The notes under the pieces were generated by a model. It saw nothing but the letters and a program-made list of their open reading frames with translations. It was not told where the DNA came from and ran no database searches. 64,000 bases of DNA from Chitinilyticum aquatile DSM 21506 (GTDB lineage Bacteria; Pseudomonadota; Gammaproteobacteria; Burkholderiales; Chitinibacteraceae), in NCBI RefSeq assembly GCF_000430805.1, contig NZ_AUMS01000004.1:1-64000 (forward strand), in the 5' to 3' direction. Each line of letters opens with the position of its first letter. Within the stretch, counting starts at the first letter, position 1. A program made the position numbers and the translations under genes. This document shows positions 1 to 64,000 of this stretch, piece by piece.

Positions 1-2099
1 GCCTTGAGTGTGATGGCGCGGTCTTCGTCCGTCTTGAAGGTGTCCGGATTGGCCTGCGGTGCATCGCCGGCCGTGAAGGTCAGGTCGACCGTGGCAACCG
101 TCGTGCCGCCCTTCCCGTCATCCACCAGGACCGTGAAGCGGTCCGTGCCAACATAGTCGGTATTCGGGGTGTAGTGGTACTGGCCATCCGCATCCACCGT
201 GACCGTGCCGTGAGCCGGCTGATCCTTGAGGCTGTAGGTCAGCGTGTCCTTGTCCACATCCGTGGCCACTACGCGGCCATCCACCTTGGTATCTTCCTTC
301 ACCGTGTGGCTGTAGTTCCCAACCTCAGGCTTGTGATTGCCGCCGGTCTGCGTTTCATCAAGACCTGCAATATTGATGGTGAGTTGTTTTGTGGAGCCGT
401 CGCTCAACTTGACTGTAAAGATGTCCTGTCGAACATCCCCTGTATTCAGGGATTGTACCTTCGCAGAACCATTATCAAGTGTATAAGTCCAAGCCCCATT
501 CTTATCAATACTTAGCGACCCATAGGTGCCTTGCTTTGCATCAGCCTCGAAAGTCAGCCCTCCCGTCACTGCCAGCTGACCACTGTCAGCCAGAACAGTG
601 TCTTCCTTGACCGCGCCAAGGTCATCACCTGTGATTTGTTCGGCGGTGCCAATAATCGTGATCGTGATCGGATGGGTAGTTCCATCCTTTGCCGTCACCG
701 TGAACACTTCGACCTTTGTTTCACCAGCTGCCAGATACTGGATCTTGCTATTGTCGACCGCGTATTGCCATTTCCCATCGGCATCGATGGTCAATGTGCC
801 AAGCGCATCTTTGCTCGATTGTGGCACCTTGCTGATATCAAGGCCTGACTGCCCGCGATCTGCATCGACGATGGTCAGGACGCCCGCTGTTCGAAGCAGG
901 CCATCGACGACCCCCTGATCCTCCGTAACGGTGCCCGCATCCTGACCATCGCCTACGGAAAAGATGGGCAGATCATTGGTGCCAATGATGGTGATAGTAA
1001 CCAAGGCCGGTGTGCCATCGACGCTGTACACTTGGAATTCCTGCCGGACAATCTCTCCTTCGGCCAATGCCTGCACGTCGGGACTGGAATTATCGATGGC
1101 AAAGGTCCAATTTCCTTTTGCATCAATCGAGAAAGTGCCATAGTTGTTGCGCACCTGCTGGGTTTGCATAACGCTCTGGTCATGATCGACATCCCGGACA
1201 GTCAAACGACCTGAGGCCACGCTCTGATCTGCAATATCCTCTTTCACAAAGCCGGAATCAGTGTCACCAAGCTCTTTACCAATCTCTGCGCTGTCATTCA
1301 CGCCTGTCACAGTGATTGTCAATGAACCAGTTTCAGAGCCTCCTTTACCATCGCTGACTTGATATGTAAGAACAACATCTTGCTTGTCCCCGCTTGCCAA
1401 CTGGTCGTAACTGGGGTGCCTAGGGTCAAACAAGTAAGTGCCATCATCATTGAAAGTCAGTCCATCTGGCAAAGAACCGATGACACGGTAAGTCAGAAAA
1501 TCACCGTTGGGATCTGTCGCAAGCACCTTCCCTGCAACGATCTCGCCTCCCTCGGTGGCTAAAGCAAACGTCGGACTTGTTACTGGTGCACTATTGGAAT
1601 CAACAACCTGCGTTTGAATTTCCTGAGCCGGACTACCGCCCTCTGTTGTCTGACCAAAACGGATCGGATCAACGGCCTCGGAAATGCGCAGCAGCTGTAC
1701 AAAGCCGTGCCCACTATCCTGGCCGCCGGCATTCAAACCGGCGGCGGTGGCTTCCAGTTCAGTGGATAGATCCTTGCCCTGATCCAGCGCGGCGAGAATC
1801 TGCTCAACGCTCTGGTCGGCATTGGCCACCATGGCTTCGCTGGCGTCGGTCGGCTGCAGGCCGCTCAGATCGCCATCAATGAGTACATTCCGGTTGGGAC
1901 CGAGTTCGAGCAGCTGACCGTTGGGCAACAGCAGCGTGACGCTGCCGTCGGTGCCGGTTACCAGCACTTGCCCTTGCTGCAGCGCCTCTCCATTATTGAC
2001 TGGCAGCAGCGAGCCATCGGGCTGGCGCAGGAAGGCGCGACCTTCGATGACCATCAGGTTTTGTGCGGACTTGCCAGCTTGGGAGGTTTGCTCAGCCAT
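1..2099 (-). CDS. LapA-like giant adhesin, N-terminal part (gene continues past the left edge)
   Basis: An open frame of 699 codons runs from an ATG at 2099 off the left edge; GGAG lies about 8 nt before the ATG. Residues 1-110 match the retention-module type of N-terminus that anchors LapA-like adhesins in the outer membrane: a short polar start, a stretch around FLRQPDGSLLPV, then a segment rich in Asp and Gln. TAAG at residues 118-121 (nt 1737-1748) is the type of di-alanine site cut by the periplasmic protease LapG. After it come an Ig/cadherin-like unit (about 170-270), three VCBS-type repeats (about 270-590, each ending near TITIIGT or similar) and another cadherin-like unit reaching the edge. 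The family continues for thousands of residues and ends in RTX repeats and a type I secretion signal, none of which is visible here. Expected role: surface attachment and biofilm. Family call is firm; the ligand is unknown. Confidence 0.88.
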   Translation of the reverse strand, partial: MAEQTSQAGKSAQNLMVIEGRAFLRQPDGSLLPVNNGEALQQGQVLVTGTDGSVTLLLPNGQLLELGPNRNVLIDGDLSGLQPTDASEAMVANADQSVEQILAALDQGKDLSTELEATAAGLNAGGQDSGHGFVQLLRISEAVDPIRFGQTTEGGSPAQEIQTQVVDSNSAPVTSPTFALATEGGEIVAGKVLATDPNGDFLTYRVIGSLPDGLTFNDDGTYLFDPRHPSYDQLASGDKQDVVLTYQVSDGKGGSETGSLTITVTGVNDSAEIGKELGDTDSGFVKEDIADQSVASGRLTVRDVDHDQSVMQTQQVRNNYGTFSIDAKGNWTFAIDNSSPDVQALAEGEIVRQEFQVYSVDGTPALVTITIIGTNDLPIFSVGDGQDAGTVTEDQGVVDGLLRTAGVLTIVDADRGQSGLDISKVPQSSKDALGTLTIDADGKWQYAVDNSKIQYLAAGETKVEVFTVTAKDGTTHPITITIIGTAEQITGDDLGAVKEDTVLADSGQLAVTGGLTFEADAKQGTYGSLSIDKNGAWTYTLDNGSAKVQSLNTGDVRQDIFTVKLSDGSTKQLTINIAGLDETQTGGNHKPEVGNYSHTVKEDTKVDGRVVATDVDKDTLTYSLKDQPAHGTVTVDADGQYHYTPNTDYVGTDRFTVLVDDGKGGTTVATVDLTFTAGDAPQANPDTFKTDEDRAITLK

Positions 2100-2309
2100 G
2101 GTGTACTCCAGAATTAGATTTTTCTGATGTGCACGATAAGGCATGACAAGCGCAAACTCGATTGTACTGAAGTACAGTCCCCGGCCCGGATGGCGGCCCC
2201 ATATCTTGATTCAATCTAAAGTCAGATCAAAAAGTGCAATTTGGCAATAACCAGACATGCTAGAGTCAGCTCTGGCCCACTCAACCTTTAGCGCAACAGG
2301 GAGTTCTGC

Positions 2310-3581
2310 ATGAAGTTCGACACGCTTGCCATCCATGCCGGTTATGAAATCGACCCGACTACCAAGTCAGTGGCCGTACCCATTTACCAGACCACCAGCT
2401 ACGCCTTCGACGACACCCAGCATGGCGCCGACCTGTTCGACCTGAAAGTGAAGGGCAATATTTACACGCGCATCATGAATCCAACCACCGACGTGCTCGA
2501 ACAGCGTGTCGCGGCGCTGGAAGGCGGCATCGGTGCGCTGGCGCTTGCCTCCGGCCAGGCGGCGATCACCTATGCGATCCTGACCATTGCCGAAGCGGGC
2601 GACAACATCATCGCCACCAGCGCGCTGTATGGCGGCACCTACAATCTGTTCGCCCACACACTGCCGCAGTACGGCATTGCGGTGAAATTTGTCGATGCCA
2701 ATGATCCACAAGCGGCGGCAGCGCTGATCGATGGACGCACGAAGGCAATTTATTGCGAATCGATCGGCAACCCGCTGGGCAATGTCGTCGATTTCGCCGC
2801 GTTCGCCGAAGTGGCACACGCTGGCGGCGTACCGCTGATCGTCGACAACACCGTGCCGACGCCGTACCTGACCCGCCCGATCGAGCACGGTGCGGACATC
2901 GTCGTGCATTCGCTGACCAAATACATCGGCGGCCATGGCACCAGCATCGGCGGCATCATCGTCGATTCCGGCAAATTCCCGTGGGCCGAACACAAGGCGC
3001 GCTTCAAGCGTCTGAACGAGCCGGAAGTGAGCTACCACGGTGTGGTTTATACCGAGGCACTCGGCCCGGCCGCCTTCATCGGCCGTGCGCGTACCGTGCC
3101 GCTGCGCAATATGGGCGCGTGCATTTCGCCGTTCAACGCCTTCCTGATTCTGCAGGGGCTGGAAACCCTGGCGCTGCGCATGGATCGGCATGTGGAAAAC
3201 GCGCTGAAGGTCGCCGAATTCCTCAAGACTCACCCGAAGGTGAACTGGGTCAATTACGCCGGTCTGCCGGATCACCCGAGCCGTCCGCTGGTTGACAAGT
3301 ACTTCGGCGGCAAGGCTTCCGGCCTGCTGACCTTTGGCGTGCAGGGCGGCCGCGATGCTGGCGCACGCTTCCAGGATGCGCTGCAACTTGTCACCCGGCT
3401 GGTCAACATTGGCGACGCCAAGAGTCTGGCCACCCATCCGGCCAGTACCACGCACCGCCAGCTCTCGCCGGAAGAACTCAAGAAGGCGGGCGTCAGCGAG
3501 GACATGGTGCGCCTGTCGATCGGGATCGAGCACATTGATGACATCCTGGCCGACCTCGCTCAGGCGCTTGATGCGGCATAA
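2310..3581 (+). CDS. metY: O-acetylhomoserine sulfhydrylase family enzyme
   Basis: 423 residues, the usual length for MetY. It is a PLP enzyme of the Cys/Met metabolism family that makes homocysteine (or methionine) from O-acetylhomoserine and sulfide or methanethiol in the cytosol. The PLP lysine is K204 in [11 protein letters not shown]179 in VDN would contact the cofactor ring nitrogen, and the start [20 protein letters not shown] type sequence is typical of MetY rather than MetB or MetC. GGGAG precedes the ATG by about 6 nt. The gene stands alone, divergent from the adhesin, with a hairpin after its stop. O-succinylhomoserine specificity (MetZ) is a weaker alternative. Confidence 0.9.
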
Positions 3582-3595
3582 CGTGCAATAATGGT

Positions 3596-3633
3596 GCGGT
3601 ATCGGGTGCAATACACAATAATCCTGATACCGC
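3596..3633. terminator. Inverted repeat downstream of metY
   Basis: GCGGTATCGGG (3596-3606) pairs with CCTGATACCGC (3623-3633) with one mismatch across a 16-nt loop, 15 nt after the metY stop. There is no clear T-run, so it may stabilise the 3' end or act as a weak terminator. Confidence 0.4.
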
Positions 3634-3730
3634 CCGGCACCTGCCCTGACCTGAAGGACGGCAAGTAACTGGCAAACATGGCGATATTCGCTAGCATTAT
3701 GTTGTCACCAACCTTTCAGGCGATTGCGTT

Positions 3731-6700
3731 TTGACTCCCACCTTTCCTGCCGAACCGGCTCCGAACCTGACCATGCCGGGGGCATGGCAATTCATCGAGC
3801 AAAGCCGGTTAGCGGTACTGGTCTGGGACAGGCAGCTGAGCCTGCTGCAGGCCTCGCCTGCGGCGACCGAGTTGCTGGGACGCGATGAGGAACTCCTGCA
3901 GGGGCACTTCCTGAATGAATTGCTGCCAGTCAGCGAACACTTCCGCCTGAGCAGCCGCCTGCAGCAATTGCAACCGGAGCAGCCTCCGCTGATGCTGGAA
4001 GGCTGGGTACTCGACCGCTCACTCGACGAAATGCGCGTGCAGTGGGTGATCTGGTCATTGGATGAGCTGCACCAGATCGGCCTGCTCTTCGATCAGCGCG
4101 AATTGTCGGCGCTGCGCGATGAGGTACAGATGCGCCGCGAGCTGTATACCGCGCTCGTCACCCAGGCACGCGACGCCATCGTGCTGATCAATCCGAACGA
4201 AGCCAGCATCATCGAATTCAACCCGGCGGCAGCCGACATGCTCGGTTATACGCCGGCCGAGTTCGGCAGGCTGTCCCTGAGCCAGCTCGGCAGCGGCGAT
4301 GAAATCAATACATGGCTAGGGTATACGCGTAAAGCCAAGGACGGACAATGCACCATCCACGATACACTGCTTAATTCCAAGGGCGGCTCGCGCATCAACG
4401 TCCGCATCAGCAGCCGGCCGGTACTGGTGCAGGGCGAGGCAATGCTGGCAACGCTCTGGACCGACATCACGCCCTCCCACCACGCGCGCCAGGAAATCGC
4501 CGCCCTCACCCAGCACATGAACATGGTACTGCGCGACGCGCAGATCGGCGCCTGGGATTACGACATCGTCAGCGGCATCATCCATGTCAACGAGCAGTTC
4601 CACCGCAATTACGGCCATGTATTTGCGACGCTGGATACGCACATCGACGACTGGCGCAAGATCCGTCATCCGCTCGACGAAGCCAATGCCGACGCGGCAC
4701 TGCTCGCGCACCTGGAAGGCAAAACGCCGGAATTCGAAGGCAAGTGGCGCCTGCAGCAGGCCGACGGCAGCTGGCACTGGTGCGTGTCGCGCGGCAAGGT
4801 GATTGAGTGGGCGGAGGATGGCAGCCCGATCCGGATGACGGGCACCATCATCGACCTCAGCGCCCAGCAGGAATCGCTGGGTGAGCTGATCCGCTCGGAA
4901 ACCAAGGCCCGTGCGATGCTTGATGCGCTGTCGGCCTGCATCGCCATCCTGGACGAGCGCGGCAATGTCGTTACCGCCAACGAATCATGGCAGCGTTTCG
5001 AAAACCGCTATGGCATCGCCCCCAATGAATGCCTGCGTATCGGCCAGCGCCATGACAGCGCCGCACGCTACCAGTATGCCGAGCTGCACGATGCCTACCA
5101 GGCAGGCCTGAATACTGTCCTGCGCGGCGAACTCGACTATTTCGAAATGGAAATTCCCGCGCCCTGCGAGCAGGAAATCCAGTGGTTCCTGTGTCGCATG
5201 CAGCGCGTGCACCAGCTCGGCGGGCAGATTCTGCTGGCGCATGAGGACATCACGCAGCAGAAACTCATCAGCCAGGCCATCAACGACACCAAAAGCCGCT
5301 ACGAAGAGCTGCTGCACAATGTGGACGGCATCGTCTGGGAGGCCGACCCGAAAACGCACAATACGACGTTTGTCAGCGGCCAATGCGAGCGCCTGCTGGG
5401 CTATTCACTGCACAACTGGATGCAGGAGGGATTCTGGCTGTCCCGCATCCACCCCGATGACCGTACGAATGTGCTGCGCATAGCCCAGGAAAATGTCGCC
5501 GCTGGCAAGGATTATGAACTCGAATACCGCCTGCAGACTGCAGATGGTCGCTGGTTGTGGCTACATGACCGGGCATCCTTGCAGCGCAATGAAGCTGGCG
5601 TACTGCAACTGCGCGGGCTGATTATCGACATCACTGCCCGCAGGCAAACTGAGGAACAGCTGCGGCTGGCTGCCAGTGTTTTTCAATATGCGCACGAGGG
5701 CATTCTGATCACCGATGCAAGCAACCGCATCATCGACATGAATCAGACCTTCAACGAGCTGACCGGCTTCAGCCGCGACGACCTGATCGGCCAAAAACCG
5801 ACCATGCTGCGCTCCGGGCGCCACAACCGCGACTACTTCAACGCGATGTGGGAGCAGATCACCCGCAACGGCTTCTGGCGGGGTGAAATCTGGAACCGCC
5901 GCAAGAGTGGTGAGCTGTGCGTCGACCTGCTGACCATCTCCGCCGTACGCAATGCCGACCAGGCCATCAGCCACTATGTCGGCGTCTACGCCGACATCAC
6001 GCAGCTCAAGCAGCAGGAACAGAAGCTCGAATTGCTGGCTCACTACGACGCGCTGACCGGCCTGCCCAACCGCGTGCTGCTCGCCGACCGGCTCGAGCAG
6101 GCGCTGGCACTGGCGCGGCGCAGCGGCCTCCTCCTGGCGGTGTGCTATCTGGATCTGGACGATTTCAAGCCGATCAATGACCGTTACGGCCATGAAGTCG
6201 GCGACGACCTGCTGGTCGAAATCAGCCGGCGGCTCATCGACAATGTGCGCGGTGGCGATACCGTCGCGCGGCTGGGTGGCGACGAATTCGTGCTGCTGCT
6301 GGGCAACCACACTTCCACCGAGGAATGCGAGCAGGCGCTGCAGCGCATCCTGCATGTCATCGCCGTACCCTATCTGCACGAGGGCGATGTGCTGAACGTG
6401 TCGGCCAGCCTCGGCGTGACGCTCTATCCGCAGGACGGTGCCGACGCCGAAGGGCTGATGCGCCACGCCGACCAGGCGATGTATACCGCCAAGCAATCGG
6501 GCGCCAACCGCTTCCATTTCTTCGACGCGGCCCAGGATCTGCAGGTGCGCAGCCAGCGCCAGCTGCTCGACCGCATCGCGCGCGCACAGGCCGACAACGA
6601 GCTGCGGCTGTATTACCAACCCAAGATCGACATGCTTACCGGTCGCGTGATCGGCGCCGAAGCCCTGCTGCGCTGGGAGCACCCCGAGCGCGGCATGGTG

Positions 6701-7348
6701 ATGCCCGGCGAATTCCTGCCGGTGCTCGAAAGCTCGACACTGGTCAGCGACGTTGGCTACTGGATCATCGGCACGGTACTCGCGCAGATGCAGAGCTGGC
6801 AGGCCGTCGGCCTGCATGTGCCCATCAGCGTGAATGTCTCGCCACGCCAGCTGGCCAATGCCGACTTCCCGCTGCTGCTGGCCAAGGCGCTGGCCCGCCA
6901 CGACGCAGTGGACCCGGCATTGCTGGAAATCGAAATCGTCGAGTCGGCCGCACTGGAAGACATCGGCCGGGCCATCCGCATCCTCAACATCTGCCGCGGC
7001 ATGGGTGTACGTTTTGCGCTGGACGACTTCGGCACCGGCTATTCCTCGCTGACCTATTTCAAGCGCCTGCCGGCCGAAGTGCTGAAAATCGACCAGTCCT
7101 TCGTACGCAACATGCTGTCCGACCCCAATGATGAAGCCATCGTGCGTGCGGTCATCAGCCTGGCCGAAGCCTTCGAGCGCAAGGTGATTGCCGAGGGCGT
7201 GGAAACCGCCGAACACGGCAGCCTGCTGCTCAGCCTGGGTTGTGCGCATGTGCAGGGTTACGGCATTGCCCGCCCGATGCCGGCAGACCTGTTCCCGCAA
7301 TGGGTAATCGATTACGAAGCCAACCCGCGCTGGGTAAGCCAGGTATAG
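3731..7348 (+). CDS. Multi-PAS diguanylate cyclase / phosphodiesterase
   Basis: 1205 residues and no membrane segment, so probably a cytosolic sensor. About six PAS modules fill residues 15-765. They are followed by a GGDEF domain (about 770-930; GGDEF at 849-853, with the inhibitory I-site RGGD at 840-843) and an EAL domain (about 945-1190; EAL at 977-979, with NVSPRQL, DDFGTGYSSL, KIDQSF and AEGVET). Both catalytic sites look intact, so the protein could make and degrade c-di-GMP; which activity dominates cannot be read. The start is a TTG at 3731 with AGGCGA about 7 nt upstream; an ATG at 3773 is possible but has no ribosome site. It is not LapD-like because it lacks a periplasmic domain and HAMP. 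A 49-nt repeat copy lies in the second PAS domain (4319-4367) and another spans its stop codon. Confidence 0.92.
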   Translation: MTPTFPAEPAPNLTMPGAWQFIEQSRLAVLVWDRQLSLLQASPAATELLGRDEELLQGHFLNELLPVSEHFRLSSRLQQLQPEQPPLMLEGWVLDRSLDEMRVQWVIWSLDELHQIGLLFDQRELSALRDEVQMRRELYTALVTQARDAIVLINPNEASIIEFNPAAADMLGYTPAEFGRLSLSQLGSGDEINTWLGYTRKAKDGQCTIHDTLLNSKGGSRINVRISSRPVLVQGEAMLATLWTDITPSHHARQEIAALTQHMNMVLRDAQIGAWDYDIVSGIIHVNEQFHRNYGHVFATLDTHIDDWRKIRHPLDEANADAALLAHLEGKTPEFEGKWRLQQADGSWHWCVSRGKVIEWAEDGSPIRMTGTIIDLSAQQESLGELIRSETKARAMLDALSACIAILDERGNVVTANESWQRFENRYGIAPNECLRIGQRHDSAARYQYAELHDAYQAGLNTVLRGELDYFEMEIPAPCEQEIQWFLCRMQRVHQLGGQILLAHEDITQQKLISQAINDTKSRYEELLHNVDGIVWEADPKTHNTTFVSGQCERLLGYSLHNWMQEGFWLSRIHPDDRTNVLRIAQENVAAGKDYELEYRLQTADGRWLWLHDRASLQRNEAGVLQLRGLIIDITARRQTEEQLRLAASVFQYAHEGILITDASNRIIDMNQTFNELTGFSRDDLIGQKPTMLRSGRHNRDYFNAMWEQITRNGFWRGEIWNRRKSGELCVDLLTISAVRNADQAISHYVGVYADITQLKQQEQKLELLAHYDALTGLPNRVLLADRLEQALALARRSGLLLAVCYLDLDDFKPINDRYGHEVGDDLLVEISRRLIDNVRGGDTVARLGGDEFVLLLGNHTSTEECEQALQRILHVIAVPYLHEGDVLNVSASLGVTLYPQDGADAEGLMRHADQAMYTAKQSGANRFHFFDAAQDLQVRSQRQLLDRIARAQADNELRLYYQPKIDMLTGRVIGAEALLRWEHPERGMVMPGEFLPVLESSTLVSDVGYWIIGTVLAQMQSWQAVGLHVPISVNVSPRQLANADFPLLLAKALARHDAVDPALLEIEIVESAALEDIGRAIRILNICRGMGVRFALDDFGTGYSSLTYFKRLPAEVLKIDQSFVRNMLSDPNDEAIVRAVISLAEAFERKVIAEGVETAEHGSLLLSLGCAHVQGYGIARPMPADLFPQWVIDYEANPRWVSQV
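4319..4367. repeat. 49-nt palindromic element, coding copy (PAS domain)
   Basis: GGGTAT and ATACAC are separated by 37 nt, with AGCC at the inner position shared by the family. It lies inside the GGDEF-EAL gene and begins with the unusual codon run CTA GGG TAT. It is one of the weaker coding copies, since PAS sequences often encode GY[TS] at this point. Confidence 0.42.
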
Positions 7349-7389
7349 CCCGACAACCCTTTGCAAGAAAGGGCTGCCGCTTTATAGAT
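7341..7389. repeat. 49-nt palindromic element over a stop codon
   Basis: AGGTAT at the left end includes the TAG stop of the GGDEF-EAL gene. The inner arms CCCTTT and AAAGGG are intact; the right end has decayed to ATAGAT. It lies between the GGDEF-EAL gene and the converging rnpB, and may serve as a transcription terminator. Confidence 0.55.
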
Positions 7390-7411
7390 AAGCGGGTATT
7401 TGAAAAGGAAA

Positions 7412-7836
7412 GGCAAAGCAGGCCGGTAAGCCGGGTTCTGTCTCCCTCCCCGAAAGGCGGGCAACTGTCATTCCTCTAGGCCGGCCATTGCTGGACGGCT
7501 CAAGCAACCTACCCGCAGACTCGGCGGGCCGCCTCGACGTCTGCTGCTTGGTCTTGCTCCGGATGGGGTTTACCCTGCCCGGGAATGTTGCCACCCCGGC
7601 GGTGCGCTCTTACCGATCCTTGCGGACGCTGCCGACGCAGCCACCTTTTCACCCTTACCTGTACCCGGTCCTGCCACCTTCAGTGTGGCTTTCAACCCGG
7701 ATCATCGGCGGTTCAGCTCTCTGTTGCACTTTCCGTCGCCTCGCGACGCCCGGCCGTTAGCCGGCATCCTGCCCTGTGGAGCCCGGACTTTCCTCCCCCC
7801 CGTTACCGGGGCGGCGACAGTCTGGCCTGCTTTGCG
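7412..7836 (-). ncRNA. rnpB: RNase P RNA, bacterial class A
   Basis: Read on the minus strand, the RNA starts near 7836 with GCAAAGCAGGCCAGACTGTC and soon shows the conserved GAGGAAAGTCCGGGCTCC (about 7785-7802). It then shows GAAAGTGCAACAGAGAG (about 7715-7731) and closes with AACCCGGCTTACCGGCCTG near 7415-7440. The 5' and 3' ends pair through GCAAAGCAGGCC and GGCCTGCTTTGC to form helix P1. A length of about 425 nt is normal for betaproteobacteria. It is the catalytic RNA that trims tRNA 5' leaders. End points are good to a few nucleotides. Translations of this stretch are spurious. Confidence 0.95.
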
Positions 7837-7972
7837 CGGCCGATTATCCGGCACAAACGCCGGCGGGGCAAACCCGGCTGGCATTTATTACGGCGGAATG
7901 CGGGAATACTGCCGCGCACTCGCCCCAGTGAGGGCAGGAAAATGAGCACTCATGCCAAACAAGGAGTGCATC

Positions 7973-8152
7973 ATGGAGCACCAGCACACAAAGCCGGACC
8001 AGGAAAGCAGTCAGGGACTCTCCGCTTCGCGCCGCCGCAGTTTGCGCGAAATACTGGACATTCCATTCAGCACTTCCTGCGCCTTCATCCGGGCAGGCGA
8101 CAAGGAATCGCTGAAAGCGCGGGAGCTGCTCGATCAGGCCCCGGCTACTTGA
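7973..8152 (+). CDS. Small protein of unknown function (59 aa)
   Basis: The ATG at 7973 has AAGGAG 7 nt upstream, a better start than the in-frame ATG at 7952. The product is hydrophilic, Ser/Glu/Arg-rich at the N-terminus (SASRRRSLREIL) and ends in a helical KESLKARELLDQ segment. There is no signal peptide or membrane segment. It follows rnpB and runs in the same direction as the next small gene. I do not recognise the family. Good ribosome site and plausible codon use support a real gene. Confidence 0.55.
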   Translation: MEHQHTKPDQESSQGLSASRRRSLREILDIPFSTSCAFIRAGDKESLKARELLDQAPAT

Positions 8153-8265
8153 TCGTGCAGGCGGGCGGGCAAGGGTAATATTGCAGCCATGCCACCAGCA
8201 TTACTGCAACAACACGCGGGGGCCGCAGGCGAGATGATAAAGGCATGATAAAAAAGGAGAAAATC

Positions 8266-8418
8266 ATGCCAAACCAGATTCGCCAGTTTATCGACCAGCA
8301 TCTCGCTGCCAACGCCTCAGCCATGGACATCGTGCGCGGCATCAGCCACGAATTCCACCTGCCGGCCCGCACCGCTTATGAGTTGCTGCAGGAATACCTG
8401 CAGCAGCGTGCCGGCTGA
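8266..8418 (+). CDS. Small helical protein of unknown function (50 aa)
   Basis: The ATG at 8266 follows AAAAAGGAGAAAATC, a near-perfect ribosome site. The 50-residue product begins MPNQIRQFIDQHL and contains a helix-turn-helix-like pattern (AMDIVRGISHEFHLPARTAY, then ELLQEYLQQ). It could bind nucleic acid or a protein partner, but the family is not recognised. It lies 113 nt after the 59-residue gene and stops 5 nt before the end of the converging membrane-protein gene. Confidence 0.6.
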   Translation: MPNQIRQFIDQHLAANASAMDIVRGISHEFHLPARTAYELLQEYLQQRAG

Positions 8419-8423
8419 GCGCT

Positions 8424-8906
8424 TCAGTCGCCGCTGCGTACCGGCAAGCGAGCAAGCGCAGCCAGTGCTTCCGCCAGCGCGGCGGCTTTGGCGATGCCGG
8501 CTTTCGATGCAGGAAACTGTGCAAACGCAAAGCGCGGTGCGCCCTCTTCATCCCCGACCACCATCACCCAGACGCTGTCGCGCCGGAACAGATTGGGCTC
8601 CTGCTCCAGCCGGATCGCCGTGAACTGCACCAGCGGCAGGCTGCGCTGCCACAGCGCGAACAGCCCGAACAGGCGGGTGCGCCGGATGAGATGCTCGCCA
8701 TCGCACAGTTGCTCGGTCGGCAGCGCCCAGAAGAACGCACCTGCCGCCAGCATCGTGTACCAGAACACGCCGTAGAAATTGTGCTCCAGCCCGCCCTCGA
8801 TCAGCGGCAGGCCCCACGCACCGGCCGTCAGCAGACCAGCGCCAAAGAGCCACCAGGCCAGATTGTCCGTGCCGCGACGGATGACCATGCGATCGGAATT
8901 GGCCAT
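8424..8906 (-). CDS. Membrane protein of unknown function
   Basis: 160 residues with two hydrophobic segments near the N-terminus (about 18-36 and 45-62: LAWWLFGAGLLTAGAW and FYGVFWYTMLAAGAFFW). A soluble C-terminal half follows, with a pattern like a PH-type or YcxB-like cytoplasmic domain (LCDGEHLIRRTRLFG then LEQEPNLFRRDSVWV). It lies 19 nt downstream of pyrC on the same strand and may be co-transcribed with tusA-pyrC. No catalytic motif is visible. Confidence 0.75.
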   Translation of the reverse strand: MANSDRMVIRRGTDNLAWWLFGAGLLTAGAWGLPLIEGGLEHNFYGVFWYTMLAAGAFFWALPTEQLCDGEHLIRRTRLFGLFALWQRSLPLVQFTAIRLEQEPNLFRRDSVWVMVVGDEEGAPRFAFAQFPASKAGIAKAAALAEALAALARLPVRSGD

Positions 8907-8925
8907 CAGCAGTCAGCCCCGCGCA

Positions 8926-9957
8926 TCACAACAGCTTCCAGGCAATGCTGCTGCCGGCACGCAGCGGCACCACGACACTGTCACCGAAGGCGTATTCGTC
9001 CGGCACCGTCCAGCTTTCCTTCACCAGCGTGATCTGGTCCGCATTGGGTTTCAGGCCATAGAAGGCCGGGCCGTTCAGGCTGGCAAAGGCTTCGAGCTGG
9101 TCAAGTTTGCCCACCGCATCGAAGGCTTCGGCATACAGCGGTACGGCAGCGTGCGCGGTATAGGCGCCGGCACAGCCGCAGGACGTTTCCTTGGCGCCCC
9201 TGGCGTGCGGAGCGCTGTCGGTACCAAGGAAGAACTTGGCCGAACCGCTGGTCGCCGCGCGCACCAGCGCCTGGCGATGCACCTCGCGCTTGAGGATCGG
9301 CAGGCAGTAGTAGTGCGGGCGAATGCCGCCGGCCAGCATGGCATTGCGGTTATAGAGCAGATGGTGCGCGGTGATGGTCGCGGCCACATTGGCGGGCGCG
9401 CTGGCAACAAAGTCGGCAGCGTCCTTGGTGGTGATGTGCTCGAACACCACTTTCAGCTCGGGCAGACGCTTGAGCAGCGGCTGCATTACCCGGTCGATGA
9501 ACACGGCTTCGCGATCAAAAATGTCGATTTCCGCATCGGTGACTTCGCCGTGCACCAGGAAATTCAGCCCGACTTCGGCCATTTTTTCCAGCACAGCCAT
9601 TCGGCGATCAAGGTCGGTGACACCGCTGTCGGAGTTGGTGGTAGCACCCGCCGGATACAGCTTCACGCCATGCACGAAACCGGATTCCCTGGCGCGAACA
9701 ATTTCATCCGGCGAGGTATTGTCGGTCAGATACAGCGTCATCAAGGGCTCGAAGGACATACCCTCTGGCACGGCAGCCAGAATGCGCTCGCGGTAGGCGG
9801 CAGCCTCAGCCACCGTCGTTACCGGCGGACGCAGATTCGGCATCACGATGGCGCGACCGAATTCGCGGGCGGTGTGCGGCACGACCGATTTCAGGAACTC
9901 ACCGTCACGCAGGTGCAGGTGCCAGTCATCTGGGCGGGTAATGGTCAGGGTTTGCAT
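8926..9957 (-). CDS. pyrC: Dihydroorotase (class II)
   Basis: 343 residues, the normal length for the short proteobacterial PyrC. It closes the dihydroorotate ring in de novo pyrimidine synthesis. Metal ligands H13 and H15 are seen in [10 protein letters not shown]. The carbamylated lysine lies in [17 protein letters not shown]. Later metal ligands are in FLVHGEVTD and FEHITTK, and the catalytic Asp in FLGTDSAPH. The gene follows tusA by 19 nt, suggesting an operon. A possible 50-nt relative of the dispersed repeat at 9714-9763 lies in it, but codon use there is normal. Confidence 0.96.
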
Positions 9958-9976
9958 GGCGAAAGTCTCGGTGAAA

Positions 9977-10231
9977 TCAGTCGGGGCGCTTCTGGATCAG
10001 AAACAGGAATTTGCCGTCCTCGACCCAGTGCTCGACCAACACATTGCCGGTTTGTTTGCAGAACGCAGCAAAATCGGTCGGCGTGGCCGGGTCGGTGCAG
10101 GTGACCTGCAGCAGCTGGCCACCAGCCAGCGTTGCCAGCGCCTTCTTGGTGCGCAGGATGGGCAGGGGGCAATTCAGGCCGGACAGATCGGCGCTCAGGT
10201 CGGCAGTCGGGCGGGCAGAAGAATCGGACAT
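9977..10231 (-). CDS. TusA-family sulfur carrier protein
   Basis: 84 residues from the ATG at 10231 ([13 protein letters not shown]). The CPxP motif in [15 protein letters not shown] holds the sulfur-binding cysteine of the TusA/SirA fold. The fold is completed by a β-strand with [11 protein letters not shown] and a helix [13 protein letters not shown]. TusA proteins pass sulfane sulfur to tRNA thiolation or other sulfur-transfer partners; the partner here is unknown. A longer frame upstream exists, but its N-terminus looks non-coding. It is co-directional with pyrC. Confidence 0.85.
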
Positions 10232-10415
10232 GGCAGTGGCAAGCGGCAAAAACATGATTTTACGGTGTTTCCGTCGCCAGCGGCAGCGCTGCGCAAGGCC
10301 GGCATGCCCGACGGGCGGTAAAAATCCGCAGCAAGGCTTAAGTTCCGCTTCATGCACGCCGGTTCAAATACACCTGCAGATTCTGCAAAACCACCGCACC
10401 TACTGGAGATTGACC

Positions 10416-10682
10416 ATGCTGAAACTCATCGCTGCCGTGTCCGCCACTCTGATCGCCGGCTCCGCCCTGGCTTCCGCCGACTGCACCAAACACCCGAAGG
10501 CTGAATGGATGCCGGAAGCACAGGCCCAGGCCAAGATCACCGAAATGGGCTACAAGATCAAGAAGTTCAAGGTGTCCGGCGAATGCTATGAAATCTACGG
10601 CTGGAACAAGGAAGGCAAGAAGGCCGAAGTCTACTTCGACACCAAGGACCTGAGCATCGTCAAGTCCGAAATCGGCAAGTAA
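10416..10682 (+). CDS. Secreted PepSY-domain protein
   Basis: 88 residues. Residues 1-20 are a signal peptide (MLKLIAAVSATLIAGSALAS). The mature part has a PepSY-like layout: helix with EAQAQAKITEMGYKIK followed by strands FKVSGECYEIYG and AEVYFDTKDLSIV. Two cysteines (22 and 57) could form a disulfide. CTGGAGATTGACC precedes the ATG. It leads a same-strand run with PAP2, cytochrome b561 and a two-component pair, an arrangement seen where PepSY proteins accompany cytochromes b561. Function is inferred only: a periplasmic partner or inhibitor. Confidence 0.82.
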   Translation: MLKLIAAVSATLIAGSALASADCTKHPKAEWMPEAQAQAKITEMGYKIKKFKVSGECYEIYGWNKEGKKAEVYFDTKDLSIVKSEIGK

Positions 10683-10693
10683 GCCGGAGCCGG

Positions 10694-11497
10694 ATGCCCA
10701 TGGCCCGCAGTCATCCTGCCCGCCGGCAGTTCATCGCGGTCAATGCCACTGGCTTGCTGCTGGTGGCACTGCTTCTGCTGGCGATCAACCAGTTCACGGA
10801 CTGGGACATCCGGCTGACCGACTACTATTACGACACGATCCAGCAACGCTTTCCCTGGCGCGACGCCTGGTTGACGGCCGAGCTGGGGCATCACTGGCTC
10901 AAGCTGGCTTTCCAGTTGCTCGGCGGCGCGCTGCTCCTTGGCATGCTGCGACAATGGCAAACCAAAAAAATTCAGGGTATCGCCCTAAGACGCTCACTGG
11001 TAATTGGTCTCAGCATCATACTGGTACCCAGTATCATCGCCACTCTCAAGCATTTCAGCAGCCTGCACTGCCCGTGGGACATCGACCGCTGGGGCGGCCA
11101 TGCGCCCTTCCTGCGCCTGCTTGACGCGCTGCCTGCCGGTGTCGCTGGAGGTCAGTGCTTCCCTGCCGGCCATGCCACCAGTGCGCTCTGGCTGCTGGGG
11201 CTGATTGCCTGCTGGCTGCCCGATCAGCCGCGCCGGGCGCTACGGATGACTCCCCTGCTGCTGGCACCAGGCCTGCTGCTTGGCTGGCTGCAGCAGATGC
11301 GCGGCGCGCACCTGCTGTCGCACACGCTGTGGTCGGTCTGGCTGAGCTGGGCGATTGTCGCCGCGCTGTCGGCATGGCTGCTGTTTCCCGCACTGCAAAC
11401 CGAGGAGAATCACGATGCAACGCGTCAAGGTCTGGGATCCGCTGGTCCGCATCCTGCACTGGGGGCTGGTCCTCTGCGTGCTGGGCAATTTCATTAA
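10694..11497 (+). CDS. PAP2-family membrane phosphatase
   Basis: 267 residues with about six hydrophobic segments. The phosphatase signature is present: KHFSSLHCPWD (first motif with K), CFPAGHATS (second motif; SGH replaced by AGH) and GAHLLSHTLWS (third motif with the nucleophilic His). Likely substrates are lipid phosphates such as phosphatidylglycerol phosphate, undecaprenyl-PP or lipid A. The 3' end overlaps the cytochrome gene by 83 nt, so the last ~28 residues (TEENHDATRQGLGS onwards) are probably unstructured. A degenerate repeat copy sits at 10975-11023. Confidence 0.85.
   Translation: MPMARSHPARRQFIAVNATGLLLVALLLLAINQFTDWDIRLTDYYYDTIQQRFPWRDAWLTAELGHHWLKLAFQLLGGALLLGMLRQWQTKKIQGIALRRSLVIGLSIILVPSIIATLKHFSSLHCPWDIDRWGGHAPFLRLLDALPAGVAGGQCFPAGHATSALWLLGLIACWLPDQPRRALRMTPLLLAPGLLLGWLQQMRGAHLLSHTLWSVWLSWAIVAALSAWLLFPALQTEENHDATRQGLGSAGPHPALGAGPLRAGQFH
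10975..11023. repeat. 49-nt palindromic element, coding copy (PAP2 gene)
   Basis: GGGTAT and ATACTG are 37 nt apart, and the interior matches the intergenic copy at 19323 (GGGTATC, GCCT, AAG, AAT.GGT). Codons in it (CTA, AGA, TCA, ATA) are rare in the neighbouring genes. Confidence 0.52.
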
Positions 11498-11954
11498 CGA
11501 ATCCGGTGAAACCTGGCACCGCTGGGCAGGCTACATCGCCAGCGCCATCGTGCTCACCCGCCTGCTCTGGGGGCTGATCGGCACACGCCACGCCCGCTTT
11601 TCCGACTGGTTTCCGACCCCCGGACGCCTGTTTCCCTATCTGAAAGCGCTGCTGCGCGGACAGCCGCCACGCGTGCTCGGGCACAATCCTGCCGGAGCAC
11701 TCATGATGCTGCTGCTGATGACACTGGTGCTGACGCTGGGCGCCACCGGATATATGATGGGGCTGGATGCCTTCTGGGGCGAGGAATGGCTGGAGGAGCT
11801 GCACGAAGGCTTCGCCAACACGCTGATCGCCTGCGTCGGCCTGCATGTACTGGCAGCCATCGTGGAAAGCATCCGCCACCGCGAAAACCTGCCGCTGGCC
11901 ATGGTGCACGGCTACAAACGGCTAGACTCGGCTTCTCACGAACAGGATCAATAA
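11415..11954 (+). CDS. Cytochrome b561-type membrane electron carrier
   Basis: 179 residues with four transmembrane helices. Histidines that can bind two b hemes are in RILHWGL, ETWHRWAGY, EELHEGFAN and CVGLHVLAAI, the pattern of the Ni/Fe-hydrogenase cytochrome b / cytochrome b561 family. It would move electrons between quinones and a periplasmic partner. GAGGAG precedes the ATG by 7 nt. It begins inside the PAP2 gene and is followed after 6 nt by the response regulator, so translation is probably coupled. Confidence 0.9.
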   Translation: MQRVKVWDPLVRILHWGLVLCVLGNFINESGETWHRWAGYIASAIVLTRLLWGLIGTRHARFSDWFPTPGRLFPYLKALLRGQPPRVLGHNPAGALMMLLLMTLVLTLGATGYMMGLDAFWGEEWLEELHEGFANTLIACVGLHVLAAIVESIRHRENLPLAMVHGYKRLDSASHEQDQ

Positions 11955-11960
11955 CTCTCA

Positions 11961-12623
11961 ATGCAACTGCTGCTGGTCGAAGACGATGCCCTGCTGGGCG
12001 ACGGCATCAAGGAAGGCCTGCTCGATGCGGGCTTTACCGTCGAATGGCTCACCGACGGGCTGGCCGCCTGGCATGCCCTTTCGGTGCCGCACCAGTTCGA
12101 CGCGGTCGTGCTCGACATCAACCTGCCGCACATGGATGGCCTCACCATCCTGAAGCAACTGCGCGCCAAACCCGATGCCATTCCGGTGCTGCTGCTCACC
12201 GCCCGCAGCCAGATCGACCAGCGCATCGAGGGGCTCAACAGCGGCGCCGACGACTACCTGCCCAAGCCCTTCGCGCTGGGCGAGCTGACCGCCCGCCTGC
12301 AAGCGCTGCTGCGGCGCAGCCACGGCCATGCCAGTGAAACGCTGAGCTGGCGCAATATCCGCCTCATTCCATCAAAACAGCAGGTATTGCTTGATAACCA
12401 AACACTGGAGCTGACTGCGACCGAATACCGTCTGCTGTATCTGCTGATGATGAATGCTCCGCACTATCTGTCGCGCACGCAGCTGGAAGAAAAACTGTTC
12501 GGCTGGCAGAGCGAACTCGAAAGCAATTCGCTCGACGTCCACCTCTCGCACCTGCGCAAGAAACTGGGGGTTGATGCCATTCGCAACCAGCGCGGCCTGG
12601 GCTGGCGCATGGATGCCGAATGA
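11961..12623 (+). CDS. OmpR-family response regulator (QseB/PmrA-like)
   Basis: 220 residues. The receiver domain (1-115) has acidic residues in VEDDALLG, the phosphorylation Asp at D51 in VVLDINLPHMDG, and K101 in PKPFALGE. The C-terminal winged helix (about 125-220) ends in NSLDVHLSHLRKKLG and RNQRGLGWRM. It probably controls the surrounding operon, as QseB-type regulators often do. The stop overlaps the kinase start by 4 nt. A repeat-like 49-nt stretch (12382-12430) lies at the start of the DNA-binding domain. Confidence 0.95.
   Translation: MQLLLVEDDALLGDGIKEGLLDAGFTVEWLTDGLAAWHALSVPHQFDAVVLDINLPHMDGLTILKQLRAKPDAIPVLLLTARSQIDQRIEGLNSGADDYLPKPFALGELTARLQALLRRSHGHASETLSWRNIRLIPSKQQVLLDNQTLELTATEYRLLYLLMMNAPHYLSRTQLEEKLFGWQSELESNSLDVHLSHLRKKLGVDAIRNQRGLGWRMDAE
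12382..12430. repeat. 49-nt palindromic element, coding copy (response regulator)
   Basis: AGGTAT and ATACCG with exact 37-nt spacing; AACC is present at the left inner position, but the right inner GGCT is lost. Local codons (TCA, GTA, TTG, CTT, CAA, ACA) are unlike the rest of the gene. A weaker member. Confidence 0.45.
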
Positions 12624-13957
12624 CACGCACGCTGCGACACTGGCTCAACCGCTCGCTCACCACCCGGCTGGCGTGGTTCACCGGCCTGGCCACCCTGCTG
12701 GTGTGGGCCATTCTCAGCATCAGCACGCTCATCGTCCTGCGCGATGAATTCGGTGAAATGCTCGATCATCGCCTGCAGCACGTCGCGCGCATGCTGCTGG
12801 ACTTCGACGCCCCGGGCACAACGCAACTCGCTCGGCACAAGAAAGACCGCACCTTCAATTTCGCGATTTATGACAAAGATGGCCGCCTGCTGGCCAGCAA
12901 GCGCCAGCCACCGCTGCCACTGCTGCCGCCGGAGGAAGACCGTCGTTCGCGCCGGCTGATCGATTATCAGGGCGAACGCTGGCACATCGCGATGGCGCAT
13001 GACGAGGAGCGCACCGTCGTCGTTGGCGAACTCAGCGACTGGCAGGACGAGCTGCTGGAAGAAATGCTCGAGCACCTGGGCTGGCCGGCAGCCATTTCCG
13101 CCCTGCTGCTGCTGGGGGCACTCTATCTGGCCGTGCGCCGCGCACTCGGCCCCTTGCGCGAATTGCAGCACGAACTGGCTGCACGCTCTCCGGCAGACCT
13201 GACCCCACTCACCAGCCCGGTTCCCGCCGAGATCAAACCACTGACGCAGCAGCTCAATCAGCTTTTTGCTGCTGTGAGCAATGCCATGGCGCGTGAAAAG
13301 CGCTTCACGGCCGATGCCGCGCACGAACTGCGTACACCGCTGGCTGCACTGCAGATCCAGCTGGAAGTCGCCAGCCAGAGCCCGCGCCCCGACGCGCGCG
13401 AGCGCGCGCTGCAGAATGCACTGACCGGCGTGCAGCGCACCACGCAGCTCGTCAACCAGCTGCTGGATCTGGCGCGGCTCGAACACCTTGGCCAGCTTGA
13501 CACCTGCGCCGTTGACCTGAACCAGCTCGTGCGCGAGGCAGCGGACGCCAATGATGCCAGCGACGAAATCCGCATCGACGGCAGCAGCGAATTCTGCCCG
13601 GTCGGTGACGCCGGCCTGCTGCGCCTCTTGCTGCGCAACCTGATCGACAACAGCCTGCGTTATGGCAAGGCACCGGTGGTGATCAGCCTGCAGTCGCGCG
13701 GTTTTACCGTTACCGACAGCGGACCCGGTGTCGCGCCGGACGTGCTCGCCCGCCTGGGCGAACGCTTCTTCCGCCCGCCGGGGCAAGCACAGACCGGAGC
13801 CGGGCTGGGCTTGTCGATCGTGCAGCGCATCAGTACGCTGCACGGGGCCAGTCTTGATTTCGCCAATCGCCAGGAAGGCGGCTTTGCGGTCAGCGTCCGC
13901 TGGCCGGAACTCGCCCAGGAAGCAAGCCACTATGCACCACCACGACCATCCGCATGA
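12620..13957 (+). CDS. Sensor histidine kinase (QseC-like)
   Basis: 445 residues. Two membrane helices (about 22-42 and 155-172) enclose a small periplasmic sensor domain of about 110 residues. A HAMP-like linker follows. The phospho-acceptor is H235 in AAHELRTPLAAL. The ATPase domain has LLRNLIDNSLRYG (N box), DSGPGVA (G1) and GAGLGLSIV (G2). It is the partner of the response regulator, with which it overlaps by 4 nt. The end overlaps the CDF transporter by 26 nt, tying metal or redox sensing to export as an inference. Confidence 0.94.
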   Translation: MTRTLRHWLNRSLTTRLAWFTGLATLLVWAILSISTLIVLRDEFGEMLDHRLQHVARMLLDFDAPGTTQLARHKKDRTFNFAIYDKDGRLLASKRQPPLPLLPPEEDRRSRRLIDYQGERWHIAMAHDEERTVVVGELSDWQDELLEEMLEHLGWPAAISALLLLGALYLAVRRALGPLRELQHELAARSPADLTPLTSPVPAEIKPLTQQLNQLFAAVSNAMAREKRFTADAAHELRTPLAALQIQLEVASQSPRPDARERALQNALTGVQRTTQLVNQLLDLARLEHLGQLDTCAVDLNQLVREAADANDASDEIRIDGSSEFCPVGDAGLLRLLLRNLIDNSLRYGKAPVVISLQSRGFTVTDSGPGVAPDVLARLGERFFRPPGQAQTGAGLGLSIVQRISTLHGASLDFANRQEGGFAVSVRWPELAQEASHYAPPRPSA

Positions 13958-14909
13958 TTGCGATGGCGGCCATCACGCCGCCCATGACCACGAATTCGAC
14001 CACAGTCACCACCACCATCATCACGCTGCGCCGGCGTCGCAGCGCCGGCTGGTCTTTGCGCTGCTGATCACCGGCGGTTTTGCCGTTATCGAACTGCTGG
14101 GCGGCTGGTGGACCGGCTCGCTGGCACTGATGTCGGATGCGGGCCACATGTTTACCGATTCGGCCTCGCTGCTGCTGGCGCTGATTGCCAACCTGATCGG
14201 ACAGCGTCCGGCCAATGACGATCACTCCTACGGTTTCGGCCGCGCCGAAGTCATCGGCGCGCTGATCAACAGCCTGGCGATGATCGCGCTGGTGGTGTGG
14301 ATCGGTGTCGAAGCAGTGCAGCGCCTCCTGCACCCGCAGGAAGTGAACGGCGGCGGCGTGATGATCATCGCCATCATCGGCCTGATCGTGAACGTACTCT
14401 CCGCGTGGCAGCTCTCGCACGACCACGACAACATGAACAGCCGCGCCGCGCTCATCCATGTGCTGGGCGATCTGCTGGGCTCGGTGGCGGCGATTGCCGC
14501 TGGCGCCATCATCTATTTCACCGGCTGGAAACCGATCGACCCCATCCTGTCGGTGCTGGTGCTCGCGCTCATCATGCGCTCGACCTGGCAACTGCTGAAG
14601 CAGGCCACGCACGACCTGATGGAAGGTGTGCCCTCACACCTCAAGCTGCACGAAATCGGCATGGCGCTGGCAGCCGAACCGGGCGTGCGCGAGGTGCACG
14701 ATCTGCATGTCTGGCGCATCGGCGGCAAACGCGTGGCTCTGTCGGCACATCTGCAGATTGCGGATGGCCAGCAGTGGCCCGCCCTGATGGCACGACTCAA
14801 CAAACTGTTGCTGGAGCGCTACCGCATCGACCATGTTACCCTGCAGCCAAGCTGGCACAGCCCGCCGCCCAACGGCCGGGTAATCCCGATCCAGCCACGG
14901 CACAATTGA
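13932..14909 (+). CDS. Cation diffusion facilitator (CzcD/ZitB-type metal exporter)
   Basis: 325 residues from the ATG at 13932. The N-terminal 35 residues are extremely His-rich (MHHHDHPHDC, then GGHHAAHDHEFDHSHHHH), a cytoplasmic metal-binding tail. Six membrane helices follow. The transport site residues appear as SDAGHMFTDSASL in helix 2 and ALIHVLGDLLGS in helix 5. The C-terminal cytoplasmic domain shows EVHDLHVWRIGG. These features fit proton-driven export of Zn, Co or Cd; the metal cannot be fixed from sequence. The first 26 nt overlap the kinase, so it probably belongs to the same operon. Confidence 0.94.
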   Translation: MHHHDHPHDCDGGHHAAHDHEFDHSHHHHHHAAPASQRRLVFALLITGGFAVIELLGGWWTGSLALMSDAGHMFTDSASLLLALIANLIGQRPANDDHSYGFGRAEVIGALINSLAMIALVVWIGVEAVQRLLHPQEVNGGGVMIIAIIGLIVNVLSAWQLSHDHDNMNSRAALIHVLGDLLGSVAAIAAGAIIYFTGWKPIDPILSVLVLALIMRSTWQLLKQATHDLMEGVPSHLKLHEIGMALAAEPGVREVHDLHVWRIGGKRVALSAHLQIADGQQWPALMARLNKLLLERYRIDHVTLQPSWHSPPPNGRVIPIQPRHN

Positions 14910-15007
14910 TGCTGGGTGGATTGATACGGGGCTGATTGCTGCAAAGCCGATTGAGCCCCACCCCGTCCTTTGTTAGCATCGCAGACCATTGCTTTCTGGA
15001 AAACACC

Positions 15008-15595
15008 ATGCGCGCGTCCCTCCTTATCGGCCTGCTCCTGGCCGGCGTTACCACCAGCGCCCTGGCTGACGAGTTCGGCAATCATGCGCCGGATGGCACC
15101 ATGCCCGGCGAAGACGGCCTGATCCGTGGCTGGATCAACAGCAAGAAAGCCCCGCCCAAGGAAGGTGAATTCACCCTGCCCGAACTGGCAAAGCTGCAAG
15201 ACTGGGCGACGGTTACCGTGCTGCAGCCGGTGAAGAACAACAATTTCGGCATTGCGCTCGATAGCGTCAGCATCGGTCCGGACGATGAAATCGTCCGCTA
15301 TGTGTTTGTCGTGGAATCCAAGCGCAGCAAGGTGCGCAACTACATCTATGAAGGCATTGACTGCTTCAGCAGCCAGTACCGCACCTATGGCTGGGGCAAG
15401 GCCGATGGCAGCTGGCTGAAAAACGAAAATACCGAGTGGAAGGACATCGTCCGCAATACGCACAACGCCTGGCAGGCCGACCTGATGGACGAGATGTGCC
15501 GGGCCGCCGGCCCCTACAAGCTGCCGGACATCGTCAGCAACCTGCGCACCAAGCGCATGCCTGGCGAGTGCACCGGCTGCTCGCTCAGCCAGTAA
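15008..15595 (+). CDS. CNP1-like family periplasmic protein
   Basis: 195 residues with an 19-20-residue signal peptide (MRASLLIGLLLAGVTTSALA). The mature protein has the CNP1 family pattern: FTLPELAKLQD, a core with DSVSIGPDDEIVRYVFVVES, then NYIYEGIDCFSSQYRTYGWG and a final CTGC pair. The family is mostly found in betaproteobacteria and has no known function. Cys residues in the core and C-terminus could form disulfides. The gene converges on rsuA, with a perfect palindromic repeat between them. Confidence 0.85.
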   Translation: MRASLLIGLLLAGVTTSALADEFGNHAPDGTMPGEDGLIRGWINSKKAPPKEGEFTLPELAKLQDWATVTVLQPVKNNNFGIALDSVSIGPDDEIVRYVFVVESKRSKVRNYIYEGIDCFSSQYRTYGWGKADGSWLKNENTEWKDIVRNTHNAWQADLMDEMCRAAGPYKLPDIVSNLRTKRMPGECTGCSLSQ

Positions 15596-15604
15596 CAAAA
15601 CCAA

Positions 15605-15653
15605 GGGTATATGCCTACAGCCATTGGGGAGCAATGGCTGTAGGCATATACAC
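15605..15653. repeat. 49-nt palindromic element, best-preserved intergenic copy
   Basis: A 20-bp perfect inverted repeat (15607-15626 with 15632-15651) around a 5-nt loop. Left half starts GGGTATATGCCTACAGCC; right end is ATACAC. It starts 9 nt after the CNP1 gene stop and ends 6 nt before the rsuA stop, filling a convergent junction, so it could act as a bidirectional terminator. It defines the 22+5+22 architecture of the family. Confidence 0.93.
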
Positions 15654-15658
15654 GCCAA

Positions 15659-16378
15659 TCAGGCGGCGAGCAGCGCCAGCTGCTCCGGCGTCAGGTAGCG
15701 CCACTCACCCTCGCCAAGATCAAGGTCAGTCAGCGTCAGCCCGCCGATGGCCGTGCGCGTCAGCGCCGCGCAGTGGTTGCCGGCAGCGGCTAGCATGCGC
15801 TTCACCTGATGGTATTTGCCCTGCTCCAGCACGATTTCGATGCGGAATTCGTCGAGCTGTGCGCAGTGCACGGCCGCCAGCGGCGCGGGCTCGTCGATCA
15901 GCTGCACACCGGCGAGCAATTTCGCCACCAGCTCCGGCGTCACGGCTTCCGCGCAGGTCGCCACATAGAGCTTGGGGACATGGCGCCGGGGATGGCTTTG
16001 CGCGTGAATGAAGGCGCCATCGTCCGACAGCAGCAGCAAGCCGGTCGTGTCATGATCCAGCCGGCCCACCGGCTGCACATCCCGCCATTCGAAGTTTTCC
16101 GGCAGCAATTCCAGTACCGGCGGATGGTGCGAGGGCTTGCGCGAGCACTCGTAGCCGGACGGCTTGTTCAGCGCGATATACACCTGGCTGCGGTATTGCC
16201 AGTCCTCGCCAAACACCGTGAACGGCAAGCCTTCCTCGGGCTGGATTTCCTGCTTCCAGCTCTTGGCCGGCACGCCATTGATCGTTACCTCGCCGTCGTC
16301 GACCAGATCGCGACAGCCCTTGCGCGAGCCAAAGCCCTGGCTTTGCAGGAAACGGTCGAGGGTAAGGGCTTTGGCCAT
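15659..16378 (-). CDS. rsuA: 16S rRNA pseudouridine(516) synthase
   Basis: 239 residues from the ATG at 16378 (MAKALTLDRFL). An S4-like RNA-binding domain (about 1-60; RFLQSQGFGSRKGCRDLVDDG) precedes the RluB/E/F-RsuA catalytic domain. The catalytic Asp lies in GRLDHDTTGLLLLSDDG. The ending EGKYHQVKRMLAAAGN and LRTAIG-like LTRTAIGG are typical of RsuA. It modifies U516 of 16S rRNA during small-subunit assembly. Frame extension upstream to 16849 looks non-coding and overlaps the opposite gene. Confidence 0.92.
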   Translation of the reverse strand: MAKALTLDRFLQSQGFGSRKGCRDLVDDGEVTINGVPAKSWKQEIQPEEGLPFTVFGEDWQYRSQVYIALNKPSGYECSRKPSHHPPVLELLPENFEWRDVQPVGRLDHDTTGLLLLSDDGAFIHAQSHPRRHVPKLYVATCAEAVTPELVAKLLAGVQLIDEPAPLAAVHCAQLDEFRIEIVLEQGKYHQVKRMLAAAGNHCAALTRTAIGGLTLTDLDLGEGEWRYLTPEQLALLAA

Positions 16379-16552
16379 GCTGGAATCCGGAAATCGTGTC
16401 AGAAGGTGCGCATGGTAAGCCCGCGCCGCAGTGAAATCCAGCGCCGGCAGGCAGCAGGCCAGATCCGGGACGCCGCGCCAGGGCGGCGGGCTGCCGCATG
16501 CGGCGAACAAAGCGTGACGCGAAGCTGACATCGAACGCGCTAAGCTGGTGTT

Positions 16553-17329
16553 TTGCCCGGAATCGCTGTCGTGCTGGATTCGCTGCTGCTGTTTGCTGTT
16601 TCGCTCGTCGCCAATACGCTCTCGGCACTCGCCGGCGGTGGCGCGGGACTGCTGCAGCTGCCCATCCTGCTGTTTCTGGGGCTGGCGTTTCCGGTGGCGC
16701 TCGCCACGCACAAGCTCGCCAGTGTCGCGCTGGGCGTCGGGGCGACGCTGAAACACCTGCGCTCGGGCACGCTCGATCTGCGTTTTTCCGCCATCATCCT
16801 CGCCGCCGGCCTGCCCGGCGTGCTGCTGGGCGCGCGGCTGATCCTGCACATTCCGGATCAGTGGGCGCTGCTGGCGCTGGCGATTCTCACTACCGGACTA
16901 GGTATTCACTCACTAGCCACGCCCCAATTGGGCCTGCAAGGCATACCCCGGAATCGGTCCGGATGCCGGCTCTGGCTGGGCGCCACGGTGCTGTTTCTGA
17001 TCGGCGTGCTGAACGGCTCGCTGACGTCGGGCACCGGCCTCTTTGTCACGCTGTGGCTGGTGTACTGGTTCGGGTTTGAGTACAAGCGTGCCGTTGCCTA
17101 CACGCTGGTACTCGTCGGCCTGTTCTGGAACGGTACCGGCGCACTGGCGCTCGCCATGCAGGCCGGCATTTACTGGCCCTGGGTGCCGGTGCTGCTGGTG
17201 GCCTCCGCTCTGGGCGGCTATCTGGGCGCACACTGGGCGCTGGTGAAGGGCAATCTGCTGGTCAAGCGCTGCTTTGAAGTCGTAACCCTGCTGACCGGCA
17301 TTTCGCTCTTCATCAAGGCCTTCTGGTAG
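16553..17329 (+). CDS. TauE/SafE-family membrane transporter
   Basis: About 258 residues with eight hydrophobic helices and the family layout: N-terminal AVSLVANTLSALAGGGAGLLQ, repeated later as FLIGVLNGSLTSGTGLFVT. Members export sulfite, sulfoacetate or other organic anions; substrate unknown here. The first clear start is TTG at 16553; GTG at 16571 is an alternative. Neither has a strong ribosome site, so the start is uncertain. The central loop (about residues 117-132) coincides with a 49-nt repeat copy with abnormal codons. nudC follows after 41 nt. Confidence 0.85.
   Translation: MPGIAVVLDSLLLFAVSLVANTLSALAGGGAGLLQLPILLFLGLAFPVALATHKLASVALGVGATLKHLRSGTLDLRFSAIILAAGLPGVLLGARLILHIPDQWALLALAILTTGLGIHSLATPQLGLQGIPRNRSGCRLWLGATVLFLIGVLNGSLTSGTGLFVTLWLVYWFGFEYKRAVAYTLVLVGLFWNGTGALALAMQAGIYWPWVPVLLVASALGGYLGAHWALVKGNLLVKRCFEVVTLLTGISLFIKAFW
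16900..16948. repeat. 49-nt palindromic element, coding copy (TauE loop)
   Basis: AGGTAT and ATACCC are 37 nt apart, with inner AGCC and GGGCCTG. It aligns well with the copy in parA (23340). It covers codons for the cytoplasmic loop between two helices, using CTA, TCA, TTG, CAA and ATA, which are rare nearby. Confidence 0.72.
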
Positions 17330-17370
17330 CCAGACGGCCAGCGCCAACACAACTTTCTCAGAATCCGACC

Positions 17371-18195
17371 ATGCACTCTCCTTCACTGCCCGACGATTTC
17401 CTGCCCGCCTTCCGCATCCTGCCCGCTCCCGATCCGGCCGGGCTGGCGGTGGTGTTCTGCCGCAACGAGCTGCTCCTCGCCAGCCTGGCGCTGCCCAGTG
17501 GCAAGCTTGACTGGCCTTCTGGTACGCGCAGCTGGCTGATCGGCCACTGGCAGGGCGCGCCGGTGCAATTGCTCAGCGTGCCGGAGGGCGCCAGCATGGC
17601 CGGGCTGAGTGCGCATGGCCTGCGAGCGAGCTGGGAGCTGCTGCCGCATGGCCACTACGCACTGGCAGCGCGCGGGCGCGAGCTACTGCATTTTCTCGAC
17701 GAGCACCGCTTCTGCGGCGTGTGCGGCCATGCCACCGCGCCGCTGGAGCACGATGAAGCCGCCGTGATCTGCCCGTCCTGCGGCCATCGCGCCTGGCCGC
17801 GCCATTCGCCGGCCGTGATGGTGCTGATCCGCCGTGGCGAGGAAATCCTGCTGGCACGCTCGCCGCATTTCATCCCCGGCGTGTACGGGCTGATTGCCGG
17901 CTTTGTCGATGCCGGAGAGACGCTGGAAGCAGCGGCCGTGCGCGAGGTGCGTGAAGAGGTCGGCCTCGAAATCACCAATCTGCGCTGGTTCGGCAGCCAG
18001 AGCTGGCCCTATCCGCATTCGCTGATGCTGGCCTTTATCGCCGACTATGCCGGTGGCGAGATTGTCTGCCAGCCCGGCGAAATCGAGGATGCCGGCTGGT
18101 ATCGCTTCGATGCGCTGCCGCACATCCCGAGTGGCGCGAGCCTCGCGTACCGGCTGATCAAATCGGTTACAGACGAACTGGCCGCCCGCGCTTGA
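17371..18195 (+). CDS. nudC: NADH pyrophosphatase / NAD-cap hydrolase
   Basis: 274 residues. A zinc ribbon (FCGVCGH at about 114 and ICPSCGHRAWPR at about 133) precedes the Nudix domain, with the box GFVDAGETLEAAAVREVREEVGL at about 173-195 split here as GFVDAGETLEA and REVREEVGL. The NudC signature SQPWPFPxS appears as SQSWPYPHS, two substitutions from the textbook motif. The enzyme hydrolyses NADH to NMNH and AMP and removes NAD caps from RNA. It follows TauE by 41 nt on the same strand. Confidence 0.93.
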   Translation: MHSPSLPDDFLPAFRILPAPDPAGLAVVFCRNELLLASLALPSGKLDWPSGTRSWLIGHWQGAPVQLLSVPEGASMAGLSAHGLRASWELLPHGHYALAARGRELLHFLDEHRFCGVCGHATAPLEHDEAAVICPSCGHRAWPRHSPAVMVLIRRGEEILLARSPHFIPGVYGLIAGFVDAGETLEAAAVREVREEVGLEITNLRWFGSQSWPYPHSLMLAFIADYAGGEIVCQPGEIEDAGWYRFDALPHIPSGASLAYRLIKSVTDELAARA

Positions 18196-18415
18196 CCGCA
18201 CTCGTCAGCGGCTGTTACTGTCAAATCATGATGCAACGCACAAACCAACACGACGTATCCGTCGTCCTGAACCGAATCGTGTGGCTGAAACCCGGCCCCG
18301 CGGTTCGTGTGTGCGCGTCAGCAAGGTAAACAGCACCCACCACCGCGGCCAGTACGCTGCGGTGCATCCTACCCCTTACACCGCAGCCCGCCGCCCCACA
18401 TGACGGAGCACTGCG

Positions 18416-19321
18416 ATGAATGCCACCCTTCCCCGTTTTACCCCGCACCAGACCGGCGTTGCGCTGGCGGTACTTGCCGCCACCGGTTTCGCGCTCAAGG
18501 CCGTCTTCATCAAGTTTTCCTACGCGCACGGCGCCGATGCGCTCGATGTGCTCACGCTGCGCCTGCTGTTTTGCGTACCGCTGATTCTGGCTGTCCGCGT
18601 CTGGCGGCGTGATTCTGGCAAGCCGGCGCTCACCGCCGCGCAATGGCGCTGGCTGGTGGTGCTGGGCCTGTGCGGCTATTACCTCTCCAGCCTGCTCGAT
18701 TTTCTGGGACTGCAGACGGTCAGCGCCAGCCTCGAGCGGCTCATCCTCACGCTCTACCCCGGTTTCACCCTGATCATGGGCTGGCTGGCCTTTGGCACGC
18801 GCATCCCGGGCCGCCTGGCACTCGCCCTGCCGCTGAGTCTGGCCGGCACGCTGCTGGTAGCCGGTAGCGGTGGCGGGCAGGCACATGGCGATCTGGCCGG
18901 CATGCTGCTGATTCTGGGCAGCACGCTCAGCTTCGCCGTCTTCATGTGTTTCAGCGCCCCCGTCATCCGCCAGATCGGCGCCACGCGCTTTACCGAACTT
19001 GCCCTGCTGGTGTCGGCCACCGCGCTGGTGCTGCACTATCTGGTGACACGGAATCCGCAGCGCCTGCTTGACCTGCCGCCGGCCGTCTGGATGGATACGG
19101 CGATCATGGCGCTGTTCTGCACCATCCTACCCGTCTACGCGATGACGATGGCAATGGACCGCATCGGCGTGGGCCGCACGGCACTGATCGGCAGCGTCGG
19201 CCCCATCCTGTCGATCGGGCTGAGCATGGCGCTGCTGGGCGAGCACTTCACGCCGCTGCAGTGGCTGGGGGCGGGCATCGTGCTGTGCGGCGTGCAACTG
19301 GCCAGCCGGAAAAGTCATTAG
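18416..19321 (+). CDS. EamA-family (DMT) metabolite transporter
   Basis: 301 residues with ten predicted helices in two EamA repeats (about 15-145 and 160-298). The second repeat has the family end pattern GRTALIGSVGPILSIGLSM then LGEHFTPLQWLGAGIVL. Members export amino acids or drug-like metabolites; substrate unknown. A 220-nt gene-free stretch upstream may hold its promoter; it has a hairpin-forming ACCGC/GCGGT pair at about 18341-18363 but no riboswitch I can name. The stop is followed at once by a 49-nt repeat and a strong terminator. Confidence 0.88.
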   Translation: MNATLPRFTPHQTGVALAVLAATGFALKAVFIKFSYAHGADALDVLTLRLLFCVPLILAVRVWRRDSGKPALTAAQWRWLVVLGLCGYYLSSLLDFLGLQTVSASLERLILTLYPGFTLIMGWLAFGTRIPGRLALALPLSLAGTLLVAGSGGGQAHGDLAGMLLILGSTLSFAVFMCFSAPVIRQIGATRFTELALLVSATALVLHYLVTRNPQRLLDLPPAVWMDTAIMALFCTILPVYAMTMAMDRIGVGRTALIGSVGPILSIGLSMALLGEHFTPLQWLGAGIVLCGVQLASRKSH

Positions 19322-19322
19322 A

Positions 19323-19371
19323 GGGTATCAGCCTGAAGCCATTTCATTTAAATGGTTGCAGGCGCATACCC
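19323..19371. repeat. 49-nt palindromic element, intergenic, convergent genes
   Basis: Ends are exact GGGTAT and ATACCC. Inner arms GCCATTT and AAATGGT are conserved. It begins 2 nt after the EamA stop and lies before the terminator shared with the chemoreceptor gene. Confidence 0.92.
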
Positions 19372-19375
19372 ATAG

Positions 19376-19399
19376 AAAAGCCCGGCAAGCCGGGCTTTT
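19376..19399. terminator. Bidirectional rho-independent terminator
   Basis: AAAAGCCCGGC-AA-GCCGGGCTTTT: an 11-bp stem that carries the A-run and T-run on both sides, so it can end transcription from the EamA gene and from the chemoreceptor gene. Confidence 0.92.
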
Positions 19400-19415
19400 C
19401 TCACGCCAGAATATC

Positions 19416-21041
19416 CTAGCGCACGCGGAAACGCTGTACCGTCGCCGCCAGCTCGCTGGCCATGCGGTCGAGCTGACCAACCGATTCGGCCATCGAACGG
19501 GAGGCCACCGAGGTATCTTCGGCCATGCTGGCAATGCGTTCGACATTGACGGCGATGTCGCGCGTTGCCACGCGCTGCTCCTGCATCTGCTCGGTGATGA
19601 CGGTAACGGCCTGCACCACATCCTGGTTGCTGAGGTTGATGCGGTCGATGCTGTCGCTGGCCTTGTTGGCCTGGTTCAGGCCCTCGGCCACACGCCGGCT
19701 GCCGTTGTCCATGCGGGAGACGGCCTGTTCGGCGCCCTGCTGGATGCTGTTGACCATCGCGGTGATCTGGCTGGCCGACTGCGCGGTGCGTTCGGCGAGC
19801 TTGCGCACTTCATCGGCAACGACCGCAAAGCCCCGGCCCTGCTCGCCGGCCCGCGCCGCCTCGATGGCGGCATTGAGCGCCAGCAGATTGGTCTGATCCG
19901 CCACATCGCGGATCACAACCACGATACTGCCGATGTCGCGGATATTCTGGCCCAGCTCGGCGATGCGGGCGGAAACGGTCGTCACTTCTTCGGCAATCAG
20001 GCGCATTTCAGAACTTGCAGCCTGCACATCGCTGTTGCCGGCAGCGGCCTGCTGGCCGGCGCTGCGTGCCTTCTGCTCGACTTCAAGCGTGTTGTCGGCA
20101 ACCTGCTCCATGCTGGTGCTGACCTGCTGCACGGCAGCCGCCATGGCGCTTGCCGCCCCCGACTGCTGCTCGGAGCTGCCGGTAAGCTGCTGCGATACCG
20201 CAGTCAGCTGTCGCGCGGTACCGGAGACATTTTCGGCGTTGCGGCCAATCTGGCGGATCATGTCGGTAAGCTTGTCCTGCATTTTCTGCAGGGCGCCCAG
20301 CAGCTGGCCGATTTCATCGCTGCCATAGCGGCTGCCGCTCCAGTCGTGCGTGAGGTCGCCCTCGGCAATGCGGCCGGCCACGCTTGCGGCAGCACGCAGT
20401 TGCGCGGCCACCTTGCTGGCAATCACCCAGGCCACCGAGAAACCGATGATGACCGCCACGGCACCCAGACCCAGCATCAGCGAAATCGCCGCCGTTGTCG
20501 CCGTGCGGGCACTGTTGCGGTCCTGCTCCATGTCCTGGCGCAGCTGCTGCGCGAGCGCATTGAGGCTGTTTTCGTACTGCAGGCTGGCTTGGGCGTAATC
20601 CCCGTTGATCAGCTTGCCGGCGATCGAGCGATCGATGCGCAGCTGGTTGAACAACACCGTCGTTGCGGCGTCCAGCGCCTTGCCTTTCGTTTCAACGTCG
20701 GCAAACAACTGCGCAGACTTGGAATCGGTGAGCTGCGCCTTCAGGGCGGCTTCCTTGCTGGCCAGCACCTTGCGGCCGGCATCGGCCTTGGCCAGCACAT
20801 CGTCCATATCACCCAGCGAGTCGGCCAATGGCGCATTGCGGATGTGCTGACCATTCTGCAGATTGATCTGGATGATTTCACTGGCAAGCGCGACCTTCGG
20901 ATACGTGTCGTCCACCAGCTCGGCCAGCTGGGAGCGCACCTTCGCAAGGCTGAAAAAGCCGACCGCCACGACGACCAGCAACAGGGCCAGCACGGCACCG
21001 AACCCGGCCAGTAATCGGGTACGCAGTTTCCAGTTCATCAT
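19416..21041 (-). CDS. Methyl-accepting chemotaxis protein
   Basis: 541 residues from the ATG at 21041; GGAGG precedes it (a second ATG follows at once, 21038). A membrane helix near residues 10-30 and a second near 190-212 flank a four-helix-bundle ligand domain (4HB_MCP type; [20 protein letters not shown]). A HAMP domain follows, then the signalling tip with [16 protein letters not shown] and the invariant region around [20 protein letters not shown] (about residues 395-415). It sits in the inner membrane and controls CheA. No other chemotaxis genes are in the window, so it is an orphan receptor; the ligand is unknown. Confidence 0.94.
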
Positions 21042-21258
21042 GCTTGCCTCCGGCATAAACGCAATTCGGGAATAAAGGGCTGAAATCCGATACAGGATAA
21101 TTGTTTGCTTATGCATTCGCCAGCGTGTCAACGGCATATGCGCAAGTGCGGAAAACAAAGCGTTCGCATTATTACGCGGACATTTATTTTACTTACCAGC
21201 TCCCTTTATCTGTACAAGCAGAGCCATAATATGAGCAGGATATCGAGGACAGATACGC

Positions 21259-21840
21259 ATGCAGGATGACAAACTGATCCGCTACGCATTCAGCGACCTG
21301 GGCAAGAATGGCAGTGAACGCGAAGCCGAATGGGCGTTGCTCGAACGCTACAATGCACTGACCAGTGATAACTGGGATCAGGAAGCCAAGGCCATCCTTG
21401 ATGAGCTGCTGGCCGAAAACGGCGGCGCCACCATTCTGAGCCCCACGTATATCGGCCGGGGCAAGAATATCCGCATCGGCCGCAAGGCCTTCATCAATGC
21501 CGGCGTGGTGCTTGATGGCGCAGCCCCGATTACCATCGGCCACCATACGCTGGTCGGACCCGGTGTGCGCTTTCTGACCGCCTATCACCCCGTCGATCCG
21601 GCCGAGCGGCAACGCTGGGCTTTCTGGGCAAAACCGATCACGCTGGGCGAAAATGTATGGGTCGGCGCCGACGCGCTGATCGTCTCCGGCGTGACCATCG
21701 GCGATCATAGCGTCATCGGTGCCGGCAGCGTGGTGACAAAGGATGTACCGCGCTGCACGCTGGTCGCCGGCAACCCGGCCCGGGTGATCCGCCAGCTGGA
21801 CGAACCCGATCCGGCCACCCTTTACGAACTCAACCCCTGA
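21259..21840 (+). CDS. Hexapeptide-repeat sugar O-acetyltransferase (Maa/NodL/LacA type)
   Basis: 193 residues. The N-terminal helical part (to about 55) matches the maltose acetyltransferase lead-in domain, followed by left-handed β-helix hexapeptide turns (IGRGKNIRIGRKAFINAGV, ITIGHHTLVGPGV, ITLGENVWVGADALI, VTIGDHSVIGAGSVV). The catalytic His is in LTAYHPVD. It transfers acetyl from acetyl-CoA to a sugar or a Nod-like lipo-oligosaccharide acceptor; substrate unknown. It runs with two downstream genes of unknown function. Confidence 0.92.
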   Translation: MQDDKLIRYAFSDLGKNGSEREAEWALLERYNALTSDNWDQEAKAILDELLAENGGATILSPTYIGRGKNIRIGRKAFINAGVVLDGAAPITIGHHTLVGPGVRFLTAYHPVDPAERQRWAFWAKPITLGENVWVGADALIVSGVTIGDHSVIGAGSVVTKDVPRCTLVAGNPARVIRQLDEPDPATLYELNP

Positions 21841-21863
21841 GCACAGGGCAGGAGCACCGCGCC

Positions 21864-22838
21864 ATGTGGGACACCCTGAAACAGCTGTGGAACCGCCCCG
21901 ACCCACTGGCCGGAGTGAATACCGCGCTGATCGAACAACTGGTCGAACTGGCCAGCCCGCGTATCCGGCTGGCCAGCCGTTACCAGGAAAAACTGGCTCC
22001 CTACCTCGGCTGGGCCGAGGCACACGCTACCGCGACCGCAACACGCCTGCCCGCCCCGATGGCGCTCACGGCGGAGAACTGGCGCCAGCACCGCCTGCTG
22101 CAGTTGCTGTTCGCGACGCCCCAGCGAATGAACGAGATCATCAGCCAGAACAGCATACTGCCGGACTGGTTCTATGACTGGCCACTGGCCGACAGCGTCT
22201 GCACCCTGCTGATGGTGACGCCCCGCGAAGAAACCCGCTATGGTCTGTCCGAGCAGGACGGGCAGTTGCGCCAGGATGTGCCGCAACGCCTGCTGACTTT
22301 CCGCGACCACCAGCTCGGCCGCCCGGTTGAAAGCCCGGAAGCACTGCAGGCACTGCTGCCACTGCAGATTCTTGACCTGGTAGCGAGCCAGGCACGCCAT
22401 GAGATTGCCGGATTCGAAGCAGAAAAAGCCCAGCTGGAAGAAGAACTCGGCAATGCCCGCGTGATGCTGCGCCTGGGCAGCGACAGCACCCCCGAAGCGG
22501 CTGCCGCCAAGGCCCGCCAGCAGGAGCGCATCCAGACGCTGACCGCCGAGCTGGAGCGTGCTCACGCCGCACTCAACCCGGAAGCCCTGTGCGACGTGCT
22601 GGTCACCCAGCTGGCCGCCACCCCCGAACTGCTGCGCTTCAGTCAGCACGATTACATGGTCAACGCACTGGGCATGCTCGACAGCGAGGATGGCGACACG
22701 CAGCCCATCACGCTGACCGAGTGCACGCTGGCACGCACGCCGCCCATCACGCGAGTCCTGATTCCGGTGCTGATCAATCGCAGCCAGGTTCCGCCGCGCG
22801 ACACGACGCCCACCGGTTTTTCACCAGCTCCGCTCTGA
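21864..22838 (+). CDS. Conserved protein of unknown function, helical
   Basis: 324 residues, no signal peptide or membrane segment. Mostly helical; a coiled-coil stretch at about 180-235 (FEAEKAQLEEELGNARVML, AKARQQERIQTLTAELERAH). The C-terminal part ends in Pro/Thr-rich sequence. GGAGCACCGCGCC precedes the ATG, 23 nt after the acetyltransferase stop, so translation is probably coupled in one mRNA. I do not recognise the family. Confidence 0.7.
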   Translation: MWDTLKQLWNRPDPLAGVNTALIEQLVELASPRIRLASRYQEKLAPYLGWAEAHATATATRLPAPMALTAENWRQHRLLQLLFATPQRMNEIISQNSILPDWFYDWPLADSVCTLLMVTPREETRYGLSEQDGQLRQDVPQRLLTFRDHQLGRPVESPEALQALLPLQILDLVASQARHEIAGFEAEKAQLEEELGNARVMLRLGSDSTPEAAAAKARQQERIQTLTAELERAHAALNPEALCDVLVTQLAATPELLRFSQHDYMVNALGMLDSEDGDTQPITLTECTLARTPPITRVLIPVLINRSQVPPRDTTPTGFSPAPL

Positions 22839-22846
22839 GGTTCGCG

Positions 22847-23179
22847 ATGGTTCCTTCCGGCATTTTCGTCGATGTACTGTTGCCCGCCTGCATTATTGGC
22901 AGCCTCGGCGGCTTCCTGCTCTACGTGCTGCTCTCGCGACTGCTGTATGACTATGTCGATGAGCACTACCACGACATGCTGCCCAAGATCCGCACGTCGA
23001 TCTATGTGGATCCGGACGATGTCGGCGCCTATATGGCAACCATCTGGGCAATCACCCGCACCGGGCAGTACCGCCGTGTTGAATCGACGTTCTGGCGGCG
23101 GCTGTTCGTCGTCAATGGCATCGTGGGGCTGATTCTGGCCCTCAGCCTGCTGACCATCTGCGCGGCATTTATCGTGTAG
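22847..23179 (+). CDS. Small inner-membrane protein of unknown function
   Basis: 110 residues with two hydrophobic helices at the ends (about 7-30, VLLPACIIGSLGGFLLYVLL, and 88-110, FVVNGIVGLILALSLLTIC). The acidic central part (DDVGAYMATIWAITRTGQYRRVES) is probably cytoplasmic. It starts 8 nt after the previous gene and its stop overlaps the 3' end of parA by 11 nt. Family not recognised. Confidence 0.7.
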   Translation: MVPSGIFVDVLLPACIIGSLGGFLLYVLLSRLLYDYVDEHYHDMLPKIRTSIYVDPDDVGAYMATIWAITRTGQYRRVESTFWRRLFVVNGIVGLILALSLLTICAAFIV

Positions 23180-23801
23180 GCCCGGTCACCCAGTCCAGCA
23201 GCGGCTGCCACTGTTCGCGATCGAGCTGCGTGCGCCCGTGCGACAGATCGAACAGTGTCATGCCGCGCGCGATGGTATCGCGGTACAAGGTGGCATCGCG
23301 CAGCTGCGCCACCAGCGGAATATCATAGCGAGCAAGGAAGGGTATTAGCTCACGACCGTTACTAGTCCTTGGGTTCACGCGCATACCCACCGCCGCAACC
23401 CGGATTTGCTCGCGGCGTACCGCCTTGCTTTCGGCCAGAATGTCGAAAAACTCCCCACTGGCCCAGAAGTCGAAGGCGCCGGTCTGCAGGGGCACTATCA
23501 CCTGATCGACCATGCCAAGCAGTGCTTTCAGCGATTTGCCGTGCAAACCGGCCGGCGTATCCAGAATCGCCACCTGCGTGCCGCGTGGCGGCCGGGCCGG
23601 CTCGCCCGGCGTGACCTCCCAGCCGCGGATCTGCGGCAAGGCCTTTGGCCGGGTTTTCAGCCAGTGCGCCAGTGATTGCTGGCGATCAGTGTCGCCAAGG
23701 AGAACCTGGTCTTCCTGCCAGGCAAACCAGCAGGCCAGATGCGCGGCCAGCGTCGATTTGCCACTGCCGCCCTTGGGGTTTGCTACCAGAATACGTCGCA
23801 T
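23169..23801 (-). CDS. Small ParA-family ATPase (type Ib-like)
   Basis: 210 residues, the size of plasmid type Ib ParA proteins such as ParF, without the N-terminal DNA-binding extension of large ParA. The deviant Walker A is PKGGSGKST at about 9-17 with the signature Lys10, Walker A' is around DTDRQQSLAHW, and Walker B is VAILDTPAG. It should form ATP-dependent dimers on DNA and position a cargo. It is divergent from a gene for a basic, ribbon-helix-helix-like protein, with a palindromic operator between. No parB is visible. A 49-nt repeat copy lies in the codons for residues 138-154. Confidence 0.88.
   Translation of the reverse strand: MRRILVANPKGGSGKSTLAAHLACWFAWQEDQVLLGDTDRQQSLAHWLKTRPKALPQIRGWEVTPGEPARPPRGTQVAILDTPAGLHGKSLKALLGMVDQVIVPLQTGAFDFWASGEFFDILAESKAVRREQIRVAAVGMRVNPRTSNGRELIPFLARYDIPLVAQLRDATLYRDTIARGMTLFDLSHGRTQLDREQWQPLLDWVTGPTR
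23340..23388. repeat. 49-nt palindromic element, coding copy (parA)
   Basis: Exact GGGTAT and ATACCC ends with 37-nt spacing, inside parA. In the parA frame it uses CCA, AGG, ACT, AGT, CTA and ATA, against the gene's usual GC-ending codons. The protein keeps the family pattern VGMRVNPRT followed by a helix. Confidence 0.75.
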
Positions 23802-23839
23802 TGAAAGCTACACAGAACTGTCTTGGAACTGTAATAGTT

Positions 23840-23859
23840 TATACGGTATATATCGTATA
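23840..23859. promoter_or_regulatory. Palindromic operator between parA and the RHH-like gene
   Basis: TATACGGTATATATCGTATA is a 20-nt near-perfect palindrome, centred in the 96-nt divergent gap and overlapping likely -10 boxes. Ribbon-helix-helix partners of small ParA proteins usually repress at such sites, so autoregulation is likely. Confidence 0.7.
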
Positions 23860-23897
23860 CAGTGTTAATCATTCATGACACTGACGGAGCCCGTACG

Positions 23898-24368
23898 ATG
23901 GCCACCAAACCTGCAGCGACACCGGCAAGCACTGCCGCCGCCACCGTGAAACCAGCAAACGCCACCCCGGCCACTGCCCGCCCGGCAGCCCGCAAAACGG
24001 CCAGCAGCACTAGTGCACCGGTACGCAAACCGGCCGCAAAAGCCGCTCCGGCGCCCGCCCCCGTGCAGCCTGCCAGCAAGCCAGCCACCGGGAAGAGCGC
24101 TGCGCCGGTCGCTGAAAGCAAGGTGGCGGAGAAGAAAAAGCCAGTCAAGGTCAAGCTCATCCGCGACAGCTACACCATTCCGGAAGACGAATACGCACTG
24201 CTGGCTGCACTGAAGGCCCGTGCGCTGAAACACGGCACCGAGATCAAGAAAAGCGAGCTGCTGCGTGCCGGCCTGCAGCTGCTGGCGGTGCTTGACGATG
24301 CCGCGCTGCTGGCCGCCGCCGACCGCGTCGAGCGCATCAAGACCGGCCGCCCTGCCAAAGCCAAATGA
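23898..24368 (+). CDS. Putative ribbon-helix-helix partner of ParA
   Basis: 156 residues from the ATG at 23898, with GGAG 9 nt upstream. The first ~95 residues are a disordered Ala/Pro/Lys/Thr-rich tail resembling histone H1-like proteins. The C-terminal 60 residues have a strand (VKLIRDSYTIP) and two helices (EDEYALLAALKARALKHG, KKSELLRAGLQLLAVL) with the layout of MetJ/Arc-type DNA-binding domains. Together with the divergent small ParA this looks like a ParF/ParG-type pair. Such partners use a flexible tail to stimulate the ATPase. Chromosomal role unknown. An alternative is a stand-alone nucleoid protein. Confidence 0.72.
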   Translation: MATKPAATPASTAAATVKPANATPATARPAARKTASSTSAPVRKPAAKAAPAPAPVQPASKPATGKSAAPVAESKVAEKKKPVKVKLIRDSYTIPEDEYALLAALKARALKHGTEIKKSELLRAGLQLLAVLDDAALLAAADRVERIKTGRPAKAK

Positions 24369-24461
24369 CATCCTGCCCGGCCGGATGTCCGGCCCGGTGA
24401 TGGCCTCCAACCCTGCAGCGCACCAGACCTTCCTGTGCGCTGTTTCTTTGCCTGCCACGCC

Positions 24462-25268
24462 ATGATGCATACCCTGCTTGCCGATTACCGCTGCCAGCTT
24501 CCACGTTTCAAATCCGACGGTCTGCTGCGCTTTCATGCCGCCGGTGTGCCACTCGGCTGGGTCAGTCCGGAGATCGCCGCATTTCTGCAACAGCATGACG
24601 CGCGTTTCGCTCCGCTGCCACAAGGCTTCGGGCTGGATGCGGGCTTGAGCCTGCGCAGTGTCCAGACGGCCATGCGCGATGCAGCCAGCGCCTTGCGCAC
24701 GGCTGGCCTCGTCACCGGCTGGCGCGACGAAGAATATCTGTGCTGCGCACCGGACGAGCGCGGCTGGCCAGACACGCTGCAGCCGCTGTTCCGCCTGGAG
24801 CGCGCAGCCTTTCGCCGCTTCGGCCTGACCAGCCGTGCCGTCCATATCAATGGCTACACGGCGAAGCGGACGCTCTGGATCGGTCGCCGCGCGGCCAGCA
24901 AGGCCATCGACCCCGGCCGCCTCGACAATCTGGCCGCCGGCGGGCTGGCTGCCGGCGAGGCGCTGCTGGACTGCGCCATCCGCGAGCTGGATGAGGAAGC
25001 CGGCATTCCGGCCGACATTGCCGCCACCCTGATACCCTGCGGTGCCGTACGCAGCACGCGCAACGAGCCGGATGGCACGCACGACGAAATCCTCTATTGC
25101 TACGACCTGCTGCTACCCAGTGGCATCACGCCGTGCAATCGTGATGGCGAGGTCGCCGGCTTTGAGGAGCTGGACTGGGAAGAAGCCGCCCGCCACCTGG
25201 GCGAATTCACGCACGACGCCGGCTGGGTCACCGCCGACTTCCTGCTGCGCCACCATGACGCAGGCTAA
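24462..25268 (+). CDS. Nudix hydrolase with DUF4743 N-terminal domain
   Basis: 268 residues from the ATG at 24462. The N-terminal half (1-115) is the DUF4743-type lead domain (GWVSPEIAAFL, DAASALRTAGLVTGWRDEEY). The C-terminal Nudix domain contains an atypical box around GGLAAGEALLDCAIRELDEEAGI with the REL-EE core intact. Relatives act on thiamine diphosphate-like or damaged nucleotide substrates; here the substrate is unknown. No clear ribosome site is seen. It overlaps thpR by 14 nt. Confidence 0.85.
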   Translation: MMHTLLADYRCQLPRFKSDGLLRFHAAGVPLGWVSPEIAAFLQQHDARFAPLPQGFGLDAGLSLRSVQTAMRDAASALRTAGLVTGWRDEEYLCCAPDERGWPDTLQPLFRLERAAFRRFGLTSRAVHINGYTAKRTLWIGRRAASKAIDPGRLDNLAAGGLAAGEALLDCAIRELDEEAGIPADIAATLIPCGAVRSTRNEPDGTHDEILYCYDLLLPSGITPCNRDGEVAGFEELDWEEAARHLGEFTHDAGWVTADFLLRHHDAG

Positions 25269-25779
25269 TCAGCGCCTCTTCATCGCCATTGCGTTGCCGC
25301 CAGTGCTGCACGAACCCGTTGCGCGCATTCGCGATACGCTGCACACCCAGCTTGGCGGGCGCTGCGTTGCCGATACGAACCTGCATCTCACGCTGGCCTT
25401 TCTGGGCGACACGCCACCCGCGCGCATACCGGTCTTGCAGGAGCTGTTATCGCTGCAGCCGCCTGCCGATGCCACCCTGCAGCTCGACCGGATCGGCCAC
25501 TTTGGTGCCGGCGAGAAGGTGGTCGTCTGGCTGGGTAGCAGCACGCCGCCGGATGCACTGCTGGCTCACGAAAGCCGCCTGCGCTCCGCACTGCAAGCGG
25601 CCGGCTTCCCGGTGGAAGCACGCCCCTACCAGCCGCACCTGACGCTGCTGCGCGATGCCAGGCGCTGGCAAAGCCGGCTTGCCCCGCCACTGCAATGGAG
25701 CCTGGGTCCGGTGCAGCTCTTCAGCTCGACACCGGGCAAGAATGGGCCGATCTACACGGCAATCGCAGCAAAACGCTAA
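25255..25779 (+). CDS. thpR: RNA 2',3'-cyclic phosphodiesterase (2'-5' RNA ligase family)
   Basis: 174 residues. The two HxTx motifs of the 2H phosphoesterase fold are visible as LHLTLAFLG (about residue 43) and PHLTLLRDA (about 127). It opens 2',3'-cyclic phosphate ends of RNA to 2'-phosphate and can ligate tRNA halves in vitro. It starts inside the Nudix gene, implying translational coupling, and converges on benE with a repeat in the gap. Confidence 0.9.
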   Translation: MTQANQRLFIAIALPPVLHEPVARIRDTLHTQLGGRCVADTNLHLTLAFLGDTPPARIPVLQELLSLQPPADATLQLDRIGHFGAGEKVVVWLGSSTPPDALLAHESRLRSALQAAGFPVEARPYQPHLTLLRDARRWQSRLAPPLQWSLGPVQLFSSTPGKNGPIYTAIAAKR

Positions 25780-25789
25780 ATACTTGGCA

Positions 25790-25838
25790 CCGTATTGTCG
25801 TGCGGCCAAATAGAGCAAAGGGCTTAACGAATATACCC
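25790..25838. repeat. 49-nt palindromic element, intergenic, convergent genes
   Basis: CCGTAT (two mismatches) and exact ATACCC with 37-nt spacing; inner GGCC and GGGCTT. It starts 11 nt after the thpR stop and ends 8 nt before the benE stop. Confidence 0.75.
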
Positions 25839-25845
25839 AACAAGA

Positions 25846-27021
25846 TCATGCCTTGCCGCGCCAGGCATTCAGCGCCAGCAGCGCCAGTGCCCCACCGACC
25901 AGCCCCCAGAAGGCCGAGCCGATTCCGAACAGCGTCATGTCCGAGGCGGTAATCAGGAAGGTGATCAGCGCCGGCTCGCGCAGCGGCTCGTCACGCATGG
26001 CCATCGTGAGTCCCGCCGCCAGCGTGCCAAACAGCGCCAGGCCGGCGACCGCCATCACCAGCGCCTGCGGAAACGCAGCGAATACCGCACCCACAGTCGC
26101 GCCGGACAGGCCCAGCAGCAGATAGAAACCCCCGGCAGCGACGCTGGCAAGATAGCGGCGCTGCGGGTTTTCATGCGCCTGCGGTGTCATGCAGAGCGCG
26201 GCGGTTATGGCGGCCAGATTCAGGGCAAAACAGCCGAAGGGTGCCAGCAGCAGGTTCACCAGCCCTGTGCCGCCCAGAATGGGTGAAATCGGCGGTCGGA
26301 AACCGTTGGCATGCAGCGTTGCCACGCCCGGAATATTCTGCGAGGCCATCGTCACCGCAAAAAGCGGCACACCGACGCCCAGCAGCACGGAGGGCGTGAA
26401 TACCGGCGTCGTCCAGACGGGTGCAGCCAGCTGCAGGCTGAGCTGCTGCCAGTGCAGCTCGCCCTGCATGCCGGCAATCAGCATGCCGGCCAGCAGCACC
26501 AGTGGAATCACGTAGCGCGTGCGCAGGCGCTTGCCGGCCAGATAGACCAGAAACATGGCCAGCACCAGCCACAGGTGCTGCGGCATGACCTTGAACACGT
26601 TGCCGCCAAAGCGCACCAGAATGCCGGCCAGCAGCGCAGCGGCGAGCGGCATGGGCACGCGACTCATCATGCGCTCGAACAGGCCGGTGACGCCGCACAG
26701 CATCATCAGCCCGGCCGAAAAGACAAAAGCGCCGATGGCCTCCGGCATGCTGACGCCGGAGAGGCTGGTAATCAGCAGCGCCGCGCCCGGCGTCGACCAG
26801 GCCGTCACGACAGGAACGCGATAGCGTAGCGAGAGCAAAATGCAGGTCAGCCCCATCCCGATACCCAGCGCCATCAGCCACGACGCCAGTTGCGACGGCG
26901 TCGCGCCGGCACTGCGCGCGGCCTCGAAGACAATGGCGGCCGAACTGGTATAGCCGACCAGCACGGTCACAAAACCGGCCGTCAGCGCGGGAAAATCCTG
27001 GCGAGTGAGCATGGGGCACAT
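25846..27021 (-). CDS. benE: BenE-family benzoate/H+ symporter-like transporter
   Basis: 391 residues with about 12 hydrophobic helices; family hallmarks include LTAGFVTVLVGYTSSAAIVFEA split across the first helix, STPGAALLITS, MASQNIPGVATL and LGGTGLVNLLLAPFGCFALN. Named for benzoate uptake, but most BenE homologues have no proven substrate and no aromatic catabolic genes are nearby. Start at 27021; ATG 27012 is possible. Single gene, divergent from the histidine kinase. Confidence 0.9.
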   Translation of the reverse strand: MCPMLTRQDFPALTAGFVTVLVGYTSSAAIVFEAARSAGATPSQLASWLMALGIGMGLTCILLSLRYRVPVVTAWSTPGAALLITSLSGVSMPEAIGAFVFSAGLMMLCGVTGLFERMMSRVPMPLAAALLAGILVRFGGNVFKVMPQHLWLVLAMFLVYLAGKRLRTRYVIPLVLLAGMLIAGMQGELHWQQLSLQLAAPVWTTPVFTPSVLLGVGVPLFAVTMASQNIPGVATLHANGFRPPISPILGGTGLVNLLLAPFGCFALNLAAITAALCMTPQAHENPQRRYLASVAAGGFYLLLGLSGATVGAVFAAFPQALVMAVAGLALFGTLAAGLTMAMRDEPLREPALITFLITASDMTLFGIGSAFWGLVGGALALLALNAWRGKA

Positions 27022-27160
27022 CCATGTCGTGCAATGCCCGCCATTATGCCTGCAAAGCCCGATCGCACTGCAGCGAATCCGCCACTGGCCAGCCGGCTTT
27101 CATATCGGTCCACGCCACGCCAGTCTATGCTGGAAATCACCGGAGCCAAACAGTCCGCCC

Positions 27161-29572
27161 ATGCCCATTCCTGCCACCACCACGATTGCCAGCCTGCTCG
27201 GCCAGATTGCAGCCTGCCCCGCCGACCGGCAGGAAGAAGCGCGCGAGCTGTGCGAAGCGGCATTTGCCCAGGCGCGCCTCCTGCGCGATTACGCCGGCTT
27301 TGTCGCCATCGCCGAGCATTACGGCCACATCATGGACAACCTGGGCCGCGCCGTGCTCGGGCGTGACCGCATGTACGAAGCACTGCAGATCGCCCAGTCG
27401 CTGCATCTCTTTGCTGCCGAAGCACACCTGCTCGAATCGATCGGCCGCAGCCATTATGTACAGGGCGAATACCACCGTGCGCTGCAGTTCTGGGCACGCT
27501 GCATTGAAGTGGCAACACTGGCCCAGGAGTGGAATACGCAGATTCTGGCCTATATCGGGCTGGGGATGATCCACGATGCGCTGAAAGACCCGGCCACCGC
27601 CGTCGTCATCCAGCGCAATGCACTGCAGCGCATGCAGCAGCACAATATCCGCAGCCCCTATCTGGAAGCCAAGGCCAGGATTAACCTCGGCCACAATCTG
27701 CGCCAGATCGGCGAACTGACCGAAGCCGAGCAGCAGTACACCACGACCCTGGCACTGTGCCGTACGCACGGACTGACCGAATTCGAAACCGAGACAGCGT
27801 TCCGTCTCGCCGAAACCCGGCTGGCACAGGGTCAGACCGCCCAGGTGCGGGATCTGCTGGAGCCGGCGCTGGCTACGGCCCGCCAGGCAGGTTACTCCTG
27901 GACCGAAATCAATGTGCTGCGCGTGCTGGGCCTGCTGGAAGTGCAAAACCGGCATCCGGAAAAAGGCCTGCCCTTGCTGCAAAAGGCCATCGTGCAGGCA
28001 GAAGCCATCGCCAACCAGCATCTGCTGGCGGCGCTGCTGCTGGATGCGGCGGAATGTGCGGCGGCGGCGGGCAATTGCGAGCTGGCCCTGCAGTACTACC
28101 GCAAGGGGCATCACATGGAGCTGAGTGTCGTGCGCGAAGCGGCGCCACAGCGCATGGGCGAGCTGGAAAACTGGGCCGGACTGCGCCCCAGCAGTGGCCA
28201 GCAACTGCTCGAATTGTCCAACAGCAGCCAGGTCGATCTGGGTGAGCTGGATGAGGCCTTCAAACAGATCACCCGCTGCGGCTGCCTGGTCATGGAAGTA
28301 TCCCGAGTGGGTATATGGCTTTATGACGAGCAAAACCAAAGGCTATCAGCACATACCCTTAGCATTGAAGGGAAAGACAGCGACACGGCCCTGCCCATTC
28401 TGACCGCCGGCACCTGCCCGGCACTGTTCGAATGGATCAAGCGCGGCGGACCACTGGTTGCCCATGACGCACGCCATCACCAGCTGAGCTGGGAGCTGCT
28501 CGACGAATACCTGCAGCCGTATAACATCCATTCACTCCTGGGTTACCCGCTGCGCATCGAGCGCAAGGTCGTTGCCATCCTTCTGTGCGAAGCCGCCGGC
28601 GAACAGCGCAACTGGACGCCGGAAGAAATCGCCCGCGGCAACCAGCTTGCCGACATCGCAGCCCGCGCACTGATCAATCACGAGCGCCAGCTTGACCAGC
28701 TGAATATCCAGCAGCTGAACGCCGGCCTGACACAAGCCAACGAAGAACTGGAGGCTCGCGTGGCGGCACGCAGTGCCGAGCTGGCGCAAGCCATGAACCA
28801 GCTGGTGCAGACCGAAAAAATGGCGGCGCTGGGAAGCCTTGTCGCCGGCGTGGCGCACGAACTGAACACGCCGCTGGGCATTTCACTGACGACTGCCACT
28901 ACCTTTGGCGACTCGGCACGCAGCCTGCAAAAACGGCTTGCAGCCGGCCCGATCAAGCGCAGCGAGCTGGACGACTTCCTGAACCAGACCAATGAAGCAG
29001 CGAAGCTGATCGAACACAATTGCTGGCGCGCGGCCGAGATGATCGCCAACTTCAAGCAGGTGGCCGTCGACACGGCGTCCGACCTGCGCCGCCGGTTCAA
29101 TCTGGCCACAACTGTCAGCGAAATGATGTTTGCGCTGGGGCCACGCTTCAAGCACACCACGCACCGCATCAGCACCGACATTCCCGACAACCTTGAATTT
29201 GACAGCTACCCCGGTGCCCTCGAACAGGTGCTGAGCAATCTGCTGATGAATGCGCTCATTCACGGCTTTGCCGACCGCAAGAACGGGCAGATCATGATCA
29301 CCGCGCGAGCCAAGGACAAGGACAATGTCGAACTGGTGTTCAGCGACAACGGCAATGGCATTCCGCCCGAACTGCAGAAGCGCGTGTTCGAGCCCTTTTT
29401 CACCACCCGCTTCGGGCAGGGCGGCAGCGGGCTGGGGCTCTATCTGGTCTATACCCTGGTCTGTGGACGGCTGGCTGGCCAGATCGAGCTGCACAGCAAG
29501 CCTCTGGAAGGCACCAGCTTCGTCATCACCCTGCCACTGCGGCATCCGGATGCCCGGACTCCGGCCAGCTGA
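27161..29572 (+). CDS. Soluble TPR-GAF sensor histidine kinase
   Basis: 803 residues, no signal peptide or membrane helix. A TPR-like helical array fills about 20-340 (repeats such as ALQFWARCIEVATLAQEW and EAEQQYTTTLALCRTHG). A GAF domain spans about 365-510 and a coiled coil about 515-560. The phospho-acceptor region VAGVAHELNTPLGIS is near residue 565. The ATPase domain (about 690-795) has LSNLLMNALIHGF, FSDNGNGIP and GSGLGLYLV. This layout resembles TPR-GAF-HK proteins that report cytosolic signals. No response regulator lies next to it, so it is an orphan kinase. A 50-nt repeat copy sits in the GAF core. Confidence 0.9.
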   Translation: MPIPATTTIASLLGQIAACPADRQEEARELCEAAFAQARLLRDYAGFVAIAEHYGHIMDNLGRAVLGRDRMYEALQIAQSLHLFAAEAHLLESIGRSHYVQGEYHRALQFWARCIEVATLAQEWNTQILAYIGLGMIHDALKDPATAVVIQRNALQRMQQHNIRSPYLEAKARINLGHNLRQIGELTEAEQQYTTTLALCRTHGLTEFETETAFRLAETRLAQGQTAQVRDLLEPALATARQAGYSWTEINVLRVLGLLEVQNRHPEKGLPLLQKAIVQAEAIANQHLLAALLLDAAECAAAAGNCELALQYYRKGHHMELSVVREAAPQRMGELENWAGLRPSSGQQLLELSNSSQVDLGELDEAFKQITRCGCLVMEVSRVGIWLYDEQNQRLSAHTLSIEGKDSDTALPILTAGTCPALFEWIKRGGPLVAHDARHHQLSWELLDEYLQPYNIHSLLGYPLRIERKVVAILLCEAAGEQRNWTPEEIARGNQLADIAARALINHERQLDQLNIQQLNAGLTQANEELEARVAARSAELAQAMNQLVQTEKMAALGSLVAGVAHELNTPLGISLTTATTFGDSARSLQKRLAAGPIKRSELDDFLNQTNEAAKLIEHNCWRAAEMIANFKQVAVDTASDLRRRFNLATTVSEMMFALGPRFKHTTHRISTDIPDNLEFDSYPGALEQVLSNLLMNALIHGFADRKNGQIMITARAKDKDNVELVFSDNGNGIPPELQKRVFEPFFTTRFGQGGSGLGLYLVYTLVCGRLAGQIELHSKPLEGTSFVITLPLRHPDARTPAS
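28309..28358. repeat. Palindromic element, coding copy (GAF domain), 50 nt
   Basis: Exact GGGTATATGGC and ACATACCC ends, one nucleotide longer than the norm. The right half CAAAGGCTATCAGCACATAC is nearly the same as the reversed left half of the copy in the di-heme oxidoreductase gene. Codons ATA, CTT, AGG, CTA, TCA and GCA cluster here, while the encoded RVGIWLYDEQNQRLSA is a standard GAF sequence. Confidence 0.78.
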
Positions 29573-29583
29573 ATTCCCTCTTG

Positions 29584-29627
29584 GCCACGCAAAAACAGCG
29601 ACCCGAAGGTCGCTGTTTTTGCGTGGC
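29584..29627. terminator. Perfect 20-bp bidirectional terminator hairpin
   Basis: A perfect 20-bp stem (29584-29603 with 29608-29627) around loop CGAA, with A5 and T5 runs inside the stem. It lies between the convergent histidine kinase and secA genes and can stop both. Confidence 0.92.
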
Positions 29628-29638
29628 ACCAGAGCAGA

Positions 29639-32368
29639 TCAGCTCAATGCGCCATGGCAATGCTTGAACTTCTTGCCGGAACCGCAGGGGCAAGGATCAT
29701 TGCGCCCGACATTCGCGTAAGGATTGTTGGCCGGGGTCGGCTGAAAATCATTATCCGCGCTGGCCAGCGAGGCTTCACCACCAAATGCAGGATGTGCTTC
29801 GTCATGACGGAACTGCATCGCGCTTTCCGGCACGGCTTCCGGCTCCGGCATCTCGACATCTTCCGGACTGCGGATCTGCACCTTCATCACCACCGAGACG
29901 GTATCGCGCTTGATGTTGGCCAGCAGTTCGGAGAAGAGTTCGAACGATTCGCGCTTGTATTCCTGCTTCGGATTCTTCTGGGCGTAGCCGCGCAGATGGA
30001 TGCCCTGACGCAGATGATCGAGCGCGCCCAGATGTTCGCGCCAGTGCTGGTCAAGGAATTGCAGCAGGACAGAGCGCTCGAAATGACGGAAACCCTGCAC
30101 ACCGGCCTGCTCGACCTTGCTTTCGTAAAGCTCGCGGGCCGCATCGAGGACACGCTGGCGCATGGCATCGGTGGTCAGGCTGGTTTCGTCGGCGATCCAG
30201 CGGGCAACCGGCAGTTCCAGACCCATTTCGCCCAGCTCGCGCTCAAGACCAGCGGCATCCCAGAGTTCTTCCATCGATTGCGGCGGAATGTACTGGTCAA
30301 ACAGGTCACCGAAGTAGCCATCACGCAGTGCGGCAATGGTTTCGGCCACATCTTCGTTTTCGAGCAGTTCGTTACGCTGCGAGTAGATGGCCTTGCGCTG
30401 CTCGTTGGCCACATCATCATATTCCAGCAACTGCTTGCGGATATCGAAGTTGCGGCCCTCTACCTTGCGTTGTGACGATTCGATGGCGCGACTGACCATG
30501 CGCGACTCGATCGCTTCGCCTTCCGGAATCTTCAGCATGTTCATCACGGCAGAAACACGCTCGCCACCAAAAATGCGCAGCAGCGGGTCTTCCAGCGACA
30601 GGTAGAAACGGCTTGAACCCGGATCACCCTGACGGCCGGAACGGCCGCGCAGCTGGTTGTCGATGCGGCGCGATTCGTGGCGCTCGGTGCCGATAATGTG
30701 CAGACCACCAGCGGCAACCACGGCATCATGCACCGGCTGCCATGCAGCCTTGGCCTCAGCGATGGCTGCCGCCTTGCCGGCTTCATCCAGCTCGGCATTC
30801 TTCTCAATCGCGCGAATCTGGCTTTCAAGGCTGCCCCCCAGCACGATGTCGGTACCGCGGCCCGCCATGTTGGTCGCAATGGTTACCACACCGGGGCTGC
30901 CGGCCTGGGCAACAATTTCAGCTTCGCGGGCGTGCTGCTTGGCATTCAGGACATTGTGCGCAATGCCGGCCTCATCCAGCAGTCCGGACAGCAGTTCGGA
31001 CTGCTCGATGGATGTCGTACCGACGAGCACCGGCTGCTTGCGCTCAACGCAGTCCTTGATGTCGGCAATAATGGCCAGGTATTTTTCATTGGCCGTCTTG
31101 TAGACCTGATCCTGCTTGTCCTGGCGAATCATTGGGCGGTTGGTCGGGATGATCACGGTTTCCAGCCCGTAAATCTGCTGGAATTCGTAGGCCTCGGTAT
31201 CCGCCGTACCAGTCATGCCGGCAAGCTTGCCGTACATGCGGAAATAATTCTGCAGGGTGATGCTGGCGAGCGTCTGGTTTTCCTGGTTGACGGTGACGCC
31301 TTCCTTGGCCTCGACGGCCTGGTGCAAGCCATCCGACCAGCGACGGCCGGTCTGCAGGCGCCCGGTGAACTCGTCAACGATGACGATTTCGCCATCGAGC
31401 ACGACGTAATCCTTGTCGCGGGTAAAGAGCGCATGCGCCTTCAGGGCGGCATTCAGGTGATGGACCAGGCTGATGTTGCTGGCGGTATAGAGGCTGTCAC
31501 CTTCCGGCAGCAGGCCCATGCGGGTCAGGATACCTTCGACCTTTTCGTGACCAGCCTCGGACAGCAGCACCGAATTGGCTTTTTCATCGACATAATAATC
31601 GCCTTCGCCTTCTTCGGTTTCCTGCTTGGTGAGCTGTGAGGGAACGGTGTTCATGGCCTGGTACAGCTCGGTGCTGTCATCGGCCGGGCCGGAAATGATC
31701 AGTGGCGTGCGCGCTTCATCGATCAGGATGGAATCCACCTCATCGACGATCGCGTAGGCCAGACCGCGCTGCACGCGCTCTTCACGCCGGAAGGCCATGT
31801 TGTCGCGCAGGTAGTCGAAACCGAATTCGTTATTGGTGCCGTAGGTTATGTCGCACTGGTATGCACCCTGCTTTTCATCATGCGTCTTGCTGTTCAGGTT
31901 TACGCCGCAGCTCAGGCCGAGGAAATTGAACAGCTTGCCCATGGTGGCCGCATCGCGGCTTGCCAGATAATCATTGACGGTAATGACATGCACGCCACGG
32001 CCGGTCAGCGCATTCAGATAGGCCGGCAGCGTCGCCACCAGCGTCTTGCCTTCACCGGTACGCATTTCGGCAATCTTGCCCTGATGCAGCGTGAGACCGC
32101 CGATCAGTTGCACATCGAAGTGGCGCATGCCCAGACTGCGCACCGAACCTTCGCGACAAACCGCAAAGGCTTCGGGCAGGAGCTGGTCCAGCGTTTCCCC
32201 TTTGGCAAAGCGTTCCTTGAACTCGGCAGTCTTGGCGCGCAATTCGTCATCGCTCAAGGCCTTGATCTGCGGCTCCAGCGCATTGATCTGCTTGACGATC
32301 GCGCGATACTGCTTGAGCAGCCGGTCATTGCGGCTGCCGAACACTTTTTTGAACAGGGTAGAAATCAT
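29639..32368 (-). CDS. secA: Preprotein translocase ATPase SecA
   Basis: 909 residues, the normal length. Walker A is in [17 protein letters not shown], the DEAD-like box in [16 protein letters not shown], and motif VI near [15 protein letters not shown]. The C-terminal zinc-binding SecB/ribosome contact is complete: [14 protein letters not shown]. It drives Sec-dependent export at the inner membrane. It lies 116 nt downstream of an M23 peptidase gene on the same strand. Confidence 0.99.
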
Positions 32369-32484
32369 GGTTTTATCAACTCACCCGAGGCGGGCATGGG
32401 TTTAATTATCAGGCAGCGTCGCAGCATGAACCCCGTAAGATATGGCGTCAAGCCCTGCGGTTTCAAGCGGCGCAAATGACTTTA

Positions 32485-33351
32485 TCATGGTGCGCTGGCG
32501 ATCAGCGTATCCGGCGCGACAAAGCGCAGAGGATTCTGTGCCACACCAAGAAAGCGGATTTCGAAGTGAAGATGCGGCCCCGTTGAGCGGCCGGTGCTGC
32601 CCACCAGGGCAATATCCTGGCCGACCTTCACCGTGTCGCCTTCCTTCACGAGCAGCTCGCTGGCATGAGCATAACGGCTGGTGACACCATTGCCGTGATC
32701 AAGGTCAATCATATTGCCATACTGGGCATGCCAGCCCGCGAAGCGCACCTGACCATCGGCAGCCGCCTGGATGGGGGTTCCCGATGGCGCAGAAAAGTCG
32801 AGTCCTTCATGGAAGGCCTGCGTGCCACGGAAAGGATCGGAGCGCCAGCCGAAGCTCGATGTCTGCATCCCGGTCGCAATCGGGGCATGCACCGGCAGCT
32901 GCGAGGTCTTGGGCTGAAACAGCAGGGTCTGCGCAACACTCAGGGCATCGAGATAGCCCTGCGACTGGGCACTGCTCTGCTGCAGGGCTCCCGTCAGTTC
33001 AGCAAGCGTAAGCCGGTCGGTACTGCGGAACACACCACCACGCGGCACGGGCTGCTCCGACAGGAAAGGCTTCACATCCAGTCCGGTGCGCTTGCCCACT
33101 TCGACCGCCAGCTGATCCATCCGGGTGAGCCTGGCCTGCAATTCGCCTATCTGCACGGCCAGCGCGTTCATCGTCGCGCGGTCTGCCGGTGTCAGCGCCC
33201 TGGCACTTTGCGGACGCGATGCCACCCAGTTGCCGGCAAAAAAGGCCGCCACCAGCAGCAAAACCAGTACCGGCAGCGTAAACAAGGCCAGTTGCAAGGG
33301 GCCGAGGGAAACTGCCTTTGCCAAACGGCTGGAAACCACAATAACATTCAT
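32485..33351 (-). CDS. M23-family cell-wall metallopeptidase
   Basis: 288 residues from the ATG at 33351. One membrane helix near 20-42 anchors it to the inner membrane with the rest in the periplasm. A coiled region (MNALAVQIGELQARLTRM) leads to a LytM domain with zinc motifs FHEGLDFSAPSGTP (HxxxD) and TGPHLHFEIR (HxH). It either cuts peptidoglycan cross-bridges or activates amidases; all visible catalytic residues are kept, which favours an enzyme. The dciA / M23 / secA order is common in betaproteobacteria. Confidence 0.93.
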   Translation of the reverse strand: MNVIVVSSRLAKAVSLGPLQLALFTLPVLVLLLVAAFFAGNWVASRPQSARALTPADRATMNALAVQIGELQARLTRMDQLAVEVGKRTGLDVKPFLSEQPVPRGGVFRSTDRLTLAELTGALQQSSAQSQGYLDALSVAQTLLFQPKTSQLPVHAPIATGMQTSSFGWRSDPFRGTQAFHEGLDFSAPSGTPIQAAADGQVRFAGWHAQYGNMIDLDHGNGVTSRYAHASELLVKEGDTVKVGQDIALVGSTGRSTGPHLHFEIRFLGVAQNPLRFVAPDTLIASAP

Positions 33352-33377
33352 GGCATACCTCACGCCCTGAAAACCCG

Positions 33378-33815
33378 ATGAAATTCATCCGCCGCGGCAA
33401 CCCGCTCAATTCGGATCAGCAACTGCGCCCCATCCTTCAGCAAGTTGCCGAGCTGGAGCGCGTGCTGGCACTGGTACGCCAGAGCTTGCCCACTGAAGTC
33501 GCTGCCTGCTGCCTTGCAGCAAGCTGGTCGGGCAATCAGCTCATCGTAGCGGTCAGCAGCGGCGCGGCAGCGATGCGCCTCAGGCACTGCATTCCCTCTG
33601 TCATCCGGCACCTGCACGAAACTGGTGTTGCCGTCGACGGCATCACACCCCGCATCAGCAGTGCACTACTGCCAGGCTGGCAGCCGCCGAAGCAGCTGCA
33701 ACTGCCGGACTCGGCATGCGACGCATTTAGCTCGCTGGCCGATGAGGTCAGCGACCCGGGACTGAAGGATGCAGTCCTGAATCTGCTGAGCCATCATGCA
33801 AAACGCAGGCCCTGA
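33378..33815 (+). CDS. dciA: DciA-like (DUF721) replicative helicase operator
   Basis: 145 residues. The N-terminal KH-like DUF721 fold is seen in LQQVAELERVLALVRQSLP, LAASWSGNQLIVAVSSGAAAMRLRH and HLHETGVAVDGI. DciA loads or positions the DnaB helicase in bacteria that lack DnaC. It is divergent from the M23 gene, and its stop codon lies within a terminator hairpin. Confidence 0.85.
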   Translation: MKFIRRGNPLNSDQQLRPILQQVAELERVLALVRQSLPTEVAACCLAASWSGNQLIVAVSSGAAAMRLRHCIPSVIRHLHETGVAVDGITPRISSALLPGWQPPKQLQLPDSACDAFSSLADEVSDPGLKDAVLNLLSHHAKRRP

Positions 33816-33830
33816 AGGCCTGCGTTTTGC
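33798..33830. terminator. Bidirectional terminator between dciA and dsbA
   Basis: GCAAAACGCAGGCC (33798-33811) pairs exactly with 33817-33830 around a 5-nt loop. The dciA TGA (33813-33815) is in the loop. A-run and T-run allow termination in both directions. Confidence 0.88.
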
Positions 33831-33844
33831 ACTGCCGGGATGGC

Positions 33845-34483
33845 TTATTTCTTTTTACCGCCCTTCGCACGCTCTTGAGCCAGCAGCGCATCAACCGTCT
33901 GCAATACTGACGCTTCTTCCGACGCATTCGCCGGCAGCGCAATATAGCGGCCACTGACAACAAAACGCGGCACGCCATCCACGCCGTAATCGCGCGTCAT
34001 CTTGGCCAGATTGCTCTGCATCACACCCATGCTGAAGCCGTTATAGATTGCCTTGAATTTCTCGACATCGACCTGCTGGGTTTTCAACCAGGCATAGAGC
34101 ACGTCTTCCTTGCGCAGCTCCAGCTTGTCCTGGAAGATCGCCTTGAATACAGCCGGCTGCAGCTTGGTATCAAGCCCCATTGCCTGCAGGGTCAGAAAGA
34201 GTTTCACATGCCCTTCGCGACTGGGATCTTCCCAGTTGATGTGGACGCGGCGGAAATTCACGTCCTTTGGCAGCTTGCCAGCCCAGGCTTCGACAGCTGG
34301 ATTGATGGAATTGCAGTGAGGGCAGGCATACCAGAAAAATTCGATCACTTCGAGTTTGCCCGGCTGGCTAACCGGCTGCGGCCGGTCCATCAGCTTGTAA
34401 TCCTTGCCCTGCTGCAGCGCCGCACTTGCCGTGCCGGCAGCCATCAAGCCGAAAACCACTACCAGTTTGCTCAACCAGCGCAT
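33845..34483 (-). CDS. dsbA: Periplasmic thiol:disulfide oxidoreductase
   Basis: 212 residues with a signal peptide of about 21 residues. The active site C54-P-H-C57 lies in WYACPHCNS, the DsbA dipeptide; the cis-proline loop is DGVPRFVVSG. It introduces disulfides into exported proteins. It follows the SPOR-protein gene by 53 nt on the same strand, an order common in betaproteobacteria. Confidence 0.96.
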   Translation of the reverse strand: MRWLSKLVVVFGLMAAGTASAALQQGKDYKLMDRPQPVSQPGKLEVIEFFWYACPHCNSINPAVEAWAGKLPKDVNFRRVHINWEDPSREGHVKLFLTLQAMGLDTKLQPAVFKAIFQDKLELRKEDVLYAWLKTQQVDVEKFKAIYNGFSMGVMQSNLAKMTRDYGVDGVPRFVVSGRYIALPANASEEASVLQTVDALLAQERAKGGKKK

Positions 34484-34536
34484 CTTCCAATCCTTGTTTG
34501 CGTTAAATCGGTGAAATGAACAGTGATGCCGCTGGC

Positions 34537-35187
34537 TTACTTGCCGCGGATCACGGTGCTGTCGATACCATTGCTCTTGAGTTGCGCCCGCACCTTGTCC
34601 AGCTCTTCATTGCTGGAGTAGGGGCCGATGCGCACACGATGCCACACGCCCTTGTCCGGCACTTCGCTGGTCAGGATGCGCGACTCGACGCCAATCAGGG
34701 CAAGCTTGGCCTTCAGATTATCGGCATCTGCCTCATTCTGGAAAGCCCCGGCCTGCAACCAGCCACCTTTGGCAACAGGTGCACTGGCGCGCGATGCCGC
34801 ACTGGCATCCGGCCGCGGCTTGGGAGCCGGCGTCGCGGTTGGAGCCGGGCGCGCTGGTTTGGTTTCCGTCTCGGGCAGCATTTTGTAAAAATCGAACTGC
34901 GTGGTGCTGGCTTCCGCCGGCGCACTGCCCACCTCGGGCGCGGCGACTTCATCCTTGTCGCGCTTGGGGCGCATAACTTCAGGCTTGGCTTCCGGTGTCT
35001 GCGATGCCGCCGCGCTCTGGCTGGCCGGTACCTTGCTGGCAAACGGGCTGGCGCTGCGGTTCAGATAGATGGTTACGCCCACAGCAATCGCAACGCCGAT
35101 GAACAGGCCAATCAGGAGGCCGGCGAGCATGGAGCTGCCGCCCGAGGAGTGGCCGGATGAGCGGGGCTTGCGGGAAGGAGCTGGCAT
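34537..35187 (-). CDS. SPOR-domain inner-membrane protein (FtsN-like)
   Basis: 216 residues: a short basic cytoplasmic tail (MPAPSRKPRSSGHS), one membrane helix (about 21-42, LAGLLIGLFIGVAIAVGVTI), a Pro/Ala/Lys-rich linker, and a SPOR domain (about 142-214; GGWLQAGAFQNEADADNLKAK, VWHRVRIGPYSS). SPOR domains bind denuded glycan strands at the division septum. FtsN function is plausible but not proven. Confidence 0.88.
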   Translation of the reverse strand: MPAPSRKPRSSGHSSGGSSMLAGLLIGLFIGVAIAVGVTIYLNRSASPFASKVPASQSAAASQTPEAKPEVMRPKRDKDEVAAPEVGSAPAEASTTQFDFYKMLPETETKPARPAPTATPAPKPRPDASAASRASAPVAKGGWLQAGAFQNEADADNLKAKLALIGVESRILTSEVPDKGVWHRVRIGPYSSNEELDKVRAQLKSNGIDSTVIRGK

Positions 35188-35341
35188 GCGAAAGAAATCT
35201 CCGTAGCGTTTCTTGGCTGGATGTGCGCGGGATTATACGCTCGCCTGCGCCGGAACCACCATGCGCATGCTCACACACCGCCGAACGCAGGAAAAGCCGC
35301 ACGAAAACGCGAACCATTTGCATTGCCGGCAAAACCTACTT

Positions 35342-35360
35342 GATAATGGATGTCATTAGC
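35342..35360 (+). promoter_or_regulatory. Putative Fur box before the imelysin cluster
   Basis: GATAATGGATGTCATTAGC matches 14 of 19 positions of the Fur consensus GATAATGATAATCATTATC. It lies 24 nt upstream of the first imelysin ATG, which fits repression by iron-loaded Fur. Confidence 0.75.
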
Positions 35361-35383
35361 AAATCAGTAAGGCGCGTTCCGTC

Positions 35384-36541
35384 ATGAAATCCTTCGTCCC
35401 CAGCTCCTGGCTTGTCGGTGCATTGCTCGCCATCAGCTTATCTACACAGGTATCTGCCGCAAACATCAAAAAGAAAATGGTTGTAGAGCAATACTCCACC
35501 ATTGTATACAGCAGCTACAGCGACACCCTCGCCGCCGCCCGCGATCTGCAGGCCAGCATCAACACCTTTGTGGCTGCGCCGAGCGAAGATAGTCTTCTGC
35601 AGGCGCGCAAAGCCTGGCTGGAAGCGCGCGAATGGTATGGCCAGACTGAAGCGTTCCGCTTTTACGGCGGCCCGATCGATAGCGACACGGGCCCGGAGGG
35701 CATGATCAACGCCTGGCCGCTCGACGAGGCCTATATCGACAGCGTCAAGGGCAAGCCGAAAGCCGGCATCATCAACAACCCCAAGGTCAAAATCGATGCC
35801 GCCACCCTGCGCAAGCTGAACGAGCGCGGGGGCGAGGAAAACATTGCCACCGGCTGGCACGCGATCGAATTCCTGCTGTGGGGTCAGGATTTCAGCAAAT
35901 CCAGCGCCGGCAACCGCCCCTACACCGACTTCACCACGGCACCCAATGCCGAACGCCGCAGACTGTATCTGCAAACCGTCGCCGCCATGCTCGTCGAGGA
36001 TCTGGCCACCGTGCAAAAAGAATGGGCGCCTGACAACAAGGACAATTACCGCGCGAAATTTGTCGCCGGTGGCGAAGCCAGCATCAGGAAAATGCTGACC
36101 GGCATCGGTACGCTCAGCCGTGGTGAACTGGCAGGCGAGCGCATCGAAGTCGCCATGGACACACAGAACCAGGAAGACGAGCACAGCTGCTTCGCGGACA
36201 ACACCCATCGCGACATCGTAACCAATGCCAAGGGCATCCAGAACGTCTGGGAAGGCCGCTATGTGACGCGCGATGGCAAGACGCTTGAAGGCGCAAGCCT
36301 CAAGGCGCTGGTTGCCGAGAAAAACGCCGACGTCGCCGGCAAGGTATCGCAGCAGATCGCCGAAACCGTGACACTGGCCGGGCAGATCCAGGCGCCCTTC
36401 GATCAGGAAATCATCGGCAAGAAGGACGCACCGGGCCGCAAGCGCGTACAGGCAGTCATCGACGCACTGAAGGCGCAGACCAAGGCACTGGTGGAAGCCG
36501 CTCAGGCACTCGGCATCAAGCGCCTGAATACCAGCGTTTAA
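35384..36541 (+). CDS. Imelysin-family periplasmic iron protein (IrpA-like)
   Basis: 385 residues with a signal peptide ending near QVSA at 25. The imelysin GxHxxE signature is GWHAIEFLLWGQD at about 157-169, and the regulatory-site-like segment is QNQEDEHSCFADNTHRD. Imelysins bind metal at the cell surface or in the periplasm; members of this cluster type are iron-repressed and thought to aid iron uptake. It is preceded by a Fur box and followed by a terminator-like hairpin, then the other three genes. A repeat copy covers the signal-peptide cleavage region (residues 22-38). Confidence 0.9.
   Translation: MKSFVPSSWLVGALLAISLSTQVSAANIKKKMVVEQYSTIVYSSYSDTLAAARDLQASINTFVAAPSEDSLLQARKAWLEAREWYGQTEAFRFYGGPIDSDTGPEGMINAWPLDEAYIDSVKGKPKAGIINNPKVKIDAATLRKLNERGGEENIATGWHAIEFLLWGQDFSKSSAGNRPYTDFTTAPNAERRRLYLQTVAAMLVEDLATVQKEWAPDNKDNYRAKFVAGGEASIRKMLTGIGTLSRGELAGERIEVAMDTQNQEDEHSCFADNTHRDIVTNAKGIQNVWEGRYVTRDGKTLEGASLKALVAEKNADVAGKVSQQIAETVTLAGQIQAPFDQEIIGKKDAPGRKRVQAVIDALKAQTKALVEAAQALGIKRLNTSV
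35448..35496. repeat. 49-nt palindromic element, coding copy (imelysin signal region)
   Basis: AGGTAT and ATACTC are 37 nt apart. Its right half AAATGGTTGTAGAGCAATAC closely follows the right half of the intergenic copy at 19350 (AAATGGTTGCAGGCGCATAC). It encodes the end of the signal peptide and a Lys-rich mature start. Confidence 0.68.
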
Positions 36542-36564
36542 GCCGTAAAACCGGCTCATTCCCG

Positions 36565-36591
36565 GCCCCGCGGCAGTGCTGCGGGGCTTTT
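36565..36591 (+). terminator. Terminator-like hairpin inside the imelysin cluster
   Basis: GCCCCGC (36565-36571) pairs with GCGGGGC (36581-36587), followed by TTTT. It may make the first gene more highly expressed than the three downstream genes. Confidence 0.75.
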
Positions 36592-36612
36592 GCGTTCATC
36601 AGGAAAACCGCA

Positions 36613-38019
36613 ATGCGTCTGAAACCTTCACTGCTGCTCCCTGCACTGCTGCTGGCCGGCTCGGTGCTCGCGTACGAAACCCATGCCGTGCTGGCCATGC
36701 TGGAGGCCGGCGAAGAATTGCCTGGCGGCGAAGCAGGCACGACGGACGATTTTGGCAAGAATGCGTTTTCGCTGCCGATGCCGGGCCTGAGCGACCGGCA
36801 GAAAACCGATTTCGTCGTTGGCAATTCGTTTTTCAAGAAACCCTGGGTTGAAGCGCCCTCGTCAACCACAGCACGCGATGGGCTCGGGCCGCATTTCATC
36901 GCGCACTCCTGTGGCGCCTGCCATGCGCTTGATGGCCGCGGCGCGCCACCCGATTTCGAAAACGGCATCCAGCAGGATCAGCCGATGGCGCTGCTGCTGC
37001 GCCTGTCCGTTCCCGGCAAAAATGGCCCGCAGCCCGATCCGGTGTATGGCGGCCAGTTCAACAATCGCGCGATTCCCGGCGTGCAGCCCGAGGGCGAGAT
37101 CGCCATTGCATACACCGAATTGCACGGGCAGTTTGCCGACGGTGAGCCCTATACCCTGCAAAAGCCCAGTTACTCGTTCAGCAAGCTCAACTACGGCCCC
37201 CTGCATCGCGATATCCAGGTGTCGCCGCGCATTGCACCGCAGATGATCGGCCTTGGCCTGCTGGAAGCGATTCCGGAAGCTGACATTCTCGCCAATGCCG
37301 CCCGCCAGAAAGCCGAGAACAAAGGCATCGCCGGCCAGCCGAATTATGTGTTCGACGCCTTTGCCGGGCGCGAAGTGCTCGGCCGCTTCGGCTGGAAGGC
37401 CAATGTCGGCAGCATTGCGCATCAGACCGCAGGCGCTTTCCTTGGCGACATCGGCATTACCTCGAAACACTTTCCGCACGAGGAATGCACCGCCGCGCAA
37501 AAGGATTGCAAGCGCGCCCCCAGCGGCGGCAAACCCGAAATCAGCGATGCAAAGCTCGCGCAGGTGATCCTGTATTCACGCACGCTGGCCGTACCGGCGC
37601 GGCGCGATGCCGACAGCGCGGAAGCGCTGCGTGGCAAGAAGGTATTTGCTGATAGCCTTTGCATTTCATGCCACACCGCCTCATACACCACAGGGGTATT
37701 CAAGCCGGTCCCGCAGCTGGCTGGCCAGAAAATCTGGCCCTACACCGATCTGCTGCTGCACGACATGGGCGAGGGACTGGCCGATCACCGCCCGGATGGC
37801 CGCGCCAATGGGCGGCAGTGGAAAACGCCGCCGCTGTGGGGGCTGGGGCTGGTTCCGACGGTCAACGGCCATTCGCGCCTGCTGCACGACGGCCGGGCGC
37901 GCAATGCCAGCGAAGCCATCCTGTGGCATGGCGGCGAGGCTGAAGCCAGCAAACAGGCGTATCTCGCGCTGCCCAAGGCCGACCGCGATGCACTGCTCGC
38001 CTTTCTGAAATCGCTGTAA
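36613..38019 (+). CDS. Di-heme oxidoreductase (DUF1111, DHOR family)
   Basis: 468 residues with a signal peptide (about 1-20). Two c-type heme sites: CGACH at about 100-104 (HSCGACHALDGRG) and CISCH at 350-354 (nt 37660-37674). Other conserved parts are GLGPHFIAHSC-like and the late WKTPPLWGLGLVP. Members are putative periplasmic peroxidases/electron-transfer enzymes, often set between imelysins; a role in iron oxidation state is a reasonable guess. Starts after the hairpin and precedes the second imelysin by 28 nt. A 49-nt repeat copy includes the second heme site. Confidence 0.92.
   Translation: MRLKPSLLLPALLLAGSVLAYETHAVLAMLEAGEELPGGEAGTTDDFGKNAFSLPMPGLSDRQKTDFVVGNSFFKKPWVEAPSSTTARDGLGPHFIAHSCGACHALDGRGAPPDFENGIQQDQPMALLLRLSVPGKNGPQPDPVYGGQFNNRAIPGVQPEGEIAIAYTELHGQFADGEPYTLQKPSYSFSKLNYGPLHRDIQVSPRIAPQMIGLGLLEAIPEADILANAARQKAENKGIAGQPNYVFDAFAGREVLGRFGWKANVGSIAHQTAGAFLGDIGITSKHFPHEECTAAQKDCKRAPSGGKPEISDAKLAQVILYSRTLAVPARRDADSAEALRGKKVFADSLCISCHTASYTTGVFKPVPQLAGQKIWPYTDLLLHDMGEGLADHRPDGRANGRQWKTPPLWGLGLVPTVNGHSRLLHDGRARNASEAILWHGGEAEASKQAYLALPKADRDALLAFLKSL
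37640..37688. repeat. 49-nt palindromic element, coding copy over a heme site
   Basis: AGGTAT and ATACAC are 37 nt apart. The element contains the codons of CISCH (37660-37674). Its reversed left half CAAAGGCTATCAGCAAATAC equals the right half of the GAF-gene copy except for one base. Codons CTT, ATT, TCA are unusual for the gene. Confidence 0.68.
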
Positions 38020-38047
38020 TCCGCCTGGCTACGCCGAGAACACGCCC

Positions 38048-39046
38048 ATGAAACGACTCACCCTCTCCGCCACATTCGTCCTTGCCGGCCTGCTGTCACA
38101 TGCCCATGCCGAACCCCAGGTGCCCGACGCGGCCTGGGCCACCGGCTGGCTGGATGCCGGCTACCTGCCCCGCCACGCCGCACTGGCCACGGCGGCCGAT
38201 GCACTGGCCAGCGCCAGCGACACACTGTGCGCCCACCCCGACAAGGCCTCACTGGAGAAAACGCGCACGGCCTGGCTACAGACGAGCCTCGCCTGGCGCT
38301 CGCTCGATGGCGCCTCCGGCGGCCCGATGGTGCTGGAACGACTGGGGCGCAAGATCGACTTCCGCCCGACCCGACCGGCCGACATCGAAGCCAGTCTCGA
38401 CGCCAGTGCGGCAGAGCGCCGTGACAATGCCGCCACCCGCGGTCTGGCCGCTGCGGAATACCTGCTGTGGGGCGACGCGGAGCCAGCGGCGCAACTCAAG
38501 CGCCTGCGTGATCCCGCGCGCTGCCAGGCCCTGCAGGCCATCAGCAACCAGATTGCCAGCGACGTGCACGCACTGGATGCCGGCTGGCAAAGCTACCGCG
38601 CGCAGCTTGGCGGCGAATCGGACTTTTTCCGCCAGAATCTGCTCTCGGAACACATCAACCTGATGATCACCGCGCTTGAAGGGCTGCAGAAACGCCTGCC
38701 GAAGGATGAAGCACCCAAAGCGGCCAACTACATCGAATGGCGCAGCGGCAGCAGCAAGACCCAGCTGCTGGCGCAAATCGACGGATTCGGCAACGCTTTC
38801 TTCGCCAAACCCGGCCCGGCCACACGACTGGATTCGGCACTGGCCGGCAAAATGCAGGAACGCTTTGCCGTAGCCCGCCAGCAATGCAGCACGCTGCCGG
38901 ACAGGCTGGAAACGAGCGGGGCCGGGAGCCATTCCGCCCGCAAGGCCTGCGGCAAGGCCATCGCGGCACTGAAAACCACGCTGCAGGATGAGGTCGCAGT
39001 CGAACTCGATCTGACGCTGGGCTTTACCGAAGGCGATGGCGATTAA
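38048..39046 (+). CDS. Second imelysin-family periplasmic protein
   Basis: 332 residues with a signal peptide (MKRLTLSATFVLAGLLSHAHA). The core motif is shortened to AAEYLLWGD; GxHxxE is not clearly kept, so metal binding may differ from the first imelysin. Six Cys residues suggest disulfides. It starts 28 nt after the di-heme enzyme and is followed by the DUF1513 gene after 2 nt, so they are co-transcribed. Role inferred from the cluster: iron uptake. Confidence 0.87.
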   Translation: MKRLTLSATFVLAGLLSHAHAEPQVPDAAWATGWLDAGYLPRHAALATAADALASASDTLCAHPDKASLEKTRTAWLQTSLAWRSLDGASGGPMVLERLGRKIDFRPTRPADIEASLDASAAERRDNAATRGLAAAEYLLWGDAEPAAQLKRLRDPARCQALQAISNQIASDVHALDAGWQSYRAQLGGESDFFRQNLLSEHINLMITALEGLQKRLPKDEAPKAANYIEWRSGSSKTQLLAQIDGFGNAFFAKPGPATRLDSALAGKMQERFAVARQQCSTLPDRLETSGAGSHSARKACGKAIAALKTTLQDEVAVELDLTLGFTEGDGD

Positions 39047-39048
39047 TC

Positions 39049-40104
39049 ATGGATCGCCGCCGCTTTCTGCTGAGCATGTCCGCCCTCGCGTTGCCACTGC
39101 CTGCCCTGGCTGCGACAGGCAATGACACCAGCCTCCCGCGCCTGCTGACCGCAAGCTGGGACGAGGCCGAACCACTGGCCGGCCTCGTTGATGGCAAGCG
39201 CATCGCACTGCCCGGGCGCGGTCACGGCATCGTTCCCGTGCCGGGCACGACGGAGGCCTTCATTGTCAGCCGCCGGCTGGGCCGCTGGCTCGCGCGCGTC
39301 GACTGGCGGCAGGGGCAATTGCTGCAGCGCATTGATGCGGAGTTCGACCGGCATTTCTTCGGCCACGCCATCCTGAGCCCCGACGGCAAAACACTGCTCA
39401 CGACCGAAAACAACGACGAAACAAGCCAGGGCATGATCGGCCGCTATGACGCCCGCACGCTGCAGCGCATCGACGAGCTGCCGACCTTCGGTATCGGCCC
39501 GCATGAATTGCTGTGGCTGGAGCCAGGCAAAATCCTTGCCGTTGCCAACGGCGGCATCCTCACGCTGCCGGAAACCGGCCGCACCAAGCTCAACCGCGGC
39601 CAGATGCTGCCTTCGCTGGTACTGCTGGAATGGCCGTCGGGCAAGCTGCTTTCTGAACATGTGCTGGACGACAAGGCGCTGAGCATCCGCCATCTGGCGC
39701 GATGCCGTGACGGCACGCTGGGTATCGCGCTGCAGGCGGAATACCCGGAGGCGGCCGCGCACCGCAACGCACCGCTGCTGGCCACCCTGCGCGACGGCGT
39801 GTTCCGGCTGGCCGAACAGCCCGAGGCGCTGATGGGCTACGGCGCGAGCATAGCCGCAGCGGGGGACGAATTCCTCGTCAGCGCCATGCGCGGCAACCGG
39901 CTCGCACGCTGGCGCAGCAACGGCACACCGCTGCCGGCGCTCGCCGTGCCGCGCCCTGCCGGCATCGCCAGCGATGGCCGGCAGGCCTGGATCAGCAGTG
40001 AAGCGGGCGGCCTTTACGGGTATACGCCGGAGACGGCTGCGCTGTTTGAGCTGAGCGGGCTACCGGCACGCCGCTGGGACAACCATCTCGTGCTGCTGCG
40101 CTGA
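39049..40104 (+). CDS. DUF1513 β-propeller-like periplasmic protein
   Basis: 351 residues. The N-terminus MDRRRFLLSMSALALPLPAL is Tat-like (RRRF), so export may use the Tat route. Repeats such as GHAILSPDGKTLLTTEN, RYDARTLQRIDELPT and GIGPHELLWL fit a β-propeller, as in DUF1513. It closes the imelysin/DHOR/imelysin/DUF1513 cluster known from other proteobacteria; biochemical role unknown. A 10-bp inverted repeat and a 49-nt repeat copy follow. Confidence 0.88.
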   Translation: MDRRRFLLSMSALALPLPALAATGNDTSLPRLLTASWDEAEPLAGLVDGKRIALPGRGHGIVPVPGTTEAFIVSRRLGRWLARVDWRQGQLLQRIDAEFDRHFFGHAILSPDGKTLLTTENNDETSQGMIGRYDARTLQRIDELPTFGIGPHELLWLEPGKILAVANGGILTLPETGRTKLNRGQMLPSLVLLEWPSGKLLSEHVLDDKALSIRHLARCRDGTLGIALQAEYPEAAAHRNAPLLATLRDGVFRLAEQPEALMGYGASIAAAGDEFLVSAMRGNRLARWRSNGTPLPALAVPRPAGIASDGRQAWISSEAGGLYGYTPETAALFELSGLPARRWDNHLVLLR

Positions 40105-40132
40105 TGTGCTTCCCAGTACAAGGCTGAGGCCA

Positions 40133-40166
40133 TGCCGCAGCGGCCTTCTGCAGGGGCGCTGCGGCA
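40133..40166. terminator. Inverted repeat after the DUF1513 gene
   Basis: TGCCGCAGCG (40133-40142) pairs with CGCTGCGGCA (40157-40166) over a 14-nt loop. No T-run is seen, so termination is uncertain. Confidence 0.45.
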
Positions 40167-40201
40167 ATCCAGCCCTGGTCACAGAGCCCCTATACAGTGC
40201 A

Positions 40202-40250
40202 GCGTATAAATCCACAACCATTTAAATTAAAAGGCTACATAGATATACCC
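40202..40250. repeat. 49-nt palindromic element, intergenic, convergent genes
   Basis: GCGTAT (one mismatch) and exact ATACCC; inner ACCATTTAA and AAAAGGCTAC. It lies between the converging DUF1513 and AraC-family genes. Confidence 0.8.
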
Positions 40251-40333
40251 ATGCCAGTGCAATCAGCGGCCGGGTGCGACCTGCGGCAAAACTGCAGCGA
40301 CAGGCAAGCGCGGAGAGCCCCCCCCGGCAATAA

Positions 40334-41272
40334 TCAGCCCATGCGCGCCAGCTCGCGTGGCGTGACACCGAAGGCACGCTTGCAGGCCGTCGCGAAGTTG
40401 GCCGGCGAGCTGTAGCCAACCTCCAGTGCCACGGCCGTCACCGGCATGCCCTGCTGCAGTTGGCGGCGCGCCATCTCCAGGCGGTAGTGACGCAGATAAT
40501 CTGCAATGCTGCGACCGGTCTGGCTGCGGAACTGTTTCTGCAGCGTCGTCGGATTGGTGCCAAATTCGCGCGCCAGTTCAGCCAGCGACTTGCCCTCGGC
40601 GTCACCGGCATGCAGGCAATCGAGCAGGCGGGCGATCCGCTGGCGGGCTCGCGCATCGGCTACTGGTGCTTCTGTCACTTTGCCCGCCAGTGCCGGCAAG
40701 GCAGCGAGCAACAGCTCCAGCGCCCAGCTTTCCTGCTGCAGACGCAGCCAGGGCGATGCCGCCTCGTGACTGGCGAGCAGGCGTTCAGCCAGCTGGCGCA
40801 GGGCTGCCGGCGCTTGGCTGCTGCGGCACGCCAGCGCAGTGTCGGCCAGCCGGGCTAGCGGCAAGTCGTCTGCCAGCGCAGCCAGCCCGGACTGCTCCAG
40901 CCACTCGGCTCCCAGAGTCAGCACCACCTGCCGCTGTGTACATGCCTGCGGCACGATGCGGCGAAACGGCGTGGGTGCACTTGCCGCCAGCAGTACGCAG
41001 CCGGCATCCGGCCCGCCCAGCGCCACGCTATTCTTGCCGATGCAGGCGCAGGCCTCGCCTTCCAGCATCACGATGAGCTTGAGTCCGGCCGGGATTTCTC
41101 CCTGCCCGGTCAACGCCCGATCGAACACCACACTCGTGCCGTGCAGCGACAGGCCCGGGCGCAACTCGCAATCGACAAAATGCCCCTGCATCACCGGCCG
41201 TGACAGGCCATCGGCCCATAGCGAGCACTCGCTGCCCTGCCGGCGCCATTGCAGCGCGGCGCTGTCGAACAT
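40334..41272 (-). CDS. AraC-family regulator (PchR-like)
   Basis: 312 residues from the ATG at 41272, preceded by GGAAGA; the frame is open further upstream to 41386, but that stretch overlaps the Fur box. The N-terminal half is a PchR-like ligand domain (LHGTSVVFDRALTGQGEIPAG). Two helix-turn-helix motifs lie at about 220-310 (SLAELAREFGTNPTTLQKQF and MPVTAVALEVGYSSPANFA). PchR proteins bind a ferric siderophore and activate its receptor. It is divergent from the TonB receptor gene, its likely target. Confidence 0.92.
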   Translation of the reverse strand: MFDSAALQWRRQGSECSLWADGLSRPVMQGHFVDCELRPGLSLHGTSVVFDRALTGQGEIPAGLKLIVMLEGEACACIGKNSVALGGPDAGCVLLAASAPTPFRRIVPQACTQRQVVLTLGAEWLEQSGLAALADDLPLARLADTALACRSSQAPAALRQLAERLLASHEAASPWLRLQQESWALELLLAALPALAGKVTEAPVADARARQRIARLLDCLHAGDAEGKSLAELAREFGTNPTTLQKQFRSQTGRSIADYLRHYRLEMARRQLQQGMPVTAVALEVGYSSPANFATACKRAFGVTPRELARMG

Positions 41273-41368
41273 GCCGTCTTCCCGTTTGCCCATTGTTTGT
41301 CCCGCAAAGAAGAAATTGCCGCGCGCAAAAGACGTCGCTGTGGCGCGCTGCGAAAATGACATCATTGT

Positions 41369-41387
41369 AATGATATTTATTCTCATT
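41369..41387 (+). promoter_or_regulatory. Putative Fur box between the PchR-like gene and the TonB receptor
   Basis: AATGATATTTATTCTCATT, whose reverse complement AATGAGAATAAATATCATT is close to the classical Fur/PchR-region box. It lies 50 nt before the receptor ATG and 97 nt before the regulator ATG, so iron could control both. Confidence 0.8.
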
Positions 41388-41436
41388 GAAATAGTGACAG
41401 ACCGGCCCTGAAGCGGGCATTACAGGAATCTTTGAC

Positions 41437-43416
41437 ATGACACAAACCCCGCCCTTCCCCTGCCGCGCACTCGCGGTATTGCTGCCACTCTGCCTCGCCA
41501 CCCACGCACTGGCCGATGACGCTGTCCAGCTCGCACCCGTCGAGGTCAGCGCCAGCACACCGACGCAGGACGACACACTGCAGCGCGAGGATCTGCTGAA
41601 AAGCCAGGCTCACGACCTGAACGACGTCTTCGTTTCCGATCCGGAAATCAGCGTCGGCGGTGGCGGCAACCCGATTTCGCAAAAGATGTATATCCGCGGC
41701 ATGGAGGAATCGCTGCTGAACCTGAGCATCGACGGCGCCCAGGTCAACAGCAAGATCTACCACCACCAGACCGCGCTGATTCTCGACCCGCTGCTGATCA
41801 AACAGGTCGAAGTGGAAAAGGGCACGGCAGCCGCCAGCGCCGGCCCGGGCGCGCTCGGTGGTGCGATCCGCTATGAAACCGTTTCCGCCGGCGACCTGCT
41901 GCGCCCCGGCCAGCAGTTCGGTGGCACGCTCACCGGCAGCGTGTTCAGCAACGAGGGCTGGCGCAGTGCAGGCAGCGCATACGGACGCTTTGGCGACAAG
42001 GTTGATGCTCTCGTCAGCGGCACGTTGATGGACACCCGCGACTACCAGAACGGCAATGGCGAGACCGTCGCCAATTCGGCCACCGAGCAGCGCAACTATC
42101 TGGCGAAAATCGGCGTGCAGCTCACCGACACCCAGCGCCTTGCCGCCAGCTTCCAGCGCAGCACCGACGAAGGCGTGCGCACCGCGCGCGCCAATATGGT
42201 CGGCTTCCCGCATCCGGTACTGCCCAACGACCCGATCCCGCAAAGCCTTGAGCGTGATACCGCCACGCTGAAATACAGCGGCCGCCAGCTGGGCTTCGTC
42301 GACGGAGTGGATGCCACGCTGTACCGGACTGAAGTCGACAGCGACCGTACCGACAAAAAAGGCCGCAACTGGGGCGAAACGCTGACCACCAGCGGCGCCG
42401 ATCTGATGCTGAAGAACGCCATCGGTGACCACCTTTTGAAATACGGCCTGAACTGGCGCGAGGAGAAATCTGCCGCCCGCAACATCGCCAACCCCTACAA
42501 GCTGACCGGCAGCGGCCGCGAAGACATGCGCGTATTCGGCGGTTTTGTCGAAGGCGAGGCACATTTCGGCAGCGTGACGCTGACCGGCGGCCTGCGCTTT
42601 GATGACTACAGCTACACCGACAACCACGACCAGAAATTCGACAGCGACGGCGTCAGCCCCAGCGCCGGCATCCGCTGGCAGGCGCTGGAATCGCTTGAGT
42701 TGCGCGCCGGTTATGCCCAGGCGCTGCGTGGTGTCGGCCTGAAGGAAGCCTTCATGCTCGACATCGCCCAGTGGAAAAACAATGCCGACATCAAGGCAGA
42801 AGAAGCACACAACAGCGAAATCGGTTTCCGCTTCGGGCAAGGCGGTTTCTCGCTGGAAGGTAATGCCTACCGGCAGATCGTCGAGAACTTCATCACGACC
42901 TTCAGCTGCCCGGCCAGCCGTGGCGGCTGCCGAGGCAATGCCGGCAAGGCGGTCATCGACGGCTACGAGCTGGCCGCCCGCTACCGCTGGGGCAACCTGA
43001 GCGCAGGCCTGAGCGTGGCGGAAAGCCGGCCGGAGCTTGAAGGCCGCAAATTCAGCGACGGCGATCTGGGGCTGGGCACCAGCACCGGCCGCAGCTGGGT
43101 GACGCGTCTCGATTACGCATTGCCCGAATATGGCGTGCAGATGGGCTGGCTCGGCCGCTTTGTCGAATCGCTCGACTACATCCCGGTCGGCAGCACGACA
43201 AGCCGCAGCAAGGCCGGCTACGGCGTGCAGAACATCTACATCAGCTGGCTGCCGCTGAAAAACGACACGCTGCGCATCAATCTGGCGGTGAACAACCTCT
43301 TCGACCAGCAGTATTACGACCAGGCCACCTACGCGTGGAACGGCTGGCAGGGCAAGACGCTCGGCTACCCCGAGCCGGGCCGCGACGTGCGCCTCGAAGC
43401 CAGCTGGAAGTTCTGA
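41437..43416 (+). CDS. TonB-dependent outer-membrane receptor (siderophore or heme)
   Basis: 659 residues with a signal peptide (about 1-26). No clear TonB box is legible, though VQLAPVEVSAS at the mature start is in the right place. The plug domain has QKMYIRGMEESLLNLSIDG and VEVEKGTAAASAGPGALGGA; the barrel ends in the aromatic LEASWKF. Plug wording and the FRAP/NPDL absence leave siderophore versus heme open. Together with the PchR-like regulator and the ABC genes a ferric-siderophore is the more likely ligand. A terminator follows the stop. Confidence 0.92.
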   Translation: MTQTPPFPCRALAVLLPLCLATHALADDAVQLAPVEVSASTPTQDDTLQREDLLKSQAHDLNDVFVSDPEISVGGGGNPISQKMYIRGMEESLLNLSIDGAQVNSKIYHHQTALILDPLLIKQVEVEKGTAAASAGPGALGGAIRYETVSAGDLLRPGQQFGGTLTGSVFSNEGWRSAGSAYGRFGDKVDALVSGTLMDTRDYQNGNGETVANSATEQRNYLAKIGVQLTDTQRLAASFQRSTDEGVRTARANMVGFPHPVLPNDPIPQSLERDTATLKYSGRQLGFVDGVDATLYRTEVDSDRTDKKGRNWGETLTTSGADLMLKNAIGDHLLKYGLNWREEKSAARNIANPYKLTGSGREDMRVFGGFVEGEAHFGSVTLTGGLRFDDYSYTDNHDQKFDSDGVSPSAGIRWQALESLELRAGYAQALRGVGLKEAFMLDIAQWKNNADIKAEEAHNSEIGFRFGQGGFSLEGNAYRQIVENFITTFSCPASRGGCRGNAGKAVIDGYELAARYRWGNLSAGLSVAESRPELEGRKFSDGDLGLGTSTGRSWVTRLDYALPEYGVQMGWLGRFVESLDYIPVGSTTSRSKAGYGVQNIYISWLPLKNDTLRINLAVNNLFDQQYYDQATYAWNGWQGKTLGYPEPGRDVRLEASWKF

Positions 43417-43451
43417 TCGGCTCCGCATTATCTCTCCATGACACACCCTGG

Positions 43452-43481
43452 CCCGCCAGTTTTCCGCTGGCGGGTATTTTT
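43452..43481 (+). terminator. Rho-independent terminator after the TonB receptor
   Basis: CCCGCCAG (43452-43459) pairs with CTGGCGGG (43467-43474), followed by TATTTTT. The ABC genes downstream may then need read-through or their own promoter. Confidence 0.85.
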
Positions 43482-43532
43482 CCTTGCAGCGAACGCCGCC
43501 AGCCTGTCGCCAGCGGCCCTGGAGCATTTCTC

Positions 43533-44636
43533 ATGCCACGCCTTTTTGCCCTCTTCGCCCTGCTGGCCGCACACACGGCCGGGGCGATCACCCTCACTGA
43601 CCTGGCCGGCCGCAGCGTCAACGTGCCGCCCAGGGCCGAGCGCATCATCCTCGGCGAAGGTCGCATGCTGGCCAGCCTCGCCATTCTCGACCGCGAGCTG
43701 CCGGGCAAGCGCGTGGTCGGCATGCTGGGCGACTTCGAGCAGCTCGACCCCGGCAGCTATGCGCAGTATCGCAAGGTCTACCCGAACCTCGACGGCATCG
43801 CCCGCCTGGGCAAGGGCAGCAACAGCTTCAGCGTCGAGGAAGCCATCCGCCTCAAGCCCGACCTGGCCATCTTCAGCCTGCGCGGCCACGGCCCGGACGT
43901 GAACGATCACGCCACGCTGGAGCGCCTGAGCAAGGCCGGCATCACCGTCATCTATGTCGACTTCACCAAGGACCCGCTGAAGAATACCGAAGCCAGCATC
44001 AGGGTATTGGGCCAGGCACTCGGAAAAGAAAAGGCTGCCGACGAATACCTTGCCTTTTATCGCAAGGAACTCGCCAAAGTGACTGGCGCGCTGGCAAGCA
44101 AGCGGCAAAAGCCGACCGTGTTCCTCGAAAGCCGTGTCGGGCTGGCCAACAGCTGCTGCGAAACCCTCACCAACGGCATGCTGGGCACCTACCTTGATGC
44201 CGCCGGCGGCGACAATATCGCCCGCCCGCTGGTGCCGGGCGTGGCCGGCACGGTCAGCCTCGAATTCCTGCTGCAGAAGCAACCCGAGTTTTTCATCGCC
44301 ACCGGCATCGGCAACCCGCTCACCGCGCAGCAGACCGGCAGCAACCGCATCGCGCTCGGCCAGGGCATCAGCGTTGCGACGGCGCAGGCGTCGTTGCAAA
44401 AAGCGCTGTCCCGCCCCGGCATTGCCGAGCTGAACGCCGTGCGCAACAAGCGCGCCTACGCGATTTCGCACCAGTTTGCCTACAGCGCGGCCAATGTCGT
44501 TGCCGTGCAGCAGATGGCGAAATGGCTGCATCCGGAGCTGTTCCGCCAGCTTGACCCGCAGGCCACGCTGCAGGAGTTCTACCGCCGCTTCCAGCCCGTG
44601 CCGCTCACCGGCGTGTTCTGGGCGGAGGTGCGCTGA
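43533..44636 (+). CDS. Iron-complex ABC transporter, periplasmic binding protein
   Basis: 367 residues from the ATG at 43533 (CTGGAGCATTTCTC before it) with a signal peptide (MPRLFALFALLAAHTAGA). Class III binding-protein pattern: RAERIILGEGRMLASLAIL at the first lobe, IRLKPDLAIFSLRG, and a long connecting helix. It delivers a ferric siderophore or heme to the permease. It overlaps the permease by 1 nt (TGATG). A coding repeat copy lies at 44002-44050. Confidence 0.91.
   Translation: MPRLFALFALLAAHTAGAITLTDLAGRSVNVPPRAERIILGEGRMLASLAILDRELPGKRVVGMLGDFEQLDPGSYAQYRKVYPNLDGIARLGKGSNSFSVEEAIRLKPDLAIFSLRGHGPDVNDHATLERLSKAGITVIYVDFTKDPLKNTEASIRVLGQALGKEKAADEYLAFYRKELAKVTGALASKRQKPTVFLESRVGLANSCCETLTNGMLGTYLDAAGGDNIARPLVPGVAGTVSLEFLLQKQPEFFIATGIGNPLTAQQTGSNRIALGQGISVATAQASLQKALSRPGIAELNAVRNKRAYAISHQFAYSAANVVAVQQMAKWLHPELFRQLDPQATLQEFYRRFQPVPLTGVFWAEVR
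44002..44050. repeat. 49-nt palindromic element, coding copy (binding protein)
   Basis: GGGTAT and ATACCT are 37 nt apart. Right half AAAAGGCTGCCGACGAATAC resembles that of the intergenic copy at 48865 (AAAAGGCTACAGCCACATAC). The stretch uses AGG, GTA, TTG, GGA and AAA codons and encodes an ordinary surface helix. Confidence 0.68.
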
Positions 44637-45691
44637 TGGCGGCAGTCAACTCAGTGCAGCCGCTGGCCGTGCAGTACCGGCGGCAGAACCGCTGGCGACT
44701 CGTGCTGCTGGTGCTGCTGGTGCTGGCGCTCGGCATGAGTCTGGCCACCGATCTGGCGACCGGCAGCGCCAGCTACCCGCTGAGTGAAGTACTCGCGGGC
44801 TTTGCTGATCCGGCCAGCCTCGATGCCGGCATGCGCGTGATCCTGTTCGACGTGCGCCTGCCCTACGCGCTGATGGCGCTGGCTGTCGGCGGTGCGCTCG
44901 GGTTGGGCGGCGCACAGCTGCAGACGGTGCTGAACAACCCGCTCGCCAGCCCCTTCACGCTGGGCGTAGCCGCCGCAGCGACACTGGGCGCGTCGCTCAC
45001 CATCGTGTTCGAACACCACTTGCCGGCACTGCCGCACAACGCGCTGGTACCCGCCGGGGCATTCCTCTGTGCGCTGGGCGTCACCGGGCTGATTTTGCTG
45101 CTCAGCCGCTGGCACGGCGGCGGCAGCGACACACTGGTGCTGTTCGGCATTGCGCTCTTGTTCGCGCTGGAAGCGCTGGTGTGGCTGCTGCAATTTCTGG
45201 CCGACGCCAACGCGCTGGAGCAGATTGTGTTCTGGTCAATGGGCAATCTGGGGCGCGCGACGCTGACACACGTCGCGCTCGTCGCCACCGTGCTGGCTGT
45301 CTGTTTCGTACTGGCGATGCGCCGTGCCTGGGCGCTGACACTGCTGCGCGGCGGTGCGGCACACGCGGCCAGCCTCGGCATCCGCGTCGAGCGCCTGAGC
45401 TGGCAGGTGCTGGTGGAAGTCAGCCTGCTGACTGCCGTTGCGCTGGCCTTTGTCGGCACCATCGGCTTTGTCGGCCTGGTCGGCCCGCATATCGCGCGCC
45501 TGCTGGTGGGCGAGCAGCACCGCTATTTCCTGCCCGCCAGCGTGCTGTGCGGCGCACTGATGCTGTCGCTGGCGTCGATTGCCAGCAAGAGCATCATCCC
45601 GGGCCTCTTGATTCCCATCGGCATCGTCACCGCACTTGTCGGCGTGCCGGTGCTGATCACGCTGATCCTCACCCGCAGGAGCGCGTCATGA
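44636..45691 (+). CDS. FecCD-family iron-complex permease
   Basis: 351 residues with about ten membrane helices. FecCD hallmarks: LPYALMALAVGGALGLGGAQLQTVLNNPLASP split over the first helices, and AFVGTIGFVGLVGPHIARL near 270-290. It is the single permease of the system and probably forms a homodimer. Start overlaps the binding-protein stop; end overlaps the ATPase by 4 nt (ATGA). Confidence 0.96.
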   Translation: MAAVNSVQPLAVQYRRQNRWRLVLLVLLVLALGMSLATDLATGSASYPLSEVLAGFADPASLDAGMRVILFDVRLPYALMALAVGGALGLGGAQLQTVLNNPLASPFTLGVAAAATLGASLTIVFEHHLPALPHNALVPAGAFLCALGVTGLILLLSRWHGGGSDTLVLFGIALLFALEALVWLLQFLADANALEQIVFWSMGNLGRATLTHVALVATVLAVCFVLAMRRAWALTLLRGGAAHAASLGIRVERLSWQVLVEVSLLTAVALAFVGTIGFVGLVGPHIARLLVGEQHRYFLPASVLCGALMLSLASIASKSIIPGLLIPIGIVTALVGVPVLITLILTRRSAS

Positions 45692-46452
45692 GCCTGCAGC
45701 TTTCCGACGTTTCCGTCACGCGCGGCAAGGCGCGCATCATCGACGCGCTGAGCCTGCCACCGCTGCCGCCGGGCAGCATGACCGCGCTGATCGGCCCGAA
45801 TGGTGCCGGCAAATCAACGCTGATCCACGCCATCGCCGGGCTGCTCCCCGCCAGCGGCGAACTGCTGCTCGACGGTCAGCCGCTGCCAGCACTGCCGCGC
45901 GACGAGCGCTGTCGCCGCGTCGGCCTGCTGCCGCAAACACTGCCGCAAGCGGCGGGGCTCACCGTTTACGAGCTGCTGCTGGGCGGCCTGCGCACGCTGG
46001 GCATCGCGCACGGCGAAGCCGAAACCCGCATCGAGGATGTGCTGCAGCGGCTGCGCCTGACCCCGCTGGCACTACGGCCGCTGGCCACGCTGTCGGGCGG
46101 GCAGCGCCAGATGATCGCACTGGCCCAGCTGCTGGCACGCCAGCCCCGCCTGCTGTTGCTGGACGAACCCAGCAGTGCGCTCGACCTGCACTGGCAGCTG
46201 GCGATGGTCGAGGCCATCCGCAGCGAGGTGCAGCAACGCCAGAGCATCGCGCTGCTTGCGCTGCACGACATCAATCTGGCACTGCGCAGCTGCGAGCGAG
46301 TGATCGTGCTGGCAAACGGCCGCTGCGCCGCCGACGGCGAGCCGCTGACGGTGCTGAGCCCCGACCTGCTGGCCGGCGTCTACGGCATCCGTGGCCAGAT
46401 CGAGCAGTGCTCGCTGGGGCGACCGGTGTTTGTGCTGGACAAACTGATTTGA
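45688..46452 (+). CDS. ABC transporter ATP-binding protein (FecE type)
   Basis: 254 residues from the ATG at 45688. Walker A IGPNGAGKST at about 34-43, Q-loop in VGLLPQTLPQ, signature LSGGQRQMIALAQ, Walker B LLLLDEPSSALD and the switch His in LLALHDINLAL are all present. It energises the iron-complex importer. No gene follows in the next 640 nt. Confidence 0.97.
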   Translation: MSLQLSDVSVTRGKARIIDALSLPPLPPGSMTALIGPNGAGKSTLIHAIAGLLPASGELLLDGQPLPALPRDERCRRVGLLPQTLPQAAGLTVYELLLGGLRTLGIAHGEAETRIEDVLQRLRLTPLALRPLATLSGGQRQMIALAQLLARQPRLLLLDEPSSALDLHWQLAMVEAIRSEVQQRQSIALLALHDINLALRSCERVIVLANGRCAADGEPLTVLSPDLLAGVYGIRGQIEQCSLGRPVFVLDKLI

Positions 46453-46483
46453 TGAAGGCCCGGATGAAGCAATGGCTATTCCG

Positions 46484-47048
46484 TTTTAGCGCCTGCGGCG
46501 CGGTGTTTGCATGCCGGGGGTGCCCGGCTGCACGTCAGGGGGCTCTACTGCACCCCACAAAGTCTGCGACTTTGCGGGGGCCCCGCGCTTGCCAAGCCCC
46601 CCGACACCCCCAAGGCGCGCCCGCTCCGCAACCCCTTCGGGGTTCCCTGCGATGGCATCGCGTCCTAACTAGCTTGCCATATACCCATGCACAGATAAGA
46701 CCAAAGTCTAATCAGATAAATGGCTATGGCCATATACCCACTACAAAATCGTCGGAAGACGCTTTGCTTTGTCGACCAACAAGTAACCAACGCTGCTGCT
46801 TAGCACGCCCCGCCCTGAAGCTGCCGAGAAGCACAGCAGGCCACAGGGTTTCGCGGGTGAGATGTTTGAGGGCGCAGCCCGAGTTTCGAACCCGCGCTGT
46901 GGCCTGCGAGCATCGCAGGGAAGCCGCCGCAGGCGGCCGGCGGACCGGGCTCGGCTTTGGGGTGAAGGGGGATTTGCCGAGACAAATCCCCCTTCCCGTC
47001 CGCCGGGCGGAACCGGCATGCAAAACACCGCGCCGCAGGCGCTAAAAA
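46484..47048. repeat. Gene-free block of nested hairpins bounded by a 34-bp inverted repeat
   Basis: TTTTAGCGCCTGCGGCGCGG at 46484 and onward to 46516 is repeated inverted at 47013-47048 (one extra A). Inside are perfect stems: 46558-46575 (CAAAGT/ACTTTG), 46630-46644 (AACCCC/GGGGTT), 46836-46846 with 46897-46907 (11 bp), 46923-46937 (GCCGCC/GGCGGC), 46939-46945 with 46998-47004, and 46965-46975 with 46984-46994 (11 bp). Open frames here are short and shift with the hairpins, so I do not call a gene. It looks like a mobile or multi-copy structured repeat, and may be transcribed. Confidence 0.75.
46691..46739. repeat. 49-nt palindromic element with decayed left half
   Basis: Right half AAATGGCTATGGCCATATAC ending in CCC is intact; the left end is ACAGAT. 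An unpaired half-site ending GCCATATACCC lies just before it at 46676-46686. Both are inside the hairpin block. Confidence 0.65.
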
Positions 47049-47094
47049 GCGATTCACCCAAAAGATAAAAAGCCACCATTCAAGGATACACACC

Positions 47095-47418
47095 ATGGTA
47101 CAGAGCCAGACCCAAATAAATACCGAGCTTGCCAAGCAATACCTCTTCAAACTCTGCAAACACTTCGCCCGCAAGATCCCGGTCGACTTCGACGACAGCC
47201 AAGGCCTCGCGCGCTTTCCGATTGGCGAATGCCGTTTTTTGGCCGACAGCAGCACGCTGCAATTCCGGCTGAGCGCCCCCGATCCGGAGCAATTGCAACG
47301 CCTGCAGCGCGTGCTGGAAGAGCACCTGCAGCTGATGCGCCGCGCGCCCGATTCCGCGCTGGACTGGCTGCCTTCTGATCTCCCCTGTTCAGGCGACACG
47401 GCTGCCCCGTATAATTGA
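47095..47418 (+). CDS. DUF2218-family protein
   Basis: 107 residues. The DUF2218 pattern is [17 protein letters not shown], then [20 protein letters not shown] and [12 protein letters not shown]. Small acidic cytosolic proteins of this family have no known function; some lie near iron or siderophore genes, which fits the neighbourhood. A TATAAT for argH lies across the 3' end. Confidence 0.85.
47410..47415 (+). promoter_or_regulatory. Likely -10 element of the argH promoter
   Basis: TATAAT, 33 nt before the argH ATG, within the last codons of the DUF2218 gene. The -35 (TTCAGG at 47388) is weak. Confidence 0.55.
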
Positions 47419-47447
47419 GGCCATTTTGCCCATTCAGGATTTCCCCC

Positions 47448-48836
47448 ATGCAGGACACTGGCAGCAAGACCTGGTCCGGTCGTTTCAACGAACCCGTCAC
47501 CGAACTCGTCAAGCGTTACACCGCTTCCGTGAATTTCGACAAGCGCATGGCAGAGGTCGACATCCAGGGTTCGCTCGCGCACGCCCAGATGCTGAACAAG
47601 GTTGGTGTGCTCAGCCTGGAAGACCTGCAGGCCATCCAGACCGGCATGGCCGACATCCTGAGGGAAATCAACGCCGGCACCTTCGAGTGGAGCCTAGACC
47701 TCGAAGACGTGCACATGAATATCGAAAAGCGCCTGACCGAGCGCGTGGGCGATGCGGGCAAGCGCCTGCACACCGGCCGCAGCCGCAATGACCAGGTTGC
47801 CACCGACATCCGCCTCTACCTGCGCGGCGCCACCGATACCACCATCAAGCTGATCCGCGAAGTGCAGATGAGCCTGGTGGATCTGGCCGAGAAGAACGCC
47901 TCGACCGTCATGCCCGGCTTCACCCACCTGCAGGTGGCGCAGCCGGTGACCTTCGGCCACCACATGCTGGCCTACGTGGAAATGCTGGGCCGTGACGCCG
48001 AGCGCTTCGTCGACGCCCGCAAGCGCATCAACCGCATGCCATTGGGCTCGGCTGCGCTGGCCGGCACCACCTACCCGATCGACCGCCTGTATACCGCGCA
48101 GCTGCTGGGCTTTGACGGTGTGTGCGAGAACTCGCTGGATGCCGTATCCGACCGTGACTTCGCCATCGAATTCACCGCTGCCGCCGCACTGGTGATGACG
48201 CACCTGTCGCGCCTGTCGGAAGAGCTGATCCTGTGGATGAGCCCGCGCTTCGGCTTCATCGACATCGCCGACCGCTTCTGCACCGGCAGCTCGATCATGC
48301 CGCAGAAAAAGAACCCGGACGTGCCGGAACTGGTGCGCGGCAAGACCGGCCGCGTCAATGGCAATCTGGTGTCGCTCTTGACGCTGATGAAGGGCCAGCC
48401 GCTGGCGTACAACAAGGACAATCAGGAAGACAAGGAGCCGCTGTTCGACACCGTCGACACGCTGACCGACACCCTGCGCATCTACGCTGACATGATGCGC
48501 GGCATCACCGTGAAGCCGGAAGCCATGGAGCGCGCCGTGCGCCAGGGCTTTGCCACCGCGACCGACCTGGCCGACTACCTGGTGAAAAAGGGCCTGCCCT
48601 TCCGCGACGCGCACGAAGCGGTCGCGCTCGCCGTGCGCTACGCCGAGCAGAAGAAGAAGGATCTGGCCGAGCTGTCACTGGTCGAGTTGAGCAGTTTCTC
48701 GGCGCTGATCACCGACGACATCTTCAGCATCCTGACCTTCGAAGGCTCGCTCAGCGCCCGCGACCACATCGGCGGCACCGCGCCCTTCCAGGTGCTGGTG
48801 CAGGTGGCCAAGTGGCGCGAACGGCTTGGGAATTGA
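47448..48836 (+). CDS. argH: Argininosuccinate lyase
   Basis: 462 residues from the ATG at 47448 ([13 protein letters not shown]). The fumarase/ASL signature [12 protein letters not shown] is present, as are [12 protein letters not shown] and the catalytic-loop region. It makes arginine and fumarate, the last step of arginine synthesis. The frame is open 11 codons upstream, but ArgH proteins usually start here. A repeat and terminator follow. Confidence 0.98.
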
Positions 48837-48837
48837 C

Positions 48838-48886
48838 AGGTATATAGCCATAGCCTTCTCAATTAAAAGGCTACAGCCACATACCC
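48838..48886. repeat. 49-nt palindromic element, intergenic, convergent genes
   Basis: AGGTAT and ATACCC; inner AGCCTT and AAAAGGCT pair. It starts 1 nt after the argH stop and touches the terminator that follows. Confidence 0.92.
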
Positions 48887-48920
48887 AGTAAAAACCCCCG
48901 CAGATGCGGGGATTTTTACT
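48887..48920. terminator. Bidirectional terminator between argH and the hybrid kinase
   Basis: AGTAAAAACCCCCGC pairs with GCGGGGATTTTTACT (one mismatch) around AGAT, with A and T runs on both sides. Confidence 0.9.
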
Positions 48921-48936
48921 GTAGTCCCTCCCATGT

Positions 48937-51900
48937 TCAGGGAGCAGACGCTGCAGGCAACTCGCGCCGCAACAACACAAGCGCGGTCGGGTAATCAAAA
49001 GCCTGCATGGCCTGCTCGAGCCTCGAAAACAGATCGGCATCCAGCGTTTTCTGCAAAGAAGCGGCATGATCATGGAAACTCTGTACGGCACGAAAATCGC
49101 CGCGTTCCAGGTAGCTCATCAACCCGGCTACACGCTGGGCCAACGCTTGCTGATTTTCCGTCTCAACCGGTTCCGGCACCTGGCGGAACGGCCGAAGGTC
49201 TTCTTCAAGCCAGGCCAGGTTGGTCGCCAGCTCGGCCAGTTTTTGTCCGGCCTCTTCCGGTACGGCCTGCAAACCGAACATTCGTTCCAGCTCGCCAGCC
49301 AGCTGCTGTATCTGCGACACACCCAGCATGCCGGAAACACCTTTCAGCGCATGCGCCAGACTTCTGGCGCCATCGAGATCGCCCAGCCGGTACAGCTTGC
49401 CAAGCCGTTCGGCGTCTTCGCGGTGATTGTCGCAATACATCAGCAGCATCTGCAGATAGCGTACCCGCTTGCCACGCAGGCGCAACAAGCCGTCAGCAAA
49501 ATCAACGCCTCGCAACGCTGACAGGTTTTCGGCAGAGGGAGCCCCCGATGCAGCGCGTTCAGCCTGCCCGTAGGCCGGAGCGGCGGCCAGGCTCTGTCGT
49601 TCTGGCAGCCATTTCAGCAGGGTGGCAAACAGGTCGTCCGGATTGACCGGTTTGCCAACCAGATCATTCATGCCGGCATCGACGCAGCGAAGATAATCTT
49701 CACGGAATACGCTGGCTGTCAGTGCCAGTATCGGCATGCTGCGTCCGGCCGGTCGCGAGCGGATTTCCCGGGCGGCCGACAGACCATCCATATTCGGCAT
49801 CTGCACATCCATGAGGATCAGGTCGTAATCGGCAGCATGCGCCATCTGGACGGCTTCCCGTCCATCGCGAGCCCAGTCAACCTGCATATTGATCCCGCCC
49901 AGCAAAGCGGCCATCACCTCCTGGTTCACTGGCTCATCCTCGACCAGCAGGACACGCGTCCCGGCGTAATGCTGTGCCAGACGTTTTTCGGCCTCGCCCA
50001 ATCCCCAGTGACCACTGGCTTCCTGCCGTGCACTGGCAATGCCAAACCAGCCGGTAAACCAGAAAACACTGCCTTTTCCGGGCTCGCTGCGCACACCTGC
50101 AGCACCATCCATCAACTGGGCAAGCCGGCTGGTAATCGCCAGGCCAAGGCCGGTGCCACCATAGCGCCGCGTTGTCGAGCCGTCTGCCTGCCGAAATGCC
50201 TTGAACAACTCTGGCAGCTTTGCTGCTTCAATGCCGCAGCCGCTATCTTCTACCTCGAAGCGCAGCAGTATCTGGTCATCGCGGCGCTCCTGCTCCTGCA
50301 CGGTCAGTGACACACCTCCCCGGCTGGTAAACTTGATGGCGTTATTCAGGTAATTCAGCAGAGCCTGCCGCAAGCGCGTCGGATCACCATGCAGCCAAAC
50401 AGGTGCGGACTGGCAATCGGTGCTGAAGGAGAGTCCCTTGGCATGCGCCTGCTCGGCCAGCAAGGCCCGCACATCACCGAGGACGTCCTGCAGGGAAAAA
50501 TCAATCAACTCCAGATCAAGCTTACCTGCTTCGATTTTGGAGAAATCGAGGATGTCATTGATCACGGTGAGCAGGTGATTGGCTGCAACGCTGATCTTGT
50601 CCAGCCTGCCAGCCTGCCCCGGCTCCCGGATTTCTTTTCTGAGCAGATGCGTCAGGCCCAGAATCGCATTCATCGGTGTGCGGATTTCATGGCTCATGTT
50701 GGCCAGAAACTCGCTTTTGGCCTGATTGGCAGCCTCGGCTGCCACACGAGCAGTGTTGAGCTCAATCGTACGCTGCTCAACCAGTTCTTCAAGATGCAGG
50801 CGGTAACCTTCCAGCTCCTGATTGATCCGGATTTTCTCGGTAATGTCGCTCTTGATTGCCAGATAGTGCGTCACCCTGCCATCGGGCTGGCGAATCGGGG
50901 TGACAATGGCCTGCTCGATGTACTCTTCGCCGTTCTTGCGCCGGTTGTAGAATTCACCGTGCCAGGTTTCACCTGCCTGCAGGGTAGCCCAGAGTTCGTG
51001 ATAGACAGCGGCAGCAGTTTTGCCTGACTGCAACAGGCGCGAGTTCATTCCGAGCAGTTCGTCGCGCGCATACCCGGAAGAGCGCAGATAGGCTTCATTC
51101 ACATACTCGATGGTGCCATCCAGACTGGTGATGGCAATGCTTTCAGGACTCTGCTCCACGGCCTGTGAAAGCTGCTGCAGTTGCGCTTCGATACGTGCCC
51201 GCTCGGTGACATCACTGATCAGGATGACCACAGCATCATGCCCGGCAAAACTGAGCTGGTGGGCCGATACCTCGACCAGAATGGTGCGGCCATCTTTGCG
51301 CCGGTGCTGCCACACTCCCGTGCAGCCCGCTGCACCAGCAAGTCCATGTAGAGCCTGCTGCAGTCGCTCATCGTCTTCCTGCGGACGAATATCGCGAATG
51401 GTCATCCCGAGAAACTCGTCGCGAGAATAGCCATAGTGATCGATAGCCGCGTCATTGACCGCGAGGAAGGCCAGCGTCTGCTTGTCAAACACCCACATCG
51501 GATGCGGGTTGGCTTCGAACATGTCGCGGTAACGAGCTTCACTTTCACGCAACACCTCTTCTGCCTGCTTGCGATCGCTAATGTCAAGATTGACGCCGAA
51601 CAGGCGGGCCGGACGGCCCTCTTCGTCCTGCTGTACCCCTCCCCTGCTGACCAGCCAGCGAACTTCACCAGAGGGCCAGCGCACCCTGAATTCGGCCTCA
51701 AAGGGCTGGCCACGATGGATTGCGTCATCCCATTGCCGATCGATGGCGGGCAGATCGTCGGGCAGAATCCGGCTGCGCCAGGTCTGAGGCGTCAGTTCTC
51801 CGGGCTGCGCTTCACCATATAGATGCCAGCACTCGGCCGACCAGTAGATCTGCCCGGTACTCAGATCCCAATCCCAGATGCCGACATGCGCACCTTCCTG

Positions 51901-53478
51901 CGCAAGCAGAAGGCGCAATTCACTCTGGGTCAGCGCCTGGCTGACCCGTTCGGCATTCTTCTTGGCTTCCAGCGCATCTTCCATCAGGTTGAGCGCAGCA
52001 AGCCTGGCCTGACGCTGCTCGGCCATTGCATTGGCCTGTACGATCTGGATGGCTTCTTCGGCCAGTTTGCGACGGGTGATGTCTTCGGAGAAAACAACAA
52101 TGCCTCCGACCTCGCCATCGCCAAAATGCCATGGTCGCACTTCCCAGCGCAGCCACTGCTCCGAGCCGTCTGCCCGCACGAAATGATCTTCGTCCTGCCT
52201 GAATATCTCGCCTGCCAGTGCCTTGCGGTGAATTTCCCTCCACTCGACGCTTATTTCCGGAAAAACAACGTAATGCGATTCACCGATCAGATTTCTGCCT
52301 GCCAGGCCATAATCCTCCAGCCAGCGGTGGCTGACCGCAAGATAGCGCATGTTGCGGTCAAACATCGCCAGTGCAGCCGGCGCATGATCGATCAGCAACT
52401 GCAGGCGCTCCTGGCTGGCCCGCAAGGCCCTTTCCGCCAGTCGGCTCTCGGTGATGTCCTGCAGCATGCCACGCAATTCGACAACGTTGCCGTCACGATC
52501 ACGAATCGCCTCGCCACGCGCCAGCAGCCAGCGCCGGACACCATCATCGCGGATGATCTCCGTTTCGACTTCGTATGGCCGACCCTGGTGTATTGCCTGC
52601 TCGACAGCCGCACTCAAGCGCGCCCAGCTGTCCTCCGCAAAATACTTCGGCACCTCGGTAAAATCAGCTGGCGGCAAAACGACATCCCGCCCAAAAAGGT
52701 GGAACATCTCTTCCGACCACACCGTAAGATCATTGCGGAAATCCCATGTCCAGCTGCCAATCTTTCCCAGGTGCTGGGCTTGCTGCAGCACAACTTCATT
52801 GCTGCGGCGTGACTGGATATCTTCGATGACCGAAATGAAGTAATCCGGATCACCGTTTTTTCGCCGCACCAGTGACACCGTCAGATTGATCCAGACGATG
52901 GAACCATCGTCGCGCAAGTAGCGCTTTTCAGTCGAATAAGAATCACGCTTGCCCGCCAGCAATTCCCGCATCAGAGCCAGATCAGCCTCCAAGTCATCGG
53001 GATGGGTAATGTCCTGGAAGGTTTTTTCCAGCAACTGCTGTCGGGAGTAACCGACGATTTCGCATAGCTTGTTATTGACCCGCAGCCAGTGCCCATCAGG
53101 CCCCACATGGGCAATTCCGACTGCTGCCTGCTCAAAGGTAGCTTCAAAACGGTTTTCCGAATTGTCCCGGGCAACGCTCAGTTTCTCGAAGAACACGGAA
53201 AAAAGTGTTCCCATCAACAGAAAACCGGCCATCGAAAAAGCGGTTGCCATCGATACCATGTGGAACGAAAAAGCTGGCGGAACGAACAGATACCAGACCA
53301 GCACGACACTGATCAGGGTTGCGCCAATACCGCCCCTCCACCCGCCCAGCCAGGCACAGAAAAACACGGTCGGAAAGAAAAAGAACCAGACATACGGACT
53401 AATGAAAGGATATAGCGCCCACTGTACGGCAGCCGCCAGAAAGGGCAGGACAAGCGCCAGAAGCAGCCGATGGTTCAT
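48937..53478 (-). CDS. Hybrid sensor histidine kinase with PAS array, receiver and Hpt
   Basis: 1513 residues. An N-terminal membrane part of three to four helices (about 5-95) resembles the DUF4118/KdpD sensor fold. Some six PAS modules (about 105-880) follow. HisKA has H at about 930 in [13 protein letters not shown]. The ATPase domain is about 1025-1145. The receiver (about 1168-1285) has Asp near 1221 in [13 protein letters not shown], and a C-terminal Hpt domain has His near 1377 in [12 protein letters not shown]. This is a full four-step phosphorelay chain. The start overlaps the upstream PAS gene by 4 nt. The final target is probably the REC-HD-GYP protein of the same operon. Confidence 0.94.
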
Positions 53479-55382
53479 GAGCGATGCTCTCCGCTGGCCG
53501 ACTGGGCGGCAATGAAATCCAGTGCAAACGGGGCAGGCGAACCAAGCTGCAGTGACAGGGCATTGATCTGCTGCTTCAGCCTGATCATGTCCAGCTCCCG
53601 ATCGACACTGGCACGATTGAAACGCTCCAGTTCAACATGACGGGCCAGCAATTCAGCCTCCACTTCCTTGCGAGCGCTGATGTCGATGGTAATGGCCAGC
53701 ACGCGGTCTTCATTGCCAAGACGCATGGGCTGAAGCTGAACATCCAGCCAGAAAAGTACGCCGTGGCATGTCTGGCTTTGCCATTCAAAGCGCTGAGGGC
53801 CTTCCGCTCTGGCCTTGTGAATCAGGGCGAGGGCATCAGCGGCAGAAAACGGCGGGGCAAGCCAGTGATCACCATTTTGCAGATCTGACAGCGTCTCATA
53901 CCCAAACTGTGCAATTGCCTTGTGATTGGCAGCAAGAATGGCGCCGCTTTCACCGTCATGCACGAGGATGGCCACGGCAGCATTCTCGAACAGCGTCCGG
54001 TAGCGTTCTTCGCTGTCGCGCAGCCCAAGTTCTGCCAGCTTGCTGACGGTGATGTCGCGATCCAGTCCGCGATATCCGCACCATGAGCCGTTTCCGTCAA
54101 ACATGGGCGTACCATTGCTGCGAATGTAGCGCAGGCTGCCATTCTTATGCTGCAGACTGAGCTCGATATCCCGAAATGGCAGGCAGCGCCTGAACAGCGC
54201 CAACTGGCGAAGCCTGCCTTCATGGGATTCATCCTGCGACATCAGGTCGAATACGGTACGCCCAAGCACATCATCTGCCGTATAGCCGAGAACCTCTTTC
54301 ACGCCAGTGGATGCAAAGATATACCTGCCAAGGGTATCAACCTCCCAGATCCAGTCTGCCGAGGCTTCCACAATGTCATGGAAGCGTTTTTCACTGGCTC
54401 GCAATTCGGCATCCGCCCGCTTGCGCTCACTGATGTCCTGAGCGTAAACGATGCGTCGTGACCCGCTGCCATCCTCTGCACGGACTAGCGTTGCGTCGAG
54501 CAACACCGGGAAACGGCGACCATCCCGCCGAATGTGTTCGGATTCGAGGGAAACATGGCCCGACCGTTCGAGGGTATCCGCAAGCCGGCCCAGATCTGCG
54601 CGGTGCTCCGGTGAAAAAACGATGTTTACATATTGCCCGACCAGCTCTTCCGGGGAATAACCCCGCGCCTTGGCAAAACAGGGGTTCACGGCCAGAAAAA
54701 CATTGCGCGATGCATCGCTGATGGCGATGCCTATTTCAGCCCGTTCAAATGATTCGACCCATAAGCGGCTTTGTGCTTCTGCAGTCTTCTGCTGCGTCAC
54801 ATTGCGCGAAATACCGAATGTGCCCAGTAATTGTCCGTCACCATCGCGCAGCGGCCCTTTGGTGGCCTGGAATACGAGGGTGCCAGAACTGGTCTGCAGT
54901 GTTTCTTCAAACGAACATACTCGCCCTTCCCGGATTGCCTTGCGGTCATACTCGCGCAGCATGGCCGCCTGCTCTGGCGGAAACAGGTCTTCATCCGTCA
55001 GCCCCAGAACCTCATTCAGCGGTTTACCGACAAACTGGCTGGCTGCCAGGTTGAACAGTATGTAGCGGCCATCCAGATCCTTGGCAAAAATCGCGTCTTC
55101 CGAACTGTTTGCGATTGCTTCAAGCAATTGCCTGGCGTGTAGCTGGGCAAGGAGCGCCTCGGCATTGCGCAAGACGAAACGCTTCATCAGCAGATACAAA
55201 ACCAGCGCCGTAACGCCGATGAAAAACCAGCCTTTGAGAATGCTGGCTACGGTCAGAGCCTCCGGCGTGGAGAACAGAAAGCGTACGGCCAGATCGGAGA
55301 ACAATATCCAGTTGATGCCCAGAGCGACATAGGCCGCCACGATGTAGATGATCGTCCGGTGTACCGACCAGCGAATTTCCAT
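53475..55382 (-). CDS. Membrane PAS protein lacking a kinase domain
   Basis: 635 residues from the ATG at 55382, 1 nt after the REC-HD-GYP stop. Two membrane helices near the N-terminus (TIIYIVAAYVALGINWILF and GWFFIGVTALVLYLLM) flank a short loop, then four PAS modules (about 85-590). It ends in a helix with RFNRASVDRELDMIRLKQ, the kind of sequence that normally precedes a kinase, but no HisKA, ATPase, GGDEF or EAL follows. It overlaps the hybrid kinase start by 4 nt, so it probably feeds signal to it, or the two arose by splitting one long protein. Confidence 0.88.
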   Translation of the reverse strand: MEIRWSVHRTIIYIVAAYVALGINWILFSDLAVRFLFSTPEALTVASILKGWFFIGVTALVLYLLMKRFVLRNAEALLAQLHARQLLEAIANSSEDAIFAKDLDGRYILFNLAASQFVGKPLNEVLGLTDEDLFPPEQAAMLREYDRKAIREGRVCSFEETLQTSSGTLVFQATKGPLRDGDGQLLGTFGISRNVTQQKTAEAQSRLWVESFERAEIGIAISDASRNVFLAVNPCFAKARGYSPEELVGQYVNIVFSPEHRADLGRLADTLERSGHVSLESEHIRRDGRRFPVLLDATLVRAEDGSGSRRIVYAQDISERKRADAELRASEKRFHDIVEASADWIWEVDTLGRYIFASTGVKEVLGYTADDVLGRTVFDLMSQDESHEGRLRQLALFRRCLPFRDIELSLQHKNGSLRYIRSNGTPMFDGNGSWCGYRGLDRDITVSKLAELGLRDSEERYRTLFENAAVAILVHDGESGAILAANHKAIAQFGYETLSDLQNGDHWLAPPFSAADALALIHKARAEGPQRFEWQSQTCHGVLFWLDVQLQPMRLGNEDRVLAITIDISARKEVEAELLARHVELERFNRASVDRELDMIRLKQQINALSLQLGSPAPFALDFIAAQSASGEHRS

Positions 55383-55383
55383 G

Positions 55384-56505
55384 TCATTCCTCCCGGTATT
55401 GCTCCGCAATGGCGACAAAATCGGCAAAATTCGCCAGAAATGCATCCGCAATATCGGGATCGAAGTGACTGCCGCGCCCTGCGGTGATGATGCTGCGGGC
55501 TTCGTCATAAGACAGCGCCGGTTTGTAGACGCGTCGTGAAATCAGAGCATCAAATACGTCGGCCAGAGCCATGAGGCGTGCGGACAGTGGAATCGCGTCA
55601 CCAGCCAGCTTGTCGGGATAGCCGCTACCATTCCATTTCTCGTGATGGCTGCGTGCAATTTCCTTGGCCAGCCCGAGAAAGGGAACGGGTAATTCGACAT
55701 CGCGTTCGGCCATGATAATGGCCTCCTCGCCCAGTTGCGCATGCGTCTGCATGATTTTCCATTCTTCCGCCGTATGCGATCCGGGTTTGCGCAGAATCGC
55801 ATCGGGGATGCCGACCTTGCCGATATCGTGCAAGGGTGCCGAACGGGTCAGCAAATCGATATAGCCGTCGTTCAGCTGTGCAGCAAAGCGAGGATGCTCC
55901 TGCAAAAGCCTGGCCAGCAGCTGCACATAGCTCTGGGTACGCAGAATGTGGTAACCCGTTTCCGGATCACGCGTTTCGGCCAGATGCGCCAGCGCGCGAA
56001 TCGCCACCAACTGGGTCAGATCGTTGTCGTGCATGCGGCGACGAACTTCGGCTTCCAGCCAGGCATTCTGGTCTTTCAGCAGATCGCGTGCCTGTTTCAA
56101 CTCCAGCTGCGTACGCACCCGTGCAAGAACCAGCGGCGGAATGACGGGCTTGAGGACATAATCCACCGCACCTTCGGCCAGGCCACGCAGCTCGGCGGAC
56201 AATTCGCTCAGTGCAGTCACCAGAATCACGGGAATATCGCAGGTAGCAGGATTACTGCGCAGCTTCTGGAGGACGGCGTAACCATCCATTTCCGGCATCA
56301 TCACATCCAGCAAAACCAGATCGGGAAGCGGAGGCTGGTGTGCATATTCGAGCGCAAGTACACCGGATGTGGCCGCCCTGACCTGGAAGCCTTCTTCCTG
56401 CAGCAAAGTGCCAAGAATGATGAGGTTTTCGGGCGTATCGTCCACCAGCAGGATCGTGGCTGTACCACTGCCATTTGCTGTATTGCAAATCGGATCATTC
56501 ATCAT
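55384..56505 (-). CDS. Response regulator with HD-GYP c-di-GMP phosphodiesterase
   Basis: 373 residues. Receiver domain 15-135 with phosphorylation Asp at D67 (LVLLDVMMPEMDG) and K119 in VLKP. HD-GYP domain about 165-370: HD at 226-227 in LHDIGKVGIPD, then HHEKWNGSGYP at 287-297 (the usual GTGYP is GSGYP). It should degrade c-di-GMP to GMP or pGpG when phosphorylated. It leads the operon with the PAS protein and hybrid kinase. Start is the first of two ATGs. Confidence 0.94.
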   Translation of the reverse strand: MMNDPICNTANGSGTATILLVDDTPENLIILGTLLQEEGFQVRAATSGVLALEYAHQPPLPDLVLLDVMMPEMDGYAVLQKLRSNPATCDIPVILVTALSELSAELRGLAEGAVDYVLKPVIPPLVLARVRTQLELKQARDLLKDQNAWLEAEVRRRMHDNDLTQLVAIRALAHLAETRDPETGYHILRTQSYVQLLARLLQEHPRFAAQLNDGYIDLLTRSAPLHDIGKVGIPDAILRKPGSHTAEEWKIMQTHAQLGEEAIIMAERDVELPVPFLGLAKEIARSHHEKWNGSGYPDKLAGDAIPLSARLMALADVFDALISRRVYKPALSYDEARSIITAGRGSHFDPDIADAFLANFADFVAIAEQYREE

Positions 56506-56913
56506 TCAGGTACCCGTCAGCCAAATACCCGTTCAGCATAGTTCAACCAACGCGGCAGTAGGAAATGCTAATGTAACCAGCTATATAGGCAATTTCAGCA
56601 ATGCCAAAACCACCGAAAGGGTATGGTGCCAAGACCGATAATTCCATTGGGATGGGGGGCATTACCCATCGGTGTATAAGAAGCAGCCGGTTTCAGGGCT
56701 TCCCTGCACTTTGCCCGCTGCGCAAAGCCCATTCTTCATGCATGCCGTGCAGATGGCCATTTCACAGAATCGGAGCCGATTTCTTGCCATGGCCGATGCT
56801 TGCGACCGTTTATCCGAAATATTCATGCTTCCCCAGCATGACCGACACTTGGCATGCATTGACCCTGCGGAAACTGCCAGTTAAGGTCGCTCCTTTGTCT
56901 GCAGCTTTCCTCA
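56506..56913. other. Gene-free interval between divergent genes
   Basis: About 400 nt between the REC-HD-GYP and acetyltransferase genes. It contains one probable 49-nt element (56619-56667) and an unpaired half-site (CAGCCAAATACCC at 56518-56530). Short frames here have no ribosome site or recognisable product; I see no RNA gene. Confidence 0.6.
56619..56667. repeat. 49-nt palindromic element, intergenic
   Basis: GGGTAT and TTACCC with exact spacing; inner GACC and TTGGG. The only copy between divergent genes, so it could influence promoters. Confidence 0.55.
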
Positions 56914-57387
56914 ATGTCCCTGACCTGGCACTGGCACACCTTCGATACCATCCCGCCCCGCATCCTGTTCGACTACCTGCGCCTGCGCAGCGACATCTTT
57001 GTCGTCGAGCAGGCCTGCGTCTTTTCCGATATGGATGTCTTTGACGAGGATGGCTGGCATCTGGTCGGGCTGGATGCCAATAGTCGCGTGCAGGCCGGCC
57101 TGCGCCTGCTTGCCCCCGGCGTGAAATACGCGGAGCCCTCGCTCGGGCGCATCGTGCTTGCGGCACATTTGCGCGGAATGGGGCTTGCCGATGCGCTGGT
57201 GCAGGAAGGGCTGGCACAGTCGGAACAGCTTTACCCGGGATCAGGCAACCGTATCGGCGCACAGGCGCGGCTGCAGCGTTTCTACGAGCGCCAGGGCTTT
57301 GTACGCGACGGCGAGGAATACGACGAAGACGGCATCGCGCACGTGGAAATGCGGCTTGACCGCACGGCGGAAAAGTTGCTCCGCTGA
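56914..57387 (+). CDS. ElaA-like GNAT N-acetyltransferase
   Basis: 157 residues, the ElaA size. Family pattern: LYDYLRLR-like FDYLRLRSDIFVVEQAC near the start, RIVLAAHLRGMGLADALV (acetyl-CoA-binding P-loop region), and YERQGFVRDGEEYDEDGIAHVEM at the end. Acceptor unknown. The ATG at 56914 lacks a clear ribosome site. Confidence 0.92.
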   Translation: MSLTWHWHTFDTIPPRILFDYLRLRSDIFVVEQACVFSDMDVFDEDGWHLVGLDANSRVQAGLRLLAPGVKYAEPSLGRIVLAAHLRGMGLADALVQEGLAQSEQLYPGSGNRIGAQARLQRFYERQGFVRDGEEYDEDGIAHVEMRLDRTAEKLLR

Positions 57388-57463
57388 GCCAGCCGGCAGC
57401 GCTGGCAATGACGGAAGCGGCATAGGCTTAACAATCCACACCGCATCCTGCCGGAGGTTCGCC

Positions 57464-58171
57464 ATGAAACGCCTGCTTCTTTCTGCCTTGCTGGCGCTTG
57501 CCAGCCCCTTGCCCGCAGCCCTTGCCGCAACGGCCGGCAGCGTGCAAACCACCAGCCCGAGCCAGTCGCAGCTGATCAATACCTATAGCAGCTGGGCGGG
57601 TTCACCGGAAAATGCCAAAGCGCTTACCACGGCACTGCGCAATGGCGGCACGGCAACGCTGAGCGACGGTACGCAAAGCAGCTCTGTTACCAGCAACAAG
57701 AGCACGGGCTGGGGCAATGTGTCGCTGGCACTGGCAGCGGCCAGTTACTCATTGCAGCAGTACGGCATCACCAATCCCAGTCCCGCCCAGATCAGCGCGG
57801 CGCTGAACGGCGGCACTCTGCTTACCGCCAGCGGCACCGTCACCCTGCAGGGCATCCAGTCAATGCGCGAGAGCGGAATGGGCTGGGGAACCATCGCCCA
57901 GGCACTGGGCACCACCGTCGGCCAGCTGAAAGGGCACGGACGCCAGAACCAGCAGGCCGCCGCGGCACAGCGCAGCCAGAACAAGAGTGGCAAGCAGGCC
58001 GGAAACGATGCCGCAGCCAAGGGCGCAGACCACGGCAAGGGCAACGGTCAGGGAACAGGACAGGGAAACGGCAATGCAGGAGCCGGAGGCGGCGGAAACG
58101 CCGGCGGGGGAGGGAAAGGCGGTGGCGGTGGCGGTGGAAATGGCGGAGGCAAGGGCGGCGGCGGGCGCTAG
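57464..58171 (+). CDS. Secreted protein with glycine-rich tail
   Basis: 235 residues from the ATG at 57464 (CGGAGG before it). Signal peptide about 1-22 (MKRLLLSALLALASPLPAAL). A Ser/Thr/Gln-rich middle (about 30-150) has repeated NGGT segments and a helical part GMGWGTIAQALGTTVGQL. The last ~75 residues are Gln/Lys then almost pure Gly/Asn/Lys (GQGTGQGNGNAGAG, GGGKGGGGGGGNG). I do not recognise a family; the tail resembles low-complexity surface or adhesive proteins. Confidence 0.75.
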   Translation: MKRLLLSALLALASPLPAALAATAGSVQTTSPSQSQLINTYSSWAGSPENAKALTTALRNGGTATLSDGTQSSSVTSNKSTGWGNVSLALAAASYSLQQYGITNPSPAQISAALNGGTLLTASGTVTLQGIQSMRESGMGWGTIAQALGTTVGQLKGHGRQNQQAAAAQRSQNKSGKQAGNDAAAKGADHGKGNGQGTGQGNGNAGAGGGGNAGGGGKGGGGGGGNGGGKGGGGR

Positions 58172-58192
58172 CCTGATTGCGGACATCGCCCT

Positions 58193-58747
58193 TCAGTCCT
58201 GCCGCCACTTGATATTGCAGCCCACGCTGGGCAACTGCTCCTGCGGCGGCTTGCCGCCGGCGACAAGCAGCGCCACTGCACCCAGCAGATCAGCACCGTC
58301 CGGTTCGCCCTTGCCCGGGCGGCTGGCGTCGAACTGGCCGCGATAAAACAGCTTCAGTTCACTGTCGAAGAGGAAGAAATCCGGCGTGCACGCCGCGTGG
58401 AAAGCACGGGCGACTTCCTGCGTGGCATCGAACAGATAGGGAAAGGTGTAACCCTCGGCTTTCGCATGACGCAGCATCGCGTCGGGCGCATCGGCCGGGT
58501 AGGTGAGCGGATCGTTGCTGGAAATCGCCACCATCCCGACATCCTCTTCGGCAAGGATGGCACCCAGTGGCGCCAGCGCACGGTTCAGGTGCTGCACATA
58601 CGGGCAGTGATTGCAGATGAAGGCCACCAGCAGGCCATGCTGGCCGGCGAGCGCCGACAGCGTATACGGCGTGCCGCCACCATCGGCGAGGGTGGCATCG
58701 GGCAGCGGAGTGCCCAGCAGAAGCATGGTGGACGCAGTGAGTGCCAT
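58193..58747 (-). CDS. Thioredoxin-fold (AhpC/TSA-like) protein
   Basis: 184 residues. The active-site-like motif CNHCPYV follows a strand LLVAFICN, as in the redoxin/AhpC-TSA relatives that use CxxC. Later pieces VGMVAISSND and ACTPDFFLFDSEL fit the fold. It may reduce disulfides or peroxides in the cytosol; no signal peptide. It ends 21 nt from the Gly-rich gene (convergent). Confidence 0.88.
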   Translation of the reverse strand: MALTASTMLLLGTPLPDATLADGGGTPYTLSALAGQHGLLVAFICNHCPYVQHLNRALAPLGAILAEEDVGMVAISSNDPLTYPADAPDAMLRHAKAEGYTFPYLFDATQEVARAFHAACTPDFFLFDSELKLFYRGQFDASRPGKGEPDGADLLGAVALLVAGGKPPQEQLPSVGCNIKWRQD

Positions 58748-58823
58748 GGCGGGCTCGCGGCTTGCTGTGATCGGGCTGCCAGTATAGTGCGGGAGAATGC
58801 CGCCGGGCGAGGCGGCAGAATGT

Positions 58824-59159
58824 TCAGGCGACAGCGGGCTCGTGCAGGTTTGCCAATGATCGCTGGCCGAGCAGTTCGCATTCTTCCAGTGTGATGATGC
58901 GGCCGAACTGTGCCTCGGAGAGACCCAGCGCGCGGGCCAGCTTGCGCGCCTGCGCTTCTACCTTGGGTGCGAAGACTTCCATGTCGCGGGCGGCGGCGGC
59001 GTAATACTCCCAGTCCGCCGTACTGCCGGCTTCCGCCGCTTTCTGCCAGAAGGCCTCGATACCGGCACGACAGGCCTGGGCGCTGGCGATGCGGGCATTG
59101 TATTCGGCCACGCTGTAGTAACCGGAACGGGCAAAGGGGCGGATGTCTGTGTGATTCAT
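58824..59159 (-). CDS. Small protein of unknown function (111 aa)
   Basis: 111 residues, mostly helical (VAEYNARIASAQACRAGIEAF, WEYYAAAARDMEVFAPKVEAQ), no signal peptide. Family not recognised. It follows the LysR gene on the same strand by 87 nt and precedes the thioredoxin-like gene. Confidence 0.65.
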   Translation of the reverse strand: MNHTDIRPFARSGYYSVAEYNARIASAQACRAGIEAFWQKAAEAGSTADWEYYAAAARDMEVFAPKVEAQARKLARALGLSEAQFGRIITLEECELLGQRSLANLHEPAVA

Positions 59160-59246
59160 TCGTCATACCTCCAGGCTCCGTTCATCGGCCATATCAGCAA
59201 ATTCTTTAATACAACGATGCGCTCACCCGCCGCCTCACAGGCTTCG

Positions 59247-60155
59247 TCAGGACTCCTGTGCCGCCACCCAGTCGCGCATCTCATCCGCACTGCGCGTGGC
59301 CACTGCCTGACACCAGTCCCGGAAATGGTGCAGCTTGGGACTGCCTGCCAGCCGCGGGGCCCAGGCCAGCCAGTAGCTCAGCGGATGCGGCACGGCCACA
59401 CCCGCCACCGCCCGAAAGCGGCCGGCCAGCAGATCATCCAGCACCAGCGACAGCCGCAAGAGCGCCAGCCCCTGCCCCCCGGCCACCGCCTGCTGCGCCA
59501 GATTGTTGTCATTGCAGGACAAGCGGTAGTCGGGCTGCCACTCGCCCAGCCCGGCCGCCTGTGCCCAGTGCCCCCACGGCTCCATTGTGCCGATCAGCCG
59601 CACGGCAGCGACATCGGCCGCACTGGCAGGAAAATCCGCCAGATCGGCACGCCCAACCAGCACCAGCCAGTCAGGCAGCAGCGGCGTGACCTGCAGGCCG
59701 TCCCAGTCACCGCTACCCATGCGCAAGGCCACATCCACCTGGCCATTATGCAGGTCATCGAAGCCGATGCCCGCACGCACGTCAATGCGGTATTGCGGAT
59801 GGCGGCCCTGGAAATCCGGCAGACGCGCCATCAGCCACTGCATGCCGAACGAGGGCAGCGTGGCGATTTTCAGCTCGTTCGGCCGAGGCCGCGTCTGCAG
59901 CGCGCGCGTCACCTCGGCCACATCACCCAGCGCCATACGGATTTTCATCGCGTAGAAGCGGCCATCCTCGGTCGGCACCAGCCGGCGTCCCTGCCGCTCG
60001 AACAGCGGCAGGCCGAGGTAATCTTCCAGCGCCGCCAGCTGGTGGCTGATCGCGCTGTGCGTCACCGCCAGGGCATCGGCCGCCCGGACCACGCTGCCCA
60101 GCCGGCAGACCGCTTCGAAGGCGCGCAGCGCCGCAAGGGGAGGAAGTGTATTCAT
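59247..60155 (-). CDS. LysR-family regulator (GcvA-like)
   Basis: 302 residues. The helix-turn-helix (about 20-45) has LGSVVRAADALAVTHSAISH, the GcvA-type wing follows (LEDYLGLPLFERQGRRLVP), and the effector domain begins near 90. It is divergent from a DUF2917 gene with a 91-nt gap, the usual target arrangement; the effector is unknown. Confidence 0.92.
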   Translation of the reverse strand: MNTLPPLAALRAFEAVCRLGSVVRAADALAVTHSAISHQLAALEDYLGLPLFERQGRRLVPTEDGRFYAMKIRMALGDVAEVTRALQTRPRPNELKIATLPSFGMQWLMARLPDFQGRHPQYRIDVRAGIGFDDLHNGQVDVALRMGSGDWDGLQVTPLLPDWLVLVGRADLADFPASAADVAAVRLIGTMEPWGHWAQAAGLGEWQPDYRLSCNDNNLAQQAVAGGQGLALLRLSLVLDDLLAGRFRAVAGVAVPHPLSYWLAWAPRLAGSPKLHHFRDWCQAVATRSADEMRDWVAAQES

Positions 60156-60246
60156 GTGAATGAAACTAACAGAAAACCCGAAAAAACGTCAGCGCAACGG
60201 CAGGAATTCGTCGATATAGTGCATTAAATGCCAATGGAGTACAGCC

Positions 60247-60504
60247 ATGAACGACTATCTTCGCCTTGTCCTGCAGGAACGCGAGCTGCTGATTGCCGAG
60301 CTGGCCGCCCCCGCCGAGCTGGCCTGTGAAAGCGGCCTGCTGTGGCTGTCGAGCAGTGCGCGGCTTGACGATCTGGTGCTGGCCGCCGGCGAGCAGGTAC
60401 GGCTCGGCCGTGGCCACCTGCTGCTCGAAGGCCCGGCTGCGCTGTGCTTTCACGGCGCGCCGCTGAGCATTTTTCCCCGCACACAATCACGCCCCGGAAA
60501 CTGA
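60247..60504 (+). CDS. DUF2917-family protein
   Basis: 85 residues. Pattern ELACESGLLWLSSSARLDDLVL then GEQVRLGRGHLLLEGPAAL of the DUF2917 family (proteins of unknown function often next to LysR regulators). Divergent from the LysR gene and 3 nt before the DUF3291 gene, so likely its co-transcribed target. Confidence 0.85.
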   Translation: MNDYLRLVLQERELLIAELAAPAELACESGLLWLSSSARLDDLVLAAGEQVRLGRGHLLLEGPAALCFHGAPLSIFPRTQSRPGN

Positions 60505-60507
60505 ACC

Positions 60508-61035
60508 ATGCCGGATTCCCCCTTCTTCCCTGCATCGTCCGCCACCGGCCATCCCGACTGGCAGCTGGCGCAGATCAACGTCGCCCACGCCATCGCCCCG
60601 CTGGATGATCCGCGCATGGTCGGTTTCACCGGCCAGCTTGATGCGCTCAATGCACTGGCCGAAACCAGTCCCGGCTTCATCTGGCGCCTGCAGGACGACA
60701 GCGGCAACGCCACGAACATCCAGGCCAGCGCCGACCCGCTGCTGCTGGTGAACATGTCAGTCTGGGCCACGCTGGCCAGTCTGCAGGCCTATGTGTACAG
60801 CGGCCCGCACCTCGCCATCCTGAAACAGCGGCGCGACTGGTTTGCCAAACCGCAAGGCACCATGCTGGCGCTGTGGTGGGTGCCGGCCGGCCACCGGCCG
60901 ACGGTCACGGAAGGAATGGCCGCGCTGGAGCAGCTCCGCCGGCATGGCCCCGGCCCGGCCGCCTTCAGCTTCGCCCGCCCCTGGCCGGCACCCGCACAAA
61001 CTCCAGCCACAGCCCGAACAAAGGCATGGGTATAG
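60508..61035 (+). CDS. DUF3291-family protein
   Basis: 175 residues. Family elements: WQLAQINVAHAIAPLDDPRM at the start, LVNMSVWATLASLQAYVYSG and KPQGTMLALWWVPAGHRPT. A dimeric α/β barrel (ABM-like) fold is usual; function unknown. The C-terminal tail is Pro/Ala-rich and ends in AWV with the stop codon inside a 49-nt repeat. Confidence 0.87.
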   Translation: MPDSPFFPASSATGHPDWQLAQINVAHAIAPLDDPRMVGFTGQLDALNALAETSPGFIWRLQDDSGNATNIQASADPLLLVNMSVWATLASLQAYVYSGPHLAILKQRRDWFAKPQGTMLALWWVPAGHRPTVTEGMAALEQLRRHGPGPAAFSFARPWPAPAQTPATARTKAWV

Positions 61036-61076
61036 GGCTGCAGTCAAATATTTCAAATGGCTAGGGTCATATACCC
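61028..61076. repeat. 49-nt palindromic element over a stop codon
   Basis: Exact GGGTAT and ATACCC. The DUF3291 stop TAG (61033-61035) is inside the left end, and the right half AAATGGCTAGGGTCATATAC is well kept. Confidence 0.88.
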
Positions 61077-61152
61077 ATAACAACAGCGCAATGATCAGCT
61101 CCTGCGGGCGACTCCGCGCTACACTGCCGAAACCTTGCTACAGGATTTCACC

Positions 61153-61839
61153 ATGCGCCCGTTCCCTCTTCTGCTGATTCTGGCCTGCTCGCCCGCCCTC
61201 GCCGGCGGCTTCCAGTCCTGGGTACCGCCCGGCTGGAAACTCGTGCAGCAGCAGCACGGCGACCTGAACGGTGATAGCCGCAGCGATGCCGTGCTGGTCA
61301 TCGAAGGCACCGATCCGGCAAAACACGTCAAGAACGAAGAACTGGGCGAGCCGGATCTCAACCTCAACCCGCGCCGCCTGCTGGTGCTGCTGGCCAAGGG
61401 GCAGGGCTATGAAAAGGCCGTGGATAACGCCGAGTTCCTGCCAGGCCCGAATGACGCCGAAGCCCCCTGCCTGGCCGACCCGCTTGATGGCAGCGGCGTC
61501 AGCATCCGGCGTGGCAGCCTCGTCATCCATTTCAACTACTGGCAAAGTTGCGGCAGCTGGGGCAGCTCAGAGGTCACCTACCGCTTCCGCCTCGAAGACC
61601 GGCGCTTGCGGCTGACCGGCATCGATAGCGGCGAATTCATGCGCAACAGCGGCGAGCGCAGCGAACGCAGCTACAACCTGCTCACGGGCAAATGCAAGAT
61701 CACCACCGGCCTGAATGAATTCGAGCCCGCTCGCGGAAAAGTCGAGTGGAAAACGCTGCCCATTGCACCGCCGGTCCATCTTGAGCAGCTCGGCAGCAGC
61801 GGCTCGGGCACCGGCATTCCTGCCGGCTGCGCCCCCTGA
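61153..61839 (+). CDS. Secreted protein with FG-GAP-like start
   Basis: 228 residues with a signal peptide (MRPFPLLLILACSPALAGGF). DLNGDSRSDAVLVIEG near residue 40 is a Ca2+-binding FG-GAP/EF-like motif, and NPRRLLVLLAKGQGYEK fits that repeat family. Two Cys pairs are present. Function unknown; the following hemB gene starts 75 nt later. Confidence 0.78.
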   Translation: MRPFPLLLILACSPALAGGFQSWVPPGWKLVQQQHGDLNGDSRSDAVLVIEGTDPAKHVKNEELGEPDLNLNPRRLLVLLAKGQGYEKAVDNAEFLPGPNDAEAPCLADPLDGSGVSIRRGSLVIHFNYWQSCGSWGSSEVTYRFRLEDRRLRLTGIDSGEFMRNSGERSERSYNLLTGKCKITTGLNEFEPARGKVEWKTLPIAPPVHLEQLGSSGSGTGIPAGCAP

Positions 61840-61886
61840 ACATCATTATTGCCACTGCTGCATGCCACCGGCTTGCTCTAGAATAG

Positions 61887-62917
<1,031 letters not shown>

Positions 62918-62918
<1 letters not shown>

Positions 62919-63319
62919 TGCCGGACGCGTTTCACCCCATCCGGGTCGACCAGTTTCATGCCAGCCATGACAGTGACGAGGATATCCTGACCGTCGCCTT
63001 TGCCGAAGGCAACGACCCCGATCCCGAAAACTACCTCATCCTCGAAAGCGGCGAGCCCGATGAACTGGGCCGCTGCTATTTCGAGATTGGCGATCGCGCC
63101 AACTCGGGCTACGACGGCTTTGCCGGCTGGTCGCTGGCAGGCCGGCAGATCGTCCTGCACTTCACAGCAGCCTGCGCGCAGCGCTTCACCTGCCCCGGCC
63201 TCGTGCTGGCGCTGCCGGATGACGTGGAGATCGCGACGGTTACTGCAGCGCTGCAGCAGGCACTCGGCATTACAGCGCCCCCGCTTGGACAACATACCTG
63301 GCCACCCATACTACCCTAG
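62918..63319 (+). CDS. Imm10-like small protein
   Basis: 133 residues from the ATG at 62918. The pattern NYLILESGEPDELGRCYFEIGDRANSGY followed by LAGRQIVLHFTAACAQRF resembles the Imm10 (immunity protein 10) family, written here as NYLILESGEPDELGRCYFEI and LAGRQIVLHFT. The family is found with and without toxins; no toxin is near. It overlaps hemB by 1 nt, so it is translated with it. Assignment is tentative. Confidence 0.6.
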
Positions 63320-63352
63320 CCATTCCCTGAAAATGGCTACGAGCAAATACCC
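63304..63352. repeat. 49-nt palindromic element with decayed left end, convergent genes
   Basis: Inner arms TAGCCATT (63317-63324) and AAATGGCTA (63331-63339) pair, and the end ATACCC is exact; the left end is ACCCAT. The Imm10-like stop TAG lies inside. Confidence 0.7.
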
Positions 63353-63366
63353 GCCAAGTCAGGCAT

Positions 63367-64000
63367 TCAGACCAGCTCGTCTCTTGCGGCCAGCAGCGGC
63401 GCAGTAAGCGCCGACAGGCTCTGCCGCTGCCGGCCCGCGGCATCAAAGTTCGCCTCATCCAGCCAGCTGGCATACGCCATCGCCAGCGCCGGCCACTCGC
63501 CATCGAGCACCGAAAACCATGCCGTGTCGCGGTTGCGGCCCCGGTTGACCGTCGCCTGCCGGAACGTTCCTTCATAGGAAAAACCCAGCCGTTGTGCTGC
63601 CCGCCGGCTGGGTACATTGAGCGCATTGCACTTCCATTCGTACCGCCGGTAACCCAGCTCGAAAACATTTTTCATCATCACCACCATCGCGGCAGTCGCC
63701 AGGCGCGAGCGCGAGAGTTGGGGGCTGAACGCCAGCCAGCCGACCTCGATGCTGCCGGCTTCCGGCGCGATGCGCAGATAGCTCGCCAGCCCCAGCGCCT
63801 GTCCCGGCGCAGCCCCCGGGCAGATCGCGTAGAACTGCGGGTCGCGCTGCGCGGCGATCTGCTGCAGGTACGCGGTAAAGTCGTTCTCGCTGGTGAAGGG
63901 TCCGCAGGTCAGATAGGCCCAGATATCTGCAGAGGCGCAGGCGAACGCCTGCCACAGCGGTGCGGCGTGCACGGCAGGGTTCAGCGGCTCGACACGGCAG
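63367..64000 (-). CDS. GNAT N-acetyltransferase, N-terminus cut by window edge
   Basis: The frame is open to the right edge (...RVEPLNPAVHAAPLWQAF), so the start lies beyond 64000. The visible part matches the RimJ/RimL-type GNAT family: GLASYLRIAPEAGSIEVGW, AMVVMMKNVFELGYRRYEWK, NVPSRRAAQRLGFSYEGTFR and the ending WFSVLDGEWPALA. Substrate could be a protein N-terminus or a small molecule. Confidence 0.88.
   Translation of the reverse strand, partial: CRVEPLNPAVHAAPLWQAFACASADIWAYLTCGPFTSENDFTAYLQQIAAQRDPQFYAICPGAAPGQALGLASYLRIAPEAGSIEVGWLAFSPQLSRSRLATAAMVVMMKNVFELGYRRYEWKCNALNVPSRRAAQRLGFSYEGTFRQATVNRGRNRDTAWFSVLDGEWPALAMAYASWLDEANFDAAGRQRQSLSALTAPLLAARDELV

Follow-up and report, generated by a model that had tools for sequence, protein, structure and literature searches.

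We consider it fairly probable that the 565-nt block at positions 46484-47048 of the Chitinilyticum aquatile DSM 21506 DNA analysed here (the window, 64,000 nucleotides at full length) represents one member of a family of non-autonomous mobile DNA elements with folding ends, which would be moved in trans, probably via a single-stranded intermediate. The mobility of the element is well supported, and its route is one that we infer. An earlier, sequence-only reading had suggested a mobile element or a structured RNA, and both halves of this suggestion have found support: a dispersed unit, defined ends and empty sites in relatives on the one side, and a covarying fold on the other. The element probably represents a new family of gene-less mobile elements whose ends are structured and active as single strands.

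A gene-free composite of two divergent units

The block is a gene-free composite whose ends are perfect 25-bp inverted repeats and within which two divergent structured units can be distinguished, a complete one on the right (+) and a shortened one on the left (-). Both are matched by R1, a covariance model built from an alignment (A1) of 22 units of this genome. The features, in window coordinates, are the following:

45688-46452, + strand: left neighbour, ABC-transporter ATPase gene (Pfam ABC_tran)
46484-47048, no strand: whole composite element, end to end, delimited by its inverted ends, its repeat copies and a flanking gene pair that is adjacent without the element in relatives
46484-46508, + strand: left terminal arm of 25 bp, complementary to the right arm without mismatch, with the terminal hairpin GCGCC-TGC-GGCGC at 46489-46501
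46484-46660, - strand: short unit, reversed, with the outer hairpins, no core hairpin and an extra hairpin at 46553-46579 (R1 match at 46485-46776(-), 91.4 bits; inner limit 46660 placed by eye)
46661-46810, no strand: spacer separating the 5′ ends of the units
46681-46740, + strand: 60-nt ATACCCAT repeat, in the spacer (strict pattern search)
46811-47046, + strand: long structured unit, complete (alignment A1; R1 match of 259.8 bits, a score that is not independent, as the unit is in the training set)
46836-46907, + strand: core hairpin, with an 11-bp stem (46836-46846/46897-46907), internal loops and an apex
46863-46885, + strand: cross-phylum apex motif TGTTTGAG-GGC-GCA-GCC-CGAGTT
46964-46995, + strand: P4 hairpin, with a perfect 13-bp stem (46964-46976/46983-46995) whose sequence differs in other copies
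47023-47047, - strand: right terminal arm, with the terminal hairpin GCGCC-GCA-GGCGC at 47030-47042
47095-47418, + strand: right neighbour, DUF2218 gene (Pfam DUF2218)

The sequence-only reading had placed the block correctly and called it gene-free, and neither the four ORFs that overlap it nor a fifth that reaches outside gave a Pfam match at E <= 0.01, a search in which the flanking genes were matched. Next beyond the DUF2218 gene, Pfam identifies an argininosuccinate lyase gene. The 34-bp inverted ends reported earlier are a fair description of ends that are perfect over 25 bp and whose similarity extends to ~46 nt at 89%; together with the absence of genes, such terminal inverted repeats are features of the MITEs of DDE transposons. 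No sigma-70-like promoter was found in the block, and its two terminator-like sites are near the shuffled level (mean 1.3). The abundance of hairpins is likewise borne out: besides the perfect 11- and 13-bp internal stems, the block contains near-perfect internal stem pairs of 12 and 15 nt (92-93%), and its predicted RNA fold has z = -11.3 relative to dinucleotide-preserving shuffles, none of 100 being as stable. Folded as DNA, the right unit alone is stable on both strands (z = -3.8 and -4.3; 0/200 shuffles as good).

What had been described as one and a half copies of a 49-nt element corresponds to the 60-nt ATACCCAT repeat, in which two ATACCCA boxes were located, at 46681 and 46734. A strict pattern search yielded 16 matches in this genome, compared with one for a control pattern. 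The earlier proposal that the two families interact holds only in part: the repeat looks like a separate dispersed family, six of its 16 matches are situated next to units or between them, and any functional link would be hypothetical. The ten other matches lie away from units, and at least one or two of them may be due to chance.

The window element, in which a spacer carrying the ATACCCAT repeat separates the short unit from the long one, is built on the plan also seen in genome G003, where R1 gave 105 matches. In 40 regions chosen among the matches listed there are 61 long units, defined as exceeding 205 nt, and 28 short units; for 21 of the 61, a short unit in opposite orientation lies 88-1008 nt off on the 5′ side. 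Twenty G003 composites have sharp ends, GTTAGCGCC...GGCGCTAAC, with the GTTAGCGCC start exact in 15 and the GGCGCTAAC finish exact in 19, a T preceding in 17 and an A following in all 20. Terminal hairpins of the GCGCC-NNN-GGCGC type are present at both ends, in the window element and in the G003 composites. The spacers of seven G003 examples contain microsatellites and other repeats, or are short. At one G003 locus (L352), an array of GTTGCC hexamers (~14285-15050, ~760 nt) directly adjoins a long unit on its 5′ side.

Dispersal, conserved fold and empty sites

The search for further copies that the sequence-only reading had proposed was productive. When the block was compared with its own genome by blast, 60 matching pieces were obtained, which resolve into a unit of ~236 nt; pieces 1-61 and 105-171 of the block match units in reverse, which supports the short unit alongside its R1 match. 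At E <= 1, R1 detected 29 matches in the same genome, which include two weak ones and the 22 training units. Of 43 family genomes, 37 were searched with R1; all 37, representing 11 genera, gave matches, as did six of 24 genomes from other families of the order. A unit is also borne by contig L176 of Silvimonas amylolytica, its core being near-identical to that of a family genome (G013, locus L071).

Covariation among the copies, also proposed earlier as a check, is extensive. The A1 consensus structure comprises 63 pairs, 40 of which show two-sided compensatory changes, although the structure was derived from the same alignment on which it was tested. Paired cells amount to 94.7% in A1 and 78.3% in shuffles, none of 500 shuffles equals the alignment on any of five measures, and slid partners, used as a control, pair at just 36-46%. 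For a second genus, two-sided changes were observed at 42 of the 63 pairs, with 16 of 500 shuffles reaching the number of pair types. Alignment A4 was fitted to the covariance model, which limits the independence of its structure test. Helix 5 is the least paired helix in both alignment sets (85.9% and 70.8%). Thus the block is not a solitary copy without conserved structure in relatives, but one of many copies sharing a covarying fold.

Searches of reference collections gave no counterpart. The block has no match above a gathering threshold in Rfam 15, loose thresholds returned nothing for the element either, and blastn of the long unit against plasmid and phage collections, under settings for distant similarity, gave no match. 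We found no description of the repeat in open-licence papers. Elsewhere in the window, Rfam identifies a bacterial RNase P RNA (RF00010, 7411-7833(-), 256.5 bits).

Seven relatives of other genera were compared at this site: in six of them (G036, G006, G030, G015, G017 and G031) the genes that flank the block directly adjoin one another, without the element, and the seventh (G020) has no DUF2218 match. In G001, a congener of G000, the genome of the window, the region at argH matches neither the ABC-ATPase nor the DUF2218 gene. Of eight G000 copies queried in G001, three are absent at the matching place and the other five have no clear counterpart, and several unit regions line up, apparently common to both genomes, so movement appears to be slow or partly past. 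A similar picture emerges for G003, one composite of which is absent at the matching place in G013 (cleanly) and in G021 (where other sequence is present), this place being directly 3′ of an intrinsic terminator; three other G003 composites were judged, from spacing, to be present in one or both of these genomes. Target duplications were another check proposed earlier: in the 60-nt flanks of 20 G003 composites, direct repeats (p 0.62) and inverted duplications (p 0.40) were not above the level of permuted pairs, and the intergenic sequence at empty sites is too diverged for such duplications to be read there.

The orientation of units points to a coupling with the replication fork that is supported in one genus. 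In G003, 56 of 61 long units are oriented against the leading strand (p 6e-12), a figure for which the leading strand was inferred from the mean GC skew of fetched regions per contig segment, one contig (C4, nine units) having almost no net skew (0.0035), and for which the units are partly non-independent. Of 35 units flanked on both sides by genes of like direction, as called heuristically, 31 run against the leading strand, 17 of them next to leading-strand genes and 14 next to lagging-strand genes; because this holds for both kinds of neighbour alike, transcription does not explain the orientation. In G029, of the same genus, 32 of 43 units oppose the leading strand. The corresponding figure is 39 of 62 units (p 0.06) in G025, whereas in G026 only six of 14 units follow the rule, the majority being against it and one lying near a skew switch. 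A hand count for the genome of the window gives 16 of 23 long units opposed to the leading strand (p 0.09), and 11 of 12 long units without an opposed long partner, a subset chosen afterwards, follow the rule. Strong in one genus, the bias is thus no general feature: two other genera show it weakly or not at all. IS200/IS605 elements are reported to follow the direction of replication (PMC5371812).

A core apex in several phyla

The core hairpin carries an apex, TGTTTGAG-hairpin-CGAGTT on a stem, that is present in Proteobacteria, Nitrospirae, Firmicutes, Bacteroidetes and others. Its pattern, TGTTTGAGSSCGNAGSSCGAGTT, occurs in at least 119 stretches of bacterial genome contigs, compared with ~0.5 expected by chance at equal base frequencies. 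Bearers among the matches listed include Zoogloea, Denitromonas, Rhodoferax, Gallionella, Acidithiobacillus, Syntrophaceae and Desulfobacterales, as well as Nitrospirae, Lachnospiraceae, Oribacterium, Acidaminococcaceae, Parabacteroides, Paludibacter and many MAGs. For 124 motif matches, the flanking 25-28 nt pair better with their own partner (mean 9.7) than with the partners of other loci (5.7, sd 1.6), and 32 of the 124 reach the 99th percentile of the other-locus scores; the motif thus tends to cap a stem. The apex loop itself is presumably formed by tandem G.A pairs and a GNA triloop. Outside some families the distribution is patchy, as the strict form was found in four of 369 genomes evenly sampled from the class, that of the window included.

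Rfam gave no match at the motif in 20 loci of the cross-phylum set, and the exact motif is absent from IMG/VR. Around 119 loci, the 40 largest clusters of ORFs of at least 90 aa, inspected by eye through one example each for a conserved partner protein, contained element frames and ordinary genes. In a Zoogloea MAG contig (L188, ~4200-5740), the P4 hairpin of an element copy is cut short by unrelated sequence; within ~0.8 kb of the break lies an ORF that we take to be IS110-like, as though the copy had been the target of an insertion sequence. In Acidithiobacillus (L169 and L172) and another proteobacterium (L161), the motif resides in a long hairpin whose outermost arms vary yet appear by eye to be largely complementary.

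Mechanism, rival explanations and related systems

Extensive compensatory change, in the A1 alignment as in the second genus, and an internal loop conserved in several phyla might be expected if the transcript were the working molecule, that is, if the block encoded a structured RNA or a retro-copied, SINE-like RNA whose DNA copies spread by reverse transcription; both reverse-transcriptase genes of genome G012, moreover, lie beside or between units. We nevertheless regard this explanation as unlikely. Neither G000 nor G001 has a match to reverse transcriptase (RVT_1, PF00078, E <= 1e-5), and 22 of the 37 family genomes lack one, although all of these carry units. The two G012 proteins resemble Drt8 and type VI retron defence enzymes, and 16 of the 18 reverse-transcriptase loci fetched are without a unit, four of these having been classified as Drt2, Drt8, UG14 and AbiP2 types; reverse transcriptase was accordingly rejected as the partner. 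We interpret the G012 genes (L419:5317-6384 and L418:4584-6308) as defence genes that have settled close to or within the element, the type VI-retron-like gene being situated between two divergent units that are separated by 2.3 kb and the Drt8-like ORF beginning 157 nt from a short unit. The lack of a sigma-70-like promoter in the block also speaks against a working transcript. In addition, GT and AC stem mismatches are equally frequent (18 versus 16 among distinct hairpins, 36 versus 42 among all), so that the folding strand is not singled out, and several P4 pairs exchange both arms (U-A and C-G) while G-U intermediates are few or absent. Without being decisive, this balance and these arm swaps are explained by DNA-level exchange or by single-stranded DNA no less well than by selection on RNA.

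For IS200/IS605 or REP systems, publications (PMC5371812, PMC6006769 and PMC3733652) report an arrangement in inverted pairs, ends with hairpins, a location between genes and an orientation linked to the replication fork, features that would suit REPIN/BIME-like or TIRtron-like repeats served by a tyrosine (HUH, Y1) transposase. We give this explanation little credence, since a Y1 transposase (Y1_Tnp, PF01797, E <= 1e-5) has no match in the genome of the window or in 19 of the 37 family genomes, all bearing units, and the core motif is found at none of 30 Y1 loci of the family and order, taken with flanks of up to 1.5 kb; one of these loci gave a weak partial R1 match (17.1 bits). For the genome of the window such an enzyme was therefore rejected as the partner; the units, moreover, are ~236 nt long with several hairpins, as opposed to single short stems. 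It is still less probable that the copies are immobile palindromes, homogenised by template switching or gene conversion and acting as terminators or insulators at gene ends. Such palindromes could account for stem pairs whose arms change together without intermediates, for the predominance of G003 units between convergent (20) over divergent (6) genes and for the copy just 3′ of an intrinsic terminator, but not readily for empty sites and an interrupted gene pair, nor for an orientation that in G003 tracks replication and not transcription.

The mobile DNA element that we favour would have as its ends two structured units pointing apart, each finishing in a GCGCC-NNN-GGCGC hairpin, with a disposable spacer between them. 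Its folded ends may be the recognition sites of an enzyme that is provided in trans and works on single strands exposed at the replication fork, and copies would insert at intergenic sites, multiplying or being replaced within each lineage. More tentatively, and with greater doubt than belief, the units might be the ends of a cross-phylum class of mobile elements defined by nucleic acid, with the TGTTTGAG/hairpin/CGAGTT apex on a stem, use of the replication fork, stems that change arm with arm, and mobilisation by an enzyme that has so far escaped recognition as a transposase and might belong to host replication or repair. The repeat is present in every family genome searched, has a covariation-backed fold and shares an apex with several phyla, yet is without an Rfam match; it makes the spread of gene-less elements in the absence of a recognised transposase open to testing, and short hypothetical frames in genomes of this sort may in some cases be parts of the element.

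Several known systems resemble the element in part. As described in PMC3733652, the TIRs of TIRtrons are long, partly self-complementary terminal repeats that form their own families, whereas no TIRYT gene lies between the repeats of the element; this comparison is with that description, and the terms "beta", "Betaproteobacteria" and "Chromobacterium" are absent from the main text of that source. REP, REPIN and BIME sequences with RAYT (TnpA-REP) are likewise intergenic palindromic DNA, often in inverted pairs and many copies, and are thought to move as single strands. The units described here differ in their length of ~236 nt, their several hairpins and their conserved internal loops, and in that the genome of the window has no Y1 match and the fetched Y1 loci are not flanked by units. 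IS200/IS605 and its non-autonomous derivatives share hairpins near both ends and, in one genus, an orientation that follows replication; the element, in contrast, has no transposase gene, a far larger unit structure and a bias that is absent or weak in two other genera. Retrons and other mobile non-coding RNAs have compensatory structure, long stems and conserved loops, as does the element, but the genome of the window has no reverse-transcriptase match and Rfam gives none for the repeat. MITEs such as ERIC and Correia are small, gene-less and intergenic with inverted ends, all of which the element shares; no parent transposon was found for it, and it differs from them in possessing two distinct structured ends, a variable spacer and a core motif that extends across phyla.
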